Source of the DNA: Burkholderia pyrrocinia
Lineage (GTDB): Bacteria > Pseudomonadota > Gammaproteobacteria > Burkholderiales > Burkholderiaceae
Assembly (NCBI RefSeq): GCF_003330765.1
Contig: NZ_CP024902.1
Coordinates: 2,046,001-2,110,000, forward strand
Direction: 5' to 3'
Length of the DNA stretch: 64,000 bases
Shown here piece after piece: positions 1 through 64,000 of the stretch. Numbering within the stretch: position 1 is the first letter of the stretch; each line of letters opens with the position of its first letter. Below the pieces are notes generated by a model. That model searched no databases and had not been told where the DNA came from. It was given only the letters and a program-made list of their open reading frames with translations. A program made the position numbers and the translations under genes.

Positions 1-9
1 GACGGCCGG

Positions 10-975
10 TTAGCTTCCGGGCGCCGCGCCGTCCAGCAACTGCCGCCAGCCACCGAGAAATCCGATGCCGGGCCCCGGCATCCACAGGCCGCGCTGCGCA
101 GCTTCCAGATGGATCAGCGTCTGGTCCGCACAGAACAGGGCCATCAGCGCATCGTGGTTGTCGCGCATCCAGTCCGGCACAGCATCGCGCCGCGTCGCTG
201 CATAGGCCTGCAGGCCTGCGTCCCATCGCCATGCATCGAATACGAAGCGATCGTCCCTGCCCGCATCGCGCGACAGCGCAAACAGCGCAAAGGCCGCTTC
301 GAGCCACTGCGCGCCCTGCCCGACATCGTCGAAATCGAGCACGCCATTCACCGCGCGGCCTACATACAGCAGGTTGCCCGCGTGATAGTCGCCGTGCAGC
401 CAATGCACCGGCCCCGTCAGCCAGCGTGCCGCGGCGGCGAGATGCGCGCCGATCCGCCGGATCATCGTCTCGTAGTGGCTGCCCCAATCGCCCGGCAAGG
501 ACGGCATCGCGCGCGCCGATACGCGCGCATGGCGCGCCGACAGCCACGCCAGCGGCGCCGATTCGCTTGCGGGTATCGCCTCCAATGCCGCATGCAGATG
601 TGCCAGCGTGCGCATCGCATCGATCGCGCCCGCTTGCGCATCGTCGGGCAGGCCGGGACTGCCGTCGATATGCTCGAACAGATGCAGCCAGCTTCCATTG
701 GGGGCCTGCGCACCGGATTGCGCGTCCACGGTCGGCCTCAGTCGCGGCAGCGCGGGCAGCATCGACGCTGTGCGCGGATGGCCGAGATGGTCGAGTATCG
801 ACGCCTCGCGATGCACCTGCTCGACCGGTTTGCCGGACCACGACACGCGCAGCACCGCGTGGCCCGAATCGCACTCGACGAGATACGTTTTGTTAGTATG
901 GCCCGACGACAGCGCCTGCATGCGCGCCGGCCTGATGTTCCAGTGCCGGTGAAGCCAAGGTTCCAGCGTTTTCAC
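10..975 (-). CDS. Kinase-fold phosphotransferase (APH/choline kinase family)
   Basis: The 321-residue product has the aminoglycoside phosphotransferase/choline kinase fold. The catalytic motif HGDYHAGN is at about residues 194-201 and the metal-binding DFDD at 214-217. This superfamily phosphorylates hydroxyl groups of small molecules with ATP; the substrate here cannot be read from sequence. I chose a GTG start because AGGAG lies just upstream; an in-frame ATG at 1002 would overlap the divergent CmcI-like gene. The gene faces away from that gene and lies on the same strand as the 1647-6531 operon, whose end it follows. It is one of two such kinases within 6 kb, which suggests a shared biosynthetic role. 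The stop is 10 bases from the window edge, so downstream context is unseen. Confidence 0.8.
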   Translation of the reverse strand: MKTLEPWLHRHWNIRPARMQALSSGHTNKTYLVECDSGHAVLRVSWSGKPVEQVHREASILDHLGHPRTASMLPALPRLRPTVDAQSGAQAPNGSWLHLFEHIDGSPGLPDDAQAGAIDAMRTLAHLHAALEAIPASESAPLAWLSARHARVSARAMPSLPGDWGSHYETMIRRIGAHLAAAARWLTGPVHWLHGDYHAGNLLYVGRAVNGVLDFDDVGQGAQWLEAAFALFALSRDAGRDDRFVFDAWRWDAGLQAYAATRRDAVPDWMRDNHDALMALFCADQTLIHLEAAQRGLWMPGPGIGFLGGWRQLLDGAAPGS

Positions 976-1000
976 GTCACTCCTACTCGTTGCATTGACC

Positions 1001-1690
1001 ATGTCAGAGCGTCCTTCGGCCCGCATGCGGGACATCAACATCGAATGGCTGACACGCGCCGCCGAATTCGACCATCTGTTCCAGACGCGCTGGCTCGGCG
1101 AGCGCTTCTTCCATCTGCCCGGCGACATGCTCGCGCTCCAGGAACTGATCTGGCGCGAGCGCCCCGACTGCATCGTGCAGACCGGCATCGCGGCGGGCGG
1201 CGGCGTCGTGTTCTCCGCGTCGATGCTGGAATTGACGGGCGATCGCGGCCGCGTCGTCGCGATCGAACCGCGCCTGCGCGACGAGGTCAGACAGCGCCTG
1301 CAATCGCACCGGCTCGCCCATCGCATGGAACTGATCGAAGGCGAGTCGTGCGCGGCCGATACGCTCGCATCGGTGCGCGCGCAGATTCGCGACGGCGCGC
1401 GCGTGATGGCGATCCTCGATCTCACGCATACCCACGCGCACGTGCTGCGCGAGCTCGAATGCTATGCCGCACTCGTGACGCCCGGCAGCTACGCGATCGT
1501 GATGGATACCATCATGGAGTATCTGCCGGCATCGATGTTCGACGGCAAGCCGTACGGCAAAGGCAACAACCCGGCCACGGCCGTGCGTGAATTTCTCGCC
1601 CGCGACGACCGGTTCGAAGTCGACCAGGACATCGAAGACCGCGTGCTCATGACGCTGTCGCCAGGCGGCTTCCTGAAGCGAGTTCGCTGA
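1001..1690 (+). CDS. CmcI-family protein (cephalosporin hydroxylase/rhamnosyl O-methyltransferase-like)
   Basis: The 229-residue product matches the CmcI family. It has a SAM-fold glycine-rich segment (QTGIAAGGG), a central LDLTHTHAHV segment aligning with the family's conserved LDSNHTHDHV, a VMDT motif, a GNNP loop and a C-terminal GGFLKR. Members were named for cephalosporin 7-hydroxylation but are SAM-fold enzymes, and several are sugar or antibiotic O-methyltransferases. It is the only plus-strand gene in the first cluster. Its 3' end overlaps the convergent glycosyltransferase gene by 44 bp. ATG at 1001 is used; ATG at 1025 is an alternative and no strong ribosome binding site decides between them. 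Methyl transfer onto the cluster's product is the more likely role, as inference. Confidence 0.8.
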   Translation: MSERPSARMRDINIEWLTRAAEFDHLFQTRWLGERFFHLPGDMLALQELIWRERPDCIVQTGIAAGGGVVFSASMLELTGDRGRVVAIEPRLRDEVRQRLQSHRLAHRMELIEGESCAADTLASVRAQIRDGARVMAILDLTHTHAHVLRELECYAALVTPGSYAIVMDTIMEYLPASMFDGKPYGKGNNPATAVREFLARDDRFEVDQDIEDRVLMTLSPGGFLKRVR

Positions 1691-2852
1691 TCAGGCGAGC
1701 GGCCTGCGCCGAGCCGTCGCGCGCGTAGCTCGCGCGGATCCGCGCCGCATGCTCGCGCAACGAACCCGGACACAACAGGCGTTCGAGCGCCTCGGCAATG
1801 TCCGCCACGCCGGCCTGCTGCAGATCCAGCCGGCAACCCGCGCCGGCCCGCTCGACGAAGTGCGCCGAATGGAACTGGTCGTTGCAGAACGGCGACAGCA
1901 GCATCGGCACGCCACAGGCGAGCGACTCCATCACCGAATTCGCGCCGCCGTGGCTGACGAACGCGTGGGTGCGCCGCAGCAGCGCCAGTTGCGGCGCATA
2001 ACGCACCGCGACGACGCGCGCGTCGTCGGCCGGCAGCAGATCCGAATCGATCAGTTCGCCCACCGACAGCACCAGTTGCGCCGACGTCGTGCGCGTCGCA
2101 TCGATGACCTTGGCGAACACATCCGGGTGGTAGTAAAGCTGGCTGCCGAGCGACATGTAGACGAGCGGGCGATCCGCGTCGAGGCGTTCCCACGGGAACG
2201 GCGTCTCGTCGCCGCGCGGGCCGGACGGCAGCGCGGGGCCGACCAGCTCGACACCCGGCGGCGGCGCGCCGACCAGCGCGTCGGTCGTGAACGCGAGCGT
2301 CAGATGCGGCGACAGGATGTCGCAACCGCGAAAGCGCGCGTCGAGCCCGTAGCGCGCAAACAGGCGCGTGCGTTCCGGCGCGAGCCATCGCACCGTGCGC
2401 AGCAGTTCCGAATCGAGATCGTCCGGCAGCACCGGATTCAGCGAATTGGACATCGCGACCCACGGCAGCCCTTCCAGTTCGGCGGCAATCGCCGCCGCAT
2501 AGAGCAGCGGATCGATCACGACGACGTCCGGCTGCCATTCGCGCAGGACCGCGCGGATGCCGTCCACCTGCGCGGGTGCAAGGTCGATCAGCAGCGTGCG
2601 GATCCAGTGCCGCAGCCAGTCGGCGTCGCGAATGTTCGCAGCGAAGCTCGCGCCGCGCGACAGGTCGTGCCGTTCGGGCGTCTCGCGCGGCCCGACGAAT
2701 GCGAAATCGCCGGCGCCATCGAGCTGCTCGCTGATGTCGGCCGGCGCGTAGAACGCAACGTCGCAGCCGGCGGCGCGCAGATGCTGGGCCGGGCCGATGC
2801 AGGGATTGACGTGACCCTTCTCGGGCACCACGCAAAACAGGATGCGTTTCAT
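1647..2852 (-). CDS. GT1-family glycosyltransferase (UDP-glycosyltransferase/MGT type)
   Basis: The 401-residue protein is a GT-B fold enzyme of the UGT/MGT type. The N-terminus MKRILFCVVPEKGHVNP is the usual acceptor-domain start. The C-terminal half carries SHGGANSVMESLACGVP and a nearby FCNDQ, which correspond to the nucleotide-sugar binding motif of this family. Such enzymes add a sugar to small hydrophobic acceptors such as macrolides, flavonoids and lipids. It is the last gene of the five-gene minus-strand set; its start is 7 bases after the stop of the asparagine-synthetase-like gene, so it is almost certainly cotranscribed. The sugar and acceptor are unknown. No membrane segment is evident, so it is probably cytoplasmic. 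Confidence 0.85.
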   Translation of the reverse strand: MKRILFCVVPEKGHVNPCIGPAQHLRAAGCDVAFYAPADISEQLDGAGDFAFVGPRETPERHDLSRGASFAANIRDADWLRHWIRTLLIDLAPAQVDGIRAVLREWQPDVVVIDPLLYAAAIAAELEGLPWVAMSNSLNPVLPDDLDSELLRTVRWLAPERTRLFARYGLDARFRGCDILSPHLTLAFTTDALVGAPPPGVELVGPALPSGPRGDETPFPWERLDADRPLVYMSLGSQLYYHPDVFAKVIDATRTTSAQLVLSVGELIDSDLLPADDARVVAVRYAPQLALLRRTHAFVSHGGANSVMESLACGVPMLLSPFCNDQFHSAHFVERAGAGCRLDLQQAGVADIAEALERLLCPGSLREHAARIRASYARDGSAQAARLISELASGSRLATAS

Positions 2853-2859
2853 CAGGGTC

Positions 2860-3912
2860 TCAGGTTGGGCGATGCGCAGCATCGAGGTGGTCGAGGATCA
2901 GGGTCAGCGTTGCCCACAGTACGCGTTCGGTATCCGCCTGCAGCGTGGGTGCGGCAAGACCGAGCAGGTCGGCTAGCGCGCGCGTACGGTCGCGATCGAG
3001 CAGCGCCGCGAGATCCATCGCCGGTGCGAGCCGCCCGCGCTTGGGGCCCTGCACGAGACGGTCCGGCAGATTCAGGCGCGCACCGAGATCGCGCAGGCAC
3101 TGCTTGTTCGGGTCGGGCGCGATGCTCGTCAGATGCCCGACGACGACGGCGTCGACAAACGGCGGATGCAGGTCGACCGACGCCGCATCGAACAACGCAT
3201 GGCACAACGGCAGATAGTTGGCCGACTGGTCGCGGCGCAGCACCTGATCCGCGCCGTCCCCGGTGATGGCCACTTCGACACCGTCCGCGGCCATCGCCTC
3301 GGCCAGCAGCAGCTTGGCGACCGGATGAAGGTTGAACATCGGTTCCTCGACCGCGTGGGTCGTTCTCGGCAGGGCGGCCACGAAATCGGCTTCGTTCGCA
3401 TGGACGATCTTCACGCTCGCCTGCATCTGCCCGGCCAGTTCGAGCGCCGCGTCGCGTTCGCAGTAGTCCGGCATGTCGGTGGCGAGGATGTAGGACGTCA
3501 CGCGTTGCTGCGCGCCGAGTTCGCGCAGCAACGCGAGCAGCAGCGCCGAATCGAGCCCGCCGCTCAGCGCCAGCGCGACGCGCTTGCCGCTGTCGAGCGC
3601 GCGCTGCAGCGACGCGCGCAGCACGGTCTCCAGATCGGCGCGCTGCGGCCGTTCGGGCGCCGGCTGCACCGCCAGCCCTTGCGGCGAACGGATCAGCGCA
3701 TGGCCGGGCGGCACCGCCAGCACGTCACGCAGCACGGTGCGGCCGAGCAAACGCTCGCCGCTCAGGTAGCCCGCGATGGCCGCCGCGTCCGGCGCGCCGG
3801 ACGGTTGCCCCGACGCGTGCAGTACGGTCCGGATACCGGATGCCGACAGGCCGCTGCGCGGATGGTAGTGCAGGCGATGGAAGCCGAACAGGTCGCGCGT
3901 GCCGACGATCAT
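2860..3912 (-). CDS. Asparagine-synthetase-like amide synthase lacking the glutaminase nucleophile
   Basis: The 350-residue product has the asparagine synthetase ATP-pyrophosphatase domain with the PP-loop SGGLDS at residues 117-122 and GDGAD at 218-222. Upstream of it only a remnant of a class II glutaminase domain remains (RDLFGFHRLHYHP at 6-18 aligns with the end of that domain). AsnB is about 550 residues and needs an N-terminal Cys2; here that Cys and roughly 120 residues are absent. Relatives without a working glutaminase include beta-lactam synthetases and lasso peptide cyclases, which form amides from internal or non-ammonia amines. The ATG overlaps the radical SAM stop (ATGA), indicating translational coupling. 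The exact reaction is unknown. Confidence 0.8.
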   Translation of the reverse strand: MIVGTRDLFGFHRLHYHPRSGLSASGIRTVLHASGQPSGAPDAAAIAGYLSGERLLGRTVLRDVLAVPPGHALIRSPQGLAVQPAPERPQRADLETVLRASLQRALDSGKRVALALSGGLDSALLLALLRELGAQQRVTSYILATDMPDYCERDAALELAGQMQASVKIVHANEADFVAALPRTTHAVEEPMFNLHPVAKLLLAEAMAADGVEVAITGDGADQVLRRDQSANYLPLCHALFDAASVDLHPPFVDAVVVGHLTSIAPDPNKQCLRDLGARLNLPDRLVQGPKRGRLAPAMDLAALLDRDRTRALADLLGLAAPTLQADTERVLWATLTLILDHLDAAHRPT

Positions 3913-4787
3913 GGATAACGAGCCTTCAAGGTGTCCACTTCGATGCGTTTCAGAATGCGATGCGGCGCCACCGGCGCGCTGCCGCCCTGGCAATGCAGGC
4001 ACGCTTCGAGCGGCGCCTCGCGTTGCAGATAGGCCAGCATCGCGTCGAGCATGCCCGCATCGTCGCGCAGCGGCAGGCCGTCGGACCGGAAATCCTTCTC
4101 GCCCTTGTAGAGCGTATGGAAATGCGCCGGACGCGTGCACGTGTAGAACATGCCGTCGCGAATCATATGGCAGCGCTCGCGGATCCAGCAATCGTGATAG
4201 AGGCGCTGCGCTTCATCGCGGTCCGTGCCGGGATGTGCGCGATTCATCGTCGTGAATACGTCCTGCACCTTCCAGTTCAGGCGCACGTCGAAACGCGCGG
4301 CCTGACGCTCGACATACGCGATCAGGTCAGGCAAAAGTGCCGGCTTCGGATAGCGCGAGATCGTCAGCGCATCCACCGCCTGCCAGAACGCGTCCGGCAT
4401 CTCGCCGAGCTTCAGCCCGTTCGTCGTGACGGAGATCACCGGCGCGATGCCCGTCGCGCGCACGCGTTCGATCAGTTCGACGAGGGCCGGATGCAGCAAC
4501 GGTTCGCCACCGACCAGTTTGAACATGCGCGGGCTCAATACCTTCGCGGCCTTGCGCAGATCGGCCTCGATCGATTCCGGGCTCGCATGCCACTCGGGCA
4601 GCAACGGCGACAGCGAGCAGCATTCCGCGCAGGTCAGGTTGCAGTGATCGACGATATGCGCTTCCAGCGAGCGCGTCCTGACGCGCCCGTCTTCGACGCG
4701 GTAATCGCGATCCAGCGGCGGCGGGAACACATGCTGCCGCTCGCCGGACGGCGTCGGATTCGAAATCGGGTTCAGATTCGCATTCAC
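3909..4787 (-). CDS. Radical SAM protein with C-terminal cysteine clusters
   Basis: The 292-residue protein has the radical SAM CxxxCxxC motif (CNLTCAEC, Cys49, Cys53, Cys56), which binds the [4Fe-4S] cluster that cleaves SAM, and a GGEPLLHP motif of the core barrel. Further cysteines in DCWIRERCHMI and CTRP, plus a terminal CLHC, suggest a SPASM or twitch-type auxiliary cluster domain. Such enzymes modify peptides, sugars or aminoglycoside-like molecules. The start is GTG, preceded by AGGAAG at good spacing; a nearby ATG is out of frame. The upstream kinase-fold gene ends one base before it, and the downstream gene overlaps by 4 bp, so this is a coupled operon. The substrate is not identifiable. 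Confidence 0.85.
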   Translation of the reverse strand: MNANLNPISNPTPSGERQHVFPPPLDRDYRVEDGRVRTRSLEAHIVDHCNLTCAECCSLSPLLPEWHASPESIEADLRKAAKVLSPRMFKLVGGEPLLHPALVELIERVRATGIAPVISVTTNGLKLGEMPDAFWQAVDALTISRYPKPALLPDLIAYVERQAARFDVRLNWKVQDVFTTMNRAHPGTDRDEAQRLYHDCWIRERCHMIRDGMFYTCTRPAHFHTLYKGEKDFRSDGLPLRDDAGMLDAMLAYLQREAPLEACLHCQGGSAPVAPHRILKRIEVDTLKARYP

Positions 4788-4788
4788 T

Positions 4789-5781
4789 TCAGCTTCCTGC
4801 TTCCACGCAACGGGAAAAGAAATCGACGAGACGGCCGCGCGCGTCCACCATCGCGGACGCCATCGTCACCGCCCCGTTCAGGTGCGCGGCGAAGCGCGAC
4901 GGATCGTCGAGCCAGCCTTGCACGACCCAGAGCTTCAGCGCGTGCTGCAGACAGGCGGCATCGACCGCCCATGCGATGCGCGCGGGATTCACCGGCCGGC
5001 CCCGTCGATACGCACGCACGAAGGCTTCCGCCAGGTGCGGCGCCTCCAGCGGCAGATGATTCAGGCAGCGCACCAGTTCGTATTCGCGCGGTGCGCCGAT
5101 CGACGCTTCCCAATCGAGGATCAGCGGCGGCAGCGTGCCCGTGAACAGATAGTTGAACTGGTTGTAGTCGTTGTGGATCGGGTGCTGCGGATCGTCGGCG
5201 GGAAACGCTTCGATGCTGCCGGGGTAGTAGCGGTCGAGCATGCGCAGCGCGAGGTCGACGTAGTGATACAGGTGCGCGGCGCTGTCGTTCGAGCGTGCGC
5301 GATTCATTGCGTCGAGCAGGCTGCGGCGTACTTCATCTGCGTCGATCGCAGTCAACCGCGCACGGATCGTGCCGAGCGATGACAGATGCAATTGCTCGAG
5401 GCTCAGGTGCAACGCGGCCAGGCTCGCGCCGAGCGCATCCCATTCGGCCGGCGAAAACGTGTCGTACGTTCTGAACTGCCCGGCTTCCCAGCGCGTCAGC
5501 ATCGCGTGCGAGCTCGGGACCGTCCACAGCAATGCGCCGGCCGTCGTGCGTTTCAGCGTCTGCACACGGAAGCGCGCATCGCCGTGCGTCTCGAAATGCG
5601 CGAGGACGGCGGCTTCCCTGGCCGCGCGCGCATGATGCCCGGGCGCGTAGAGCTTGACCGCTACGCCGCCGTCAGCGGTCGGCAGATGCCACACGCGTTC
5701 GCCGACCCGGCGCGGCGGCCCGCTTCGGCCGAGCGCGTAGGCGTCGCGGATCTCGTCGAAGGTGGCGGCGTGCGGGTTCAT
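4789..5781 (-). CDS. Kinase-fold phosphotransferase (APH family)
   Basis: The 330-residue protein belongs to the aminoglycoside phosphotransferase superfamily. It has the catalytic loop HNDYNQFN near residue 210 and the downstream metal-binding ILDWEAS. The N-terminal lobe shows VAVKLY, the likely ATP-binding lysine strand. It resembles homoserine or choline kinase-like members more than true resistance enzymes, but the substrate cannot be assigned. Its ATG abuts the stop of the FkbM-like gene with no intervening base, and its own stop is one base from the radical SAM start. It is only weakly similar to the other kinase at 10-975, so the two probably act on different hydroxyls. Confidence 0.8.
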   Translation of the reverse strand: MNPHAATFDEIRDAYALGRSGPPRRVGERVWHLPTADGGVAVKLYAPGHHARAAREAAVLAHFETHGDARFRVQTLKRTTAGALLWTVPSSHAMLTRWEAGQFRTYDTFSPAEWDALGASLAALHLSLEQLHLSSLGTIRARLTAIDADEVRRSLLDAMNRARSNDSAAHLYHYVDLALRMLDRYYPGSIEAFPADDPQHPIHNDYNQFNYLFTGTLPPLILDWEASIGAPREYELVRCLNHLPLEAPHLAEAFVRAYRRGRPVNPARIAWAVDAACLQHALKLWVVQGWLDDPSRFAAHLNGAVTMASAMVDARGRLVDFFSRCVEAGS

Positions 5782-6531
5782 TCAGATGTGCTCGGCCGGC
5801 CCGTGCCGATACGGATGGCCGGTAAGGAAGGTGTTGTGCCCGACGTAGCGCAGCTTGTACATCGCCGGCCGGAACAGCACCGAAGGATCGTTGTTCGCGA
5901 TGCCGAGCAGCGGATACAGGTCCTGCCGCACGAAGAACGCGTTGTTGCCCATGTCGTCGCAGCAGACGAGCTCATACCCCTTCTGCCTGCCGAGGTGAAC
6001 GAGCGATTCGAGGCTGGCGCCGTAATAGGTCGATCCGTCCCATTCGTGGTCCGGATTGAAGCACATGACCCAGCGCTCGGGCGGCGTGTAGTACGGGTTG
6101 TATTCGATCACGACGATGCGCGGCCGGAATGCCTGCAGGCCGCGCCACACCCAGTAGTCGTTGCCGTCGATATCGATCGACAGCAGGTCGAAGTCGGCCG
6201 GCGTGTTCGCATCGGCGAGCAACTGGTCCACCGTGTCGGGCTGCACGCGGTCGTGGTGCAGGCGGACGCGATCCGCGCCCGCGTAGTGGGCAGCGAGCTT
6301 GCCGAAGCGGTACGTGCTCCCCTCCACCAGCACGCCGCTCCAATCCTGTTCGCGCAGCAGCCGCGCGGTGTTGCTGTTGCGCAGGCCGTCGCTCGCGCCA
6401 ATGTCGACGCAGAAGCGGTTGGCCGGCGCGATCCGCTCCATCAGTCGCGCCAGGATGCTTTCCTCGGTGCCCTGCGCGTACAGGCTTTGCGCAAGGCCGG
6501 ACAGGTCGAGCGTGGGAGGATGGTCCTGCAT
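5782..6531 (-). CDS. FkbM-like SAM-dependent methyltransferase
   Basis: The 249-residue product shows a Rossmann SAM-binding motif, CVDIGASDG at residues 41-49, an acidic ribose-binding segment VLVEGS, and LLSIDIDGNDYWVW, which fits motif IV of FkbM-type methyltransferases. IVVIEYNP follows. FkbM relatives O-methylate sugars or polyketides and are common in surface polysaccharide clusters. It is the first gene of the minus-strand cluster, with a 13-base palindrome (6573-6585) about 40 bases upstream that may be its operator. No signal peptide is seen. Family assignment is good; the target is unknown. Confidence 0.75.
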   Translation of the reverse strand: MQDHPPTLDLSGLAQSLYAQGTEESILARLMERIAPANRFCVDIGASDGLRNSNTARLLREQDWSGVLVEGSTYRFGKLAAHYAGADRVRLHHDRVQPDTVDQLLADANTPADFDLLSIDIDGNDYWVWRGLQAFRPRIVVIEYNPYYTPPERWVMCFNPDHEWDGSTYYGASLESLVHLGRQKGYELVCCDDMGNNAFFVRQDLYPLLGIANNDPSVLFRPAMYKLRYVGHNTFLTGHPYRHGPAEHI

Positions 6532-6572
6532 CGAGGGGGCGGCTCCGGGTCGGAATGGGATCGGCGTTCGGT

Positions 6573-6585
6573 GGGTAATTTACCC
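6573..6585. promoter_or_regulatory. Palindrome upstream of the five-gene cluster
   Basis: GGGTAATTTACCC consists of 6-base arms (GGGTAA/TTACCC) around one base. It lies 42 bp upstream of the first gene of the cluster, in its only sizeable upstream gap. The position suits an operator, but no matching regulator gene is visible nearby. Confidence 0.35.
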
Positions 6586-6649
6586 GAAGTCGTTTGACGG
6601 AAGGAAGCTGGAATTCGCGACGCCGTCGGGCTTCGCCGGCGTGGACATG

Positions 6650-6683
6650 AAAAAGCCCGCATCGACGAGGCGTCGATGCGGGC
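6650..6683 (-). terminator. Rho-independent terminator after ybiT
   Basis: A perfect 13-bp stem (GCCCGCATCGACG and its complement) with a 3-base loop is followed on the minus strand by TTTTT. It sits about 85 bp past the ybiT stop and separates ybiT from the accessory cluster. Confidence 0.85.
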
Positions 6684-6766
6684 CTGATAGGTTTCCGGCG
6701 GCCTCGCTCCATGCGCCCGGCTTCATGCTGTCTAGCCGGGGCACGCGAACGAAAGCGTCAGGACAA

Positions 6767-8359
6767 TTACTCCTGCCCCTGGCTCGTCAGGAATTCCTCG
6801 TAATTACCGCCGAAGTCGAACAGCGTGCCGTCCGTCTTCACTTCGATGATCCGGTTGGCCAGCCCGCTCACGAATTCGCGGTCGTGCGAAACAAAGATCA
6901 GCGTGCCTTCGAATTGCTCGAGCGCGATCTGCAGCGACTCGATCGATTCCATGTCCATGTGGTTGGTCGGCTCGTCCATCAGCAGCACGTTGTGGCGGCC
7001 GAGCATCAGCTTGCCCCAGATCATGCGGCCCTTCTCGCCGCCCGACAGCACCTTCACCGACTTCCTGATGTCGTCCGACGAGAACAGCAGGCGGCCGAGC
7101 GTGCCGCGCACCATCGTCTCGTCGTCGCCGTCCTTGCGGTACTGGTCGATCCAGTCCATCAGCGTGATGTCGTTCGGGAACTCCTCGTACGTGTCCTGCG
7201 GCATGTAGCCGACATTCGCGTTCTCGGACCACTTCACCGTACCGTGTTCGAGCGCGAGCGCGCCGAGCAGCGAACGCAGCAGCGTCGTCTTGCCTGCACC
7301 GTTCTCACCGATGATCGCGATACGCTCGCCCGGCTGCACCGACAGGTTGAAGTTCTGGAAGATCGTGCGCTCGTACTTCTTCGTGATGTCTTCAGCGACC
7401 ACCGCGACGTTGTGCAGCTTCTTCTCGAACTCGAAGCGGATGAACGGGTTCTGGCGCGACGACGGCTTGAATTCCTCGATCTTGATCTTGTCGATCTGCT
7501 TCGCACGGCTCGTTGCCTGGCGGGCCTTCGACTTGTTCGCCGAGAAACGGCGCACGAAGTCCTGCAGTTCGGCGACCCGCTCCTTCGCACGCGTATTCGC
7601 CGCGGCCTGGCGCTCGCGCGCCTGCGCCGATGCGAGCATGTAGTCGTCGTAGGTGCCCGGCCAAACCTTCAGCGTGCCGAAGTCCATGTCGGCCATGTGC
7701 GTGCACACCGAGTTCAGGAAGTGACGATCGTGCGAGATGATGATCATCGTCGAGTTGTACTCGTTGAGCGTTTGCTCGAGCCAACGAATCGAGTTGATAT
7801 CGAGGTTGTTGGTCGGTTCGTCGAGCAGCAGCACGTCAGGCTTCGAGAACAGCGCCTGCGCGAGCAGCACGCGCAGCTTCCAGCCCGGCGCGACGTCGCT
7901 CATCGTGCCGCGGTGGAACTTCTCCTCGATGCCGATGCCGAGCAGCAGCGCGCCCGCGCGCGCCTCGGCGTCGTAGCCGCCGTATTCGGCGAACTTGCCC
8001 TCGAGCTCGGCCGCGTGCATGTAGTCGTCGTCGGTGGCTTCCGGGTTCGCGTAGATCGCGTCACGCTCGGTCATCGCGGCCCACATCTCGGTGTGACCCA
8101 TCATCACGACGTCGAGCACGCGCACGTCTTCGTACGCGAACTGGTCCTGGCGCAGCTTGCCGAGACGCACGTTCGGCTCCAGCGCGACGTTGCCGGCGCT
8201 CGGCTCGAGGTCGCTGCCGAGGATCTTCATGAACGTCGACTTGCCACAACCGTTCGCGCCGATCAGACCATAGCGGTTGCCCTCGCCGAATTTGACCGAG
8301 ATATTCTCGAACAGGGGCTTTGGCCCGAATTGCATCGTGATGTTGGCAGTAGAAAGCAC
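6767..8359 (-). CDS. ybiT: ABC-F ATPase, YbiT subfamily
   Basis: The 530-residue protein has two ABC ATPase domains and no membrane domain, as expected for ABC-F translation factors that act at the ribosomal E site. Walker A motifs are GANGCGKS (residues 34-41) and GENGAGKT in the second half, with [11 protein letters not shown] and [11 protein letters not shown]alker B segments. The opening [17 protein letters not shown] matches E. coli YbiT rather than EttA or Uup, and the length equals YbiT. The chosen GTG start aligns with the YbiT N-terminus; open sequence runs further upstream but lacks homology. The precise role is uncertain. It is monocistronic between two unrelated genes. Confidence 0.9.
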
Positions 8360-8491
8360 GGCTGGTCCCGTTAAGAGATAAATCGACGGAAAACCGTGTA
8401 TTTTAGCAGGTGTCGGAGAAACTGCCGACCACACCGTTCCGGCCCCGCCAGTCTGCCCGCCACGCCGGGCACCTGACGGTGCCCTCGCGCA

Positions 8492-10780
8492 TCACTTGCC
8501 GGCCTTCGCGGCCGCCTTCTGCGCCGCCTTTGCGTTTATCTGCCCGAACAGTTCCGAGCACGGCACATCGCGGTTGTTGCTCGGTGCGATCAGCGGGATC
8601 AACGCCGCGAGCGGGTTGATCAGCCCGAGCCCGACCATCGCGCCGGCACGCAGCGCGAGCGCGCCCGCATCGACGCCGACGTTCGGGTTCTTGAACGTGC
8701 CCTTCGCGTACAGCGGCGAGCGCAGCGAGAAGACCCGGAAGCCCTTCGTATGTGGATGGATCTTCAGGTCGAGCGTTTCGTCGCGCAGGCTGATCGGGCC
8801 GTCGACGTTGATCAGCGCATCGTCCGTATCGAGCGCGAATACCTTCGGGTCGAGAATCCCGTTGGTCGCGACGAAGTCGATCGCCGCGCAATTGATCTTC
8901 ACGTCGTTGTTGCCGAACAGCTTCTCGTAGACGACGTTCGCGACGTTCAGCCCCGCCGCTTCCATCAGCAGGCGGCTGATGCGGCCGTCCGTCACGAGCG
9001 CCTTCACTTCGCCGGTCGACGTCGCGGCCAGCGCGGCCGGCGAGTTGCCGGTCGCCGACAGCGACGCGTCGCCGTTGATCTCGCCAAGCGCCGACTGCAT
9101 GACCTTCTGCGTCGGGAACAGTTGCTTGAGCTTCAGGTGCCGCGCGGCCATCGTGAAGCGGCCCTTCAGCGGCGCGCCGCTGCCGTCGAGATGCGCGGTC
9201 GTCGCGAGCGTACCGCCCGCGACGCCGAACTGCAGCGGTTCGAGCGACAGCACGCCATCCTGCATCACGATGTGCGTGTACAGGTTGGTGATCGGCAGGT
9301 TCGCGCTCTTGACCAGCTTGCGGCCCGTGAACTTGACGTCCGCGTCGAGCGCGCGCCAGCGATCGGTACGGAAGGTCTCGACCGGCAGCACGCGGCCCGA
9401 CGGCTGGTGCGTCGTGTCGCCGCGCTTGGCCTTGCTCGCGGCCGTATCCGCGCCGATCACCGGTGCGAGATCGGAGAACTGCAGCAGGTTCGACACCAGT
9501 TCGCCCGACAGCTTCGGCCGCGGCTCGCGCTGCGCGTAGGTCAGCGTGCCGCCGAGATCGCTGCTGCCGACGCGACCATTGAAGTTCTCGTAGCGGAACG
9601 TGCTCGCGTGCTGCTTGAAGTTGCCGATCAGCCGCCCTTCGGTCGCGTAAGGCGGCGTGTCGGGCAGCGTGATGCCGGTGAGCTGGTAAAGATGCGACAT
9701 CGACGTGCCCTGCAGCCACAGCCGCAGGTCGATCGCCGCGAGATGCATCGGATCGGTCAGCGTGCCGACGATCGCGAGCCGCGTGTCGCCGGCCTTCACG
9801 TCGGCCTGCAGCGGGAACGGCCGCGACGCATCCTGGATCGCCAGCACGCCGCCGAGCTTGCCGGTACCGCTGATCGGCACGTTCTTGTAGCGGCCGTCGA
9901 CCTTCAGCCCGAACGCATAGGTCGGGCCGGACGGCTTCGCGGGCGCCGCGGCGCCGCTTGCGCCAGACGCGGCCGATGCAGAAGAAGCGGACGAAGCAGA
10001 AGAAGCCGAAGAAGCCGAAGCAACGGAAGATGCAGCCGAAGCACCCGCGGACGACGCCGCACTCGCAGCCTGCGCCGCGGAAGCACTCGACGCGGCCTCC
10101 GCGTTGGCCTTCGCGCTCAGTTGCGCGGCGCCGTGCTTGCCGACACGCTGCGCCGACGCCGCACGCGACGTCTGTTCCTGCTCCTTCAGCACGTCGCCGA
10201 GCGGGATCGGCTGCCCGAGCGTATCGATCGCGACAGTCAGGTCGGCCTTCGTGATCGCGTCGTGATACGTGACGGTGCCCTTCGCGAAGCCGAAGCTGTC
10301 GAGCCGTACCTTCCATGGCGACGGCTGCGACGATTGCTTGAACTGGAACGTCCACGTGTTGCTGCCGTCGGCGAGCCGCTCGAGGTCGACGGCAGGATTC
10401 ACGACGTCGATCGACGGGATGACGATCTCGTGCGCGAGCAGCGGCAGGATCGCGAGATCGAAGTGCGCGGCATCGAGCGTGACGAATTTGGGCGCCTTTG
10501 CCCAGTCGGGATTGCCGATCTCGAGCTGCGTGGCCGAAAAGCTCGGCCAGGGCACCCATGCGCGCCAGCCGGTCTCGCCGTCGGGGCGGCGCCAACCGAC
10601 CTTCAGGTCGCCGTTGATCGCGAACGGGCGGCCGAGTGCGGCACTCACCTGTTCGTTGACCCACGGTTTCGCGTGGTTCCAGTCGAACGTGAAGATAAAA
10701 ACGCCGGCCGCCGCGATGAGCACCGCGACGATACCGACGACCCATGCAGCCGATTTGCCGATGGCTCGGGTTAGCGTCAT
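8492..10780 (-). CDS. AsmA family protein
   Basis: The 762-residue protein has an N-terminal membrane anchor (about residues 12-32, VVGIVAVLIAAAGVFIF) and then a long AsmA-type region that faces the periplasm. AsmA-like proteins are bridge-like lipid transport proteins implicated in outer-membrane lipid homeostasis. The C-terminal AsmA-2 region is recognisable in the stretch ending with SELFGQINAKAAQKAAAK. At about residues 220-290 there is an Ala/Ser low-complexity insertion that AsmA relatives do not need. Start ATG 10780 has GGAA upstream. It is read away from the fetAB operon. Confidence 0.85.
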   Translation of the reverse strand: MTLTRAIGKSAAWVVGIVAVLIAAAGVFIFTFDWNHAKPWVNEQVSAALGRPFAINGDLKVGWRRPDGETGWRAWVPWPSFSATQLEIGNPDWAKAPKFVTLDAAHFDLAILPLLAHEIVIPSIDVVNPAVDLERLADGSNTWTFQFKQSSQPSPWKVRLDSFGFAKGTVTYHDAITKADLTVAIDTLGQPIPLGDVLKEQEQTSRAASAQRVGKHGAAQLSAKANAEAASSASAAQAASAASSAGASAASSVASASSASSASSASSASAASGASGAAAPAKPSGPTYAFGLKVDGRYKNVPISGTGKLGGVLAIQDASRPFPLQADVKAGDTRLAIVGTLTDPMHLAAIDLRLWLQGTSMSHLYQLTGITLPDTPPYATEGRLIGNFKQHASTFRYENFNGRVGSSDLGGTLTYAQREPRPKLSGELVSNLLQFSDLAPVIGADTAASKAKRGDTTHQPSGRVLPVETFRTDRWRALDADVKFTGRKLVKSANLPITNLYTHIVMQDGVLSLEPLQFGVAGGTLATTAHLDGSGAPLKGRFTMAARHLKLKQLFPTQKVMQSALGEINGDASLSATGNSPAALAATSTGEVKALVTDGRISRLLMEAAGLNVANVVYEKLFGNNDVKINCAAIDFVATNGILDPKVFALDTDDALINVDGPISLRDETLDLKIHPHTKGFRVFSLRSPLYAKGTFKNPNVGVDAGALALRAGAMVGLGLINPLAALIPLIAPSNNRDVPCSELFGQINAKAAQKAAAKAGK
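9950..10085. repeat. Degenerate trinucleotide repeat encoding an Ala/Ser linker
   Basis: The plus strand shows repeated GAAGCCGAAGAAG-like units; on the coding strand these read as Ser and Ala codons, giving runs such as ASSASSASSAS within the AsmA-family gene. The reading frame would survive gain or loss of 3-base units. Confidence 0.6.
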
Positions 10781-10932
10781 GGCGGTTCCGTTGTTGTTCT
10801 GAAATGTTGCCGCACCATGCCGGGCCGCGTGCGTGGACGAACGGCGCACGACACCCGCGGCTTTTCAATCGGTATTATGACGCACGCCATGGTGACGTTT
10901 CGACGCCGTTAACGCTTTTTTTCATTTGTGAC

Positions 10933-11634
10933 ATGACAGCCCCCACCGGCCTCATCGATGCGCAGCGCATCACGCGGCGCGACGCCAGCAGCGGCAAGAC
11001 CCTGCTCGCCCCGACCGATTTCAGCCTCGCAGCGGGATCGCGAATTGCTATCACGGGACCGTCCGGGTCGGGCAAGAGCGTGCTGCTGCGCGCGCTCGCG
11101 CTGCTCGATCCGCTCGACGGCGGCCATATCCTGTGGCGCGGCAGCCGGATCCGCCGCAGCGCGATCCCGCGCTACCGACGCAGCGTCGCATACGTGCGCC
11201 AGCGCCCCGCGCAGATGGACGGCACCGTCGAATCGCAATTGCGCTATCCGTATTCGCTCGCGATCTATCGCGATGCCGCGTTCGATCGCGCGCGCGCCGA
11301 AGCGCTCGCCGCGCAGGCCGGCCGCGGCCCCGACTTTCTCGACAAGCGCGCGAGCGACCTGTCGGGCGGCGAAGCGCAGATCGCCGCGCTGCTGCGCGTA
11401 CTGCAGCTCGATCCCGACGTGCTGCTGCTCGACGAACCGACGTCCGCGCTCGATCCCGAATCGGTGCGCGCGATCGAGGCGCTCGTCGGTGCGTGGTTCG
11501 ACGCGGCGCCCGACGCACGCGCGTACATGTGGATCTCGCACGATCCGGCCCAGGCCGCGCGGATCGGCACGATGCGGCTCGTCATGCAGGCCGGCGTGCT
11601 GCACGGGACCAACCCGATGGAGGCTGCACAATGA
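10933..11634 (+). CDS. fetA: ABC transporter ATPase FetA (YbbL)
   Basis: The 233-residue ATPase has Walker A GPSGSGKS, the signature LSGGEAQ and Walker B LLLDEPTSALDPES. Its partner is the adjacent membrane protein of the FetB family, which it overlaps by ATGA. In E. coli FetAB is linked to iron export and resistance to peroxide stress. The gene is divergent from the AsmA-family gene, and both promoters must lie in the roughly 150-bp gap. The pair identity is what fixes this assignment, because the ATPase alone could serve many transporters. Confidence 0.85.
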   Translation: MTAPTGLIDAQRITRRDASSGKTLLAPTDFSLAAGSRIAITGPSGSGKSVLLRALALLDPLDGGHILWRGSRIRRSAIPRYRRSVAYVRQRPAQMDGTVESQLRYPYSLAIYRDAAFDRARAEALAAQAGRGPDFLDKRASDLSGGEAQIAALLRVLQLDPDVLLLDEPTSALDPESVRAIEALVGAWFDAAPDARAYMWISHDPAQAARIGTMRLVMQAGVLHGTNPMEAAQ

Positions 11635-12434
11635 GCCCGGCACTGCAGGACCTGAGCCTCGTCGACGTCGGCATCGCCGCCGCGCTCGTCGCCGTCAACG
11701 GCGCGCTATCGGCGGCACTGTCGCTCGGCCTCGGTCGCAAGCTCGCGCTCGCAGCGGTGCGCACCGTCGTGCAGTTGCTCGCGATCGGCTACGTGCTCGG
11801 CTGGGTGTTCGGCCATCCGCATTGGTACGTCGTGTTGCCGCTCACAGCGCTGATGACGTTGATCGCCGGTTTCGCCGGCGCGGGACGCGGCAAGCACACG
11901 TACCGCGGCCAGCGCATCGACAGCGTCGCGTCGATCTGGTTCAGCAGCTGGTTCGTCGCGGCGGTCGGCCTGTTCGTCGTGATCCGCATCCATCCGTGGT
12001 ACGCGCCGCAATATGCGATCCCGATCCTCGGGATGATTCTCGGCAATACGCTGACAGGCGTATCGCTCGGCGTCGAGCGGATGATGGAAGAACTCACGGC
12101 ACGCCGCGACCGCGTCGAGACCGCACTCGCACTGGGCGCGACGCGCTGGGAAGCCGCGCAGGACGCCGCGCGCCAGGCCGTGCGCGCGGGCATGCTGCCG
12201 ACGCTGAACCAGATGGCCGTCGTCGGCGTCGTCAGCCTGCCGGGGATGATGACGGGCCAGGTGCTGGCGGGCCAGTCGCCGCTGCAGGCCGTGCGCTACC
12301 AGATCGTGATCATGTTCCTGATCGCCGCGGCCTCCGCGCTCGGCACCGTCGGCGCGGTGCTGATGACTTATCGCCGACTGTTCTCGGCCGATCACCGCTT
12401 TCTCGCGTCGCGGCTCGAAGAGCGCGCGCACTGA
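11631..12434 (+). CDS. fetB: Iron export permease FetB (YbbM/UPF0014 family)
   Basis: The 267-residue protein has about seven hydrophobic segments and the family motif region GMILGNTLTGVSLG followed by ERMMEEL. The conserved ETALALGAT, GMLPTLNQM and GVVSLPGMMTGQ segments are typical of FetB/YbbM permeases. It forms the inner-membrane channel of the FetAB exporter. Its ATG overlaps the fetA stop, so the two subunits are translationally coupled. No regulator lies beside the pair. Confidence 0.88.
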   Translation: MSPALQDLSLVDVGIAAALVAVNGALSAALSLGLGRKLALAAVRTVVQLLAIGYVLGWVFGHPHWYVVLPLTALMTLIAGFAGAGRGKHTYRGQRIDSVASIWFSSWFVAAVGLFVVIRIHPWYAPQYAIPILGMILGNTLTGVSLGVERMMEELTARRDRVETALALGATRWEAAQDAARQAVRAGMLPTLNQMAVVGVVSLPGMMTGQVLAGQSPLQAVRYQIVIMFLIAAASALGTVGAVLMTYRRLFSADHRFLASRLEERAH

Positions 12435-12474
12435 CACGCGGCGGCGCCGCGCGATGCGTTCGCCCGGTGCGCGG

Positions 12475-12948
12475 TCAGCGCGCGCCGCGGCGCTTGCCGA
12501 GCGCCTGCCGCAACGCGCCCGCGATGTCCGCGTCGGGCGCGAGCCCGTCGACCGATGCGACGAGCCGCACCGCGCGCGGCGTCGTCACATAGGCCTGCGC
12601 GCCGACATAGCCGCCGCTGCCGGCCGAGCGCGTCGTCACGACGAGCGCCTGCGGCGCCCGCGCGCCGAGGTCTGCCGTGAACACATCGGTGACCGTACCA
12701 TCGCGCGCATGCAGCGTACCCGTCACGTAATCGTCGGTATCGAAGCCGGGCGCGGCATGTGCGGTCGAATACACGCGTACCGCGTAGCTGCCGATCGAGC
12801 ACGGCTCGAGTGCACCGCTCGACACGACCGCCACCTGCTGCCGCGACGGCAGCTCGACCTTCTTCACGAAACTGCAATCGTCGGCCGCCTGCGCCTGCGC
12901 GGCGGCGAACGCAACGGCCGACAGCAGCACACGCATTCGGAGTTTCAT
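12475..12948 (-). CDS. Secreted PliI-like lysozyme inhibitor (putative)
   Basis: The 157-residue product has a signal peptide (MKLRMRVLLSAVAFAAAQAQA) with cleavage expected near residue 21. The mature part resembles the periplasmic inhibitor of i-type lysozyme: an SIGSYAVRVYS segment, an ARDGTV segment and RSAGSGGYVGAQAY correspond to conserved PliI regions. Two mature cysteines (in DDCSF and EPCSIG) could pair. PliI proteins block invertebrate-type lysozymes in the periplasm. I recognise this from family memory, so medium confidence. It lies downstream of and convergent with fetB, and palindromes at 12990-13061 lie upstream. Confidence 0.6.
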   Translation of the reverse strand: MKLRMRVLLSAVAFAAAQAQAADDCSFVKKVELPSRQQVAVVSSGALEPCSIGSYAVRVYSTAHAAPGFDTDDYVTGTLHARDGTVTDVFTADLGARAPQALVVTTRSAGSGGYVGAQAYVTTPRAVRLVASVDGLAPDADIAGALRQALGKRRGAR

Positions 12949-12989
12949 CGGGATGTCGTTACCGGAAGATGATGATGCGGGCGAGCATA

Positions 12990-13014
12990 GCGTGACATGC
13001 GCATGACGTCACGC
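12990..13014. promoter_or_regulatory. Nested inverted repeat upstream of the PliI-like gene
   Basis: Arms GCGTGAC and GTCACGC enclose the self-complementary ATGCGCAT. The element starts 42 bp upstream of the PliI-like start codon, where an operator or promoter element would be expected. No known consensus is claimed. Confidence 0.3.
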
Positions 13015-13045
13015 ACCGCTGTCGCACGGCGAACCGATGCAACGC

Positions 13046-13061
13046 CGTTGCCGCGGCAACG
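13046..13061. promoter_or_regulatory. Perfect 16-bp palindrome
   Basis: CGTTGCCGCGGCAACG is perfectly self-complementary. It lies in the 240-bp gap between two minus-strand genes for secreted proteins, about 100 bp upstream of the PliI-like gene. It could be an operator; it has no T-tract and is unlikely to be a terminator. Confidence 0.3.
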
Positions 13062-13188
13062 TACAGCGAAGAAGGTCGCGGGAAAGCATCGTGACGGCGA
13101 CACGAAATGGTCACGTGCCGCCCTGCCCGTCCCGCCAGTCGAACCCGTTGCGCGTGCACCGGACCAAACGCCGGCCCGCGCGCGCCGC

Positions 13189-13740
13189 TCAATGCTTGAT
13201 CGACACCGTCACCTTCGTGCCATCGCTCATCGCGACGGACTTCGAACCGCCGTTGGTCGGGATCGACACCCACTTCACCTGGCTCACCGACACGACGTCC
13301 GGACACTGCAGCGACTTGCCGCCGGCCGTCACATTGCGCGTGCCCTTCGGCGCGGCCGCCTGGAAGCTCATCTGCACGTTGGCGACCCCCTTCGCATCGA
13401 CCGACGGCGCGAGCCGCACCTGGGTCTGGCGCACCATCGCGCCGTTCTCGTCACGCGGCAGGTTGTCTGCGTTCGGGCAGCCGCTCGGCATCGCGACCGC
13501 GCCGCTCGGCGGCACCGACTTCCAGTTGAAGTCGTCCGTCTCGCCCGAGCGGATCTTGCGGGTCTCCTGCGTATTGCCGAAGGTCTTCGAGTCGACCTTG
13601 ACGGTGTATTCGAGCTGTCCCGTACCGCCGCCCTTCAGGCTGCCCTTGACCGGCGGCGCCGCAAATACGCTCGCGCTGACGCACGCCGCCGCGAACACGA
13701 CCGACCACGATGCGGCGACTGACAAGCTGCGTTGGCTCAT
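13189..13740 (-). CDS. Secreted protein of unknown function
   Basis: The 183-residue product has a signal peptide (about residues 1-28, ending near SVFAAP) and no later membrane segment, so it should be periplasmic or secreted. The mature protein is polar with two cysteines (in SGCPNAD and LQCPDV). The start at 13740 is fixed by an AAGGAGGT ribosome binding site four bases away, one of the strongest in the window, which implies good expression. I do not recognise a domain with a known function. It lies between the PliI-like gene and an alcohol dehydrogenase but shares no obvious operon with either. Confidence 0.75.
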   Translation of the reverse strand: MSQRSLSVAASWSVVFAAACVSASVFAAPPVKGSLKGGGTGQLEYTVKVDSKTFGNTQETRKIRSGETDDFNWKSVPPSGAVAMPSGCPNADNLPRDENGAMVRQTQVRLAPSVDAKGVANVQMSFQAAAPKGTRNVTAGGKSLQCPDVVSVSQVKWVSIPTNGGSKSVAMSDGTKVTVSIKH

Positions 13741-13899
13741 GCTGACCTCCTTGTAATGCGGCGGCACGCGCGTGCCGCGCGGTTTTCGATGCATGATGCG
13801 CTGCCAGTCTACCGCCAAGCGGCAGGCAATGCGCCGCAAACGCATCGGGTGTTACCCCGCTTGCGTTCGCGACGTCGCAACCATATGTGCGATGCCGGC

Positions 13900-14916
13900 T
13901 CAGAAGCCGCTCAGCACGAGCTTGCCGATCGAGCGCCCGGCCTCGAGCAACTGGTGCGCGCGCCGCAGGTTCGCGGCATTGATCGCGCCGAGCTGCTCGC
14001 CGAGCGTCGTGCGCAGCGTGCCGTTGTCGACGAGCCGCGCGACTTCGCCGAGGATCCGGTGCTGCTCGATCATGTCCGGCGTCTCGAACATCGCGCGCGT
14101 GAACATGAATTCCCAGTGAAACGCGGCGCTCTTCGCCTTCAGCAGTTCGACCGGCACCGGCTTCTCGTTCTCGACGATCGTGCAGATGCCGCCCTGCGGC
14201 CGGATGACTTCCGCAGCGGCAGGGAAATGGCGGTCCGTGTCGTTGAACATCAGCACGTAGTCGACGTTCGGATGCCCGGCCTCGCGCAACTGCGCAGGCA
14301 GGTCGCCGAAATGGTCGACCACCGCATCCGCGCCGAGCGCGCGCACCCATTCGGCCGACGCCGGCCGCGACGCGGTCGCGATCACGTGCAGTTGGCCAAG
14401 CGCCTTCGCGAGCTGGATCGCGATCGAACCCACGCCGCCCGCGCCGCCGATGATCAACACCGACTTGCCGGCGTCCGCCCCCTGCGGCGACACGCGCAGC
14501 CGGTCGAACAGCGCTTCCCATGCGGTCAGCGCGGTCAGCGGCAACGCGGCCGCGGCGGCGAAGTCGAGCGTGCGCGGTTTCAGCGCGGCGATCCGTTCGT
14601 CGACCGCATGGAATTCGCTGTTCGCGCCGGGCCGCGCGATGCTGCCCGCATAGAACACTTCGTCGCCGGGCCGGAACAGCGTGACGTCGGCGCCAACCGC
14701 GACGACCGTGCCGGCGGCATCCCAGCCGAGCACCCGCGGCGTGTCCTCGACCTGCGGCTTCGGCGAGCGCACCTTGGTATCCACCGGGTTCACGGAAATG
14801 GCCTCGACCTTCACGAGCAGGTCGCGCGGGCCCGGCACGGGCTGCGGCAGCTCCACGTCGAGCAAGGCCTGCGGGTCGTCGATCGGCAGATAGCGGGTCA
14901 GTCCAACAGCTTTCAT
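13900..14916 (-). CDS. Zinc-binding-type alcohol dehydrogenase/quinone oxidoreductase family
   Basis: The 338-residue product is a medium-chain dehydrogenase/reductase. It has the GroES-like N-terminal domain with SVNPVDTKVR and a Rossmann domain with the NAD(P)-binding IIGGAGGVGSIAIQLAK. The catalytic zinc cysteines of classical alcohol dehydrogenases are missing at NPVD, which points to the quinone oxidoreductase or AL-MDR branch that reduces activated double bonds or quinones with NADPH. AAAGGAG precedes ATG 14916. It is divergent from a LysR gene across a 124-bp gap containing a clear inverted repeat, so the regulator very likely controls it. Confidence 0.85.
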   Translation of the reverse strand: MKAVGLTRYLPIDDPQALLDVELPQPVPGPRDLLVKVEAISVNPVDTKVRSPKPQVEDTPRVLGWDAAGTVVAVGADVTLFRPGDEVFYAGSIARPGANSEFHAVDERIAALKPRTLDFAAAAALPLTALTAWEALFDRLRVSPQGADAGKSVLIIGGAGGVGSIAIQLAKALGQLHVIATASRPASAEWVRALGADAVVDHFGDLPAQLREAGHPNVDYVLMFNDTDRHFPAAAEVIRPQGGICTIVENEKPVPVELLKAKSAAFHWEFMFTRAMFETPDMIEQHRILGEVARLVDNGTLRTTLGEQLGAINAANLRRAHQLLEAGRSIGKLVLSGF

Positions 14917-15009
14917 TACGAAACTCCTTTCACGGAAACCGGGCGGGCTGCGGCGCAGCCCCATGAACGTCATCGTAGGCAACCCGATCCTTCGAGAAAA
15001 CCGCTATAT

Positions 15010-15030
15010 TTCCTGAAACATTTTCAGGAA
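15010..15030. promoter_or_regulatory. Probable LysR operator between the dehydrogenase and lysR genes
   Basis: TTCCTGAA and TTCAGGAA are perfect 8-base inverted arms separated by ACATT, and a third TTTCAG half-like element follows. The site ends 10 bp before the LysR-type gene's ATG and lies in the divergent gap, as expected for autoregulation and control of the dehydrogenase. Confidence 0.65.
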
Positions 15031-15040
15031 TTTCAGAACA

Positions 15041-15979
15041 ATGGCGTCCGATCCGATTCCGGCTCCCGACAAGCCGCTCGACCTGCTCGACGTCGCGCTG
15101 TTCGTGCGCGCGGCGCTGCTCGCGAACGTCACCGCGGCCGGGCGCGAATTCGGCGTTTCGGCCGCGGTCGCCAGCGCGCGTATCGCGCAGCTTGAGCGCC
15201 AGCTCGGCGCGCGTCTGCTGCACCGCACCACGCGCCGCATCAGCCTCACCCAGGACGGCGAGGTCTTCATGGCGCGCGCCGACGCGCTGCTGTCGGCCGC
15301 CGACGCCGCACGCGCATCGGTCGGCCGCGGCCGCAGCGAGCCGTACGGGCGGCTGAAGGTGTCGATGTCGTCGTCGTTCGGCCGCCAGCATGTCGCGCCG
15401 GTGATTCCCGCGTTCCTTCGCCGCTATCCGTCCGTGTCGCTCGACCTGCGGCTGTCCGACGAGATCGTCGATCTCGTCGACGACGGCTACGACGTCGCGA
15501 TCCGCCTCGGCGCGCTGAAGGATTCGACGCTCGTCGCGCGCAAGCTCGCCGTGAACCGCCGTGTGCTGTGCTGCTCGCCCGCGTATCTCGCCGCACGTGG
15601 CACGCCGCGCCATCCGGCCGACCTCGCGCAGCACGAATGCGTGATCCTCGGCGACCAGCGCGACTGGTCGTTCGCCACGCCGCAAGGCCCGCTCACCGTG
15701 CGGGTAGGCGGCAGGCTCGTCGCGAGCAACGGCGAGGCGATCCGCGAAGCACTCGTCGACGGCTTCGGGATCGCAATCAAGTCGACCTGGGACGTCGGCC
15801 CGCTGCTCGCGAGCGGCGCGCTCGTCACGGTGCTCGACGACTATCCGTTCGCGGACGACGTCGCGATCTGGGCCGTCTACCCGAGCCGCGCGCACGTGCC
15901 GCTGAAGACGCTCGCGTTCATCGCGTTTCTCGCCGAGCATTTCGGCGATCCGCCGTACTGGGATCGCGCGGACGGGTGA
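15041..15979 (+). CDS. LysR-family transcriptional regulator
   Basis: The 312-residue protein has the N-terminal winged helix-turn-helix of LysR regulators (FVRAALLANVTAAGREFGVS through LERQLGARLLHRTTRR), then a type 2 periplasmic-binding-fold effector domain (RLKVSMSSSFGRQHVAP onward). It resembles the DsdA/AaeR-like subgroup that typically regulates a divergent oxidoreductase. The adjacent operator at 15010-15030 and the divergent quinone-oxidoreductase-like gene make that the likely target. The effector is unknown. Confidence 0.9.
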   Translation: MASDPIPAPDKPLDLLDVALFVRAALLANVTAAGREFGVSAAVASARIAQLERQLGARLLHRTTRRISLTQDGEVFMARADALLSAADAARASVGRGRSEPYGRLKVSMSSSFGRQHVAPVIPAFLRRYPSVSLDLRLSDEIVDLVDDGYDVAIRLGALKDSTLVARKLAVNRRVLCCSPAYLAARGTPRHPADLAQHECVILGDQRDWSFATPQGPLTVRVGGRLVASNGEAIREALVDGFGIAIKSTWDVGPLLASGALVTVLDDYPFADDVAIWAVYPSRAHVPLKTLAFIAFLAEHFGDPPYWDRADG

Positions 15980-16039
15980 CAACCGCCGCGCCGCGCACGG
16001 TTTCGTACCGGCCCCGATCGCCGTGCGCGGCCAACCGGC

Positions 16040-16045
16040 TACAAT
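16040..16045 (+). promoter_or_regulatory. Possible -10 element for serB
   Basis: TACAAT lies about 105 bp upstream of the serB ATG in the gap after the LysR gene. No good -35 hexamer is seen at standard spacing, so this is tentative. Confidence 0.3.
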
Positions 16046-16149
16046 GGCGCGTTCGCGGCGCAAGGGCCTGAAGCCGAACGGGGCCCGCGTCCGCAGGCGG
16101 CCGCCCGTTGGCCGCGCAAGCATTTCATTCGCCTTCCAACCATCCCGCC

Positions 16150-16995
16150 ATGACCCACAATCTCGTCATCCAGAGTCTTGCGCCGCTGTCGGACGCCCAT
16201 CACAAACCGCTGCTCGCGCTGTCGCGCGGCACCCGCATCGTGCAGACCGACGATCATGCGCTGCGCATCGAAAACGCGAACCCGGCGCAGCGCCTCGACA
16301 TCGACGCGTACTGCGGCACGCACGCGCTCGACTTCGGGTTCGTCGAGGCCGGCCGCACGCTCGGTGATTTCGGGCTGGCCGTGATGGACATGGATTCGAC
16401 GCTGATCACGATCGAATGCATCGACGAGATCGCCGATTTCTGCGGGCTGAAAACGCAGGTCGCCGAGATCACCGAAGCGTCGATGCGCGGCGAGATCCGC
16501 GACTTCAACGAAAGCCTCACGCGCCGTGTCGCGCTGCTGGCCGGACTCGACGCGCAGGCGCTCGAACGCGTATACGAGGAACGGCTGCAACTGTCGCCGG
16601 GGGCCGAGACGATGCTTGCCGGCGTGAAGGCTGCCGGCATGAAGACGCTGCTCGTGTCGGGCGGCTTCACGTTCTTCACCGAGCGGCTGAAGGCCCGCCT
16701 CGGCCTCGACTACGCGCATGCGAACACGCTCGAGATCGTCGACGGCAAGCTGACCGGCAAGGTGCTCGGCGAGATCGTCAACGCCGACGTGAAGGCGCGC
16801 CTGCTGCGCGAGACGTGCGCGTCGCTCGGCCTTGCGCCGAGCCGCGCGATCGCGATGGGCGACGGGTCGAACGACCTGAAGATGATGGCCGAAGCCGGGC
16901 TGTCGGTCGCGTTCCACGCGAAGCCCGTCGTGCGCGACGCGGCGACGGTCGCGTTCGACCACGTCGGCCTCGACGGGCTGCTGCGGCTGTTCTGA
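16150..16995 (+). CDS. serB: Phosphoserine phosphatase SerB
   Basis: The 281-residue HAD-family enzyme carries out the last step of serine synthesis, phosphoserine to serine. The catalytic DMDST is at residues 80-84 (nucleophile Asp80, acid/base Asp82) followed by ITIECIDEIAD, with LLVSGGFTFF as motif II and MGDGSNDLKMM as motif IV. The roughly 80-residue N-terminal extension is the reduced ACT-like region seen in beta- and gammaproteobacterial SerB. The start at 16150 begins MTHNLVIQSL, matching relatives better than the in-frame upstream codon at 16108. A strong bidirectional terminator follows. Confidence 0.95.
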   Translation: MTHNLVIQSLAPLSDAHHKPLLALSRGTRIVQTDDHALRIENANPAQRLDIDAYCGTHALDFGFVEAGRTLGDFGLAVMDMDSTLITIECIDEIADFCGLKTQVAEITEASMRGEIRDFNESLTRRVALLAGLDAQALERVYEERLQLSPGAETMLAGVKAAGMKTLLVSGGFTFFTERLKARLGLDYAHANTLEIVDGKLTGKVLGEIVNADVKARLLRETCASLGLAPSRAIAMGDGSNDLKMMAEAGLSVAFHAKPVVRDAATVAFDHVGLDGLLRLF

Positions 16996-17015
16996 TACAG
17001 CGAGATCGCCAATGA

Positions 17016-17050
17016 AAACGCCGGCGCGATGTCGCATCGCGCCGGCGTTT
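17016..17050. terminator. Bidirectional terminator between serB and the cystathionine beta-lyase gene
   Basis: A perfect 16-bp stem, beginning AAACGCCGGCGCGATG, closes on a TCG loop. Downstream on the plus strand is GTTTCGTTTTT; on the minus strand TTTTCATT. The two convergent genes share it. Confidence 0.9.
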
Positions 17051-17080
17051 CGTTTTTCCGTGGACGTTATCGGCCCGCGG

Positions 17081-18262
17081 TCAGCCGAGTGCGGCCTGCA
17101 TCGCGCGCTCGATGTCTGCGCGCAAGTCGGCTTCGTCCTCGAGACCGACATAGAAACGCACCAGCGTGCCGCGATGCGGCCAGTCCGGACGCATCGACGC
17201 GACGTCGTAAGGCATCGCGAGGCTGCACGCGCCGCCCCAGCTCCAGCCGATCGCGAACAGTTCGAGCGACTCGACGAAGCGGTCGACCTGCTCCGCGCTG
17301 TAGCGCTCGTCGAACACCACCGAGAACAACCCGCCCGCACCCGTGAAGTCGCGCACGAACGATGCGTGCCCCGGGCAGTCGGCGATTTGCGGGTGCAATA
17401 CCGCCGCGATCTCCGGCCGCGCCTTCAGCCATTGCGCGAGCGCGAGCGCGCTCTTGCTGTGCGCGTCGAAGCGCACCTGCATGCTCGGCAGGCTGCGCAG
17501 CACGAGCGAGCAATCGTCGACCGACACGCCGATCCCGCAGCGCATCCGCGCGAGCTTCAGCTTCGCGTGCAGTTCCGCGTCCGCGGTGATCGTCGCGCCC
17601 ATCAGCACGTCGCTGCCGCCCGACTGGTACTTGGTCAACGCCTGCACCGAGATGTCGACGCCCTGCTCGAACGGCTTGAACGCGAGCCCGGCCGAATAGG
17701 TGTTGTCGATCGCGGTGACGATGCCGCGCGCCTTCGCGGCCGTCGTGATCGCCTGCACGTCGGGCACTTCCATCGTCACCGAGCCGGGCGCCTCGATCCA
17801 GATCAGCCGCGTGTTCGGCTGGATCAGATCGGCGATGCCGGCGCCGATGAGCGGATCGTAGAAGCGCACGGTAATGCCGAAATCCTTCGCGAGCCAGTTG
17901 CCGAAATCGGCGTTCGGCCCGTACACGTTGTGCGGAATCAGCACGTCGTCGCCCGCTTTCACGATCCCGAAATAGACGTTCATGATCGCCGCGAGGCCCG
18001 ACGGCTGCAGCAGCGCATGCGTGCCGCCCTCGATCTCGGCGAGCCGCTGCGCGAGCGTGAGCGACGTCGGCGTCGCATGCAGCCCGTAGCGCCACTGGTT
18101 GTCGTTGTGCCAGACGAGCGCGCGCATCGTCGCGAGATCGGGGAACACGACCGTCGATGCGCGCGCGACCGGCGGCACGAACGAACGGAAGCCTTCCGGA
18201 ATGACGTCGTCGGGTTGAACGATGCGGGTTTGCAGCGCGCGCTTGGAAGTGGATGCAGTCAT
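17081..18262 (-). CDS. metC: Cystathionine beta-lyase
   Basis: The 393-residue PLP enzyme belongs to the Cys/Met metabolism family and is expected to convert cystathionine to homocysteine in methionine synthesis. The PLP lysine is in SVQALTKYQSGGSDVLMG, and AIDNTYSAGLAFKP supplies the conserved cofactor-binding aspartate. The C-terminal SWGGACSLAMP and RFYVGLED segments are typical of the MetC branch. The start MTASTSKRALQ matches relatives. Cystathionine gamma-synthase is the main alternative within the family, but the SWGG region favours the lyase. Confidence 0.88.
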   Translation of the reverse strand: MTASTSKRALQTRIVQPDDVIPEGFRSFVPPVARASTVVFPDLATMRALVWHNDNQWRYGLHATPTSLTLAQRLAEIEGGTHALLQPSGLAAIMNVYFGIVKAGDDVLIPHNVYGPNADFGNWLAKDFGITVRFYDPLIGAGIADLIQPNTRLIWIEAPGSVTMEVPDVQAITTAAKARGIVTAIDNTYSAGLAFKPFEQGVDISVQALTKYQSGGSDVLMGATITADAELHAKLKLARMRCGIGVSVDDCSLVLRSLPSMQVRFDAHSKSALALAQWLKARPEIAAVLHPQIADCPGHASFVRDFTGAGGLFSVVFDERYSAEQVDRFVESLELFAIGWSWGGACSLAMPYDVASMRPDWPHRGTLVRFYVGLEDEADLRADIERAMQAALG

Positions 18263-18375
18263 GACAGGGAGCCGGGCACAAGGCCGTTCGGTTGCGGAAT
18301 ATGTCGCTAGATTAGCCAAAATCGGCGCATCTGGCCCGGTACAATGCGCGCCGCGCACACCAAGCCAGCGCGGGT

Positions 18376-18918
18376 TCAGTCGTCGGTGCGCAGATTCACG
18401 ACACCGCCCACCGTCTCGATTTCCTGCACGCGGCCGTCGCGCACCTGCAGCGCCGCGCGCTTGGCCGGCGCCAGACGTAGCACGACGGGCTGCGGGTCCG
18501 ATTCGTCCGAGTTCATCCGGTCGGCCTTCAGGTCGCCCGTCGCGTCGAAGCGGCCGACCCACACGCCCGTGATGTTCGTGCCGTCGTTCGACTCCTCGAT
18601 CTCGAGCGTGTCTCCGTCGCGATCGCCCGCGAGCAGGACGACCTCACCCGTATCGGCGAACTGGTATTCGCCGTGCACGCCTTCCTCGTCCGTCTTCGGC
18701 CCGAGATGCACGACAATCGGCCGATCGCCGAGCGAGCCTTCGTAGCGCGGCAGGCGGGAGAATTCGGGATTCGGCCGCAGCGGCCGCGCGGGCGCCGGTT
18801 CATCCTGTTGCGCGCCCGGCGCGACGGCCTGCGCCGCGACCGCGCCCGGCATCGCGATGCCCGCCGCCAGCGCGCCTGCGACGACGAGCGCCCGTTGCCA
18901 TTCCGAATATCGACCCAC
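18376..18918 (-). CDS. Secreted protein of unknown function
   Basis: The 180-residue product has a signal peptide (residues 1-29, ending AVAAQA) and a proline-rich stretch, then a beta-rich acidic domain with YEGSLGDRPIVVHLGPK. This has the feel of a small periplasmic beta-barrel domain, but I do not recognise the family. The GTG start at 18918 is supported by AAGGAG nine bases upstream. It follows bktB by 18 bases on the same strand and may be cotranscribed with it. Confidence 0.7.
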   Translation of the reverse strand: MGRYSEWQRALVVAGALAAGIAMPGAVAAQAVAPGAQQDEPAPARPLRPNPEFSRLPRYEGSLGDRPIVVHLGPKTDEEGVHGEYQFADTGEVVLLAGDRDGDTLEIEESNDGTNITGVWVGRFDATGDLKADRMNSDESDPQPVVLRLAPAKRAALQVRDGRVQEIETVGGVVNLRTDD

Positions 18919-18936
18919 CTTGCGTTGCTCCTTGCT

Positions 18937-20127
18937 TCAGATTCGCTCGAAAATCGCGGCGATGCCCTGCCCGCCGCCGATGCACATCGTCACGAGCGCG
19001 TAACGGCCGCCGACGCGCTGCAACTCGTACAGTGCCTTGACGGTGATTACCGCGCCCGTCGCGCCGATCGGGTGGCCGAGCGAAATGCCGGACCCGTTCG
19101 GATTCACCTTTGCCGGGTCGAGACCCAGTTCCTTCGTCACCGCGCAGGCCTGCGCGGCGAATGCCTCGTTCGCCTCGATCACGTCGAGATCGGCGACCGT
19201 CAGCCCCGCGCGTTCGAGCACCTTTTGGGTGGCCGGCACGGGGCCGATCCCCATGTAGGCCGGATCGACGCCCGCGTGCGCATATGCGACGAGGCGCGCG
19301 AGCGGCTTCGCGCCGCGCTTGTCGGCCACGCCGCGCTCCATCAGCAGCACCGCGGCCGCCGCGTCGTTGATGCCCGACGCGTTGCCGGCCGTCACCGTGC
19401 CGTTCTCCTTCACGAACACGGGCCGCAGCTTCGAGAAGTCATCCAGGCTCGCGTCGTGGCGCACGTGCTCGTCGTGATCGAACACGACCGGCGTGCCCTT
19501 CTTCGAGCCGATCAGCTCGACCGGCAGGATCTGCGCGTTGAAGTAGCCGGCCTTCGCCGCATGCGACGCGCGGCGGTGCGATTCGAGCGCGAGCGCATCC
19601 TGCGCGTCGCGCGAAATGCCGTACTTCGCCGCGACGTTCTCGGCCGTCACGCCCATGTGGATCGTCTGAAACGGATCGTTCAGCGCGCCGACCATCATGT
19701 CGACCGCGCGCATGTCGCCCATGCGCTGCCCGAAGCGCGCAGCCGGGATCGAATACGGCGCGCGGCTCATGTTCTCCGCGCCGCCCGCGATCGCGATGTC
19801 CGCGTCGCCGAGCAGCACGCCCTGCGCGGCCGACACGATCGCCTGCAGCCCGGAACCGCACAGCCGGTTGACCGTGAGCGCCGGCGCATGTTGCGCGACG
19901 CCGCCGTTGATCGCGGCGACGCGCGCGAGATACATGTCTTTCGGCTCCGTGTGCACGACATTGCCGAACACCACATGGCCGACCTCGTCGCCCGACACCT
20001 GCGCACGCTGCAATACTTCGCGCACGACCTTCGCACCGAGCTCGGTCGGCGCGATGTCCTTCAGGCTGCCGCCGAAATCGCCGATCGCGGTACGCACGCC
20101 GCTCACCACCACCACTTCACGTTGCAT
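18937..20127 (-). CDS. bktB: Beta-ketothiolase BktB (acetyl-CoA acyltransferase)
   Basis: The 396-residue thiolase has the acyl-accepting Cys90 in NRLCGSG, the catalytic His in GHPIGATGA and the second Cys in CIGGGQG. From recall its sequence follows Cupriavidus BktB closely (REVVVVSGVRTAIG, the HTEPKDMYLARV region and the terminal GIAAIFERI) rather than PhaA. BktB condenses acetyl-CoA with propionyl-CoA or acetyl-CoA and supports hydroxyvalerate-containing polyester. GAGGAGG precedes the ATG. The pha operon lies about 5 kb away on the same strand. A degradative role in fatty acid oxidation remains possible. Confidence 0.88.
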   Translation of the reverse strand: MQREVVVVSGVRTAIGDFGGSLKDIAPTELGAKVVREVLQRAQVSGDEVGHVVFGNVVHTEPKDMYLARVAAINGGVAQHAPALTVNRLCGSGLQAIVSAAQGVLLGDADIAIAGGAENMSRAPYSIPAARFGQRMGDMRAVDMMVGALNDPFQTIHMGVTAENVAAKYGISRDAQDALALESHRRASHAAKAGYFNAQILPVELIGSKKGTPVVFDHDEHVRHDASLDDFSKLRPVFVKENGTVTAGNASGINDAAAAVLLMERGVADKRGAKPLARLVAYAHAGVDPAYMGIGPVPATQKVLERAGLTVADLDVIEANEAFAAQACAVTKELGLDPAKVNPNGSGISLGHPIGATGAVITVKALYELQRVGGRYALVTMCIGGGQGIAAIFERI

Positions 20128-20196
20128 GTTGCCTCCTCATCCTTCTCGTCGAATGAATCGATCGTGCAGGGCCGTGGCCGGCGTGCGTGTTCCGCG

Positions 20197-21123
20197 TCAG
20201 CCTTGCATCAGGCGCTCCACCGCATCGCAGTGCGGAATCGGCGCGACCGCGCCGTAGCCCGTCGTCGACAATGCTGCTGCCGCGTTCGCATAACGCGCCG
20301 CCGCGAACGGATCGTCGCCCGCGACGATCCGCGCAACGAATGCGCCGCCGAAACAGTCGCCCGCGCCGGTTGCATCGACGGCCTCGACCGCGAAGCCCGG
20401 CACGACGCGCCGCTCGTTCGGCGTCGCCACATAGGCGCCTTCCTTGCCGAGTTTCAGCGCGACGACCTGCGGCCCGTGTTCGAGCATCGCATCGACGATC
20501 GCGTCGCGATCGTTCGCGCCCGTGAGCGCCGTGACGTCGTCCCAGCTCGGCAGGCAGATGTCCGTCTGGCGCAGCGCCTCGCGCATCACCGCGCGGGCGC
20601 GTGGCAGCGGCCACAGCTTCAGGCGCAGGTTCGTATCGAAGCTGACCTTCGCGCCGTTGCGGCGCACATGGTCGATCGCCGCGAACGCAGCGTCGCACGC
20701 GGCCGTGCTGATCGCGAGGCTGATGCCCGACAGGTGCACGGCCTTCGCGGCCGCCAGCACGTCCAGCGGCAGGTCGCCCGCCGCATAGCGGCTCGCCGCG
20801 GAGCCCGCGCGCAGATAGTCGAACTGGTGGCCGTCGGCGCCGTGCGTGACGAAATACACGCCGGTCGGCGCCGCGCGGTCGATCCGCACGTACGTCGTAT
20901 CGACGCGTTCCGCGCGCCACATGTCGGCCAGCAGGCGACCGAACGGATCGTCGCCGATCGCCGACACGAAGCCCGTCGACGCACCCTGGCGCGCCGCGGC
21001 GATGCAGAAGTTCGACGTGTCGCCGCCGAAGCCCTGCAGGAATTCGGGCCGGCCCGGCTGCGACTGGTTGAATTCGATCATCGCCTCGCCGAGCGCGAGG
21101 ATCTCCGGAAATGCGGCGGTCAT
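20197..21123 (-). CDS. kdgK: 2-dehydro-3-deoxygluconokinase (PfkB family)
   Basis: The 308-residue ribokinase/PfkB-family kinase has the N-terminal GGDTSNFCIAAARQG segment of KdgK proteins and the C-terminal catalytic signature VDATGAGDCFGGAF. KdgK phosphorylates 2-keto-3-deoxygluconate with ATP, feeding the Entner-Doudoroff pathway. It starts 3 bases after the rimO stop on the same strand, so it is likely cotranscribed with rimO. Other carbohydrate kinases of the family cannot be fully excluded, but the N-terminal signature favours KdgK. Confidence 0.85.
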   Translation of the reverse strand: MTAAFPEILALGEAMIEFNQSQPGRPEFLQGFGGDTSNFCIAAARQGASTGFVSAIGDDPFGRLLADMWRAERVDTTYVRIDRAAPTGVYFVTHGADGHQFDYLRAGSAASRYAAGDLPLDVLAAAKAVHLSGISLAISTAACDAAFAAIDHVRRNGAKVSFDTNLRLKLWPLPRARAVMREALRQTDICLPSWDDVTALTGANDRDAIVDAMLEHGPQVVALKLGKEGAYVATPNERRVVPGFAVEAVDATGAGDCFGGAFVARIVAGDDPFAAARYANAAAALSTTGYGAVAPIPHCDAVERLMQG

Positions 21124-21126
21124 CGC

Positions 21127-22488
21127 TTACACCTCGCCCCACAGATCGTGGCCATCGGCGCCCGTGATCTTCACCGACACGAAATCGCCGACCTTGTAGC
21201 GTTTCGATGCCTTCGCGGCCGGCTCGACATAGACGACGCCGTCGATCTCCGGCGCATCCGCCGCCGTGCGGCCGATGCCGCCTTCCGCGCTGACTTCGTC
21301 GATCAGCACCTTGAGGGTCTTGCCGACCTTGCGCTGGATGCGGTTCGCCGACACTTCCTCGGCGACTTCCATGAAGCGCGCGCGGCGCGCTTCGCGGACG
21401 TCATCGGGCAGCGCGCCGTCGAGTTCGTTCGCGGTCGCGCCTTCGACCGGCGAATAAGCGAAGCAGCCGACGCGATCGAGTTCCGCCTCGCGAATGAAGT
21501 CGAGCAGCGTTTCGAACTGCGCTTCCGTCTCGCCGGGGAAACCCGCGATGAACGTGCTGCGGATCGTCAGGTCCGGGCAGATCTCGCGCCACTTCTGCAC
21601 GCGCTCGAGCACCTTCTCGGCGTTCGCCGGACGCTTCATGCGCTTCAGCACTTCCGGGTGCGCGTGCTGGAACGGTACGTCGAGATACGGCAGCACGTGG
21701 CCCTTGAACGGACCTTCGGCCATCAGCGGTATCACTTCGTCGACGCTCGGATACGGATACACGTAGTGCAGGCGCACCCACGCGCCGTACTGCGCGGCGA
21801 GTTCGCCGAGCGCGGCGACCAGGTCGGTCATGCGCGTCTTGATCGGCTTGCCGTTCCAGAAGCCCGTGCGGTACTTCACGTCGACGCCGTACGCGCTCGT
21901 GTCCTGCGAGATCACGAGCAGTTCCTTCACGCCCGACTTGAACAGGTTCTCGGCTTCCAGCATCACTTCGGCGACCGGACGCGACACGAGATCGCCGCGC
22001 ATCGACGGGATGATGCAGAACGTGCAGCGGTGGTTGCAGCCTTCGGAGATCTTCAGGTACGCGTAGTGGCGCGGCGTGAGCTTGATGCCGGCCGCGGGCA
22101 CGAGGTCGACGAACGGATCGTGCGGCTTCGGCAGGTGCGAATGCACGGCCTGCATCACTTCGCCTACTGCGTGCGGGCCCGTAACGGCGAGCACCTTCGG
22201 ATGGACCTCCTCGATCAGGCCAGAGCCGCTCGCGCTCTTCTTCGCGCCGAGGCAGCCGGTGACGATCACCTTGCCGTTCTCGGTCAACGCTTCGCCGATC
22301 GCGTCGAGGCTTTCCTGCACGGCTTCGTCGATGAAGCCGCAGGTGTTCACGACGACGAGGTCGGCGCCATCGTAGGTGCCGGAGATTTCATAACCTTCGG
22401 CACGCAACTGCGTGATGATTTGTTCGGAGTCGACGAGCGCTTTCGGGCACCCGAGGGATACGAACCCTACTTTGGGGGATTGGGACAT
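21127..22488 (-). CDS. rimO: Ribosomal protein S12 methylthiotransferase RimO
   Basis: The 453-residue methylthiotransferase has the N-terminal UPF0004 cluster cysteines Cys14, Cys50 and Cys79, the radical SAM triad Cys151, Cys155 and Cys158 (GCNHRCTFC) and a C-terminal TRAM domain ending [17 protein letters not shown]. It methylthiolates an aspartate of ribosomal protein S12 (Asp89 in E. coli). The N-terminal CPKALVDSE separates RimO from the tRNA enzyme MiaB. kdgK follows with a 3-bp gap. Confidence 0.95.
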
Positions 22489-22867
22489 CTGGAATGTGGG
22501 GGCGTGGCAGCAAAAGCGTGAGTTTACAGCGATTTAGGGTCCAGCGACCCAAAACAGGCAGCCGATGGCGGCATCGATCGCCCGATCGGGCATGGCGCTC
22601 GCCGGTGGCCGATCTCGAAGTGGCGCTTGATACGCTCCTTTTGCTTCAAGACAAAGACGTGCCGGCCTGCCATCGTCACCGCGCGGCCCCTCCGCCCCAT
22701 GACGGCGACGCCCTCGAGCCGCCGTCGAATTGAGGGTCGATCCGGACGCCGGCTGCCGGGATTCCCCCCTGCACAATCTGTCGGCCACAAGAATCGGTAC
22801 GGATGCGAGCTGCCGCTATGCGAAAATCGCAGCGTCCGCTCTCTCCAATCGACCCAACGGGGCTCGC
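22489..22867. other. 379-bp intergenic region upstream of rimO
   Basis: This gap separates the rimO start from a small plus-strand gene. It must hold promoters for both. The only clear structure is the 12-base palindrome GCCCGATCGGGC at 22580-22591. A minus-strand open frame covers part of it but has no family resemblance and no strong ribosome binding site, so I did not call it. Confidence 0.5.
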
Positions 22868-23122
22868 ATGACCACCCACATCACGATCGAATTCACCGAA
22901 CACGCTGCCGAGACCATCGGCGAGCAAACCAGCACCAGCTTTTCCTATGACCAGGGTGCCCATGTGCCGCAACCCGGCGACTTCGTCGAACTCGATAATT
23001 CGCGGCAAACGTTTTTCGTGATCGGCCGCGTGTTTTCGCTCAAGGCCAACTACAGCGCGGTCAAGCTCGTTCTCGACCTGCCACCGTCGGACGATCATCA
23101 AGGGTTCGATCCGGAGTCGTGA
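22868..23122 (+). CDS. Small protein of unknown function (84 residues)
   Basis: The product begins MTTHITIEFTEHAAETIGE and has alternating hydrophobic segments (DFVELD, FFVIGRVFSL, VKLVLDL) consistent with a compact beta-rich fold. There is no signal peptide or membrane segment, so it is probably cytoplasmic. I do not recognise it. Codon use is like that of neighbouring genes. It stands alone between the divergent rimO and the convergent LprI-like gene. A modest ribosome binding site precedes the ATG, and the roughly 30 bases after its stop contain no terminator of its own. Confidence 0.6.
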   Translation: MTTHITIEFTEHAAETIGEQTSTSFSYDQGAHVPQPGDFVELDNSRQTFFVIGRVFSLKANYSAVKLVLDLPPSDDHQGFDPES

Positions 23123-23154
23123 TACCCCCGCTTCCTTGACGGGTCAGGGATTGT

Positions 23155-23176
23155 AAAAAAGCCCGCCGAAGCGGGC
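23155..23176 (-). terminator. Terminator of the LprI-like gene
   Basis: A 7-bp stem (AGCCCGC/GCGGGCT) with loop CGAA is followed on the minus strand by TTTTTT. It lies 23 bases past the stop of the minus-strand gene, and would also block readthrough from the small plus-strand gene only weakly. Confidence 0.8.
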
Positions 23177-23198
23177 TTGCACGCAATCCGGCGCGTAC

Positions 23199-24035
23199 TC
23201 ACGGAAACTTCGCCGCCGTCAGACACCGCTCGAACCACTCCGCATCGTCCCCGTCGCCGATCGGCCACATTTCCGCATCGAGTTGCGGCAACCCGGTTGG
23301 CGGCGCGGGCGCGCGGTTGTCGCCACCAGACGCTCCCGCACGCGTCCACCTCGATTGTGCCCCGCCGTTATCGCACGCACTCGCATGTGCCTGCCCCTCG
23401 CAGAACGCCACCGGTCGCATCTTCCCGCCATCCGCCGCACTCACCGAGCGGTATTGATAAACCGCGCCGGTCGCCCAGTCTTCACTCTGGCTACAGACCC
23501 GCGCACGATGCTGCACATGCACCGCGCCGAAACACGCATATGAAACGTGCGCACCACTCGCATCGTCGGGAATGAAATCGCAGTTTGCATCGAAACCGGT
23601 CAACGGGCCGCCCGTGTATTTCGCGAGCCACTGGCGCTCGGCCTGCGCTTGCGCAATCAGCCCTTTGCCCGACTGATCGGCCAGCACAGCGGTGCGCCGA
23701 TCGATGGCCTTGCGCACTTCGTCGACGGCCAGCGGATGGCCATCGTAATCGGCATCGAGACGGTTGTTGCGCGCGCCGATCCAGCGGCGCTGGCTACGCA
23801 CCAGCATGTTGTGGATCGCAGTGTCCGGCGCGACCTTCAGCGCGCCCGCATAGGCCAAATTCATTCGCGCATCGGCCGCCCGCAGCACGGGGTTCGTGCA
23901 GATGCGCTTCTCGATCGATTGCACGGCTTTCGCGCAATCCATCGCAAAGCCCGGAACGGCCAAGCCAACGCCCATCATGAACATCGAAGCAAGACCTGCC
24001 AACCGGCCGGCCGACGCCGTTCGAATCCCTTGCAT
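23199..24035 (-). CDS. Secreted protein with LprI-like (DUF1311) N-terminal domain
   Basis: The 278-residue product has a signal peptide ending near PGFAM (residue about 32). The mature protein opens with CAKAVQSIEKRICTNPVLRAADARMNLAYAGAL, which carries the paired-cysteine pattern of the LprI/DUF1311 domain found in lysozyme inhibitors and other secreted proteins. The C-terminal half has further cysteines (DFIPDD region, YACF, RVCS, FCEG, SACDN, ERCL), suggesting disulfides. Function is not proven; lysozyme inhibition is only a family association. The start at ATG 24035 places the signal peptide correctly. It follows a long gap downstream of phaR. Confidence 0.7.
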   Translation of the reverse strand: MQGIRTASAGRLAGLASMFMMGVGLAVPGFAMDCAKAVQSIEKRICTNPVLRAADARMNLAYAGALKVAPDTAIHNMLVRSQRRWIGARNNRLDADYDGHPLAVDEVRKAIDRRTAVLADQSGKGLIAQAQAERQWLAKYTGGPLTGFDANCDFIPDDASGAHVSYACFGAVHVQHRARVCSQSEDWATGAVYQYRSVSAADGGKMRPVAFCEGQAHASACDNGGAQSRWTRAGASGGDNRAPAPPTGLPQLDAEMWPIGDGDDAEWFERCLTAAKFP

Positions 24036-24413
24036 GCTCACTCTCAGTCGGTTTGTTTTTCTCGGCCGCACCGCATCGACGCGGCATCGAACATCTTGTC
24101 GCACCCGGGAACCGATACTGCGTTTCGCCAAAGATGGCCCTGCGCGTCGCAGTCCGCGCCGCTTCGGGTACGACAGGCAAACACCCGCGCCGGCACAAAC
24201 GCACACCATCAGGCGCGGCGCGTCCCGGCTTTCATTCGTATGTGACTGGATCTCGATCGATCGGACAACGGTCATGCCCGCCCCGTTCGGGGTACAGGCT
24301 TTCGGTGCCGACGATCATGAACGACCGTCGGCGACATCTTCCGGCAGACGGCAGCCGCGCATCGTTGTGCCGGAGCGCACGCGCGCCGCCGCGGCAGGCC
24401 TGCCGCGAAATCG
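24036..24413. other. 378-bp gap between the LprI-like gene and phaR
   Basis: No gene is supported here. It holds the phaR 3' palindrome (24390-24407) and a weaker 7-bp hairpin with 12-base loop at 24307-24332 (GCCGACG/CGTCGGC). The promoter of the LprI-like gene must lie in the lower-coordinate part, but I see no convincing -35/-10 pair. Confidence 0.4.
24390..24407 (-). terminator. Palindrome directly after phaR
   Basis: CGCGGCAGGCCTGCCGCG is a perfect 18-base palindrome starting 6 bases past the phaR stop. It can form a 7-bp hairpin with a GGCC loop. There is no T-tract, so termination, if any, would be factor-assisted or the hairpin may protect the mRNA 3' end. Confidence 0.5.
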
Positions 24414-24980
24414 TTACTTCTTCTCCGGCTCCGATTCGCCCGGCTGCTTGAACGGGAACGCGCTTAACATCGACTTCGCCTGGTTCTGCATCTGCTCCTG
24501 CATCTGCACGAACATGTTCTTCGACTGCTCGATGTAGCTCGTCATCATCCCTTGCATCATCGGCGCCTGCATGTTCATGAACTGCGACCAGACTTCCGGA
24601 TTCATTGCGTTGGTGTCGTACAGGTTCTTCGACTGATCCGAGAGCTTGTTCTGGATATCGATGAACGCCTGGATGTTCTTTTCCAGGTACGTGCCCATCA
24701 TGCCCTGCATCGCGTGACCATAGAAACGGATGATCTGCGACAGCATCGACGACGAGAACATCGGCACACCACCGCTTTCCTCTTCGAGAATGATCTGCAG
24801 GAGGATGCTGCGCGTCAGGTCTTCGTTGGATTTCGCATCGACGACCTTGAAATCCTCCTGCTCCAGCACGAGTTGCTTCACGTCGGTGAGCGTAATGTAC
24901 GTGCTTGTCTCGGTATCGTAGAGCCGGCGGTTCGGGTACTTCTTGATGAGCCGTTCGGCCGTCTTCTTTGTAGTAGTCAT
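24414..24980 (-). CDS. phaR: Polyhydroxyalkanoate synthesis repressor PhaR
   Basis: The 188-residue protein has the PHB/PHA accumulation regulator DNA-binding domain at the N-terminus (RLIKKYPNRRLYDTETSTYITL) followed by the PHB-associated domain. PhaR binds both polymer granules and DNA, de-repressing phasin and other pha genes when granules form. A Met-rich C-terminal part (MQGMMGTY, MQAPMMQGMM) and a lysine tail are typical. It is the last gene of phaC-phaA-phaB-phaR. A strong hairpin separates it from phaB, which may uncouple their expression. Confidence 0.95.
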   Translation of the reverse strand: MTTTKKTAERLIKKYPNRRLYDTETSTYITLTDVKQLVLEQEDFKVVDAKSNEDLTRSILLQIILEEESGGVPMFSSSMLSQIIRFYGHAMQGMMGTYLEKNIQAFIDIQNKLSDQSKNLYDTNAMNPEVWSQFMNMQAPMMQGMMTSYIEQSKNMFVQMQEQMQNQAKSMLSAFPFKQPGESEPEKK

Positions 24981-25018
24981 GTAACGCCTTTCAGTGCAGC
25001 GTAGCGCAAGTGACGAAT

Positions 25019-25046
25019 CCCCGCCGCCCGAATCCGGGAGGCGGGG
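25019..25046 (-). promoter_or_regulatory. Stable hairpin between phaB and phaR
   Basis: CCCCGCC-G-CCCG, loop AATC, CGGG-A-GGCGGGG forms a 12-bp hairpin with one G/A mismatch. No T-tract follows, so it is a possible processing, stability or weak termination element in the pha operon. Confidence 0.5.
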
Positions 25047-25099
25047 GCCTTCGGAACACACCCGGCTGCACGGCCACCCGGCCCGCGCAGCCCGGGCGT

Positions 25100-25840
25100 T
25101 CAGCCCATGTGCAGGCCGCCGTTCAGCGAGAAGTCGGCGCCCGTCGCGAAGCCGGAATCGTTCGACGCGAGCCACGCGACGATCGAGCCGATTTCCTCCG
25201 GCCCGCCGAGACGCCGCACCGGGATCGTCGCGACGATCTTCTCGAGCACGTCGGGACGGATCGCCTTCACCATGTCGGTGCCGATGTAGCCCGGCGACAC
25301 GGTGTTGACCGTCACGCCCTTCGTCGCGACTTCCTGTGCGAGCGACATCGAGAAGCCGTGGATGCCGGCCTTCGCGGTCGAGTAGTTGGTCTGGCCGAAT
25401 TGCCCCTTCTGGCCGTTCACCGACGAGATGTTGATGATCCGGCCCCAGCCGCGCTCCACCATCCCGTCGATCACCTGCTTGGTCACGTTGAACAGGCTCG
25501 TCAGGTTGGTGTCGATCACGGCGGTCCAGTCTTCGTGCGTCATCTTGCGGAACACGACGTCGCGCGTAATGCCCGCGTTGTTGACCAGCACGTCGATCTC
25601 GCCGACTTCGGCCTTGACCTTGTCGAACGCTTCCTTGGTCGAGTCCCAGTCGCCGACGTTACCTTCCGACGCGATGAAATCGTACCCGAGCGCCTTCTGG
25701 GCCTCGATCCATTTCACACGGCGCGGCGAGTTCGGGCCGCAACCCGCGACCACCTTGAAGCCGTCTTTCAACAGACGCTGGCAGATGCTGGTGCCGATGC
25801 CGCCCATCCCGCCCGTTACGTACGCAATTCGCTGAGACAT
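25100..25840 (-). CDS. phaB: Acetoacetyl-CoA reductase PhaB
   Basis: The 246-residue short-chain dehydrogenase reduces acetoacetyl-CoA to (R)-3-hydroxybutyryl-CoA with NADPH, the second step of polyhydroxybutyrate synthesis. The nucleotide-binding TGGMGGIG is at residues 9-16, NNAG in the middle, and the catalytic Ser/Tyr/Lys appear in NISSVNGQ and YSTAKAG. The C-terminal FSLNGGLHMG is characteristic of PhaB. It is third in the pha operon, 121 bp from phaA with a hairpin in that gap. Confidence 0.96.
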   Translation of the reverse strand: MSQRIAYVTGGMGGIGTSICQRLLKDGFKVVAGCGPNSPRRVKWIEAQKALGYDFIASEGNVGDWDSTKEAFDKVKAEVGEIDVLVNNAGITRDVVFRKMTHEDWTAVIDTNLTSLFNVTKQVIDGMVERGWGRIINISSVNGQKGQFGQTNYSTAKAGIHGFSMSLAQEVATKGVTVNTVSPGYIGTDMVKAIRPDVLEKIVATIPVRRLGGPEEIGSIVAWLASNDSGFATGADFSLNGGLHMG

Positions 25841-25902
25841 AAATCTCACTCCATTTTTTGGTTTCGAGAGCTGCCTGAGGCCCCCTCTGACTTCACGTGG
25901 CA

Positions 25903-25926
25903 CCGGCCGAAGCCGCAATCGGCCGG
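25903..25926 (-). promoter_or_regulatory. Hairpin between phaA and phaB
   Basis: CCGGCCGA and TCGGCCGG form a perfect 8-bp stem around the 8-base loop AGCCGCAA. It lies 36 bp past the phaA stop. No T-tract follows. Confidence 0.45.
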
Positions 25927-25961
25927 CGCCCGGATTCGGTTCGCTGGTAGCAGACGGCCGG

Positions 25962-27143
25962 TTACGGACGCTCGACCGCGAGCGCGACGCCCATCCCGCC
26001 GCCGATGCACAGCGACGCCAGACCGCGCTTCGCATCGCGCTTGGCCATCTCGTGCAGCAGCGTCACCAGGATCCGGCAGCCCGACGCGCCGATCGGGTGA
26101 CCGATCGCAATCGCGCCGCCATTCACGTTCACCTTCGACGTGTCCCAGCCCATCTGCTTGTGCACCGCCAGCGCCTGCGCCGCGAACGCCTCGTTGATCT
26201 CCATCAGGTCCAGGTCGCCCGGCGTCCAGCCCGCGCGCTCCAGACACCGGCGCGACGCCGGCACCGGGCCCATCCCCATCACGCTCGGATCCACGCCCGC
26301 ATTCGCGTACGCCTTGATCCGCGCCAGCGGCGTCAGGCCCAGCGCCGCTGCCTTCTTCGCCGACATCACCAGCACCGCCGCCGCGCCGTCGTTCAGCCCC
26401 GACGCGTTCGCCGCCGTCACCGTGCCGTCCTTCGAGAACGCCGGCTTCAGCCCCGCCAGCGCTTCCGCCGTCACGCCGTGACGCACGAACTCGTCGGTCG
26501 CGAACTGCAGCGGCTCGCCCTTGCGTTGCGGGATCGACACCGGCACGATCTCGTCGTTGAAGCGCCCGGCCTTCTGCGCCGCTTCCGCCTTGTTCTGCGA
26601 CAGCGCCGCGAACGCGTCCTGCTCGTCGCGCGTGATCCCGTATTCCTTCGCGACGTTCTCCGCCGTGATGCCCATGTGGTACTGGTTGTACACGTCCCAC
26701 AGGCCGTCGACGATCATCGTGTCGACCAGCTTCGCGTCACCCATCCGGAACCCGTCGCGCGAGCCCGGCAGCACGTGCGGCGACGCGCTCATGTTTTCCT
26801 GGCCGCCCGCGATCACGATGTCCGCGTCGCCCGCGACGATCGCATTCGCCGCCAGCATCACGGCCTTCAGGCCCGAGCCGCACACCTTGTTGATCGTCAT
26901 CCCCGGCACTGCCGCCGGCAACCCGGCCTTGATCAGCGATTGCCGCGCCGGGTTCTGCCCCGAGCCGGCCGTCAGCACCTGGCCCAGGATCACTTCGCTG
27001 ACCTGATCGGGCTTCACGCCCGCACGTTCCAGCACCGCGCGGATCACCGTCGCGCCCAGCTCGGGCGCCGCAATCTTCGCAAGCGAGCCGCCGAATTTGC
27101 CGACCGCGGTCCGCGCGGCCGATACGATCACTACGTCCGTCAT
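25962..27143 (-). CDS. phaA: Acetyl-CoA acetyltransferase PhaA
   Basis: The 393-residue thiolase condenses two acetyl-CoA to acetoacetyl-CoA, the first step of polyhydroxybutyrate synthesis. Cys88 in NKVCGSG is the acyl acceptor; GHPIGASG supplies the catalytic His and CIGGGMG the second Cys. The start [15 protein letters not shown] matches PhaA. It is second in the operon after phaC. It is a paralogue of BktB at 18937-20127 but clearly different in sequence; PhaA prefers C2 substrates while BktB also accepts C5. Confidence 0.95.
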
Positions 27144-27210
27144 TTCCCTTTCCTCCAGGCCCGCACGACACGGCGCATCGCTACCGGCCCCGTTAAAAAA
27201 ACTGCGATGC

Positions 27211-27237
27211 ACCGGACAGCGTGCGCCGCTGTCCGGT
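27211..27237 (-). promoter_or_regulatory. Stem-loop between phaC and phaA
   Basis: ACCGGACAGCG and CGCTGTCCGGT form a perfect 11-bp stem with a 5-base loop, about 6 bp past the phaC stop. On the minus strand a TTTTTTT run follows about 9 bases later, and on the plus strand TTTT is adjacent. It could be a partial terminator that lowers phaAB relative to phaC. Confidence 0.6.
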
Positions 27238-27242
27238 TTTCG

Positions 27243-29108
27243 TCAATCGCGCTGCAACACGTAACGCCCCGGCGCCGGTTCGATCACCGGGAACTGCGCG
27301 GAACCGGGCTGGGCGGGCGGCGCCACCTTGCGGCCGCCGTACTGGTCGAGCCACTCGACCCAGGTCGTCCACCAGCTTCCCGGCTGCTCGGTCGCACCGG
27401 CGAACCAGTCGTCTGCGGACTCCGGCAGGTCGCTGTCGTTGACCCAGTAGCTGCGCTTCTTCTTCGCCGGCGGATTGATCACGCCCGCGATATGACCCGA
27501 CGCGCCGAGCACGAACTTCAGCGGGCCCGTCAGGATCGACGTCGATGCGTAAGCCGTCTGCCACGGCACGATGTGATCCTCGCGCGAGCCGTAGACGAAG
27601 GTCGGCACGTCGATCAGCGACAGGTCGACGGCTTCGCCGCAGACGGTCAGCGCGCCCGGCTCGCGCAGCTTGTTCTCGAGATAGGTATTGCGCAGGTACC
27701 ACGCGTACATCGGGCCCGGCAGGCTCGTCGAGTCGCTGTTCCAGTACAGCAGGTCGAACGGCGTGGGCGTGCGGCCCTTCAGGTAGTTGTCGACGACGTA
27801 GTTCCACACGAGGTCGTTCGGGCGCAGGAACGAGAACGTATTCGCGAACTCGACGCCGCGCATCAGCCCCGGTTGCGTGCCGTTCTTGCCGCCGATGGTC
27901 TGCTCGCGCATCTGCACGTGCGCCTCGTCGACGAACACGTCGAGAATGCCCGTGTCGGTGAAGTCGAGCATCGCGGTAAGCAGCGTCATCGACGCGGCCG
28001 GATGCTCGCCGCGCGCGGCGAGCACCGACAGCGCGGTCGCGAGCATCGTGCCGCCGACGCAGAAGCCGAGCGTGTTGATCTGCTCGCGGCCGCTGACCTG
28101 CTGCACGGCGTCGATCGCCGCGAGCAGCCCTTCGTTCATGTAGTCGTCCCACGTCTTGTGCGCGACCGATGCATCCGCGTTGCGCCACGACACGAGGAAC
28201 ACCTGATGGCCGTTCGACAGCGCGTGCGCGACGAGCGAATTCTCGGGCTGCAGGTCGAGGATGTAGAACTTGTTGATGCACGGCGGGACGATCAGCAGCG
28301 GCCGCTCGAACACCTTGTCCGTCTTCGGCGTGTACTGGATCAGCTGCATCAGGTCGTTTTCGTAGACGACCGCGCCTTCAGTACACCCGAGGTTCTTGCC
28401 GACCACGAACTGCGATTCGTCGGTCTGCGAAATCTTGCCGCGCTGCAGGTCGCCGAGCAGGTTCATCATCCCCTGCCGCAGGCTTTCGCCTTGCGTCTCG
28501 AGAATCGATTTCTGCGCGTCGGGATTGAGCGCAAGGAAGTTGCTCGGCGCGGCGGCGGCCGTCCATTGCTGGACCGTGAAACGGATGCGCTCGCGCGTCT
28601 TCGGATCGGTCTGAAGCGCGTCGGCCAGTTCCTGCAGGTAGCGTGCGTTGAGCAGATACCAGGCAGCCGCGAACGCATGCGCCGGCGACGCCTTCCATGC
28701 ATCGCCACTGAAGCGGCGGTCTTTCAGTTCGGGCGACTCGAGCTTCGCGGCGGCCGCCTGCTGCATCAGCGTCATGCAATCGCGCGCGTAGTCGGCCTGC
28801 AGCGTCTGGAGCCGTTCGGGCGGAATCGCAGCAACCGGCAGCTTCAGCCCCGCGAACGGCGACGCCATGCCGCCGAGATCGGGCATCGACGGCACCTGGA
28901 ACGGAAACGATGTCGGGAACTGGAATGTCGCGAACGGATTCACGGTGGCCGATGCAGTCGCGGCGCGTGCCGGATCTGCAAAACCGCGCCACGCGTTCAA
29001 CCACGACTCGAACATCTGCTGCATCGGCTGGGCGGCCGGATCGAATCCGGTGCTGCCCGCGGAATTGCCCGCCTGAGCGGACGTCGACGAATTTTTCGAT
29101 GCTGTCAT
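27243..29108 (-). CDS. phaC: Class I polyhydroxyalkanoate synthase PhaC
   Basis: The 621-residue synthase polymerises (R)-3-hydroxyacyl-CoA into polyester at the granule surface. The lipase-like box GFCVGG holds the nucleophile Cys350; the downstream Asp is in GSREDHIVP and the His in GASGHIAGVINPP. The N-terminal PhaC domain (FAAAWYLLNARYLQELADAL region) is present, and the length suits class I enzymes that need no PhaE or PhaR-type subunit. It is first in phaC-phaA-phaB-phaR. The upstream leader carries an inverted repeat (29194-29213). Confidence 0.96.
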   Translation of the reverse strand: MTASKNSSTSAQAGNSAGSTGFDPAAQPMQQMFESWLNAWRGFADPARAATASATVNPFATFQFPTSFPFQVPSMPDLGGMASPFAGLKLPVAAIPPERLQTLQADYARDCMTLMQQAAAAKLESPELKDRRFSGDAWKASPAHAFAAAWYLLNARYLQELADALQTDPKTRERIRFTVQQWTAAAAPSNFLALNPDAQKSILETQGESLRQGMMNLLGDLQRGKISQTDESQFVVGKNLGCTEGAVVYENDLMQLIQYTPKTDKVFERPLLIVPPCINKFYILDLQPENSLVAHALSNGHQVFLVSWRNADASVAHKTWDDYMNEGLLAAIDAVQQVSGREQINTLGFCVGGTMLATALSVLAARGEHPAASMTLLTAMLDFTDTGILDVFVDEAHVQMREQTIGGKNGTQPGLMRGVEFANTFSFLRPNDLVWNYVVDNYLKGRTPTPFDLLYWNSDSTSLPGPMYAWYLRNTYLENKLREPGALTVCGEAVDLSLIDVPTFVYGSREDHIVPWQTAYASTSILTGPLKFVLGASGHIAGVINPPAKKKRSYWVNDSDLPESADDWFAGATEQPGSWWTTWVEWLDQYGGRKVAPPAQPGSAQFPVIEPAPGRYVLQRD

Positions 29109-29468
29109 TACCTGCCTTACCGGTGATTCGTGAGCGTCAATCGTGAAATCCTGCTCGCGCGCGGCGTGCCGGCTGCGAGCCGGGCCGTCATGCTCTGGAG
29201 AGGCGTCTCCAGATTCTGCCGCAGTGCGGTATTTTTATCATTATCGTTTTCCCCATGTGAAGCGCCACGTCAAACCACTGAACATTTCTGCGCGGAGATA
29301 ATCCGCGCGCAACAGACGGGACAAGGGTTCCGGCGAAACATAAAACATTTTAATTGACTTGACTTCGGGATTTTTCATTCAGCCGCGCATGCAACGCCGC
29401 ATTGCCGCCTAAATATCGAGATAACCCGATTTCGCGGCGCAATAAACCACGCGCGCATGCGCATGCCG
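29109..29468. other. 360-bp phaC upstream region
   Basis: This gap between phaC and pgeF is the most AT-rich stretch of the window. On the minus strand TTGACG (29273-29268) and GATAAT (29245-29240) lie 22 bp apart, longer than ideal for a sigma70 promoter. An imperfect palindrome GCAACGCCGCATTGC is at 29391-29405. No coding region is supported. Confidence 0.45.
29194..29213. promoter_or_regulatory. Inverted repeat in the phaC leader
   Basis: TCTGGAGA, loop GGCG, TCTCCAGA is a perfect 8-bp inverted repeat 85-105 bp upstream of the phaC start. It could be an operator, for instance for PhaR, or an mRNA leader hairpin. No consensus match is claimed. Confidence 0.45.
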
Positions 29469-30308
29469 TCAGTCGGCCAGCCAGATCGCCGCCGCCATAC
29501 GGCCCGTCACGCGGTCGCGCCGGTACGAATAGAAGCGCGCGTGCTCGCTGACCGAGCAGGCCGTCCCGCCGCTCACGTGCGCAACGCCCGCACGTGCGAG
29601 ACGCAGGCGCGCGAGCGCATAGAGATCGGCGAGAAACTTGCCCGGCGCGCCGGCGATCGCGACGAACGCAAGCCGGGTTTTATCATGCTCCGACTGCGGA
29701 GCCGTGTCGAGAAACGCGTCACGCACGTCGGCGCCGACCTCGAACGCCTGCGGGCCGATCGCCGGCCCGAGGTACGCATGAAGCGCGTCCGTCGCGCCGC
29801 CCGAAAGCGCCGCGACGCGCGCCGCGGTCTGCTCGACGATGCCGGCCGCGAGACCGCGCCAGCCCGCATGCGCGGCGCCGACCGCCCGGCCCTGCGCGTC
29901 GCACAGCAGCACGGGCAGGCAATCCGCGACCATCACGACGCAGACGGCGCCCGCCTGGTCCGTGACGCTCGCGTCGGCCTGGACCGGCGCCTTAGCCACG
30001 GGCGCCGCCGCAATCACCTCGTCCGCGCGCACGATCTGCGCGCCGTGAACCTGCTCGAGCCATGCGGCGCTCGACTGGCCTGCCAGCGCGAGCAAGCGCG
30101 CGCGATTCCCGGCGACATGGGCCGGATCATCACCGGTATGCAGGCCGAGATTCATCCCGCCCGGCAACACGGCTCCGTCCTGCCAGCGCCCGTACGGGCC
30201 TTCGCTCACACCACCATCACGCGTCGTGATCAGCGCGCGCACGCGCGGCGAAACCTGCCAGTCGGGCTGCACGCAGTCCTGCCACGTCAACGGCGCCAGG
30301 TTCGTCAT
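29469..30308 (-). CDS. pgeF: Peptidoglycan editing factor PgeF (YfiH/multicopper polyphenol oxidoreductase family)
   Basis: The 279-residue protein has the family's conserved TRDGGVSEGPY segment, the ADCLPVLL metal-site motif and HAGWRG. In E. coli PgeF corrects peptidoglycan precursors that wrongly carry L-serine; older names are laccase domain protein and YfiH. ATG 30308 is preceded by GAGGAG nine bases upstream. It starts 6 bases after the rluD stop, the usual rluD-pgeF arrangement, so both are cotranscribed. Confidence 0.9.
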   Translation of the reverse strand: MTNLAPLTWQDCVQPDWQVSPRVRALITTRDGGVSEGPYGRWQDGAVLPGGMNLGLHTGDDPAHVAGNRARLLALAGQSSAAWLEQVHGAQIVRADEVIAAAPVAKAPVQADASVTDQAGAVCVVMVADCLPVLLCDAQGRAVGAAHAGWRGLAAGIVEQTAARVAALSGGATDALHAYLGPAIGPQAFEVGADVRDAFLDTAPQSEHDKTRLAFVAIAGAPGKFLADLYALARLRLARAGVAHVSGGTACSVSEHARFYSYRRDRVTGRMAAAIWLAD

Positions 30309-30314
30309 CGGCAC

Positions 30315-31523
30315 TCACTCCTCCTCATCGTCAGGGTACGGCTCATCGTCGTGATATTCGCCGCCGAAATCGTCATCGTCGTAGACACCATCATCGTCGT
30401 CGAATTCCTCGTCGCCCTGCCCGAAGCCGAGCGCCGCGACGAGCGCGTTCATGTCGTCCGGCAGCGGGCAGCGCCATTGCACCGCCTTGCCCGTAACCGG
30501 ATGCACGAGGCCGAGCCGCCATGCATGCAGTGCCTGTCGCGCAAACCCGTCCGGCAGCGGCGCGACCGAGCGCTTGCCGCGCGCGCGCCCGTAGACGGGA
30601 TCACCGAGCAGCGGGTGCCCGGCGTGCGCGCAGTGCACGCGGATCTGGTGCGTGCGGCCGGTTTCGAGGTCGCACTGGATCGCCGAAACCGGCTGACGTT
30701 GCCACACGCATGTGTCAACCGTGCGGAAATGCGTGCGCGCGGGCTTGCCCGACGCGCTCGTGACGACGGCCATGCGCGTGCGCTCGCGCGGATCGCGGCC
30801 GATCGGCGCGTCGATCGTGCCTTCCTCGGGCATCGTGCCCCACACGAGCGCGAAATAGCGGCGCTTCACCGTGCGGGCCTGCAACTGGCGCACGAGGTCC
30901 GTCTGCGCGGCCAGCGTGCGCGCCACCACCATCAGGCCCGACGTCTCCTTGTCGAGCCGGTGGACGATCCCCGCGCGCGGCAGGCCGGCCGCCGCGTCGC
31001 CATAGCGATGCAACAGCCCGTTGAGGATCGTGCCGCTCCAGTTGCCGGCTGCCGGATGCACGACGAGCCCGGCCGGCTTGTTGATGACGACGAGCGCGTC
31101 GTCCTCGTAGATGACGTCGAGCGGCACCGGCTCCGGCGTGAACGCGAGCTGTTCGGGAAGCAGATCGGGCACGAGCTCGATCGTCGCGCCGAGCGGCACC
31201 GGCTGGCGGATCTTCGCCGGCGCGCCGTTGACGAGCACGCGCTGCGCCTCGATCCAGCTCTGCAGGCGGCTGCGCGAGAATTCAGGGAACAGCTGGGCGA
31301 GCGCCTTGTCGAGGCGTTCGCCCGCCAGCGACGGCGGCACTTCGACGACGCGCGGCGCCTCATCGGCCGCCACGGACGGCACAACGGGGGGTTGCAACAC
31401 GTCGCCGGTCAGATTGTCATCGAGGGAATCCCCCGAGGCAGCGTCGGCGGGCCGATCGCTTGGGCTATAATCTTCGCGATTTGGTGTGCCCGGCTGGGCA
31501 TTCTGCGAACTTGAACGGGTCAT
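30315..31523 (-). CDS. rluD: 23S rRNA pseudouridine synthase RluD with an acidic tail
   Basis: The 402-residue enzyme makes pseudouridines in helix 69 of 23S rRNA. The S4-like RNA-binding domain is at about residues 68-115 and the catalytic Asp191 is in [10 protein letters not shown]. coli RluD has 326 residues; here there is a roughly 55-residue polar N-terminal extension and a C-terminal tail of about 35 residues made mostly of Asp and Glu. The gene is divergent from bamD, whose likely promoter lies within its 5' coding end. pgeF follows immediately. Confidence 0.93.
30317..30420. repeat. Degenerate trinucleotide repeat encoding the RluD acidic tail
   Basis: Plus-strand TCATCGTCG-like units repeat over about 100 bp; on the coding strand they read GAC/GAT/GAA and give the Asp/Glu-rich C-terminus of RluD. 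Confidence 0.5.
31440..31471 (+). promoter_or_regulatory. Putative bamD promoter inside rluD
   Basis: TATAAT at 31466-31471 is a perfect -10 hexamer about 94 bp upstream of the bamD ATG. The -35 region (around 31443-31448) is poor. It lies within the rluD 5' coding sequence because the two genes are only 41 bp apart. Confidence 0.45.
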
Positions 31524-31564
31524 TTAGACTGGGTCACCGAGACTTGAAGCTAGGACATGCGAGC

Positions 31565-32389
31565 ATGATGAATTCGACCAAACGTACGGCCAGAACCGTC
31601 GCCGCCCGAGCTGCGGCGGTAGCGGCCGCGGCCCTCATCGCCGGCTGCCACGGCTTGCCGCAGAAGCAGGACGAGACGGCTACCTGGTCGAACAACAAAT
31701 TATACTCAGAGGCCCAGGACGCACTGTCCGGCGGCGACTGGGGCAAGTGCGCGAAATATTTCGAATCGCTGCAAGGCCGCGATCCGTTCGGCCATTTCGC
31801 GCAGCAGGCGCAGATCAACGTTGCATACTGCAACTGGAAGGATAACGAAGCGGCAGCCGCCGACCAGGCCGTCGACCGCTTCATCCAGCTCCACCCCGAT
31901 CATCCGGATATCCCGTACGCGTACTACCTGAAGGGGATGATCCACTTCAACGACGATCTCGGCCTGTTCGGCCGCTTCTCCGGCCAGGACATGAGCGAGC
32001 GCGATCCGCAGGCACTGCGCGAATCGTACGATGCGTTCAAGGTCGTCGTCGACCGCTTCCCGAAGAGCAAGTACGCGCCCGACGCAGCCGCACGGATGCG
32101 CTACATCGTCAACGCGCTCGCGTCGCACGAAGTGCACGCGGCCGACTACTACTACCGGCGCGGTGCCTACGTCGCGGCAATCAACCGCGCGCAGCTCGCG
32201 ATCAAGGACTACAAGGGCGCGCCGGCGATCGAGGACGCGCTGCACATCATGATCCTGTCGTACGGCAAGCTGAACCAGCCGGAACTCGCCGAGGACACGA
32301 AGCGCGTGCTCGCGGGCACGTTCCCCGACAGCCCGTACGTCACGGGCCACTCGCGCCCCGGCGCGAAGAAGTCGTGGTGGCAGTTCTGA
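31565..32389 (+). CDS. bamD: Outer membrane assembly lipoprotein BamD
   Basis: The 274-residue lipoprotein is the essential TPR subunit of the BAM complex that inserts beta-barrel proteins in the outer membrane. The lipobox LIAGC gives the lipidated Cys near residue 28. TPR-like helices follow: SEAQDALSGGDWGKC, the FIQLHPDHPDIPYAYYLKGM segment, then a long YDAFKVVVDRFPKSKYAPDAAARM repeat. ATG at 31565 or 31568 are both possible. A bidirectional terminator follows at 32417. The window also contains bamB, about 18 kb away, in a different operon. Confidence 0.94.
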   Translation: MMNSTKRTARTVAARAAAVAAAALIAGCHGLPQKQDETATWSNNKLYSEAQDALSGGDWGKCAKYFESLQGRDPFGHFAQQAQINVAYCNWKDNEAAAADQAVDRFIQLHPDHPDIPYAYYLKGMIHFNDDLGLFGRFSGQDMSERDPQALRESYDAFKVVVDRFPKSKYAPDAAARMRYIVNALASHEVHAADYYYRRGAYVAAINRAQLAIKDYKGAPAIEDALHIMILSYGKLNQPELAEDTKRVLAGTFPDSPYVTGHSRPGAKKSWWQF

Positions 32390-32416
32390 GAACTGCGCGA
32401 CGCAACGCCAGCTGCA

Positions 32417-32456
32417 CCAACAAAAAACCCGGCCATCGAGCCGGGTTTTTTGTTGG
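32417..32456. terminator. Bidirectional terminator after bamD
   Basis: A perfect 17-bp stem (CCAACAAAAAACCCGGC and complement) with a CATCGA loop has T-runs within the stem on both strands. It serves the convergent bamD and helicase genes. Confidence 0.92.
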
Positions 32457-32509
32457 CACCGCATTCGGGCGACGCAGGTGCGGTCACGCGGCAATCGCCG
32501 CGCGTGCCG

Positions 32510-34756
32510 TCACGTGCGTTTTTCCGAGCGGTACTCGTCGAAGAAGTCCTGGACGACCGCGATCTCTCGGGTCCGCTTGAACGGCGGCAGGCTCTGCCAG
32601 ATCCGGCGCCCGTAGGGTTTGTCGACGAGCCGCGTGTCGCAGATCATCAGCACGCCGCGATCCGTCTCCGCGCGAATCAACCGGCCCGCGCCCTGCTTCA
32701 GCGTGATCACGGCCTGCGGCAACTGGTGCACGGCGAACGGGCTCAGGCCCTTCTTCGTCAGCGCATCGAGCCGTGCGGCCAGCACCGGATCGTCCGGCGG
32801 CGCGAACGGCAGCTTGTCGATCACGACGAGCGACAGCGCGTCGCCGCGCACGTCGACGCCTTCCCAGAAACTCTGGCTGCCGACCAGGATCGCGTTGCCG
32901 TATGCGCGGAAGCGGTCGAGCAGCTCGGTGCGGCTCGCATCGCCCTGCACGAGCAACGGCGTGTTCCAGCCGCGCGACTCGATCACGTCGCGCAGCTTCG
33001 ACGCGATCCGGTCGACCGCGCGCAGCGTCGTGCACAGCATGAACACGCCGCCGCCGGACGCCTCGATCGCCGGCAGCGCGGCATCGAATACGGCATCGGT
33101 AAACGCCGGCGACGACGGTTGCGGCAGGTTGCGCGGCACATACAGCAGCCCCTGCGCCTGGTAGTCGAACGGGCTCGCGAGCGTCATCGAGCGACGCGAA
33201 CTGAGGCCCATCTGCGCCGCGTAGTGCGTGAAATCGCCGCGCACCGACAACGTGGCCGACGTGAACACCCACGCACGCGGCACGCCCGCACGCTGCTTTG
33301 CAAAGATCGGCGCGACCGACAGCGGCGTTTCGTGCAGTTGGACGGTATGCGCGAACACCTCGACCCAGCGCACCTTCTCGTTCGGATCGCCGTCGGACGC
33401 CGCCTTGTCGCCGGCCGCCGCCGCGTCAGCCTTCGCGGCCGCTTCCGCCGCACCGGGCGCGACCCAGCCGGCCAGCAGGTCCTGCAGCTCGCGGGCGCGC
33501 CGCAGGCACGCTCCGAGCGATTCCGCCCGCTCGGCCTGGCTTGCAAGCGCCGACGCGAGCGCGTCGAGCGCAGCCTCGAGCGCGTCGAGCGCGCCGAACA
33601 TCGGGTGATCGTCGCCGAGCTGGGCGAGCGACATGCGTACGATCTGGTCGTTCGCGAAGGCGAGGCGCAAGTCGCGCGCCGCGCGTTCGAGATCGCCGCC
33701 GAGCTTCACCCACTCGACCGCGTCGCGCGCATGGCTCAGGCCTTCGGCCACCGTGTCGCGTGCGAGCTCGAGAATCTGCGTCGTCGACAGCGTCTCGCCG
33801 AAGAACAGCGTCGCCGTCTCCGGCAACTGGTGCGCTTCGTCGAAGATGACCGTGTTCGCGTTCGGCAGCAGCTCGGCCATCCCCGTGTCGCGCAGCATGA
33901 TGTCCGCGAAGAACAGGTGGTGGTTGACGACGACGACGTCGGCCTGCTGCGCCTCGCGCCGCGCCTGCATCACGAAGCACTCCTTGTAATGCGGGCATTC
34001 CTGGCCGAGGCAGTTGTCGCGCGTCGACGTGACCATCGACCACACGGGCGCCGTTTCCGGCACGCTCGCGAGCTCGGCCTTGTCGCCGCTCTTCGTGATC
34101 TTCGCGAAGCGGACGATTTCCTGCAGATAGGCCGTGTCCTGCCGCGACGGCAAGCGACCGTTGTCGGCCGTGCGTTGCAGGTAGTAGTGGCACAGGTAGT
34201 TCGCGCGTCCCTTGAGCATCGCGACCGTCACCGGCACCGCGAGCGCGTTGCGCACGGTCGGGATATCGCGCTGGAACAGCTGGTCCTGCAGGTGCTTCGT
34301 GCCGGTCGACACGATCACCTTGCCGCCCCACAGCATCGCGGGCACGAGATACGCATAGGTCTTGCCGGTACCCGTGCCGGCCTCGACGATCAGCGTGTTG
34401 TCGCCCGCATCGCTGTCGGTCTCGGCCGCCGCGGCCGCGTTCGCGCCCGGCTCGGCCGTCTTGTCGCCGTCGCCGAGGCGGCGCGCCGGCCGCTTGCGGG
34501 TTTCGAAGATCTCGGGCTCGGGCATCCGACGCGCGGATGCTTCCATCGCGGAGGCAACCGCACGCGCCATCTCGATCTGCGACATACGCGGCCGATAGCC
34601 GTCGAGCGCTCGTGCCAGCAGCCCGCCTTCGCCGAAGATCGTGTCGAGTTCATCGACGCGCTTGCGGCTCAGCTCGAAGGTGCCTTCGGGCGCACGAACG
34701 CGCCCGGCGGACGCGTCACGCCGGGCATCGGGGGGGGCTTCAAGCGGTGAATTCAA
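32510..34756 (-). CDS. DinG/YoaA-type ATP-dependent DNA helicase
   Basis: The 748-residue XPD-like superfamily 2 helicase has Walker A EAGTGTGKT, DEAH (VIFDEAHQLPE) and motif VI QGAGRLIR. The four-cysteine iron-sulfur domain is seen in NYLCHYY, NCLGQEC and KEC between motifs Ia and II, as in YoaA and DinG. These helicases unwind stalled replication structures and R-loops. YoaA is the closer match because no exonuclease domain is fused. The N-terminal 20 residues are low complexity, and the start ATG 34756 is the first in frame. It is followed by the bidirectional terminator. Confidence 0.88.
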   Translation of the reverse strand: MNSPLEAPPDARRDASAGRVRAPEGTFELSRKRVDELDTIFGEGGLLARALDGYRPRMSQIEMARAVASAMEASARRMPEPEIFETRKRPARRLGDGDKTAEPGANAAAAAETDSDAGDNTLIVEAGTGTGKTYAYLVPAMLWGGKVIVSTGTKHLQDQLFQRDIPTVRNALAVPVTVAMLKGRANYLCHYYLQRTADNGRLPSRQDTAYLQEIVRFAKITKSGDKAELASVPETAPVWSMVTSTRDNCLGQECPHYKECFVMQARREAQQADVVVVNHHLFFADIMLRDTGMAELLPNANTVIFDEAHQLPETATLFFGETLSTTQILELARDTVAEGLSHARDAVEWVKLGGDLERAARDLRLAFANDQIVRMSLAQLGDDHPMFGALDALEAALDALASALASQAERAESLGACLRRARELQDLLAGWVAPGAAEAAAKADAAAAGDKAASDGDPNEKVRWVEVFAHTVQLHETPLSVAPIFAKQRAGVPRAWVFTSATLSVRGDFTHYAAQMGLSSRRSMTLASPFDYQAQGLLYVPRNLPQPSSPAFTDAVFDAALPAIEASGGGVFMLCTTLRAVDRIASKLRDVIESRGWNTPLLVQGDASRTELLDRFRAYGNAILVGSQSFWEGVDVRGDALSLVVIDKLPFAPPDDPVLAARLDALTKKGLSPFAVHQLPQAVITLKQGAGRLIRAETDRGVLMICDTRLVDKPYGRRIWQSLPPFKRTREIAVVQDFFDEYRSEKRT

Positions 34757-34811
34757 GGCAAGCGTTCCTGTGTCCAGCGCCCGAGCGGCGCCGGCGCTTG
34801 CCAGGCCGCGC

Positions 34812-35027
34812 TCAGGCGCGCTTATCCGGTTCCAGCTGCGATTGCAGCAAAATGATTTTGTCTTTGGCCGCCAGCTTTTCCTTCTTCAGCCTGTGCAGCG
34901 TAATGTCGTCGATGTCGGAGTGTCCTTCCTTCAGCTCGATCTCCCGAGCGAGCTGCTGGTGCTGCTCCTGCAATGCAGCCAAACGGTTGTGCAATTCCTG
35001 CTGCTGTTCCGTGTGACGGTTTTGCAT
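34812..35027 (-). CDS. YdcH family small protein (DUF465)
   Basis: The 71-residue protein is almost entirely helical and coiled-coil-like (QQELHNRLAALQEQHQQLAREIELKEGHS), then LHRLKKEKLAAKDKIILLQSQL. This matches the DUF465/YdcH family of small proteins. The ATG at 35027 has an excellent GAGGAGG five bases upstream. It starts 55 bp before the helicase gene on the same strand and may be cotranscribed. Function is unknown for the family. Confidence 0.8.
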   Translation of the reverse strand: MQNRHTEQQQELHNRLAALQEQHQQLAREIELKEGHSDIDDITLHRLKKEKLAAKDKIILLQSQLEPDKRA

Positions 35028-35104
35028 ATTTGCCTCCTCATCGAAGCAGCGCACCGGCTGGCGTGCCGACGCGCACGAGACTGATTCCGGATCAACCCAA
35101 CACG

Positions 35105-35857
35105 TTACTGCCCCTGCTGTTGCTGCTGCTTGGCCTTCTCGGCCGCTTCCTGCTGACGCCGCTCGACATCGGCCTTGTGCTGCGCGGCTTCCTTCTGCTT
35201 CTGCTCGTAGCGCGCGGCGTTGTCCGAGCGCTCCTGCGCCTTCTGCGTCGCCTGCTGGTGCGCCTGGTCGAGCTTGTGCTGGAAGTCGGCCTGCTTCTGG
35301 TCGTATGCCTGCTTGCTCGCCGCGCGCTGCGGCCCTTCCGCGCCGCGCTGCGCCTGCTTCAGTGCATTCTGCTCCTGCTTGTCGCGGAACGCGGCCGCGT
35401 TCGCCGCGTCGTTCGCCGCGCGCTGCGGCGCTTCCGCCGCATTCTGCGCCTGCTTCAGCGCCTGCTGCTGGTCGCGCTGTTGCGCGCGCACCGCGCGCTG
35501 CTCGTCGTCGAGCGCGAGCTGCTCCTGGCGGATGCTCGCCCGCTCGTCGCGCATCTGGTCACGCGCCTTGCCGAGACAGTGATTGACGAAGAATTTGCTG
35601 TAGCAATCGTGCTCGGCCACCGCATAACGATAATCGTTTTCTGCGGAGCGTTGATTGAGCACTTTTTGACGGGCGTCGAAATCCGGTGCGGCGGAGGCCG
35701 CAACAGGCGCGGCCGCGACGGCGTCCGGCGCGGTTGCGCCCGAGGCCTGTGCGAACGCGCCGGAAGGCCCGGCAGACAAAGCCGCGGCGAGCGCTGCGCC
35801 GAGCGCGACGAGAGAAATGCGGGAAGTTGGCAACGTCGTAGGAAAGCTGCGGGACAT
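35105..35857 (-). CDS. Secreted coiled-coil protein of unknown function
   Basis: The 250-residue product has a signal peptide (residues 1-36, ending GAFAQA), an Ala-rich linker, a globular section with two cysteines ([12 protein letters not shown]) and then a long Gln/Ala/Lys-rich helix. Two copies of a roughly 30-residue unit, each starting ALKQAQ and containing PQRAA, are visible around residues 130-190. The helical C-terminus is likely a periplasmic coiled coil, perhaps a spacer or scaffold. I do not recognise the family. It is divergent from tex. Confidence 0.7.
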
Positions 35858-36017
35858 GTGTCAAATTCTATCACCCCCGGCTGGACGCTCCGCCATTTAT
35901 GGCAAAATGCCCCGCTTCACTCACCCGCGGCATCTGGTCCGGCGGGCCCGCCATGCAGCCCGCCGCTCCGGGCCAGCCGGCCCGCGCCGCGATTTCAGCA
36001 GGCAGATCAACCACGAC

Positions 36018-38345
36018 ATGACGGAAACCGTAGCACTCAAGATCGTACAGCGCATCGCCACCGAACTGTCCGTCCAGCCGCGCCAGGTCGCCGCGGCCGT
36101 GCAACTCCTCGACGAAGGCTCGACCGTTCCGTTCATTGCCCGGTACCGCAAGGAAGTGACCGGCAACCTGGACGATACGCAGTTGCGCCAGCTCGAGGAA
36201 CGCCTCCTGTATCTGCGCGAACTCGAGGATCGCCGCGCGGCGATCCTGTCGAGCATCGACGAACAGGGCAAGCTGACCGACGAGCTGCGCGCCGCGATCG
36301 ACGCGGCCGACAGCAAGCAGGTGCTCGAAGACCTTTATCTGCCGTACAAGCCGAAGCGCCGCACGCGTGCGCAGATCGCCCGCGAGGCCGGCCTCGAGCC
36401 GCTCGCGCAGGCGCTGCTCGCGAACCCGCTGCTCGACCCGCTGGCCGAGGCGGCCGCGTATGTCGACGCCGACAAGGGCGTCGCCGACGTGAAGGCCGCG
36501 CTCGACGGCGCGCGCGACATCCTGTCCGAACAGTTCGGCGAGACGGCCGAGCTGCTCGGCAAGCTGCGCGACTACCTGCACAACCAGGGTGTCGTGTCGT
36601 CGGCCGTCGTCGAGGGCAAGGAAAACGACGAAAGCGAGAAATTCCGCGACTATTACGACTACGCGGAAACGATCAAGACCGTGCCGTCGCACCGCGCGCT
36701 CGCGCTGTTCCGCGGCCGCAACGCGGGCATCCTGACGGTCAAGCTCGGCCTCGGCGAAGAGCTCGACGTGCAGGTGCCGCACCCCGGCGAGGCGATGATC
36801 GCGCGCCATTTCGGCATCGCGAACCAGAACCGCCCGGCCGATAAATGGCTGTCGGACGTGTGCCGCTGGTGCTGGCGTGTGAAGGTGCAGCCGCACATCG
36901 AGAACGAACTGCTCACGCAACTGCGCGAAACGGCCGAAACCGAAGCGATCCGCGTGTTCGCGCGCAACCTGAACGACCTGCTGCTGGCGGCGCCGGCCGG
37001 CCCGAAGGCCGTGATCGGTCTCGACCCCGGACTGCGCACGGGCGTGAAGGTCGCGGTCGTCGACCGCACCGGCAAGGTGCTCGCGACCGACACGATCTAC
37101 CCGCACGAGCCGCGCCGCGACTGGGACGGCTCGATCGCGAAGCTCGCGCGCATCGCCGCGCAAACTCAAGCCGAACTGATCAGCATCGGCAACGGCACCG
37201 CGTCGCGCGAAACCGACAAGCTCGCGAGCGAACTGATCGCGAAACACCCGGAACTGCGCCTGCAGAAGATCGTCGTGTCGGAAGCCGGCGCGTCGGTCTA
37301 CTCGGCGTCCGAGCTCGCCGCGAAGGAATTCCCCGAGCTCGACGTGACGCTGCGCGGCGCCGTGTCGATCGCGCGCCGCCTGCAGGACCCGCTCGCCGAG
37401 CTCGTGAAGATCGAGCCGAAAGCGATCGGCGTCGGCCAGTACCAGCACGACGTGAACCAGCGCGAACTCGCCCGCTCGCTCGATGCTGTCGTCGAGGATT
37501 GCGTGAACGCGGTGGGCGTCGACGCGAACACGGCGTCCGCCCCGCTGCTCGCACGCGTGTCGGGCCTGAACGCGACGCTCGCGCGCAACATCGTCGACTA
37601 CCGCGATGCGAACGGTCCGTTCCCGTCGCGCGAGCACCTGCGCAAGGTGCCGCGCCTCGGCGACAAGACGTTCGAACAGGCCGCCGGCTTCCTGCGCATC
37701 ACCGGCGGCGAGAATCCGCTCGATCGCTCGTCGGTGCACCCGGAAGCCTATCCGGTCGTCGAGCGGATGCTCGCGAAGATCAGCAAGCGCATCGACGACG
37801 TGCTCGGCAACCGCGAAGCGCTGTCGGGCCTGTCCCCGACGGAATTTGTCGACGAACGTTTCGGCCTGCCGACCGTACGCGACATCCTGTCCGAACTGGA
37901 GAAGCCGGGCCGCGATCCGCGCCCGGAATTCAAGACCGCGACGTTCCGCGAAGGCGTCGAGAAGGTGTCGGATCTCGTGCCGGGCATGACGCTCGAAGGG
38001 GTCGTGACGAACGTCGCCGCGTTCGGCGCGTTCGTGGATATCGGCGTCCATCAGGACGGCCTCGTCCACGTGTCCGCGATGTCGACAAAGTTCATCAAGG
38101 ATCCGCACGAAGTCGTGAAGGCCGGCCAGGTCGTCAAGGTAAAGGTGCTGGACGTCGACGTGAAGCGCCAGCGCATTGCGCTGACGATGCGCCTCGACGA
38201 CGACGCGGCAGCGCCCGGCATGCCGTCACGCGGCGGCCAGGATCGCGGCAACGCCGGGCGCGGCGCCGCCGCACGCCCGCCGCGTTCGCGCGAGCCGGAA
38301 CCATCCGGCGCAATGGCTGCGGCATTCGCGAAGCTGAAGCGCTGA
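36018..38345 (+). CDS. tex: Tex family transcription accessory protein
   Basis: The 775-residue RNA-binding protein matches Tex: an N-terminal helical domain ([17 protein letters not shown]), a YqgF-like RNase H fold ([18 protein letters not shown]), a double helix-hairpin-helix region ([15 protein letters not shown]) and a C-terminal S1 domain ([29 protein letters not shown]). Tex modulates transcription elongation and toxin gene expression in several species. The start at 36018 gives the family N-terminus; longer in-frame sequence upstream is not homologous. A terminator follows. Confidence 0.94.
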
Positions 38346-38370
38346 GCACGCGAAAGCCATCGACGCACGA

Positions 38371-38397
38371 AAAGCCCGCCGAAAGGCGGGCATTTTC
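38371..38397. terminator. Bidirectional terminator after tex
   Basis: GCCCGCC, loop GAAA, GGCGGGC is a 7-bp stem with a stable tetraloop. It is followed by ATTTTCATT on the plus strand and by TTTTCG on the minus strand. It lies about 30 bp past the tex stop. Confidence 0.8.
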
Positions 38398-38605
38398 ATT
38401 GCTGCCGCGAGAGGTGCGCACGGCTCGATGCGTGCTTGCGCCTGCGGGCAGGTAGTCGGCTATCGGATTGGCGTGTGAGGACGGCTTGTGCAGAATACGC
38501 AGCGCCATGCGGCTGCGTGTACGGCCGGCAATGCGAACGATCGCGGCCTGTTCCTGCGGTCGACAGACGCGGCGCGCGGCCAGACGGCCCGCGCGCCGCG
38601 CCCGG

Positions 38606-40522
38606 TCAGATCTCGATCTTCGTGCCGAGCTCGACGACGCGGTTCGCCGGAATCGAGAAGAAGTCGGTCGGCTTCGCGGCATTCTGATGCATCCACGCGA
38701 ACACGCGCTCGCGCCAGATAGACATCCCGGGCAGATGCGTCGGCACGACCGTTTCGCGCGCGAGGAAGAACGACGTATCCATCAGTTCGAACGTCATGTC
38801 GCGCGTGCGACCGAATTCCTCGATCACGGCCTTCACGTCCGGCGTCTCGTTGAAGCCGTACTCGGCCTTGACGATGTATAGCCCGCCGCCCGCATCACGC
38901 GAACTCAGGCGCTTGTCGTCGCGCACGTAAGGAATGTCGCGCGTGACGAACGTCAGGAAAATGGTCCGCTCGTGCAGCACCTTGTTGTGCTTCAGGTTGT
39001 GCAACAGGCTGACGGGCACGAGCTTGTCGTTGCCGGTCAGGTAGATCGCGGTGCCCGACACGCGATGCGGCGGATGCGCGAGCAGCCCCTGCAGGAACGG
39101 CTCGAGCGGAATACCATCGGCTGCCGTGCGCTCCTTGACGATGTGGCGCCCCTTGTACCAGGTCATCAGCAGGAAGAACAGCAGCGCGCCGATGCCGAGC
39201 GGCAGCCAGCCGCCCTGCGCGACCTTCAGCAGGTTCGCGCCGAAAAAGCCCAGGTCGATCGCGAGGAACACCGCGATGATCGCGCCGACCAGCAGCCGGT
39301 TCCAGTTCCACACCTTCACCATCACGACGCAGGCGAGCACGGTCGTGATCACCATCGTTGCCGTCACCGCGATGCCGTACGCGGCCGCGAGGTTGTCGGA
39401 ACTCTTGAAGCCGACCACGATGCAGAGGATCACGAACAGAAGCAGCCAGTTCACGACCGGCACGTAGATCTGGCCAATCGCGAGTTCCGACGTATGCAGC
39501 ACCTTCATGCGCGGCACGTAGCCGAGCTGGATCGCCTGCGACGTCAGCGAATATGCGCCCGAGATCACGGCCTGCGACGCGATCACGGTCGCGACCGTCG
39601 ACAGCACGACGAGCGGCAGCAGCCCCCACTCCGGCGCCAGCAGGAAGAATGGGTTCTCGATCGCTTTCGGATTCTGGATCAGCAATGCGCCCTGGCCGAA
39701 GTAGTTCAGCACGAGCGACGGCATCACGAGGCCGTATGCGGCGAGGCGGATCGGCTTCGCGCCGAAGTGACCCATGTCCGCGTAGAGCGCTTCTGCGCCG
39801 GTCAGCACCAGCACGACCGAGCCGAGCACGACGTAGGCCTGCAGCAGGTGATCGGCCATGAACGACGCCGCGTAATACGGGTTGATTGCCGCGATGATGC
39901 CCGGCACGCGCACGATGTGGTACACGCCGAGTGCCGCGATCACGACGAACCACAGCACCATGATCGGGCCGAACAGCTTGCCGACCAGCGCGGTGCCGTG
40001 GCGCTGGATCCAGAACAGCGCGATCAGGATCACGATCGTGATCGGCAGCACGAGGTGGGACAGGTGCGGCGTCGCGATTTCGAGACCTTCGACCGCCGAC
40101 ATCACCGAGATCGCCGGCGTGATCACCGCGTCCCCGTAGAACATGCACGCACCGAATATCCCGAGCGCCATCAGCGCGCCCGCGACGCGGGTCTTCGAGT
40201 CGAGCGGCCGCAGCGACAGCGCCATCAGCGCGAGCACGCCGCCTTCGCCGTTGTTGTCTGCCCGCATCACGAACAGCAGGTACTTGACGCCGACCACCAG
40301 GATGATTGCCCAGAACAGCAGCGAGATCACGCCGAGAATCGAACTTTCGGTGAGCGGAATGCCGTGTGCGGGGCTGAACGCCTCCTTCAGCGAATACAAC
40401 GGGCTTGTGCCGATGTCGCCGAACACGACGCCGATGGCTGCTATCGCCAGCGCCCGCATCGAGTGTTGTTGCGTCGAGTGCGGCGCATGTGCTGCGTTGG
40501 TCGCGTGGATCGTGTCGTTCAT
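38606..40522 (-). CDS. kup: Low-affinity potassium transporter Kup
   Basis: The 638-residue protein belongs to the Kup/HAK/KT family of proton-coupled potassium symporters. About twelve membrane segments fill residues 25-455, starting with the family motif [19 protein letters not shown], and a cytoplasmic C-terminal domain follows. The region [18 protein letters not shown] is also conserved. Start ATG 40522 gives [12 protein letters not shown]; a longer frame upstream is not homologous. It is monocistronic by the spacing (over 250 bp on either side). A gap of 260 bp separates it from tex. Confidence 0.94.
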
Positions 40523-40732
40523 ATGAAGCGTAATAATCGGGTCCGGGTCGGACAAAACGAGCGCTATTCTACTCGCGCCCCCGTGAAACGCCGCCCTGCT
40601 CTGTTGCCGTGGAGCCACGTGATCCACGCTGCGCATGCAATCCGGCGCGAGCTGTGGCAGGGCTGCCATCATAGCCGGGGCTGCGCCGTCTGCCTATCGG
40701 GTACGCTGCGCGGCGCACCCGGCGCGCCAATG

Positions 40733-40758
40733 AAAAACGGCGCCGCAAGCGGCGCCGT
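40733..40758 (-). terminator. Terminator of the phosphoribosyltransferase gene
   Basis: ACGGCGCCGC and GCGGCGCCGT form a 10-bp stem around AA, followed on the minus strand by TTTTTCATT. It lies about 30 bp after the stop of the gene at 40788. Confidence 0.8.
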
Positions 40759-40787
40759 ACAAGGCTTTCCTTCGATCGGCCGGCCGC

Positions 40788-41384
40788 TTACGCGCCCGAA
40801 CCGTCGCGCTGCGCGCGACCGCGCTTGATCCACGCCTCGAGGTTGTGCGGACGAACCGTGTCCCACTCCTCGAACGGCTGATGAATCCACGGATTCGTCG
40901 GCAGATACTGCACGTGATAGTCGGGCTTGACCTTCGAGCAACCCTTGTACCAGAGCACCGCCGAGCGCACGGCCGTGACGGCCGGATAGCGCTCCTTCAG
41001 GTGCTCCTGCACGCGTGCGAGCGTGACGCCCGAATCGACGAGATCGTCGACGAGCAGCACGTTGCCCGCGAGGTTGCCGCGCGTCATCGTGATGTACTGG
41101 GCGATATCGAGATTGCCCTGCTCGGTGCCGGCCGCTTCCCGATACGAGCTCGTCGCGAGGATCGCGAGCGGCACATCGTAGATGCGCGACAGTTGATCGC
41201 CAACCCGCAGACCGCCGCGGGCAAGGCACAGGATCTGGTCGAACTTCCAGCCGGATCCATGCACCTGCAGCGCGAGCAGCTCGATCAGCCGGTGATATTC
41301 GTCCCAGCCTACCCACAGGTTCTTGTCGTCGTTGCGCGGATCGGTCATCACGATTTCCACGGTCGTCGTATTTTCCTGCGTCAT
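40788..41384 (-). CDS. Purine phosphoribosyltransferase
   Basis: The 198-residue enzyme has the type I phosphoribosyltransferase PRPP loop VLLVDDLVDSGVT and an upstream RGGLRVGDQLS segment. It is closest to hypoxanthine or xanthine-guanine salvage enzymes (GPT-like). It starts 6 bases after the purA stop, which fits purine salvage coexpressed with AMP synthesis. The exact base preference is uncertain, so no symbol is given. The PYHVQYLPTN region, where the base would be recognised, is unlike E. coli Gpt. Confidence 0.85.
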   Translation of the reverse strand: MTQENTTTVEIVMTDPRNDDKNLWVGWDEYHRLIELLALQVHGSGWKFDQILCLARGGLRVGDQLSRIYDVPLAILATSSYREAAGTEQGNLDIAQYITMTRGNLAGNVLLVDDLVDSGVTLARVQEHLKERYPAVTAVRSAVLWYKGCSKVKPDYHVQYLPTNPWIHQPFEEWDTVRPHNLEAWIKRGRAQRDGSGA

Positions 41385-41390
41385 CGAGTC

Positions 41391-42746
<1,356 letters not shown>

Positions 42747-42850
42747 TTAGCTGGTTAAAAACGTATTCTACCTAGGTTCGCGGGCGATTCCGATTTTTTC
42801 CGTTTCGCTTCAACGATATGCACGCCGAAGCACGGCCCGCGAACGCCTGT

Positions 42851-43999
42851 TTATCGGGGTTCGACCACCCATACACCGTTGCGCTCGACGAGCGAACGGT
42901 CGCATGCGAACTCGTCGAGCACGTGGTCGTGGCCCGGCAGCGCCTGGATCACGACCTCGCCCGCATCGCGCAGCGCCGCAACGGCCGCGCGCAGCGCATC
43001 GTCTTGTACCCACGGCGCGAGAATCGCTGTGCCGCGCGCCTCGACCGGCGAAATCCGCGCGAGCTCGCGCAGGTCGAGCGAGAAGCCCGTTGCCGGACGG
43101 GCACGGCCATACGCCTGGCCGACATGGTCGTAGCGGCCGCCGCGCGCGATCGCGTTCGGCACACCGTCGATGTAGGCACTGAACATCGCGCCGCTGTGGT
43201 ACGCATAGCCGCGCAGGTCGGCGAGGTCGATTGCCACTTCGGCGCCCTTCGCCTGCGCCGCGAGCTGCGCCAGATCGTCGAGCGCCCGCGTGATTTCAGG
43301 CAGCACCGGCAACCGCGTGCGCGCCTCGGCAAGCACGCTCGCGTCGCCGTAGAGGTGCGGCAGCGCGCGCAGCGCTGCGCGCGTATCGGCGCCGAGATCG
43401 TCGGTGAGTTCGTTCAGCAGCGGCACGTCCTTGCCCGACAGCGCGTCGTACAGCGACTCGCCGCGCTCGGCGGCCTGCGCATCGCGCGCCAGCAGCGCCG
43501 CGAGCACGCCCGCATGGCCCAGGTCGAGACGGATGCGCGACAGGCCCGCGAGATGCAGCGAATCGAGCATCAGTTGCTGGATCTCGAGATCGGCTTCCAG
43601 CCCGGCATGCCCGTAGATTTCGGCGCCGATCTGGATCTGCTCGCGCGTCGCATGCAGGCCTCGCGGGCGCGTATGCATCACGTGGCCCGCATAGCAGAGG
43701 CGCGTCACGCCCTGACGGTTCAACAGGTGCGCATCGATCCGCGCGACCTGCGGCGTGATGTCCGCGCGCAGGCCGAGCGTGCGGCCCGACAACTGGTCGA
43801 CCAGCTTGAAGGTGCGCAGGCGCAGATCGGCGCCGCCGCTCGTCAACAGCGACTCGAGATACTCGAGCAGCGGCGGCATCACCATTTCATAGCCGTACGA
43901 ACGGAAGCGGTCGAGCAGCCTGCGGCGCAGCTCCTCGATCTTGCGCGCTTCCGACGGCAGTACGTCGGCGATATTCTCGGGAAGTAACCAGGTCGACAT
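42851..43999 (-). CDS. hisZ: ATP phosphoribosyltransferase regulatory subunit HisZ
   Basis: The 382-residue protein is a catalytically inactive paralogue of histidyl-tRNA synthetase that activates the short form of HisG. It keeps the class II synthetase core ([45 protein letters not shown]) but lacks a tRNA-anticodon domain. HisG itself is not in the window; hisS, the true synthetase, is 8 kb away in the same gene cluster. Start 43999 gives [15 protein letters not shown], the usual N-terminus. It is preceded by the DUF2065 gene. Confidence 0.93.
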
Positions 44000-44100
44000 C
44001 GGTACGGTCCTACGACGGGAAACAGCGCGCGACACGCGCGCCGCGATATGAATCGGAAATTCGGAATCGGGCGGGACGAACGGCGGATGCGCCGTCCGGA

Positions 44101-44292
44101 TCAGGTGGCGAGCAGCAGCAGCACGAGCCCGAGCACCATCACGATCAGCCCGCCGATCCGGATATGATGCGGCGGCCGCTCAGCTATTCTACGAAACGTG
44201 TCGCGCCAGGCGACGGGAAACACGAAGGGGAACGCCCCCTCGATGATCAGCATCAGCGCTACTGCGAGCAACAACGAGCCAGCCAGGTCCAT
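44101..44292 (-). CDS. DUF2065 small membrane protein
   Basis: The 63-residue protein has two hydrophobic helices: [18 protein letters not shown] near the start and [14 protein letters not shown] at the end, separated by [16 protein letters not shown]. This is the DUF2065 family, commonly found between hflC and hisZ in proteobacteria. It lies 36 bp after the hflC stop, so it is probably cotranscribed with hflKC. Function is unknown; membrane location is inferred. Confidence 0.85.
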
Positions 44293-44328
44293 GCGAGCGA
44301 CGGCGCCGCTCGACGCGGCGCCCCAAGG

Positions 44329-45228
44329 TCAGTGTTTGCGGGGAGCAGGCGCCGCCGGTGCGGCACCGCCCGTCGGGCTGCGCATGAAGCGGAAGAACTC
44401 GCTGTCGGGATCGACGACGATGATGTCGTTGCGCTTGAACGTGTTCCGGTAGGCCTGCAGGCTCGCGTAGAACTGATAGAACTGCGGATCGCGGCCGAAC
44501 GCGTCGGCGGCAATCGTCGCAGCCTTCGCGTCGCCCTCGCCCTTGATCGTCTGCGCGGACTTGTACGCGTTCGCGAGCACGGCCTGCTGCTCGCGTTCGG
44601 CGTCGGCCTTGATCTGCTCGACGTCGGCCGCGCCTTCCGCACGCACCTGCGCCGCCTGATCGCGCAGCGCGCCGATCATCCGTTGATAGACGGCGTCCGT
44701 CTGCGCGGCCGGCAAGTCGACGCGCGTCAGCTGGACGTCGACCACGTCGACGCCGAAACCGGACGCCTTCGCCTTCGCCACGTCGCGAGCCGCATCGGCG
44801 ATCGCGCGCTGGCCGCCGAGGGCGTCGTCGAGCGCGTGCTTGCCGAACGCGTCGCCGAGTGCGCTCTTCAGCGCGCCGGCCAGGCGTTCGGCAGCCGCCG
44901 CCGGGTCGCCGCCCGTCGCCGTGAAATATTTCATCGGATCGCTGATCCGGTACTTCACCGCATAGGCGACGAGCAGGTCGTGCTTGTCTTCGGTTGCCAG
45001 TTGCAGCGGATCGGACGACTCGAGCGATTGCAGGCGCGTGTCGATCAGCGTGGCCGTCTGCAGCGGCGGCGGCAGCTTGAAATGGATGCCGGGGCCCGCC
45101 AGTTCGGGCTGCGCGCCGTCGCGGCCCGACAGCACGACCGTATGGCGCGGATCGACGGTGAGGACCGTCGAGGATGCCGCGAAGGCAACGATCACGATTG
45201 CGACGACGAGCGCAATGATTCGGTTCAT
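44329..45228 (-). CDS. hflC: HflC, subunit of the FtsH-regulating HflKC complex
   Basis: The 299-residue SPFH/prohibitin protein has an N-terminal membrane segment (IIALVVAIVIVAFAASSTVLTV), the SPFH domain and a helical C-terminus. HflK and HflC form a cage around FtsH in the inner membrane and limit its proteolysis. The C-terminal KIEGDAK-like region (IKGEGDAKAATIAADAF) is typical. It starts 15 bp after the hflK stop and is cotranscribed with it. Confidence 0.94.
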   Translation of the reverse strand: MNRIIALVVAIVIVAFAASSTVLTVDPRHTVVLSGRDGAQPELAGPGIHFKLPPPLQTATLIDTRLQSLESSDPLQLATEDKHDLLVAYAVKYRISDPMKYFTATGGDPAAAAERLAGALKSALGDAFGKHALDDALGGQRAIADAARDVAKAKASGFGVDVVDVQLTRVDLPAAQTDAVYQRMIGALRDQAAQVRAEGAADVEQIKADAEREQQAVLANAYKSAQTIKGEGDAKAATIAADAFGRDPQFYQFYASLQAYRNTFKRNDIIVVDPDSEFFRFMRSPTGGAAPAAPAPRKH

Positions 45229-45243
45229 GTTCTGCGCTCCCCG

Positions 45244-46563
45244 TTACTTCAGATCGTCTTCGCGCGACCGGCTGCGAAACGCTTCGCGCGATCGCAGCAC
45301 GTCGCTGCCCGACGCCGCGGCGGCCGCTGCCGCGCTCGCGGGTGCGGCTGCCGCCGGTGCCGACGCCGCATCGGGCGAGGATGCGCCGGCGGGCGCCGCG
45401 GCGTTTTGCCGCCCCTGCTCGACGAGCTTGTCGAGCGGCAGATACACGACGCTGTTGCCGCCCTTGTTGCCGACGAACACCTTCGTTGCGTTCGAATAGA
45501 TTTCCTGCATCGTCTCGAGGTACATCCGCTCGCGGATCACGGCAGGTGCCTTCGAGTACTGCGCGTAGACCTGCTTGAAGCGGTCGGCATCGCCTTCGGC
45601 TTCCGTGACCACGCGACCGGCATACGCGTTCGCTTCGTCGACGAGCTTCGCGGCATCGCCCTGCGCCTTCGGCAGCAGGTCGCTTGCGTACGCCTGCGCG
45701 GCGCGCTTCGCGGCCTCGCGCTCATCGCGCGCCTTCGCGACTTCGCCGTAGGCAGCCTGCGTCTGCTCGGGCGCCGCAACGCTTTGCATCGTGACGGCCG
45801 TCACCTCGAGCCCGGACTGGTAGCGGTCGAGATCGCGCTGGATCGCGGCGGAAAGCTGCTCGCGCAGCGCGTCGCGATCCTGGTTCAGCACGTCGGCCGC
45901 GCTGCGCGTGCCGACGATCGCACGCACCGCGGCCTGTGCGGCCTGCGACACGCTGCGCTCGGGATCGACGCTGCGGAACAGGTAATCGGTCGCGGAACGG
46001 ATCCGGTACTGGACGATGAAGCGCACGTCGACGATGTCGGCATCGCGCGTCAGCATCGCCGCTTCCTTCACGTTTGCGAGACGCACGACGTTGTTGCGTC
46101 CGATCTCGACCGAACGGACCTGCGACGTATCGACGATCTCGTGCGACGCGAACGGATACGGCGCGCGCCAGTGCACCCCCTGGCCGACCGTGCCCGACAG
46201 CTTGCCGAACTGCAGCACGACGCCCGTCTGGCCATCCTGCACGACGAACAGCCCGCTGCCGGCATAGACCGCGACCAGCACGCCGATCACGATGCCGACG
46301 CCGACCCGCGCGGCCCGCCCGTTGTCGGGACGGAAGCCGTTGCCGCCCTTGCCGCCGAAAAGGCCGTTCAGGCGCCGGTTGAAGTTGCGCCACATCTCGT
46401 CGAGATCCGGTGGACCATCACCGTCGCCGCCTTGCGGACGCTTCGATTCGTTCGCCCGGGGACGGGATCCGCCATTGCCTTCGCCACGTCCCCAGCGGGG
46501 ATCGTTGCTCGACAGCAAGGCGCGCATCCGCCGCCAGGTACTCCGCTCGTTGTATTCGTTCAC
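45244..46563 (-). CDS. hflK: HflK, subunit of the FtsH-regulating HflKC complex
   Basis: The 439-residue SPFH protein has a Gly/Arg-rich cytoplasmic N-terminus, one membrane helix (VGVGIVIGVLVAVYAGSGLFVV, about residues 85-106), the SPFH domain and a coiled region. The C-terminal tail is Ala/Pro-rich (about residues 385-420), which is longer than in E. coli HflK. I used the GTG start at 46563 (product MNEYNERSTWRRM), because it matches relatives; no strong ribosome binding site marks it, and ATG at 46527 is an alternative. It is followed by hflC and preceded by hflX. Confidence 0.93.
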   Translation of the reverse strand: MNEYNERSTWRRMRALLSSNDPRWGRGEGNGGSRPRANESKRPQGGDGDGPPDLDEMWRNFNRRLNGLFGGKGGNGFRPDNGRAARVGVGIVIGVLVAVYAGSGLFVVQDGQTGVVLQFGKLSGTVGQGVHWRAPYPFASHEIVDTSQVRSVEIGRNNVVRLANVKEAAMLTRDADIVDVRFIVQYRIRSATDYLFRSVDPERSVSQAAQAAVRAIVGTRSAADVLNQDRDALREQLSAAIQRDLDRYQSGLEVTAVTMQSVAAPEQTQAAYGEVAKARDEREAAKRAAQAYASDLLPKAQGDAAKLVDEANAYAGRVVTEAEGDADRFKQVYAQYSKAPAVIRERMYLETMQEIYSNATKVFVGNKGGNSVVYLPLDKLVEQGRQNAAAPAGASSPDAASAPAAAAPASAAAAAAASGSDVLRSREAFRSRSREDDLK

Positions 46564-46610
46564 CAGAGTTTGTTCACCAGATTAGACGCCGGCGAACCGG
46601 CCGGGACCGG

Positions 46611-47789
46611 TTAGCGCCCGTGTTCGGAAATCGTGTGGTCTTCGTGTGGTCCAGCGGACGCGCCGTCGAGCGGCATCGCGCCGGAAAGGTGTTCCGCGGA
46701 GGCGATTTCGGCGATGGCGGCACGCAACACGTCAAGACCCTGACCGGTGCGCGCGCTCAAAAAGACGCGCGAAATATTACCATACTCATCCCGCTCGACC
46801 GCGTCGCCGCGGGCCGCCAGTTCGGGCACGGCGTCGATCTTGTTGAACACCAGCACCTGCCGGATCGTGTCCGCGCCAATCTCGTGCAGCACGCCGTTGA
46901 CCTGCTCGATCTGTTCGAGCCGGACCGCGCTCGACGCATCGACCACGTGCAGCAGCAGATCCGCGTGGATCGTTTCCTCGAGGGTTGCACGGAACGCGGC
47001 GACGAGTTGGTGAGGCAGCTCGCGGATGAACCCGACCGTATCCGACACGACGATCTGGCCGACCTCGTCGCCGAGGTACACGCGCCGCGACGTCGTGTCG
47101 AGCGTGGCGAACAGCTGGTCGGCCGCGTAGGCCTGCGCTTTCGTCAGCGCATTGAACAGCGTCGACTTGCCCGCGTTCGTATAGCCGACGAGCGATACCG
47201 ACATCGTGCCGCTGCGCGCGCGCTGCCGGCGTTGCGTGCTGTGTTGCCGGCGCAGCCGGTCGAGACGCGACTTCAGCATCTTGATGCGCTCGCCAATCAG
47301 CCGGCGGTCGGTTTCGAGCTGGGTTTCGCCGGGGCCGCGCAGGCCGATACCACCCTTTTGCCGTTCAAGGTGGGTCCACGCACGAATGAGCCGCGTCGAC
47401 AGGTATTGAAGCTGCGCGAGTTCGACCTGCAGCTTGCCTTCGTGGCTGCGGGCACGCTGCGCAAAGATGTCGAGGATGAGACTCGTACGATCGATCACGC
47501 GCCGGTTAAGTGCCCGCTCCAGATTGCGTTGCTGAGCCGGTGCCAGTGCGTGATTGAAGATGACGATTTCGACGTCGTGCGCGTCGCAGGCAAGCCGCAG
47601 TTCTTCGGCTTTGCCGCTGCCGATGAACATCGCGGCATCGGGACTGGAGCGACGGCCCGTGAGGGTGACGGCGGGATGGGCCCCCGCGCTGGAGGCGAGA
47701 AGACTGAGTTCTTCGAGACTGGCTTCGAAATCGGTCTTGCCGAAATCGATGCCGACGAGCGCTGCGTTAATCAAATTTTCGGGTGTCAA
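46611..47789 (-). CDS. hflX: GTPase HflX
   Basis: The 392-residue GTPase binds the 50S subunit and splits stalled ribosomes under stress. The N-terminal HflX domain (SSAGAHPAVTLTGRRSSPDAAMFIGSGKAEEL region) and a G domain with GYTNAGKST, DTVGF and NKID are present. The start is uncertain: TTG at 47789 gives the longest product, but TTG at 47774 (product beginning LINAALVGIDFGK) resembles remembered relatives, and neither has a clear ribosome binding site. It lies directly after hfq. Confidence 0.93.
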   Translation of the reverse strand: MTPENLINAALVGIDFGKTDFEASLEELSLLASSAGAHPAVTLTGRRSSPDAAMFIGSGKAEELRLACDAHDVEIVIFNHALAPAQQRNLERALNRRVIDRTSLILDIFAQRARSHEGKLQVELAQLQYLSTRLIRAWTHLERQKGGIGLRGPGETQLETDRRLIGERIKMLKSRLDRLRRQHSTQRRQRARSGTMSVSLVGYTNAGKSTLFNALTKAQAYAADQLFATLDTTSRRVYLGDEVGQIVVSDTVGFIRELPHQLVAAFRATLEETIHADLLLHVVDASSAVRLEQIEQVNGVLHEIGADTIRQVLVFNKIDAVPELAARGDAVERDEYGNISRVFLSARTGQGLDVLRAAIAEIASAEHLSGAMPLDGASAGPHEDHTISEHGR

Positions 47790-47846
47790 GATAAGGCGGC
47801 TGGCATCGGTCGCTCGCGGCGACCGGATGCCGGCCGCTGCGATAGG

Positions 47847-48086
47847 TTAGGACGAGACTTCCGCGTCCGGGTGGAAATTCACCGGGCGCGCCGGCACGAC
47901 CGTCGAGATGGCGTGCTTGTACACCATCTGGGTCACCGTATTACGGAGCAACACGACGTACTGGTCGAACGATTCAATGTTCCCTTGGAGCTTGATGCCG
48001 TTGACGAGGTAGATCGAAACGGGAACGTGCTCTTTGCGCAGTGCGTTCAAAAACGGGTCTTGTAACAATTGCCCTTTGTTGCTCAT
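47847..48086 (-). CDS. hfq: RNA chaperone Hfq
   Basis: The 79-residue Sm-like protein forms the hexameric ring that pairs small RNAs with mRNA. The [29 protein letters not shown] segment is Sm1, and [13 protein letters not shown] is Sm2 with the YKH-type motif. ATG 48086 has GGAG at six bases; the in-frame ATG at 48098 lacks this and homology. hfq lies between der and hflX in the conserved order. On the minus strand TATAGT (48166-48161) is a possible -10, with no good -35. Hfq length in Burkholderia is 79 residues, which fits. Confidence 0.97.
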
Positions 48087-48228
48087 GGCGTACTCCATCT
48101 TTTTTTGCAGGTTGATCTGGATTGGCGAGGAAGAAAAAGAGATCCGGCGCCAATCGCTACACTATAGCCGATTTTGCCTGCCCCGCCCGGGGCGTAGGCC
48201 TTGCGGCCTATCCCTTGCGGGGCGTGCT

Positions 48229-49566
48229 TCAGCCCTTGTCCGCGTACGGATTGTTCGACGAACGGAACTCTATTCGCAATGGAGTCCCGGTCAGGGAGAA
48301 AGTTTCGCGGAACCGGTTTTCCAGGTAGCGCTTGTACGTTTCCGTCACGGCGTCGAGCGCGTTACCGTGGATAACAATGAGCGGCGGATTCTGGCCGCCC
48401 TGGTGCGCGTAGCGCAGCTTCGGACGCACCGGGCCGCGCCGGCGCGGCTGCTGGAACTCGACGGCCTCGATCAGCGCGCGCGTGAGCTTCGGCGTCGGCA
48501 GCTTGGCCATCGCGGCCGCATACGCGTCGTCGACCGAGCGCATCAGCGCGCCGATGCCGGTCTTCTTCGCGGCCGAAATGTAGTGCGACTTCGCGAAGTC
48601 GAGGAATTTCAGCTTGCGGGTCAAATCCGCTTTCGCGCGATCGCGCGCGTGCTCGTCGAGCCCGTCCCACTTGTTGACGCCGATCACGAGCGCGCGGCCC
48701 TGCTCGACGACGAAGCCGGCGATGTGCGCGTCCTGGTCGGAAATGTCCTGCTGCGCATCCAGCAGAAGAATGACGACGTTCGCGTCGGAGATCGACTGCA
48801 GCGTCTTCACGACCGAAAACTTCTCGATCGCCTCGAACACCTTGCCGCGGCGCCGCAGGCCAGCCGTGTCGATCAGCGTGTATTTCTTGCCGTTACGCTC
48901 GAAATCGACGTAGATCGAGTCGCGCGTCGTGCCCGGCATGTCGAACGCGATCACGCGGTCCTCGCCGATCAGCGCGTTCACGAGCGTCGACTTGCCGACG
49001 TTCGGCCGGCCGACGATCGCGATCTTGATGCCGCGCGACGGATCGTTCTCGTCCTCGTCCTCCGGCTGGCCCGTGTACGCGACTTCCAGCGCCTCGTTGA
49101 TCATGTCGGTGACGCCGTCGCCGTGCGCGGCCGAGATTGCGCGCGGATCGCCGAGCCCGAGTTCGTAGAAGTCGGTCGCGACCGCCGTGTACTTCATCCC
49201 CTCGGCCTTGTTGACGACGAGGAAGATCGGCCGGCCGGTCTTGCGCAGGTAGTCGGCGATCGACTTGTCCTGCGGTGCGAGGCCGTTGCGGCCGTCGACA
49301 ATGAACACGACGACGTCGGCTTCCTCCACGGCCTGCCGCGTCTGGCGCGCCATTTCGTGCAGGATGCCGTCCTTCGCGACGGGTTCGAAGCCGCCCGTGT
49401 CGACGACGAGATACGGCCGCTCGCCGACGCGCCCTTCGCCGTAATGGCGATCGCGCGTCAGGCCTGGCAAGTCGGCGACCAGCGCATCGCGCGAGCGCGT
49501 GAGCCGGTTGAACAGCGTGGATTTCCCCACATTGGGGCGCCCAACGAGGGCAATGACCGGTTTCAT
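48229..49566 (-). CDS. der: Ribosome biogenesis GTPase Der (EngA)
   Basis: The 445-residue protein has two tandem G domains, each with GRPNVGKST (residues 8-16 and about 187-195), then a C-terminal KH-like domain. Der is essential for 50S subunit maturation. The switch and NKXD motifs are visible (VNKAEG and GVNKWDG). Its 5' gap to bamB contains a hairpin at 49724. hfq starts 142 bp further on. Confidence 0.96.
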
Positions 49567-49723
49567 CTGTGTTTTCTACGGTGATGCGCAGCAGCGGGAG
49601 GCCCGCTGCTGCGGGCGGCTGCGCTGAATGAAAATATCACGAATTCGCGCCGCGCCGGATGCGCGCGCCGGGCGCGCGTTGCGCGCCGTCGTCTTTCGTC
49701 TCGAACTGCCTTTCAAATACCGA

Positions 49724-49744
49724 GCGGCCGGGAACACCGGCCGC
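49724..49744 (-). promoter_or_regulatory. Hairpin between bamB and der
   Basis: GCGGCCGG, loop GAACA, CCGGCCGC is a perfect 8-bp stem in the 245-bp gap between the bamB stop and der start. There is no T-tract on the minus strand, so it may be a processing or weak termination site. Confidence 0.4.
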
Positions 49745-49811
49745 CTTCATGTCGCGCGGCCCGGGCGCGCGGGACAAACCCGCCGCGCCGCGGCCGCGCA
49801 TGTTTCCTGCG

Positions 49812-50957
49812 TCAGCGCGGACGGAACCCGTACAGGCCGCCGTCCTTCGTCTGCACGACGAGCGTATTGCCCGCGAGGACCGGCGCCGCCGTAATCGCGC
49901 TGCCGTCGGTCTTCATCCGCGCGATGAAGCTGCCGTCTTCGCGCGACAGGAAGTGCACGAAGCCCTGGTAATCGCCCATCACGACCGCATGCCCGAGCAG
50001 GTACGGCACGCCGACGTCACGACTCTTCAGCTTGTCGTTGCGCCAGAGCTGGTTGCCGGAGGCCGCGTCGTACGCCGTCACGACCGACCAGTCGTCGCCG
50101 CCTGCGACAACCGAATCATCCTGCGCGAGACCGCTGCGGCTCGAGAACGCCTTTTCCCACAGCGGGCGGCCCGAGTTCGCATCGAAGCAGCCGAGCTGAC
50201 CCTGGAACGTCACCGCGCAGGCTTCCGCGCCCACGAGCGTCGGCGGGCCGCTGACGTCGTTGATGCGCTCGACCTCGGTCACGCCCTTCGGGAACGACAC
50301 GGGCGTCTGCCAGAACGGCTCGCCCGACTGCAGGTTGATCGCGACGAGGCCGCCGCCGGGGAAGCCCGCCAGCACCGCCGCGTCACCCGCGAACGTCATG
50401 CCGGCTGACACGCGCAGGTTCAGCGGAACCGCGCGGTTGCGGTAGTTCCACTTCTGCTCGCCCGTCTGCGCGTTGAACGCGATCACCTGGCCATCGATCG
50501 TGCGGATGACCACGAGGCCATTGCCGACGAGCGGCGGCGAGAAGATCTCGCCCTGCACGCTGGTCTTCCACAGCTGCTTGCCGTCCGGACCCAGCACGAA
50601 CACGCCACCCTTCAGCGCGCCGACCGCGGTCAGGTTGCCGTCGCTGCCGACACCGGCCGACAGGTCCGAACCGACCTTCGAGCGCCAGAGCGTCTGGCCC
50701 GTCTTCGCGTCGATCTTCTCGACCGAACCGTTTTCGCCCGCCGCGTAGACGGCGTCGCCCACGGCCACCGGCGAGAACAGGTAGCGTCCGCCCTTGCCGA
50801 CACTCGCCTTCCAGACCTGTTGCACATCCATCACGGGCTTGAACTCGGTGAGCGGCGTCGGCACGCGGCGCGCGTCCTTCGACGACGAGCAGGCCGCCAA
50901 TGCGAGGACAGCCGCCGCGCAGGCAACGGGCACAGCGTAACGTTTCAGCAAATTCAT
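49812..50957 (-). CDS. bamB: Outer membrane assembly lipoprotein BamB
   Basis: The 381-residue lipoprotein has a signal peptide with lipobox LAAC (lipidated Cys near residue 23) and a beta-propeller of PQQ-like blades, visible as repeated G(Q)xxW motifs (TGQTLWRS, DGKQLWKT, TGEQKWNY, SGEPFWQT, SGRPLWEK, SGNQLWRN). It is the scaffold subunit of the BAM complex. It is preceded by yfgM and hisS and followed by der, the standard order. BamD lies elsewhere in the window. Confidence 0.95.
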   Translation of the reverse strand: MNLLKRYAVPVACAAAVLALAACSSSKDARRVPTPLTEFKPVMDVQQVWKASVGKGGRYLFSPVAVGDAVYAAGENGSVEKIDAKTGQTLWRSKVGSDLSAGVGSDGNLTAVGALKGGVFVLGPDGKQLWKTSVQGEIFSPPLVGNGLVVIRTIDGQVIAFNAQTGEQKWNYRNRAVPLNLRVSAGMTFAGDAAVLAGFPGGGLVAINLQSGEPFWQTPVSFPKGVTEVERINDVSGPPTLVGAEACAVTFQGQLGCFDANSGRPLWEKAFSSRSGLAQDDSVVAGGDDWSVVTAYDAASGNQLWRNDKLKSRDVGVPYLLGHAVVMGDYQGFVHFLSREDGSFIARMKTDGSAITAAPVLAGNTLVVQTKDGGLYGFRPR

Positions 50958-50998
50958 CGGTTAGCGAAGCAGAGTTAAGAGGTTGAGGGGACCGGGGT

Positions 50999-51628
50999 TC
51001 AGCCGCCGAGCGCGTCCAGCTTGAACTGCACGAGCTGGCGCGCAGACTGGTCGTCCTTCGACAGGCCGTCGAGCGCGAGCTTGTAAGCGGCGCGCGCGTC
51101 GTCGGTCTTGCCTTGCGCGGCAAGCAGATCGCCGCGGCGATCGGCCACAAGGCCCTTGAATGCATCGACCGGCGTACCCGACAGCAGCGCGAGGCCCGCG
51201 TCGTATGCCTTCTCGTCGAGCAGCAGCGACGCGAGGCGCAGCTTCGCGATCTGCTTGTACTCGTCATCCTTGGCGTGGTCGACGGCCCATTGCAGTTGCG
51301 CCTTCGCGCCTGCCGCGTCGCCGGCCGCGTACAGCACCTTCGCGGCCGCGAGCGCCGTCATCTGCGCATACGGCGTGCTGCTGAATTTGTCTTCCATGTC
51401 GGCGGCCGCGCGGGCCATCGTCGCCTTGTCGTTCGCGGCGGCGGCCTTCTGGACCTGCTCGTACAGCCCGGACGCCTCGGCAGCCTGACGGCGCTGCCAG
51501 TAGTTCCAGCCGTTGAAACCGGCCGCGACGACGAGCGCCGCGAGCACGATCCACGTGGTGAGGTTGCCCCAGCGGGTCCACCACGCCTTGAGACTTTCAA
51601 TCGATTCTTGTTCGTCGTGATAACTCAT
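50999..51628 (-). CDS. YfgM-family membrane TPR protein
   Basis: The 209-residue protein has one N-terminal membrane helix (LTTWIVLAALVVAAGFNGWNYW, about residues 23-45) and a periplasmic TPR-like domain with alanine-rich helices (AKVLYAAGDAAGAKAQLQWAV). This is the YfgM family, which works with periplasmic chaperones and the PpiD/SecYEG translocon in E. coli. It lies between hisS and bamB, the usual context. ATG 51628 begins MSYHDEQESIESLKAWWTRWG. Confidence 0.88.
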   Translation of the reverse strand: MSYHDEQESIESLKAWWTRWGNLTTWIVLAALVVAAGFNGWNYWQRRQAAEASGLYEQVQKAAAANDKATMARAAADMEDKFSSTPYAQMTALAAAKVLYAAGDAAGAKAQLQWAVDHAKDDEYKQIAKLRLASLLLDEKAYDAGLALLSGTPVDAFKGLVADRRGDLLAAQGKTDDARAAYKLALDGLSKDDQSARQLVQFKLDALGG

Positions 51629-51683
51629 CGGCGAGCGATTCCTTCCTGTTCAGGCCTTTCTTGTCGAGCGGATACCAGCGCGA

Positions 51684-53024
51684 TCAGTCGTCGCCGTCTT
51701 CGGCGGATGCAACCATCGCATTGATTAGGAATTCGGTCAAGCTTTCGACCGGTACGGTCTGCTGAACGTTCTTTTCCCCTTCCTCGCCCGCACCGCGCAG
51801 CGCTTTCACGCCCACCGTACCGTTCGCGACCTCTTCTTCGCCGAAGATCACCGCGAACGCGGCACCGCTTGCGTCGGCCCGCTTCATCTGCGACTTGAAG
51901 CTCGCCGTCGCGCCGTCGGCGCTGCAGTGGAAGATCACGTCGAGGCCCGTGTCGCGCAGGCGCTCGGCCGCGATGAACGCCTGTTCGCGCGCGGTCTCGC
52001 CCTGGTGCACGACATACACGTCGACGCCTTCCTGCTCGGGCGCGAGATCCTCTTCCTTCAGCAGTTCGAGGATGCGCTCGATGCCCATCGCCCAGCCGCA
52101 CGCGGCGGTCGGCTTGCCGCCGAGCTGCTCGATCAGCGGATCGTAGCGGCCGCCGGCCGCGACCGTGCCCTGCGCGCCGAGCTTGTCGGTCACCCACTCG
52201 AACACGGTCAGGTTGTAGTAGTCGAGGCCGCGCACCAGACGCGGATTGATCTTGAACGGAATGTTGTTCGCGAGCAGCAGGCGCTGCAGCCCTTCGAAGT
52301 GCGCGCGCGATTCGTCGCCGAGGAAGTCGATCAGCTTCGGCGCGTTCTGCGCGATCTCCTGCAGCGCGGGATTCTTCGTGTCGAGCACGCGCAGCGGGTT
52401 CGTATACAGGCGGCGCTTGGCCTCCTCGTCGAGCACGTCGGCGAACTGCTCGAGGTACTTGATCAGTTCGACGCGGTGCGCGGCGCGCTCTTCTGCGAGG
52501 CCGAGCGAGTTGATCTCGAGCTTGATGCCGGTCAGGCCGAGGTCGTCCCACAGGCGCTGGCACATCATGATGATCTCGGCATCCGCATCGGGACCCGCGA
52601 AGCCGAGCGCCTCGACGCCGACCTGGTGGAACTGGCGATAGCGGCCGCGCTGCGGGCGCTCGTGGCGGAACATCGGGCCGATGTACCACAGGCGCTTCGG
52701 GCCGTCATACAGCATGTTGTGCTCGATCGACGCGCGCACGACGGCCGCGGTGTTTTCCGGGCGCATCGTCAGGTTCTCGCCGTTCAGCGCGTCGGTAAAG
52801 CTGTACATCTCCTTCTCGACGATGTCCGTGACTTCGCCGATACCGCGCGTGAAGAGCTGCGTATGTTCGACGATCGGCGTGCGGATGTTCTGGTAGCCGT
52901 ATGCGCGCAGCAGCGATTTCACGGTAGCTTCGAAGAACTCCCAAAGGCCGGCATCCTGCGGGAGGATGTCGTTCATGCCCTTGACGCCGGCGAGCTTTTC
53001 GATTTTGCGTTTCTGTTCAGTCAT
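51684..53024 (-). CDS. hisS: Histidyl-tRNA synthetase HisS
   Basis: The 446-residue class II synthetase has motif 1 in [15 protein letters not shown], motif 2 around [25 protein letters not shown], the histidine-binding [15 protein letters not shown] region and motif 3 [10 protein letters not shown]. The C-terminal anticodon domain includes [15 protein letters not shown]. It follows ispG by 16 bp and precedes yfgM. Its paralogue HisZ lies 8 kb away and lacks tRNA charging. Confidence 0.97.
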
Positions 53025-53040
53025 CGTGTGTGTGGACGAA

Positions 53041-54345
53041 TTAGTTCTGGGCCGCGGCGCGGCCGTAATTGCGTGCGACGTAGTCGCTGACGATCTGCTG
53101 GAATTCCTCGGCGATCCGCTCGCCGCGCAGCGTCTTGGCTTTCTCGCCGTCGATGAAGACGGGTGCGGCCGGGTTCTCGCCCGAGCCCGGCAGGCTGATG
53201 CCGATGTTCGCGTGCTTCGATTCGCCCGGGCCGTTGACGATGCAGCCCATCACCGCGACGTTCATCTTCTCGACGCCCGGATACTCCTCGCGCCAGACGG
53301 GCATCTGCTCGCGCAGGTAGGTCTGGATCTGCATCGCGAGTTCCTGGAACAGCGTGCTCGTCGTACGGCCGCAGCCGGGGCACGCGATCACCATCGGTGC
53401 GAACGAGCGCAGGCCCATCGTCTGGAGGATTTCCTGGCCGACGATCACCTCGCCGGTGCGCGACGCGCCCGGTTCCGGCGTCAGCGAGATGCGGATCGTG
53501 TCGCCGATCCCTTCCTGCAGCAACACGCTGAGCGCGGCCGTCGATGCGACGATGCCCTTCGAGCCCATGCCGGCCTCGGTCAGCCCGAGGTGCAGCGCGA
53601 AGCCGCAACGGCGGCCGAGCTCGCGGTACACCGCGATCAGGTCCTGCACGCCGCTGACCTTGCACGACAGCACGATGCGGTCACGGCCGAGGCCCAGTTC
53701 GACCGCACGCTCGGCCGAGCCGATCGCCGACTGGATCAGCGCCTCGTACATCACGCTCTGCGCGTCCCACGGCTGCGACCGCGCGCCGTTCTCGTCCATC
53801 ATGCGCGCGAGCAGGTCCTGGTCGAGGCTGCCCCAGTTCACGCCGATCCGCACGGGCTTGTCGTACCTGGCCGCGGCCTCGATCATCTGCGCGAACTGCG
53901 TATCGCGCTTCGCGCCCTGACCGACGTTGCCGGGGTTGATCCGGTACTTCGACAGCGACTCGGCGCAGCCCGGGTAGTCGCGCAGCAGCAGGTGGCCGTT
54001 GTAATGGAAATCGCCGACGAGCGGCACGGTCACGCCCATCCGGTCGAGCTGCTCGCGGATCGCCGGCACGGCGGCCGCGGCCTCGGGCGTGTTGACCGTG
54101 ATGCGAACCAGTTCGGAGCCCGCATTAGCGAGTTCCTTGATCTGGATCGCCGTGCCGATCGCGTCGGCCGTGTCGGTATTCGTCATCGACTGCACGCGCA
54201 CCGGCGCGGCGCCGCCGATCGTCACGAGCTGCCCGCCCCAACGGACATCCACCGCATGCGACACGCGGCGCGGCTGATGCCCGCCGAACACCGGCTCGGT
54301 TGAACAAATCTGACTGCTGCGTGGGGATTGAGCTTCGGATTGCAT
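53041..54345 (-). CDS. ispG: (E)-4-hydroxy-3-methylbut-2-enyl diphosphate synthase IspG
   Basis: The 434-residue iron-sulfur enzyme performs the seventh step of the MEP isoprenoid pathway, reducing methylerythritol cyclodiphosphate. Cluster ligands are in [10 protein letters not shown] and [11 protein letters not shown]. The TIM-barrel part with [30 protein letters not shown] is at the N-terminus. I used ATG 54345 because the product then matches relatives in length; the in-frame ATG at 54357 would add four residues. A complex hairpin separates it from rodZ upstream. Confidence 0.95.
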
Positions 54346-54393
54346 CGATAGATCCATTTACGCGGAATGCGCCGCGACGCGGCGCACGAATTG

Positions 54394-54453
54394 AAAAAGC
54401 GCCGTGCCCTCACGGCCTGCCGATATCGACGACAGGCCTTCGCCACGGCGCTT
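54394..54453 (-). terminator. Two-tier hairpin with T-run between rodZ and ispG
   Basis: An outer 10-bp stem AAGCGCCGTG/CACGGCGCTT encloses an inner 6-bp stem GGCCTG/CAGGCC whose loop contains CGATATCG. On the minus strand TTTTT follows. It lies just past the rodZ-like stop and 49 bp before ispG, so it may attenuate transcription into ispG-hisS. Confidence 0.6.
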
Positions 54454-54457
54454 GACG

Positions 54458-55477
54458 TCAGGGCAACGTGAACCGCGCCACATTACCCCGCGCTGCCGAA
54501 TATTTTGCCGGATCGACAGGCTTTCCGTCGAACGCGACCGCGTCGAGGCCCGCCTTGTTGCCGATCGTGACCTTGAACGGCCCGTCGCCGGCGACCTGCT
54601 TCGTCTCGCCGGCCCGTACCAACGCCGAGAACAGCTCCTTGCCGTTCTTGTCGCGCACGCTGAACCAGCAATCCTGCTTGACCTTCAGTTCGACCATCGA
54701 CTGCCCTGCCGCGACCACGACGCTCGCCGGCTGAGCCGGCGCGGCGGCGCTCGCCACCGTCGTTGCCACGACAGGCTGCGATGCAGACGCCGTCACGACC
54801 GGTGCCGCTGGCACCGGAACGGCGGACGCAATCGCCTGCGCCGCGACTGCGGACGTCGCAACCGGGGCCGGAACCTCATTGGCAGCCACGGTCGACGCGC
54901 CGTTCGCGGCCGCCTCTTCGACGGACGACGAGGATGCCGCCGACGCGCTCGCGGCCGACGCATGCTCCGCGTCGGCGCCCTTGAAGCGCGCGAGCAGGCT
55001 CGACGAATCGCCGCCAGTGTGCCACATCAGTACTGCGACCACCGCGACGACGACGATCGCCGTTCCCCACAGCCACGGGTGGTGGCCCGACGAGCCACCC
55101 AGCGGAATCGACACGCGGCCGCGCGGCAGATCCGTCCCGGACGACGCAGGCATCGACAGGTCGACTTCCTGCACGCCGCGCTCGCGGCGCAGCGCCTGCG
55201 CGAACGGTTCCGGGTCGACGCCGAGCATCTTCGCGTAGCTGCGCACGACACCGAGCGCGAACGTCACACCCGGCAAATGGCTGATGTCGCCGGCCTCGAG
55301 CGCCCGAAGCTTCTGCGGTGCGACCTTGAGCCGCGCCGACACGTCGTCGACCGTCCAGCCTTTCGCATCCCGAAGCTGCGCCAGCCGGCTGCCGACCGCC
55401 GCCAGCGATTCCAGCCCCGCCGGTGCCGGCTTCGCGGCATTCGTCTCTGCGCCGTTAGACGGCTGCGGCTCACTCAT
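54458..55477 (-). CDS. rodZ: RodZ-like cytoskeletal/membrane protein
   Basis: The 339-residue protein has an N-terminal helix-turn-helix domain (LRDAKGWTVDDVSARLKVAPQKLRALEAGD), one membrane helix (WLWGTAIVVVAVVAVLMW, about residues 135-152), an Ala/Val-rich linker (about residues 170-255) and a C-terminal DUF4115 beta domain (DCWFSVRDKNGKELFSALVRAGE). RodZ links MreB to the envelope for rod shape. The linker is long and low complexity. It is followed by a hairpin and then ispG. Confidence 0.85.
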   Translation of the reverse strand: MSEPQPSNGAETNAAKPAPAGLESLAAVGSRLAQLRDAKGWTVDDVSARLKVAPQKLRALEAGDISHLPGVTFALGVVRSYAKMLGVDPEPFAQALRRERGVQEVDLSMPASSGTDLPRGRVSIPLGGSSGHHPWLWGTAIVVVAVVAVLMWHTGGDSSSLLARFKGADAEHASAASASAASSSSVEEAAANGASTVAANEVPAPVATSAVAAQAIASAVPVPAAPVVTASASQPVVATTVASAAAPAQPASVVVAAGQSMVELKVKQDCWFSVRDKNGKELFSALVRAGETKQVAGDGPFKVTIGNKAGLDAVAFDGKPVDPAKYSAARGNVARFTLP

Positions 55478-55641
55478 CCTTGTCCTCGCGTCGATTCTTC
55501 TTCACTGGCGGCCGCCGCCGGCTCCCGCCAGCCGGCACCCGCAACTGTCCGTACCATGCGCGGCGCCGTGGCGCCGCGACCGATCGCTATTCGCGTGCTG
55601 TACCGCCAAAAGGTTCGGGCATCCCCGGCCAGGCGCCCCCG

Positions 55642-56781
55642 TCAAACCGCCCGAACCTCGATGATTTTTCCTGCTGCGCCCGTTCGTTCCGCGAGGCGCG
55701 TGCGGTCCTTCACCGCGCCGGCCAGCTGGCCGCACGCGGCATCGATGTCGTCGCCACGCGTCTTGCGCACGGTCGTGACGACACCCGCATCGATGAGGAC
55801 CTGCGCAAAGCGCTTGATCTGTTCCGGCTTCGAGCGGATGAGGCCCGATTCCGGAAACGGATTGAACGGGATCAGATTGAACTTGCACGGCACGTCTCGC
55901 GTGACGGCCAGCAGTTCGCGCGCATGCGCTTCGGTGTCGTTGACGCCGTCCAGCATGCAGTATTCGAAAGTAATGAAGTCGCGCGGCGCGACTTTCAGAT
56001 AGCGCTGGCACGCAGCCATCAACTCGCGAAGCGGATACTTCTTGTTGAGCGGCACCAACTCGTCGCGCAGCGCATCGTTCGACGCGTGCAGCGAAACAGC
56101 CAGCGCGACCGGCAACTCGGCGCCGAGGCGGTCCATCATCGGCACCACACCGGACGTCGACAGCGTGACGCGGCGGCGCGACAGGCCGTACGCGTTGTCG
56201 TCGAGCATCAGCCGCATCGCGGGCACGACCGCGCTGTAATTCAGGAGCGGCTCGCCCATGCCCATCATCACCACATTGGTGACGACCCGTTCGGCCTTGC
56301 CGTTCGGGCCGGGCGCACGGCCCAGCGACGCTCGCAATGCAAATTCGGCCATCCGCAGCTGGCCGATGATTTCGGCTGTCGACAGGTTGCGGGAAAAGCC
56401 CTGCTTGCCCGTCGAACAGAAGCGGCAGTTGACCGCACACCCGGCTTGCGACGACACGCACAGCGTGCCGCGCGTCTCTTCCGGGATGAACACGGTTTCG
56501 ACCGCATTGCCGCTTCCGACGTCGATCAGCCACTTGCGCGTGCCGTCGGTGGAAACGTGATCGCTGACGATGTCCGGCATCACGATCGACGCGCGGCCCT
56601 TGAGCTTTTCCCTCAGGGACTTCGCGAGATCGGTCATGCCGTCGAAATCGCCGGCGTTGTACTGGTGGATCCAGCGCTGCAACTGCTTGGCGCGGAACGG
56701 CTTCTCGCCGAGGCTGCCGCAGTACGCGACAAGACCCTCGGCATCGAAGTCGAGAAGATTGACGGAAGTTTCGCTCGTCAT
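55642..56781 (-). CDS. rlmN: Dual-specificity rRNA/tRNA methyltransferase RlmN
   Basis: The 379-residue radical SAM enzyme methylates A2503 of 23S rRNA and A37 of tRNAs. The CxxxCxxC motif is Cys115, Cys119 and Cys122 (CAVNCRFC), and the C-terminal [11 protein letters not shown] holds the methyl-carrying Cys near residue 357. The order ndk-rlmN-rodZ is conserved. The gap to rodZ is 164 bp, where some relatives carry a pilus gene (pilF); none is seen here. Confidence 0.95.
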
Positions 56782-56836
56782 GATGTGCTGCCTTGCCGCG
56801 TGCGCTGAATCCTGCCTACTTGCTGTCAGCCAGGGC

Positions 56837-57262
56837 TTAACGCGAGTAAACGTTCATTTCCGGGAAGAAGAACGCGACTTCGACAGCAGCCGTTTCCGCT
56901 GCGTCCGAGCCGTGCACGGCGTTCGCGTCGATGCTGTCGGCGAAGTCGGCGCGGATCGTGCCCTTTTCCGCCTTCTTCGGATCCGTTGCGCCCATCAGGT
57001 CGCGGTTCTTCAGGATCGCGCTTTCACCTTCCAGAACCTGGATCATCACCGGGCCCGAGATCATGAAATCGACGAGGTCCTTGAAGAACGGACGCGCTGC
57101 GTGAACCGCGTAGAACTTCTCGGCATCGGCACGCGACAGGTGCGCCATGCGCGATGCGATGACCTTCAGGCCGGCGCCTTCGAAACGGCTGTAGATCTGG
57201 CCGATCACGTTCTTTGCCACCGCATCCGGCTTGATGATCGACAGGGTGCGCTCGATTGCCAT
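56837..57262 (-). CDS. ndk: Nucleoside diphosphate kinase Ndk
   Basis: The 141-residue enzyme transfers phosphate between nucleoside tri- and diphosphates through His117 in [22 protein letters not shown] is the canonical N-terminus. The minus-strand sequence TACAAT (57314-57309) about 50 bp upstream is a possible -10. It heads the conserved minus-strand block. The gap to the divergent Bax-inhibitor gene contains a long palindrome. Confidence 0.97.
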
Positions 57263-57308
57263 AAAAACTCCAAGAAATTAAGAAGTTACAGGTTCAAATG
57301 AATCCGCT

Positions 57309-57314
57309 ATTGTA
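57309..57314 (-). promoter_or_regulatory. Possible ndk -10 element
   Basis: TACAAT on the minus strand about 47 bp upstream of the ndk ATG. No good -35 hexamer lies 16-18 bp further upstream; TTCAAT is present but at 23 bp. Confidence 0.3.
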
Positions 57315-57339
57315 GCACGATCCCGTGTATCATTGCGAT

Positions 57340-57366
57340 TGAACCCTTACACACGTGAAAGGTTCA
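57340..57366. promoter_or_regulatory. 27-bp imperfect palindrome between ndk and the BI-1 gene
   Basis: TGAACCCTT and AAAGGTTCA match at 8 of 9 positions around the spacer ACACACGTG. It sits about 78 bp from ndk and 146 bp from the divergent gene, where it could be an operator for either. Confidence 0.4.
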
Positions 57367-57511
57367 GAATCCATATATTTTGCGCCGCCCTGGCATTGAA
57401 ACCTCGCGGCACGGAACGTATCTTAGCCATAGCTGCTCCGGTTTGCTGCGCCGCACACCGCGCGCGCCGAACCGGCCCCGGACGCCCACGCGTTCAATGT
57501 TAGGAGAAACC

Positions 57512-58210
57512 ATGAACGACTATCCGTACAATTTCGGCCGCGGCGGTTCCGTCAGCACCGCCGAGGTTCGCAACCGCGTGCTGCGGAACACGTACTGGCT
57601 GCTCGCGTTGTCGATGGTGCCGACCGTGCTGGGTGCCTGGGTCGGCGTCACGACGGGCTTCTCGCTGTTCGCGGCCACGAGCCCGATGATGAGCCTGCTC
57701 GCGTTCTTCGCCATCGCGTTCGGCTTCATGTTCGCGATCGAGCGGACGAAAAACAGCGCGGCCGGCGTGTTCGTGCTGCTCGGCTTCACGTTCTTCATGG
57801 GCCTGATGCTGTCGCGGCTGCTGAGCTTCATCCTCGGTTTCTCGAACGGCCCGTCGCTGATCATGCTCGCGTTCGGCGGCACCGGCATCATCTTCGCCAC
57901 GATGGCGACGATCGCCACCGTCAGCAAGCGTGACTTCTCGGGGCTCGGCAAGTGGCTGTTCATGGGCGTGATCGTGATCCTGCTCGCGTCGGTCGCGAAC
58001 ATCTTCCTGCACCTGCCGGCACTGATGCTCACCGTGTCGGTGCTCGCGATCGCGATCTTCTCCGCGTACATGCTGTTTGACGTCCAGCGCGTCGTGAACG
58101 GCGGCGAGACGAACTACATCTCGGCGACGCTCGCGATCTACCTCGATCTGTACAACGTGTTCACGAACCTGCTCGCACTGCTCGGCATCTTCGGCGGCAA
58201 CCGCAACTGA
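57512..58210 (+). CDS. Bax inhibitor-1/YccA family membrane protein
   Basis: The 232-residue protein has seven predicted membrane segments and the family's C-terminal NYISATLAIYLDLYNVFTNLLALLG motif (residues about 203-226), including the paired acidic residues. Members are calcium leak channels or FtsH modulators (YccA in E. coli protects SecY). TAGGAG precedes the ATG. It is divergent from ndk and shares a terminator with rlmD. YccA-type FtsH inhibition would link it to HflKC in this window, but that is inference. Confidence 0.9.
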   Translation: MNDYPYNFGRGGSVSTAEVRNRVLRNTYWLLALSMVPTVLGAWVGVTTGFSLFAATSPMMSLLAFFAIAFGFMFAIERTKNSAAGVFVLLGFTFFMGLMLSRLLSFILGFSNGPSLIMLAFGGTGIIFATMATIATVSKRDFSGLGKWLFMGVIVILLASVANIFLHLPALMLTVSVLAIAIFSAYMLFDVQRVVNGGETNYISATLAIYLDLYNVFTNLLALLGIFGGNRN

Positions 58211-58228
58211 CGTTCGTCAGGCACCACG

Positions 58229-58257
58229 AAAAACCGGCCCGAGGGCCGGTTTTTTTT
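58229..58257. terminator. Bidirectional terminator after the BI-1 gene
   Basis: AAACCGGCCC, GA, GGGCCGGTTT forms a stable stem, with TTTTTTTTC on the plus strand and TTTTTCG on the minus strand. It serves the convergent BI-1 and rlmD genes. Confidence 0.9.
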
Positions 58258-58272
58258 CGTCCGCCGCCTGGC

Positions 58273-59670
58273 TCAGTCGCGCTCGAACAGCGCGATCGAT
58301 TCGACGTGCGACGTATTCGGGAACATGTTCACGACACCGGCGCCCTTCAATCGGTAGCCGGCCTCGTGCACGAGCAGGCCGGCGTCGCGCGCAAGCGTCG
58401 ACGGGTTGCACGATACGTAGACGATGCGCTTCGGCAGCGGGCCTTCGCCGCTCTGCGCAATCTCGGCCAACGCCTTCGACACCGCGAGCGCGCCTTCGCG
58501 CGGCGGGTCGATCAGGAACTTGTCGAATGCACCGAGCGCGCGGATGTCGTCACCCGTCACTTCGAACAGGTTCCGGCACGCGAACGTCGTGTGTCCGTCC
58601 ACACCGTTCTCGCGCGCGTTCGCCAGCGCGCGCGTCGTCAGCGTGTCGCTGCCCTCGATGCCCATCACCTCGCGCGACAGCCGCGCGAGCGGCAGCGTGA
58701 AGTTGCCGATCCCGCAGAACAGGTCGAGCACGCGTTCGTCGCGCGACGGCGCGAGCAAGCGCAGCGCGCGGCCCACCAGCACGCGGTTGATCTGATGGTT
58801 GACCTGCGTGAAGTCGGTCGGCTTGAACGGCATGCGGATGCCGAATTCCGGCAGCGTGTAGTCAAGCGACACGTCGAGCGGATAGAACGGCGTCACCGTG
58901 TCGGGGCCCTTTGGCTGCAGCCAGAACTGCACCTTGTGCTCGTCCGCGAACGCGCGCAGCAGCGCTTCGTCGTCCGCGTTGATCGGCTCCAGCACGCGCA
59001 GCACGAGCGCCGTGACTTCCGAGCCGACCGCGAGCTCGATCTGCGGCATCCGATCGCGGATCGACAGCCCCTCGACGAGCCGGCGCAGCGGCACGAGCAT
59101 CGCCGATACGTGCGGCGGCAGCACCTCGCAGCTCGTCATGTCGGCGACATAGCTGCTCTTCTTCTCGTGGAACCCGACCAGCACGCCGCCCTTCTTCGCC
59201 ACGTTGCGCACGGTCAGGCGCGCACGGTAGCGATAGCCCCACGACGGGCCGTGGATCGGCGCGAACATCGTTTCCGCGCGCAGCTTCGCCAGGTGCCACA
59301 GGTTGTCTTCGAGCACGCGCTGCTTGATCGCCACCTGCGCGCGCATGTCGAGATGCTGCATCGAGCAGCCGCCGCAGGTGCCGAAGAACGCGCATTTCGG
59401 CTGCGTGCGCATCACGCTCGGGCGCAGAATGTCGACAACCGTCGCCTGCTCGTAGCTCGGCTTGCGGCGGTAGCTCGAATAGGTCACGCGCTCGCCCGGC
59501 AGCGCACCCTCGACGAAGATGACCTTGCCCGGCTCGCCGTCCTCGTTCATCGTGCGGCCGACACCGCGCGCTTCCATGTCGAGCGATTCGATCTCGAGAA
59601 CCGGGGCGATCCCGGGCGCGACGGGCGCATTTTTCGATTTGCGCGCAGAAGTGGGGACGGCTTCGGACAC
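58273..59670 (-). CDS. rlmD: 23S rRNA (uracil-1939-C5)-methyltransferase RlmD
   Basis: The 465-residue methyltransferase has an N-terminal TRAM domain, then a cysteine cluster ([10 protein letters not shown] and MTSCEV) for [4Fe-4S], the SAM region [16 protein letters not shown], and the C-terminal IDPPREG and [11 protein letters not shown], where Cys is the nucleophile. This fits RlmD/RumA. I used a GTG start with AGGAAAA seven bases upstream; the first in-frame ATG (59727) adds a stretch without homology. The gene is convergent with the BI-1 gene. Confidence 0.9.
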
Positions 59671-59887
59671 CAGCTTTTCCTGACAAACGTTGAAGAAGGC
59701 GAGATTGTAGACGACGAAGGCCCGCATCGCCCGCTTTGCATGGGGCGAGCGTCCACACTGAAGCATAGACGGCCCTGCATCGCGCCGGAACGGGCAGGCA
59801 GGCGGCTCGCCCCGTCGGTAGCCGGCGGGGCGTAGAGCCAATCAGGACAGGCCGGAAGGCCAAAATCCGCCCGGCAGGAGTTCGACC

Positions 59888-60742
59888 ATGCGACTGATCG
59901 ACTGGAACATCCAATGGGGTCGGGACGCGGACGGCGTTGTCGACCTTTCGCGCACCGTCGCGGCCATCCGCCGGCTCGGCGATTTTGACGTGCTGTGCCT
60001 GCAGGAGGTCACGCGCGGCTTCCGCGCACTGCCCGGCGAGCCCGGCCCCGACCAGTTCGCCGAACTCGCGGCGCTGCTGCCTGGCTATCTGATCGTCGAA
60101 GCAATCGGCGCCGACCTGCCGGCCATCGAACCCGGCGCACCGCGCCGCCAGTTCGGCAATGCGATCGCGACCCGGCTGCCGGTCGGGCGCGTGCTGCGCC
60201 AGTTGTTGCCGTGGCCGGCCGACGCCGGCGCGCCGTCGATGCCGCGCGTCGCGCTCGACATCGAGCTGCAGGCACCCTTCGGGCCGCTGCGCGTGGTCAC
60301 CACGCATCTGGAATATTATTCGGCGTGCCAGCGGCTTGCGCAGGTCGACGCGCTGCGCGACCGGCATCGCGAGGCCTGCGCGCACGCGGAACGCCCGGCG
60401 CCCGCCGAAACCGCCGAAGGACCGTTCAGCGCGACAGACCAGCCGCGCGATGCGATCGTCTGCGGCGATTTCAACAGTGCGTTCGGCAGCGATGCCTACT
60501 GCCGCTTCCTGGCGCCGATCGCAGACGCCCCGTGCTTCGTCGACGCATGGGTCGAGCGGCACCCCGGCCGCACGCCGCCGCCGACGGCCGGCGTCTACGA
60601 TACGGTGCAATGGTCGGAAGGGCCGCTCGCCTGCGACTTCGTGTTCGTGACCGATACGCTGCTGCCGCGCGTCATGCGGTGCGAGATCGACGGCGGCGTG
60701 CGCGCGTCGGATCATCAGCCGGTGCTGCTCGAACTCGCGTGA
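59888..60742 (+). CDS. Endonuclease/exonuclease/phosphatase (EEP) family protein
   Basis: The 284-residue product has the EEP fold. MRLIDWNIQWG holds the first metal-binding Asn, LQEV the catalytic Glu, a central TTHLEYY the catalytic His, ICGDFNS the Asp/Asn pair and SDHQPVLLEL the terminal Asp-His. These enzymes cleave phosphodiester or phosphate bonds; this branch is usually annotated only as a family protein. AGGAG precedes the ATG. It is divergent from rlmD (218-bp gap) and convergent with the exonuclease gene. Confidence 0.85.
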   Translation: MRLIDWNIQWGRDADGVVDLSRTVAAIRRLGDFDVLCLQEVTRGFRALPGEPGPDQFAELAALLPGYLIVEAIGADLPAIEPGAPRRQFGNAIATRLPVGRVLRQLLPWPADAGAPSMPRVALDIELQAPFGPLRVVTTHLEYYSACQRLAQVDALRDRHREACAHAERPAPAETAEGPFSATDQPRDAIVCGDFNSAFGSDAYCRFLAPIADAPCFVDAWVERHPGRTPPPTAGVYDTVQWSEGPLACDFVFVTDTLLPRVMRCEIDGGVRASDHQPVLLELA

Positions 60743-60772
60743 TCGCACCGGCTGCGGTGCGGCCCGCCTGCG

Positions 60773-61549
60773 TTACGCGTCGAAAGCAGCCAGGTATTCG
60801 GCCCAGTGCGGCGCGGGTTCCTGCGCGAGCGCGTTCTTCACGAGCAGGATCTCGTCCGCATACTCGCTCTGCGTCAGGCCGCCGCGCATCAATTGGAACC
60901 GGCAATACAGCAGGTAGGTATTGACGACGTCGGTTTCGCAATAGTTGCGGATTTCGTCGATCCGGCCGTCCTGGAACGCCGGCCACACCTGGCCGCCGTC
61001 CATCCCGAGCTTGCCCGGGAAGCCGCACAGCTTCGCGAGCGCGTCGAGCGGCGCGTTCGCGCGCGCCTGATACATCGCGAGCACATCCATCAGATCGGTA
61101 TGCCGCGAGTGATAGCGCGAGATGTAATTGTTCCACTTGAATTCGCGGTCGTCCTCGCCGAGATCCCAGTAGCGGGTCGCGGGGATCCCGTGCACGAGCG
61201 CACGATAATGGAGCACCGGCAGATCGAAGCCGCCGCCGTTCCACGACACGAGCTGCGGCGTGTATTTCTCGATCACGCGGTAGAACGACTGGATCAGCGT
61301 CGCTTCGTTATCCTGCGGCGTGCCGAGCGAGCGCACGCGAAAGCCGTTGTTGTCGCGGAACACGCACGAGATCGCCGCGATGCGCTGCAGGTGGTGCGGC
61401 AGGAAATCGCCGCCGGTCTTCTCGCGGCGTGCGGCAAATGCATGTTCGGCCACCGCGGCATCGTCGAGTGTCGCGGGCAGGTCTTCCAGACGGCGAATGC
61501 CGTCGACATCGGGAATCGTCTCGATGTCAAAAACGAGAATCGGTGTCAT
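60773..61549 (-). CDS. DEDD-type 3'-5' exonuclease
   Basis: The 258-residue product has a DnaQ/RNase H-like exonuclease domain: FDIETIPD near the N-terminus (Asp8, Glu10), a middle WNGGGFDLPVL with another acidic residue and a C-terminal CETDVVNTYLLYCRFQ. It matches a predicted 3'-5' exonuclease family related to PolB exonucleases. It starts 3 bases after the rpoS stop, so it is likely cotranscribed with rpoS. Its nucleic acid substrate is unknown. Confidence 0.85.
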   Translation of the reverse strand: MTPILVFDIETIPDVDGIRRLEDLPATLDDAAVAEHAFAARREKTGGDFLPHHLQRIAAISCVFRDNNGFRVRSLGTPQDNEATLIQSFYRVIEKYTPQLVSWNGGGFDLPVLHYRALVHGIPATRYWDLGEDDREFKWNNYISRYHSRHTDLMDVLAMYQARANAPLDALAKLCGFPGKLGMDGGQVWPAFQDGRIDEIRNYCETDVVNTYLLYCRFQLMRGGLTQSEYADEILLVKNALAQEPAPHWAEYLAAFDA

Positions 61550-61552
61550 CAG

Positions 61553-62641
61553 TTACAGAACGGCGTCCTTGCGCACGCCGTTGGAGGCGAAAAACCGCTT
61601 GAGGCGCACCAGCGCTTCCTGCTGGATCTGCCGCACGCGCTCGCGCGTGAGCCCCATCTCGTCGGCCAGCTCCTCGAGCGTTGCCGGTTCGATGTGGTTC
61701 AGGCCAAAGCGACGCTCGATCACGTGCCGATGCTTGTCGGACAGCCGCGACAGCCACGCGCGCGTCAGCGTCTCGAGCTCGCGGTGCTGCACCTCGGCGT
61801 CGGGCGACTGGCTCTGGTCGTCGGGCAGCAGGTCGAGCAGGCTGCTCGCGGGATCGAGGTCGAGCGGCGCGTCGAGCGACGCCGTGTGCTCGTTGAGCGC
61901 GAGGATGTCGGTGACTTCCTCGGCGGTCTTGCCGGTGAGATAGGCGATGTCGTCGATGCTGGCTTCGCGGCGTTCGGCCGCCTCGCCCGTCGACATCGAA
62001 TTCTTTTCGAGGTGGCGCTTCGCGCGCAGCACCTGGTTCAGTTCACGGATCACGTGCACGGGCAGGCGCACCGTGCGGGCCTGGTTCATGATCGCCCGCT
62101 CGATGCTCTGCCGAATCCACCACGTCGCGTAGGTCGAGAAACGGAAACCGCGCGTCGGGTCGAATTTCTCGATCGCGTGCATCAGACCGAGGTTGCCCTC
62201 CTCGATCAGGTCGAGCAGCGGCACGCCGCGGTTCAGATACCCCTTGGCGATACTGACGACGAGACGCAGGTTGCGCTCGATCATCACCTGCCGTGCCTCG
62301 AACTCGCCGGCCTTGGCGAGACGGGAATAGCGCTGCTCCTCCTCGACGGTCAGCAGCGGCTTCACGCTGATGCGGTTCAGGTAATGCTGGATCGTGTCGG
62401 CCGTGAGTTCGGCCTGCAGCAGCGTGCGGAAATCGTCGACATCGGGCGCTGCTTCCGGGCGGCCTTCGCGCTCGTCGTCGCCACTGTCCGCCTCGGCGTC
62501 GCGTGCCTCGAGTTCGCGTTCGTTTTCCGCGACGTCGTCTTCGTCGTCCGTCGAAGCACCCGCTCGCCTCACCGATGCTTGCGTGGCACGACTGATCTTC
62601 TCAGACTCGGCTTGCGGCTCGTGGCGCTTCGATTTCGGCAT
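61553..62641 (-). CDS. rpoS: Stationary-phase sigma factor RpoS
   Basis: The 362-residue sigma70-family factor governs the general stress and stationary-phase response. Region 1.2 is around DTIQHYLNRISVKPLLT, region 2 contains YLNRGVPLLDLIEEGNLGLMHAIEKFDPTRGFRFSTYATWWIRQ, region 3 follows and region 4.2 is MGLTRERVRQIQQEALVRLKRF. The N-terminus (about 70 residues) is long and acidic compared with E. coli RpoS (330 residues). It follows nlpD by 11 bp, the conserved pcm-nlpD-rpoS order, and is followed by the exonuclease. Confidence 0.96.
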   Translation of the reverse strand: MPKSKRHEPQAESEKISRATQASVRRAGASTDDEDDVAENERELEARDAEADSGDDEREGRPEAAPDVDDFRTLLQAELTADTIQHYLNRISVKPLLTVEEEQRYSRLAKAGEFEARQVMIERNLRLVVSIAKGYLNRGVPLLDLIEEGNLGLMHAIEKFDPTRGFRFSTYATWWIRQSIERAIMNQARTVRLPVHVIRELNQVLRAKRHLEKNSMSTGEAAERREASIDDIAYLTGKTAEEVTDILALNEHTASLDAPLDLDPASSLLDLLPDDQSQSPDAEVQHRELETLTRAWLSRLSDKHRHVIERRFGLNHIEPATLEELADEMGLTRERVRQIQQEALVRLKRFFASNGVRKDAVL

Positions 62642-62652
62642 GGTCGTCTCGG

Positions 62653-63570
62653 TTATTGAGGCGGCAAATACTTCAGCGGATCGACAGGCTTACCCTGCCG
62701 GCGAACCTCGAAATGCAGCATCACGCGGTCGGCATCGCTATTACCCATCTCGGCGATCTTCTGCCCCTTCGTTACCGCGTCCCCCTCTTTTACCATCAAA
62801 GCGCGATTATGTGCATACGCCGTGAGGTAAGTTGCATCGTGTTTGATGATAATGAGGTTGCCGTAGCCGCGCAGGCCGCTGCCCGAGTAGACGACGCGGC
62901 CGTCGGCCGCCGCCTTCACGGCCTCGCCGGCCGTGCCGCCGATATTGACACCCTTGTTCTTCGCGTCGTCGAACCCGTTCAGCACGGGGCCGCGCGCGGG
63001 CCACGCGAACGTCACGGCGCCGCTCGGAGCTGCCGCCGTGTCGCTCGATCCGGTGGCCGCGGCCGGCGGCGTCGCGAGCGTGGACGACGTGCCGGCGCCC
63101 GGCATCGCGGGCCCGCTGCTCAGCGGCGCGGTCGCGACGGCTGCGCCCGCGATCGGCGCGGCGGCCGGTGCGCCCGCAGCCGGTACGCCCGCAGCCGGTA
63201 CGCCCGCAACCGCGGCGCCGCCCGGCGGCGCGACGCGCAGCAACTGATCGACCTCGATCTGGTTCGGGTTCGTCAGGTTGTTCCACGACGCGATGTCGCG
63301 GTAGTTCTGCCCGTTCTCGAGCGCGATCCGGTACAGCGTGTCGCCCGGCTTCACACGGTAGAAGCCAGGCGGCGGCGGGCCGAGCGGCACCGCGGGCTGC
63401 GTGGTGGCGGTCGAGCCCAGCGACCCGGAGCGGTCGACGACGGGCGCGTTGTCGAGCCGCGTCGCACAGGCGGCCAGTAGTGTGGAGAACGCGGCTACAC
63501 AGATCGCGCGCTGGGCGAGTGTGAGCGGTTCCCTGGATCGGTTGTTTTGCATCGCGCGCAACATACTCAT
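62653..63570 (-). CDS. nlpD: NlpD-type LysM/LytM lipoprotein, amidase activator
   Basis: The 305-residue lipoprotein has a lipobox LAAC (Cys near residue 35), a LysM domain (GFYRVKPGDTLYRIALENGQNYRDI) that binds peptidoglycan, a Pro/Ala-rich repeat linker, and a C-terminal M23/LytM domain. The zinc ligands of active M23 peptidases are degenerate: the HxxxD position reads NKGVN and the HxH reads MLHF. This is typical of NlpD/EnvC activators of amidases rather than peptidases. Start ATG 63570 is one of several possible. pcm ends 5 bases before it. Confidence 0.88.
   Translation of the reverse strand: MSMLRAMQNNRSREPLTLAQRAICVAAFSTLLAACATRLDNAPVVDRSGSLGSTATTQPAVPLGPPPPGFYRVKPGDTLYRIALENGQNYRDIASWNNLTNPNQIEVDQLLRVAPPGGAAVAGVPAAGVPAAGAPAAAPIAGAAVATAPLSSGPAMPGAGTSSTLATPPAAATGSSDTAAAPSGAVTFAWPARGPVLNGFDDAKNKGVNIGGTAGEAVKAAADGRVVYSGSGLRGYGNLIIIKHDATYLTAYAHNRALMVKEGDAVTKGQKIAEMGNSDADRVMLHFEVRRQGKPVDPLKYLPPQ
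63165..63235. repeat. Tandem repeat in the nlpD linker
   Basis: Repeats of about 15 bp on the plus strand (cccgcagccggtacg) encode AGVPA-like units in the Ala/Pro-rich linker of NlpD. They could alter linker length by unit gain or loss. Confidence 0.55.
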
Positions 63571-63575
63571 CGGTT

Positions 63576-64000
63576 TCAAATCACTCCGGATTTTAAAGGG
63601 ACAAAGAAAACGCGATCAAGCCGTGACTCTCGCCATTGCGCGTGCGCGACGCGCTCGACGAGCGTGAGCACCTGGTGCTGCCCGCTCTGCGCGCCGACCG
63701 GCGCGACGAGCCGCCCGCCGATCGCGAGCTGCTCGAGCAGCGCCTGCGGCACGTCGAGCCCCGCCGCCGCGATCACGATCGCGTCGAACGGGGCCGCGGA
63801 CGGCAGACCGACACGCCCGTCGCCGTAGTGCAGACGGATGTTCGGCACGCGCAGCGGCCGCAGGTTCAGCTTCGCGCGCTCGTAGAGCGGCTTGATGCGT
63901 TCAATCGAATACACGTCGCGTGCCACGTGGCTCAGCACGGCGGCCTGATAGCCGCAGCCCGTACCGATCTCGAGGACGCGCTCGAGCGTGCGGCCGGCCA
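63576..64000 (-). CDS. pcm: Protein-L-isoaspartate O-methyltransferase Pcm (partial, 5' end outside)
   Basis: The frame runs to the right window edge. Reading from that edge inward it contains [19 protein letters not shown], the SAM-binding motif of isoaspartyl methyltransferases, then VYSIERI, LHYGDG and the C-terminal RLVAPVG segment. Pcm repairs isoaspartate damage in proteins. Only the last 141 residues or so are in the window. It precedes nlpD-rpoS, the common order; surE would be expected upstream but is not visible. Confidence 0.9.

Follow-up and report, generated by a model that had tools for sequence, protein, structure and literature searches.

A conserved eight-gene cassette of Burkholderia that looks like a small pathway to an amino-sugar compound

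Introduction

The textbook enzyme pair of aminoglycoside biosynthesis is a GT4 glycosyltransferase with a PIG-L deacetylase, and the tailoring of butirosin and neomycin (BtrN) brings together a glycosyltransferase, a deacetylase and a radical SAM enzyme. The biosynthesis of mycothiol and bacillithiol relies on a glycosyltransferase, a de-N-acetylase and the ATP-dependent formation of an amide bond. A further relevant enzyme is SpeY of the spectinomycin pathway. The epimerase NeoN is reported to have a conserved non-ligand cysteine, Cys249, that could return a hydrogen atom, and a title cited in the same paper presents HygY as likewise an epimerase with a cysteine hydrogen donor (PMC10991966).

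Here we describe eight genes at the left edge of a 64,000-nucleotide stretch of Burkholderia pyrrocinia DNA, referred to in the following as the window. The cassette looks like a small pathway that would assemble and decorate an amino-sugar compound, partly as in aminoglycoside antibiotic biosynthesis.

Results

Gene content and layout

The seven genes at 10–6531 were assigned to families with Pfam and NCBIfam profiles (Table 1). The assignments bear out an earlier sequence-only reading of this DNA, which listed a radical SAM enzyme, a glutaminase-less amide synthase, two kinase folds, a GT1, an FkbM and a CmcI-like protein. That list had all seven genes and lacked the eighth, encoding a NodB-type deacetylase that ends at window base 2. 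The reading also described five minus-strand genes with gaps of -4 to 7 bp, and this holds: from FkbM to GT1 the gaps are 0, 1, -4 and, if GT1 starts at its inner ATG, +7 (-23 from the outer start). The CmcI-like gene and the left-hand kinase gene are present as described but are not mere flanks, as both belong to the conserved unit.

Table 1. Features of the cassette, with positions in the window unless a locus is named.
Feature	Position	Strand	Basis or remark
NodB-type deacetylase	L030:12427-13002; window 1..2 (last two bases), 575 bases left of window	+	Polysacc_deac_1, 78.8 bits
APH1, small-molecule kinase, APH/homoserine-kinase-like fold	10..1002	-	APH, 74.9 bits
CmcI/rhamnosyl O-methyltransferase-like methyltransferase	1001..1690; alternative start TTG at 995	+	RMNT_CmcI, 210.6 bits
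GT1, macrolide-type glycosyltransferase (MGT)	1647..2882; inner ATG at 2852	-	UDPGT, 73 bits
Asn-synthase-like amide synthase without glutaminase core	2860..3912	-	Asn_synthase, 88.5 bits
Twitch radical SAM enzyme, SpeY/BtrN-like	3909..4787	-	Profiles, motifs, fold comparison
APH2, second APH-fold kinase	4789..5781	-	APH, 51.6 bits
FkbM-family methyltransferase	5782..6531	-	Methyltransf_21, 33.3 bits (cut-off 22.7); TIGR01444 below its cut-off
Terminator-like hairpin, 15 pairs, after ABC-F gene and upstream of FkbM	6653..6685	-	Pattern scan; taken as right border
CATG common to start codons of APH1 (-) and CmcI (+)	1000..1003	both

The right-hand neighbor (6767-8434) encodes a separate ABC-F ATPase (NF011646, 993 bits; cut-off 762). 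Three terminator-like sites were found in the region against 3.9 expected by chance, so the hairpin at the right border counts as a pattern match only; the promoter scan gave 1 site against 0.8 in shuffles. An Rfam search of window positions 1-12000 returned nothing at the gathering score.

Conservation and distribution

Of the 31 loci examined (27 from one set, the window's own locus and 3 fetched later), 29 had all eight genes complete, with order and orientation unchanged, so the grouping is not due to chance. This agrees with the earlier proposal that the genes act together as one tailoring unit: in the neighborhood comparison that it had called for, they are co-inherited in these 29 loci, the opposite of never co-occurring. 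One exception, L016, is a contig that ends inside the cassette. The other, L029, has FkbM, APH2, radical SAM and CmcI only; its lack of GT1, Asn-synthase, NodB and APH1 counts against the amino-sugar amide explanation. Gene presence was judged by tblastn because a simple gene caller sometimes chose antisense ORFs (e.g., L010_5, L019_5 and L023_5).

The strand pattern was identical in 29/29 complete loci. The two-base start-to-start overlap of APH1 and CmcI was found in 24/29, with starts chosen automatically, and the tail-to-tail overlap of GT1 and CmcI, 44 bases long, recurred at that length in 28/29. Values of dN/dS were 0.08-0.35 in all 32 comparisons (eight genes by four partner loci). Distances among the cassette genes were correlated, as shared descent alone would also make them.

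The radical SAM gene was present in 31 of the 65 Burkholderia species genomes searched, and the Burkholderia loci opened across the full region all contained the remaining cassette genes, the contig-cut L016 excepted. Carriers include B. cepacia and B. cenocepacia, and also some Burkholderia relatives, among them the environmental bacteria Trinickia soli (L025) and Paraburkholderia bannensis (L018). With the best six candidates per genome scored, the window's own genome gave the only match in a phylum-wide sample of 398; with the best eight scored, the L027 MAG gave the only match among 296 genomes of its order. In the phylum of L029, six of 282 genomes matched: L029 itself and L059 to L063. 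Four of these were examined for partner genes, L060 to L063. L060, L061 and L063 have them, each with a GT1 and a PIG-L protein; L062 has a radical SAM relative without any partner gene, which counts against the amino-sugar amide explanation.

Among six genomes without the radical SAM gene, an empty site was clear in two (L075 and L077). A nitronate monooxygenase gene lies near ABC-F in L079 and L080, and a different left flank makes L076 and L078 uninformative. When 14 neighborhoods were clustered, the surroundings of the cassette varied between genera.

The radical SAM enzyme

The radical SAM protein shares its fold with SpeY and has the CxxxCxxC motif together with an auxiliary site of four cysteines. 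It is, more narrowly than in the earlier reading, SpeY/BtrN-like, and this suggests that the product is an amino sugar or aminocyclitol. Its structure was modeled with 48 relatives, drawn from 120 listed of 544; the single-sequence prediction had a pLDDT of 37.5. Cys57 and Cys206 were invariant in 49/49 aligned sequences, whereas SpeY (PDB 7wzv, 7wzx and 7x0b), a twitch radical SAM dehydrogenase, has Ala and Ser at these positions. The putative pocket residues W172, K173 and Q175 also differ from those of SpeY, and no spectinomycin scaffold genes were seen near the cassette. Cys206 is kept even in the partnerless L062 relative. By analogy with the aminoglycoside epimerases HygY and NeoN, a conserved non-ligand cysteine could return the hydrogen atom here too, with Cys206 as the putative donor; this residue was compared within its own family and with SpeY. 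The enzyme is not of the anti-phage viperin type.

The other enzymes

The metal-binding residues D8, D9, H58 and H62 of NodB (FDD and HxxxH) were invariant in 13/13 aligned loci. The product begins at the first of these motifs and no signal peptide was seen, so that, by its sequence, the deacetylase looks cytosolic. APH1 (HGDxHxGN and DFDD) and APH2 (HNDYNQ.N and D-W-E) likewise had invariant motifs in 13 aligned loci. An ASKHA kinase assignment was weak.

The Asn-synthase-like protein has SGGLDS and GDGADQ, as in a PPi-loop synthetase domain, in 13 aligned cassette sequences; the loop is degenerate in the L060 and L061 proteins (GGGVDA/GGGLDA). The glutaminase domain of class B asparagine synthetase is absent: TIGR01536 aligned from profile position 136, no GATase Pfam matched, and none of 120 relatives listed had an N-terminal glutaminase. 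A search of the window's genome for a full AsnB gave no more than a partial relative (43%) on contig 2. The AsnB that lies next to or within the cassette at L025 and L027 is therefore optional.

GT1 scored 128.3 bits against TIGR01426 (cut-off 260) and stayed below all curated subfamily cut-offs, which makes its donor sugar a guess; its solved relatives are general ones. CmcI structure 2bm8 matched the CmcI-like protein (E 3.5e-4). Solved relatives were weak for APH1 (E 0.0086) and the Asn-synthase (E 0.001), and none was found for APH2 up to E 1 or for FkbM up to E 0.1.

Scaffold, precursor and literature searches

Pfam found no cyclitol or sugar scaffold gene among the eight genes or the flanking proteins scanned. 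Extension to the left, as the sequence-only reading had advised, yielded NodB but no scaffold gene, and the absence of NRPS, PKS and precursor genes noted there persisted (Pfam, 10 + 6 proteins). Six larger ORFs in the 20 kb further left encode an AcrB-type pump, a CLC channel, MerR and sigma-54 regulators, a metallo-beta-lactamase-fold protein and a PF03601 protein. In the rest of the window, judged by ORF length, no called ORF exceeded 1283 codons. The earlier reading recognized no described pathway with this gene set, and none turned up in the literature searched, which covers few subscription papers; the gene families together with Burkholderia gave no match, and papers sharing families were set apart by title.

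Discussion

We put at about even the chance that the cassette is an accessory unit of eight genes whose pathway runs in the cytosol and yields an aminoglycoside-like amide of an amino sugar (or aminocyclitol). The genes, their families and motifs, their conservation as a unit and the fold match are established; we infer the substrates, order of steps and product as follows. GT1 would transfer an N-acetylated sugar, most simply one derived from UDP-GlcNAc, onto a small acceptor from general metabolism, and NodB would then N-deacetylate this sugar intracellularly. The Asn-synthase, which lacks a glutaminase part, would activate a carboxylate with ATP and join it with an amine, in the simplest case the one freed by NodB. 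The twitch radical SAM enzyme may epimerize (or oxidize) one carbinol carbon, FkbM and CmcI would provide methylation, and the two APH kinases may phosphorylate intermediates or the product. Besides the gene content of L029 and L062, several points weigh against this explanation: the scans gave no scaffold gene, the GT1 donor is a guess, the PPi loop is degenerate at L060 and L061, the ASKHA kinase assignment is weak, and three pocket residues of the radical SAM protein depart from SpeY.

These enzyme functions come in the same order as in the mycothiol and bacillithiol pathways, in which a glycosyltransferase is followed by a deacetylase and an ATP-dependent amide ligase. The product might accordingly be a cofactor or protectant that stays in the cell: there is no exporter among the eight proteins, no transporter recurs beside the cassette across genera (14 neighborhoods, mostly unannotated), and the L061 PIG-L protein gives a weak match of 18 bits to the model for the bacillithiol deacetylase, whose cut-off is 182.5. 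We consider this unlikely, as Pfam and NCBIfam place none of the eight proteins with the MshC- or BshC-like ligases, the patchy presence in Burkholderia is unlike that of a general cofactor, and such a route would need neither two methyltransferases nor a radical SAM enzyme.

Modification of a surface glycan, as a unit of LPS, capsule or exopolysaccharide, is rather unlikely too. Glycan clusters also contain FkbM, CmcI-like, Asn-synthase-like and APH-like proteins, and the Bordetella ansorpii Asn-synthase is named "O-antigen biosynthesis aminotransferase" by NCBI. However, flippase, polymerase, GT2/GT4 and membrane proteins are all absent among the eight, the deacetylase looks cytosolic, and the surroundings differ from genus to genus.

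RiPP pathways contain radical SAM, FkbM and Asn-synthase-like families as well, and the Asn-synthase has below-cut-off matches to lasso and macrolactam cyclase models (36.7 bits against 300; 26.7 against 525). A search of ORFs of 20-120 aa within 1.5 kb of each side of 13 loci found no RiPP precursor gene, and we regard a tailored peptide as quite improbable. That GT1 and the two kinases form an island modifying incoming antibiotics is very improbable, since the matches to macrolide-inactivating glycosyltransferases (GT1, 89.7 bits against 700) and APH(3') (APH1, 17.7 against 205), like all resistance-enzyme matches, lie far under cut-off, and a fixed-order radical SAM enzyme, deacetylase and amide synthase fit simple drug inactivation poorly.

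More tentatively, and with the odds against it, the amino-sugar amide pathway may represent a previously undescribed family of aminoglycoside-like compounds in Burkholderia and relatives, reaching myxobacteria through a parallel enzyme set. Its acceptor would be a primary metabolite needing no scaffold gene, its SpeY-like radical SAM enzyme would epimerize with the help of a donor cysteine, its glutaminase-less Asn-synthase would serve as the amide ligase, and its two interleaved gene runs would give mutually antisense messages. The radical SAM gene occurs in almost half of the Burkholderia species genomes searched, and the loci opened there over the full region have the rest of the cassette, L016 aside; well-studied bacteria therefore probably make a common undescribed metabolite. 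The cassette offers a small enzyme set for studying how amino-sugar amides are built without dedicated scaffold genes, and Cys206, a Ser in SpeY, offers a natural comparison of what determines epimerase versus dehydrogenase activity in twitch radical SAM enzymes.

Compared with known systems, the cassette has the glycosyltransferase (GT1) and N-deacetylase (NodB) of an aminoglycoside or aminocyclitol cluster and is not classed as one because no scaffold genes were found among the eight or in the flanking proteins scanned. Where butirosin and neomycin have GT4 and PIG-L, it has GT1 and NodB, with the amide made by an Asn-synthase-like enzyme, and no 2-deoxystreptamine genes were seen. It shares a glycosyltransferase, a de-N-acetylase and an amide ligase with mycothiol and bacillithiol biosynthesis, but has no MshC or BshC homologue within the cassette and adds methyltransferases, kinases and a radical SAM enzyme. 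With the rhizobial chitooligosaccharide deacetylase NodB, the cassette protein shares the CE4 motifs and the lack of a signal peptide, but it is without a NodA or NodC partner and has GT1 in place of GT2. In the noncontiguous operon menE-menC-MW1733-ytkD-MW1731 of S. aureus, an opposite-strand gene lies inside a co-functional run (PMC7154746). In its gene layout, the cassette likewise has an opposite-strand gene within a gene run, but in it two runs, NodB and CmcI against FkbM to GT1 and APH1, interleave with overlapping coding ends.

An eight-gene unit

The sequence-only reading had listed seven genes, which Pfam and NCBIfam confirmed together with their families: two kinases of the APH fold (APH1 and APH2), a CmcI-like gene, a GT1 glycosyltransferase, an asparagine synthase-like gene, a radical SAM gene and FkbM. 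It had also proposed extending the locus leftward, where a scaffold gene might lie. The extension (L030) yielded an eighth gene, encoding a NodB-type deacetylase, and no scaffold gene among the flanking proteins scanned; the rest of the window (G000:C1:2046001-2110000, in an 8.0 Mb genome) had no called ORF longer than 1283 codons. The other left-side neighbors were genes for a DUF2501 protein, a 128-residue protein and an aldehyde dehydrogenase, a nitronate-monooxygenase-like gene, OmpW and ABC-transporter genes. On the right lie an ABC-F ATPase and a 785-residue ORF that is presumably AsmA-like. The uncharacterized protein left of NodB, with a hydrophobic segment around residue 60, adjoins the cassette in many, not all, Burkholderia loci.

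Features of the cassette and related loci
Feature	Position	Remarks
NodB-type deacetylase	ends at window base 2	191 residues; eighth cassette gene; left extension and Pfam
Uncharacterized protein	L030:11610-12344	left of NodB; 244 residues; no Pfam match
Full-length glutamine-dependent AsnB	L025:15533-17353	beside cassette
Full-length glutamine-dependent AsnB	L027:11868-13646	inside cassette
NUDIX hydrolase	L022:7729-8139	Achromobacter sp. HZ34; immediately upstream of FkbM
NUDIX hydrolase	L026:7806-8219	Bordetella sp. LUAb4; immediately upstream of FkbM
ASKHA-like protein	L060:15169-16005	
ASKHA-like protein	L061:5276-6070	
ASKHA-like protein	L063:2860-3792	
Radical SAM relative	L062:10400-11299	genome of the Paraliomyxa phylum; Cys206 kept, Asp at position 57

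Conservation and distribution

The cassette is one unit. Querying public genomes with the radical SAM protein identified 27 loci, to which we added L030 and three loci from other genomes (L064-L066). All eight genes were complete, in a single order and strand pattern, in 29 of these 31 loci; a contig end cut the cassette in L016, and the Paraliomyxa locus (L029) held only FkbM, APH2, radical SAM and CmcI. Across 32 comparisons, dN/dS was 0.08–0.35. Between the eight proteins, distance matrices correlated at 0.91–0.97 (29 loci), as co-inheritance predicts, yet shared descent alone could also produce this. When 14 neighborhoods were clustered, non-cassette genes came up repeatedly either among related species or in a handful of bigger, generic-looking protein clusters, mostly unannotated. 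The AsnB and NUDIX genes found at individual loci are given in the table.

The window's closest relatives at this locus are Burkholderia. The radical SAM gene was present in 31 of 65 Burkholderia genomes, and in 24 of 299 genomes sampled from the family. Six Burkholderia genomes lacking it were compared for empty sites: DUF2501 adjoins ABC-F with no cassette between them in L075 and L077, a nitronate-monooxygenase gene lies near ABC-F in L079 and L080, and L076 and L078 were uninformative.

Predicted enzyme functions

The NodB metal motifs were kept in all 13 aligned loci. Because the protein begins at the first motif and has no signal peptide, a cytosolic site of action is expected. GT1 resembles MGT enzymes, scoring below every curated cut-off. 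Relative to the asparagine synthetase profile, the asparagine synthase-like protein is missing the first 135 positions, but it retains SGGLDS and GDGADQ (13 cassette sequences aligned); no glutaminase Pfam match appeared in the 120 listed of its 198 relatives. On our reading, it should form an amide between an activated carboxylate and an amine from a source other than glutamine. In the 13-locus alignment, APH1 and APH2 both retain their catalytic kinase motifs.

A related myxobacterial set in the phylum of Paraliomyxa

Six of 282 genomes of this phylum matched, including that of L029; one match (L059) was left out of the neighborhood comparison, and L062 had no cassette partner gene within 20 kb. 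The remaining three loci (L060, L061 and L063) share a homologous radical SAM protein (35–42% identity), GT1 (41–50%) and a distant asparagine synthase-like protein (24–36%), with PIG-L in the place of NodB, an ASKHA-like protein and no matched APH gene. L060 and L061 additionally carry AsnB and a GT2-like gene; here and in L025 and L027, AsnB possibly adds an amidation step.

This exchange for unrelated folds would fit genuine deacetylation and phosphorylation steps. Against that reading, the asparagine synthase-like proteins of L060 and L061 have degenerate PPi loops, and the ASKHA match is weak (21.3 and 15.8 bits versus a cut-off of 250; E 0.0025). The motif order of the ASKHA-like protein is seemingly reversed, a YLTGG-type motif preceding DVGQT, an order like that of a circularly permuted kinase; its C-terminal half weakly resembles glucokinases, and its N-terminal part shows weak similarity to YegD and PilM at their C-terminal ends.

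Gene layout and comparison with known systems

What the pathway makes, from which substrates and in which order of steps, we infer. The cassette works like an aminoglycoside tailoring route, but it is not classed with these routes, since no scaffold gene turned up. A literature search on these gene families, with most subscription papers outside its reach, returned no matching description, which is weak evidence of novelty.

In all 29 complete loci, FkbM, APH2, radical SAM, asparagine synthase, GT1 and APH1 share a strand, with CmcI and NodB opposite; in the window, this interleaving is seen at 1000-1690. The tail-to-tail overlap of GT1 with CmcI measures 44 bases in 28 loci and 47 in L018. 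A head-to-head overlap of CmcI and APH1, two bases long, is present in 24 of 29 loci, by automatic start choice; in the window, the site is CATG (1000-1003). Where this overlap is valid, an APH1 promoter between the two genes is impossible, and the APH1 message would therefore have to begin inside CmcI or read through from GT1; the CmcI message would likewise begin inside APH1 or read across it. No terminator-like site was predicted between GT1 and APH1. In gene layout alone, the cassette resembles the noncontiguous operon (PMC7154746), here with two interleaved runs.
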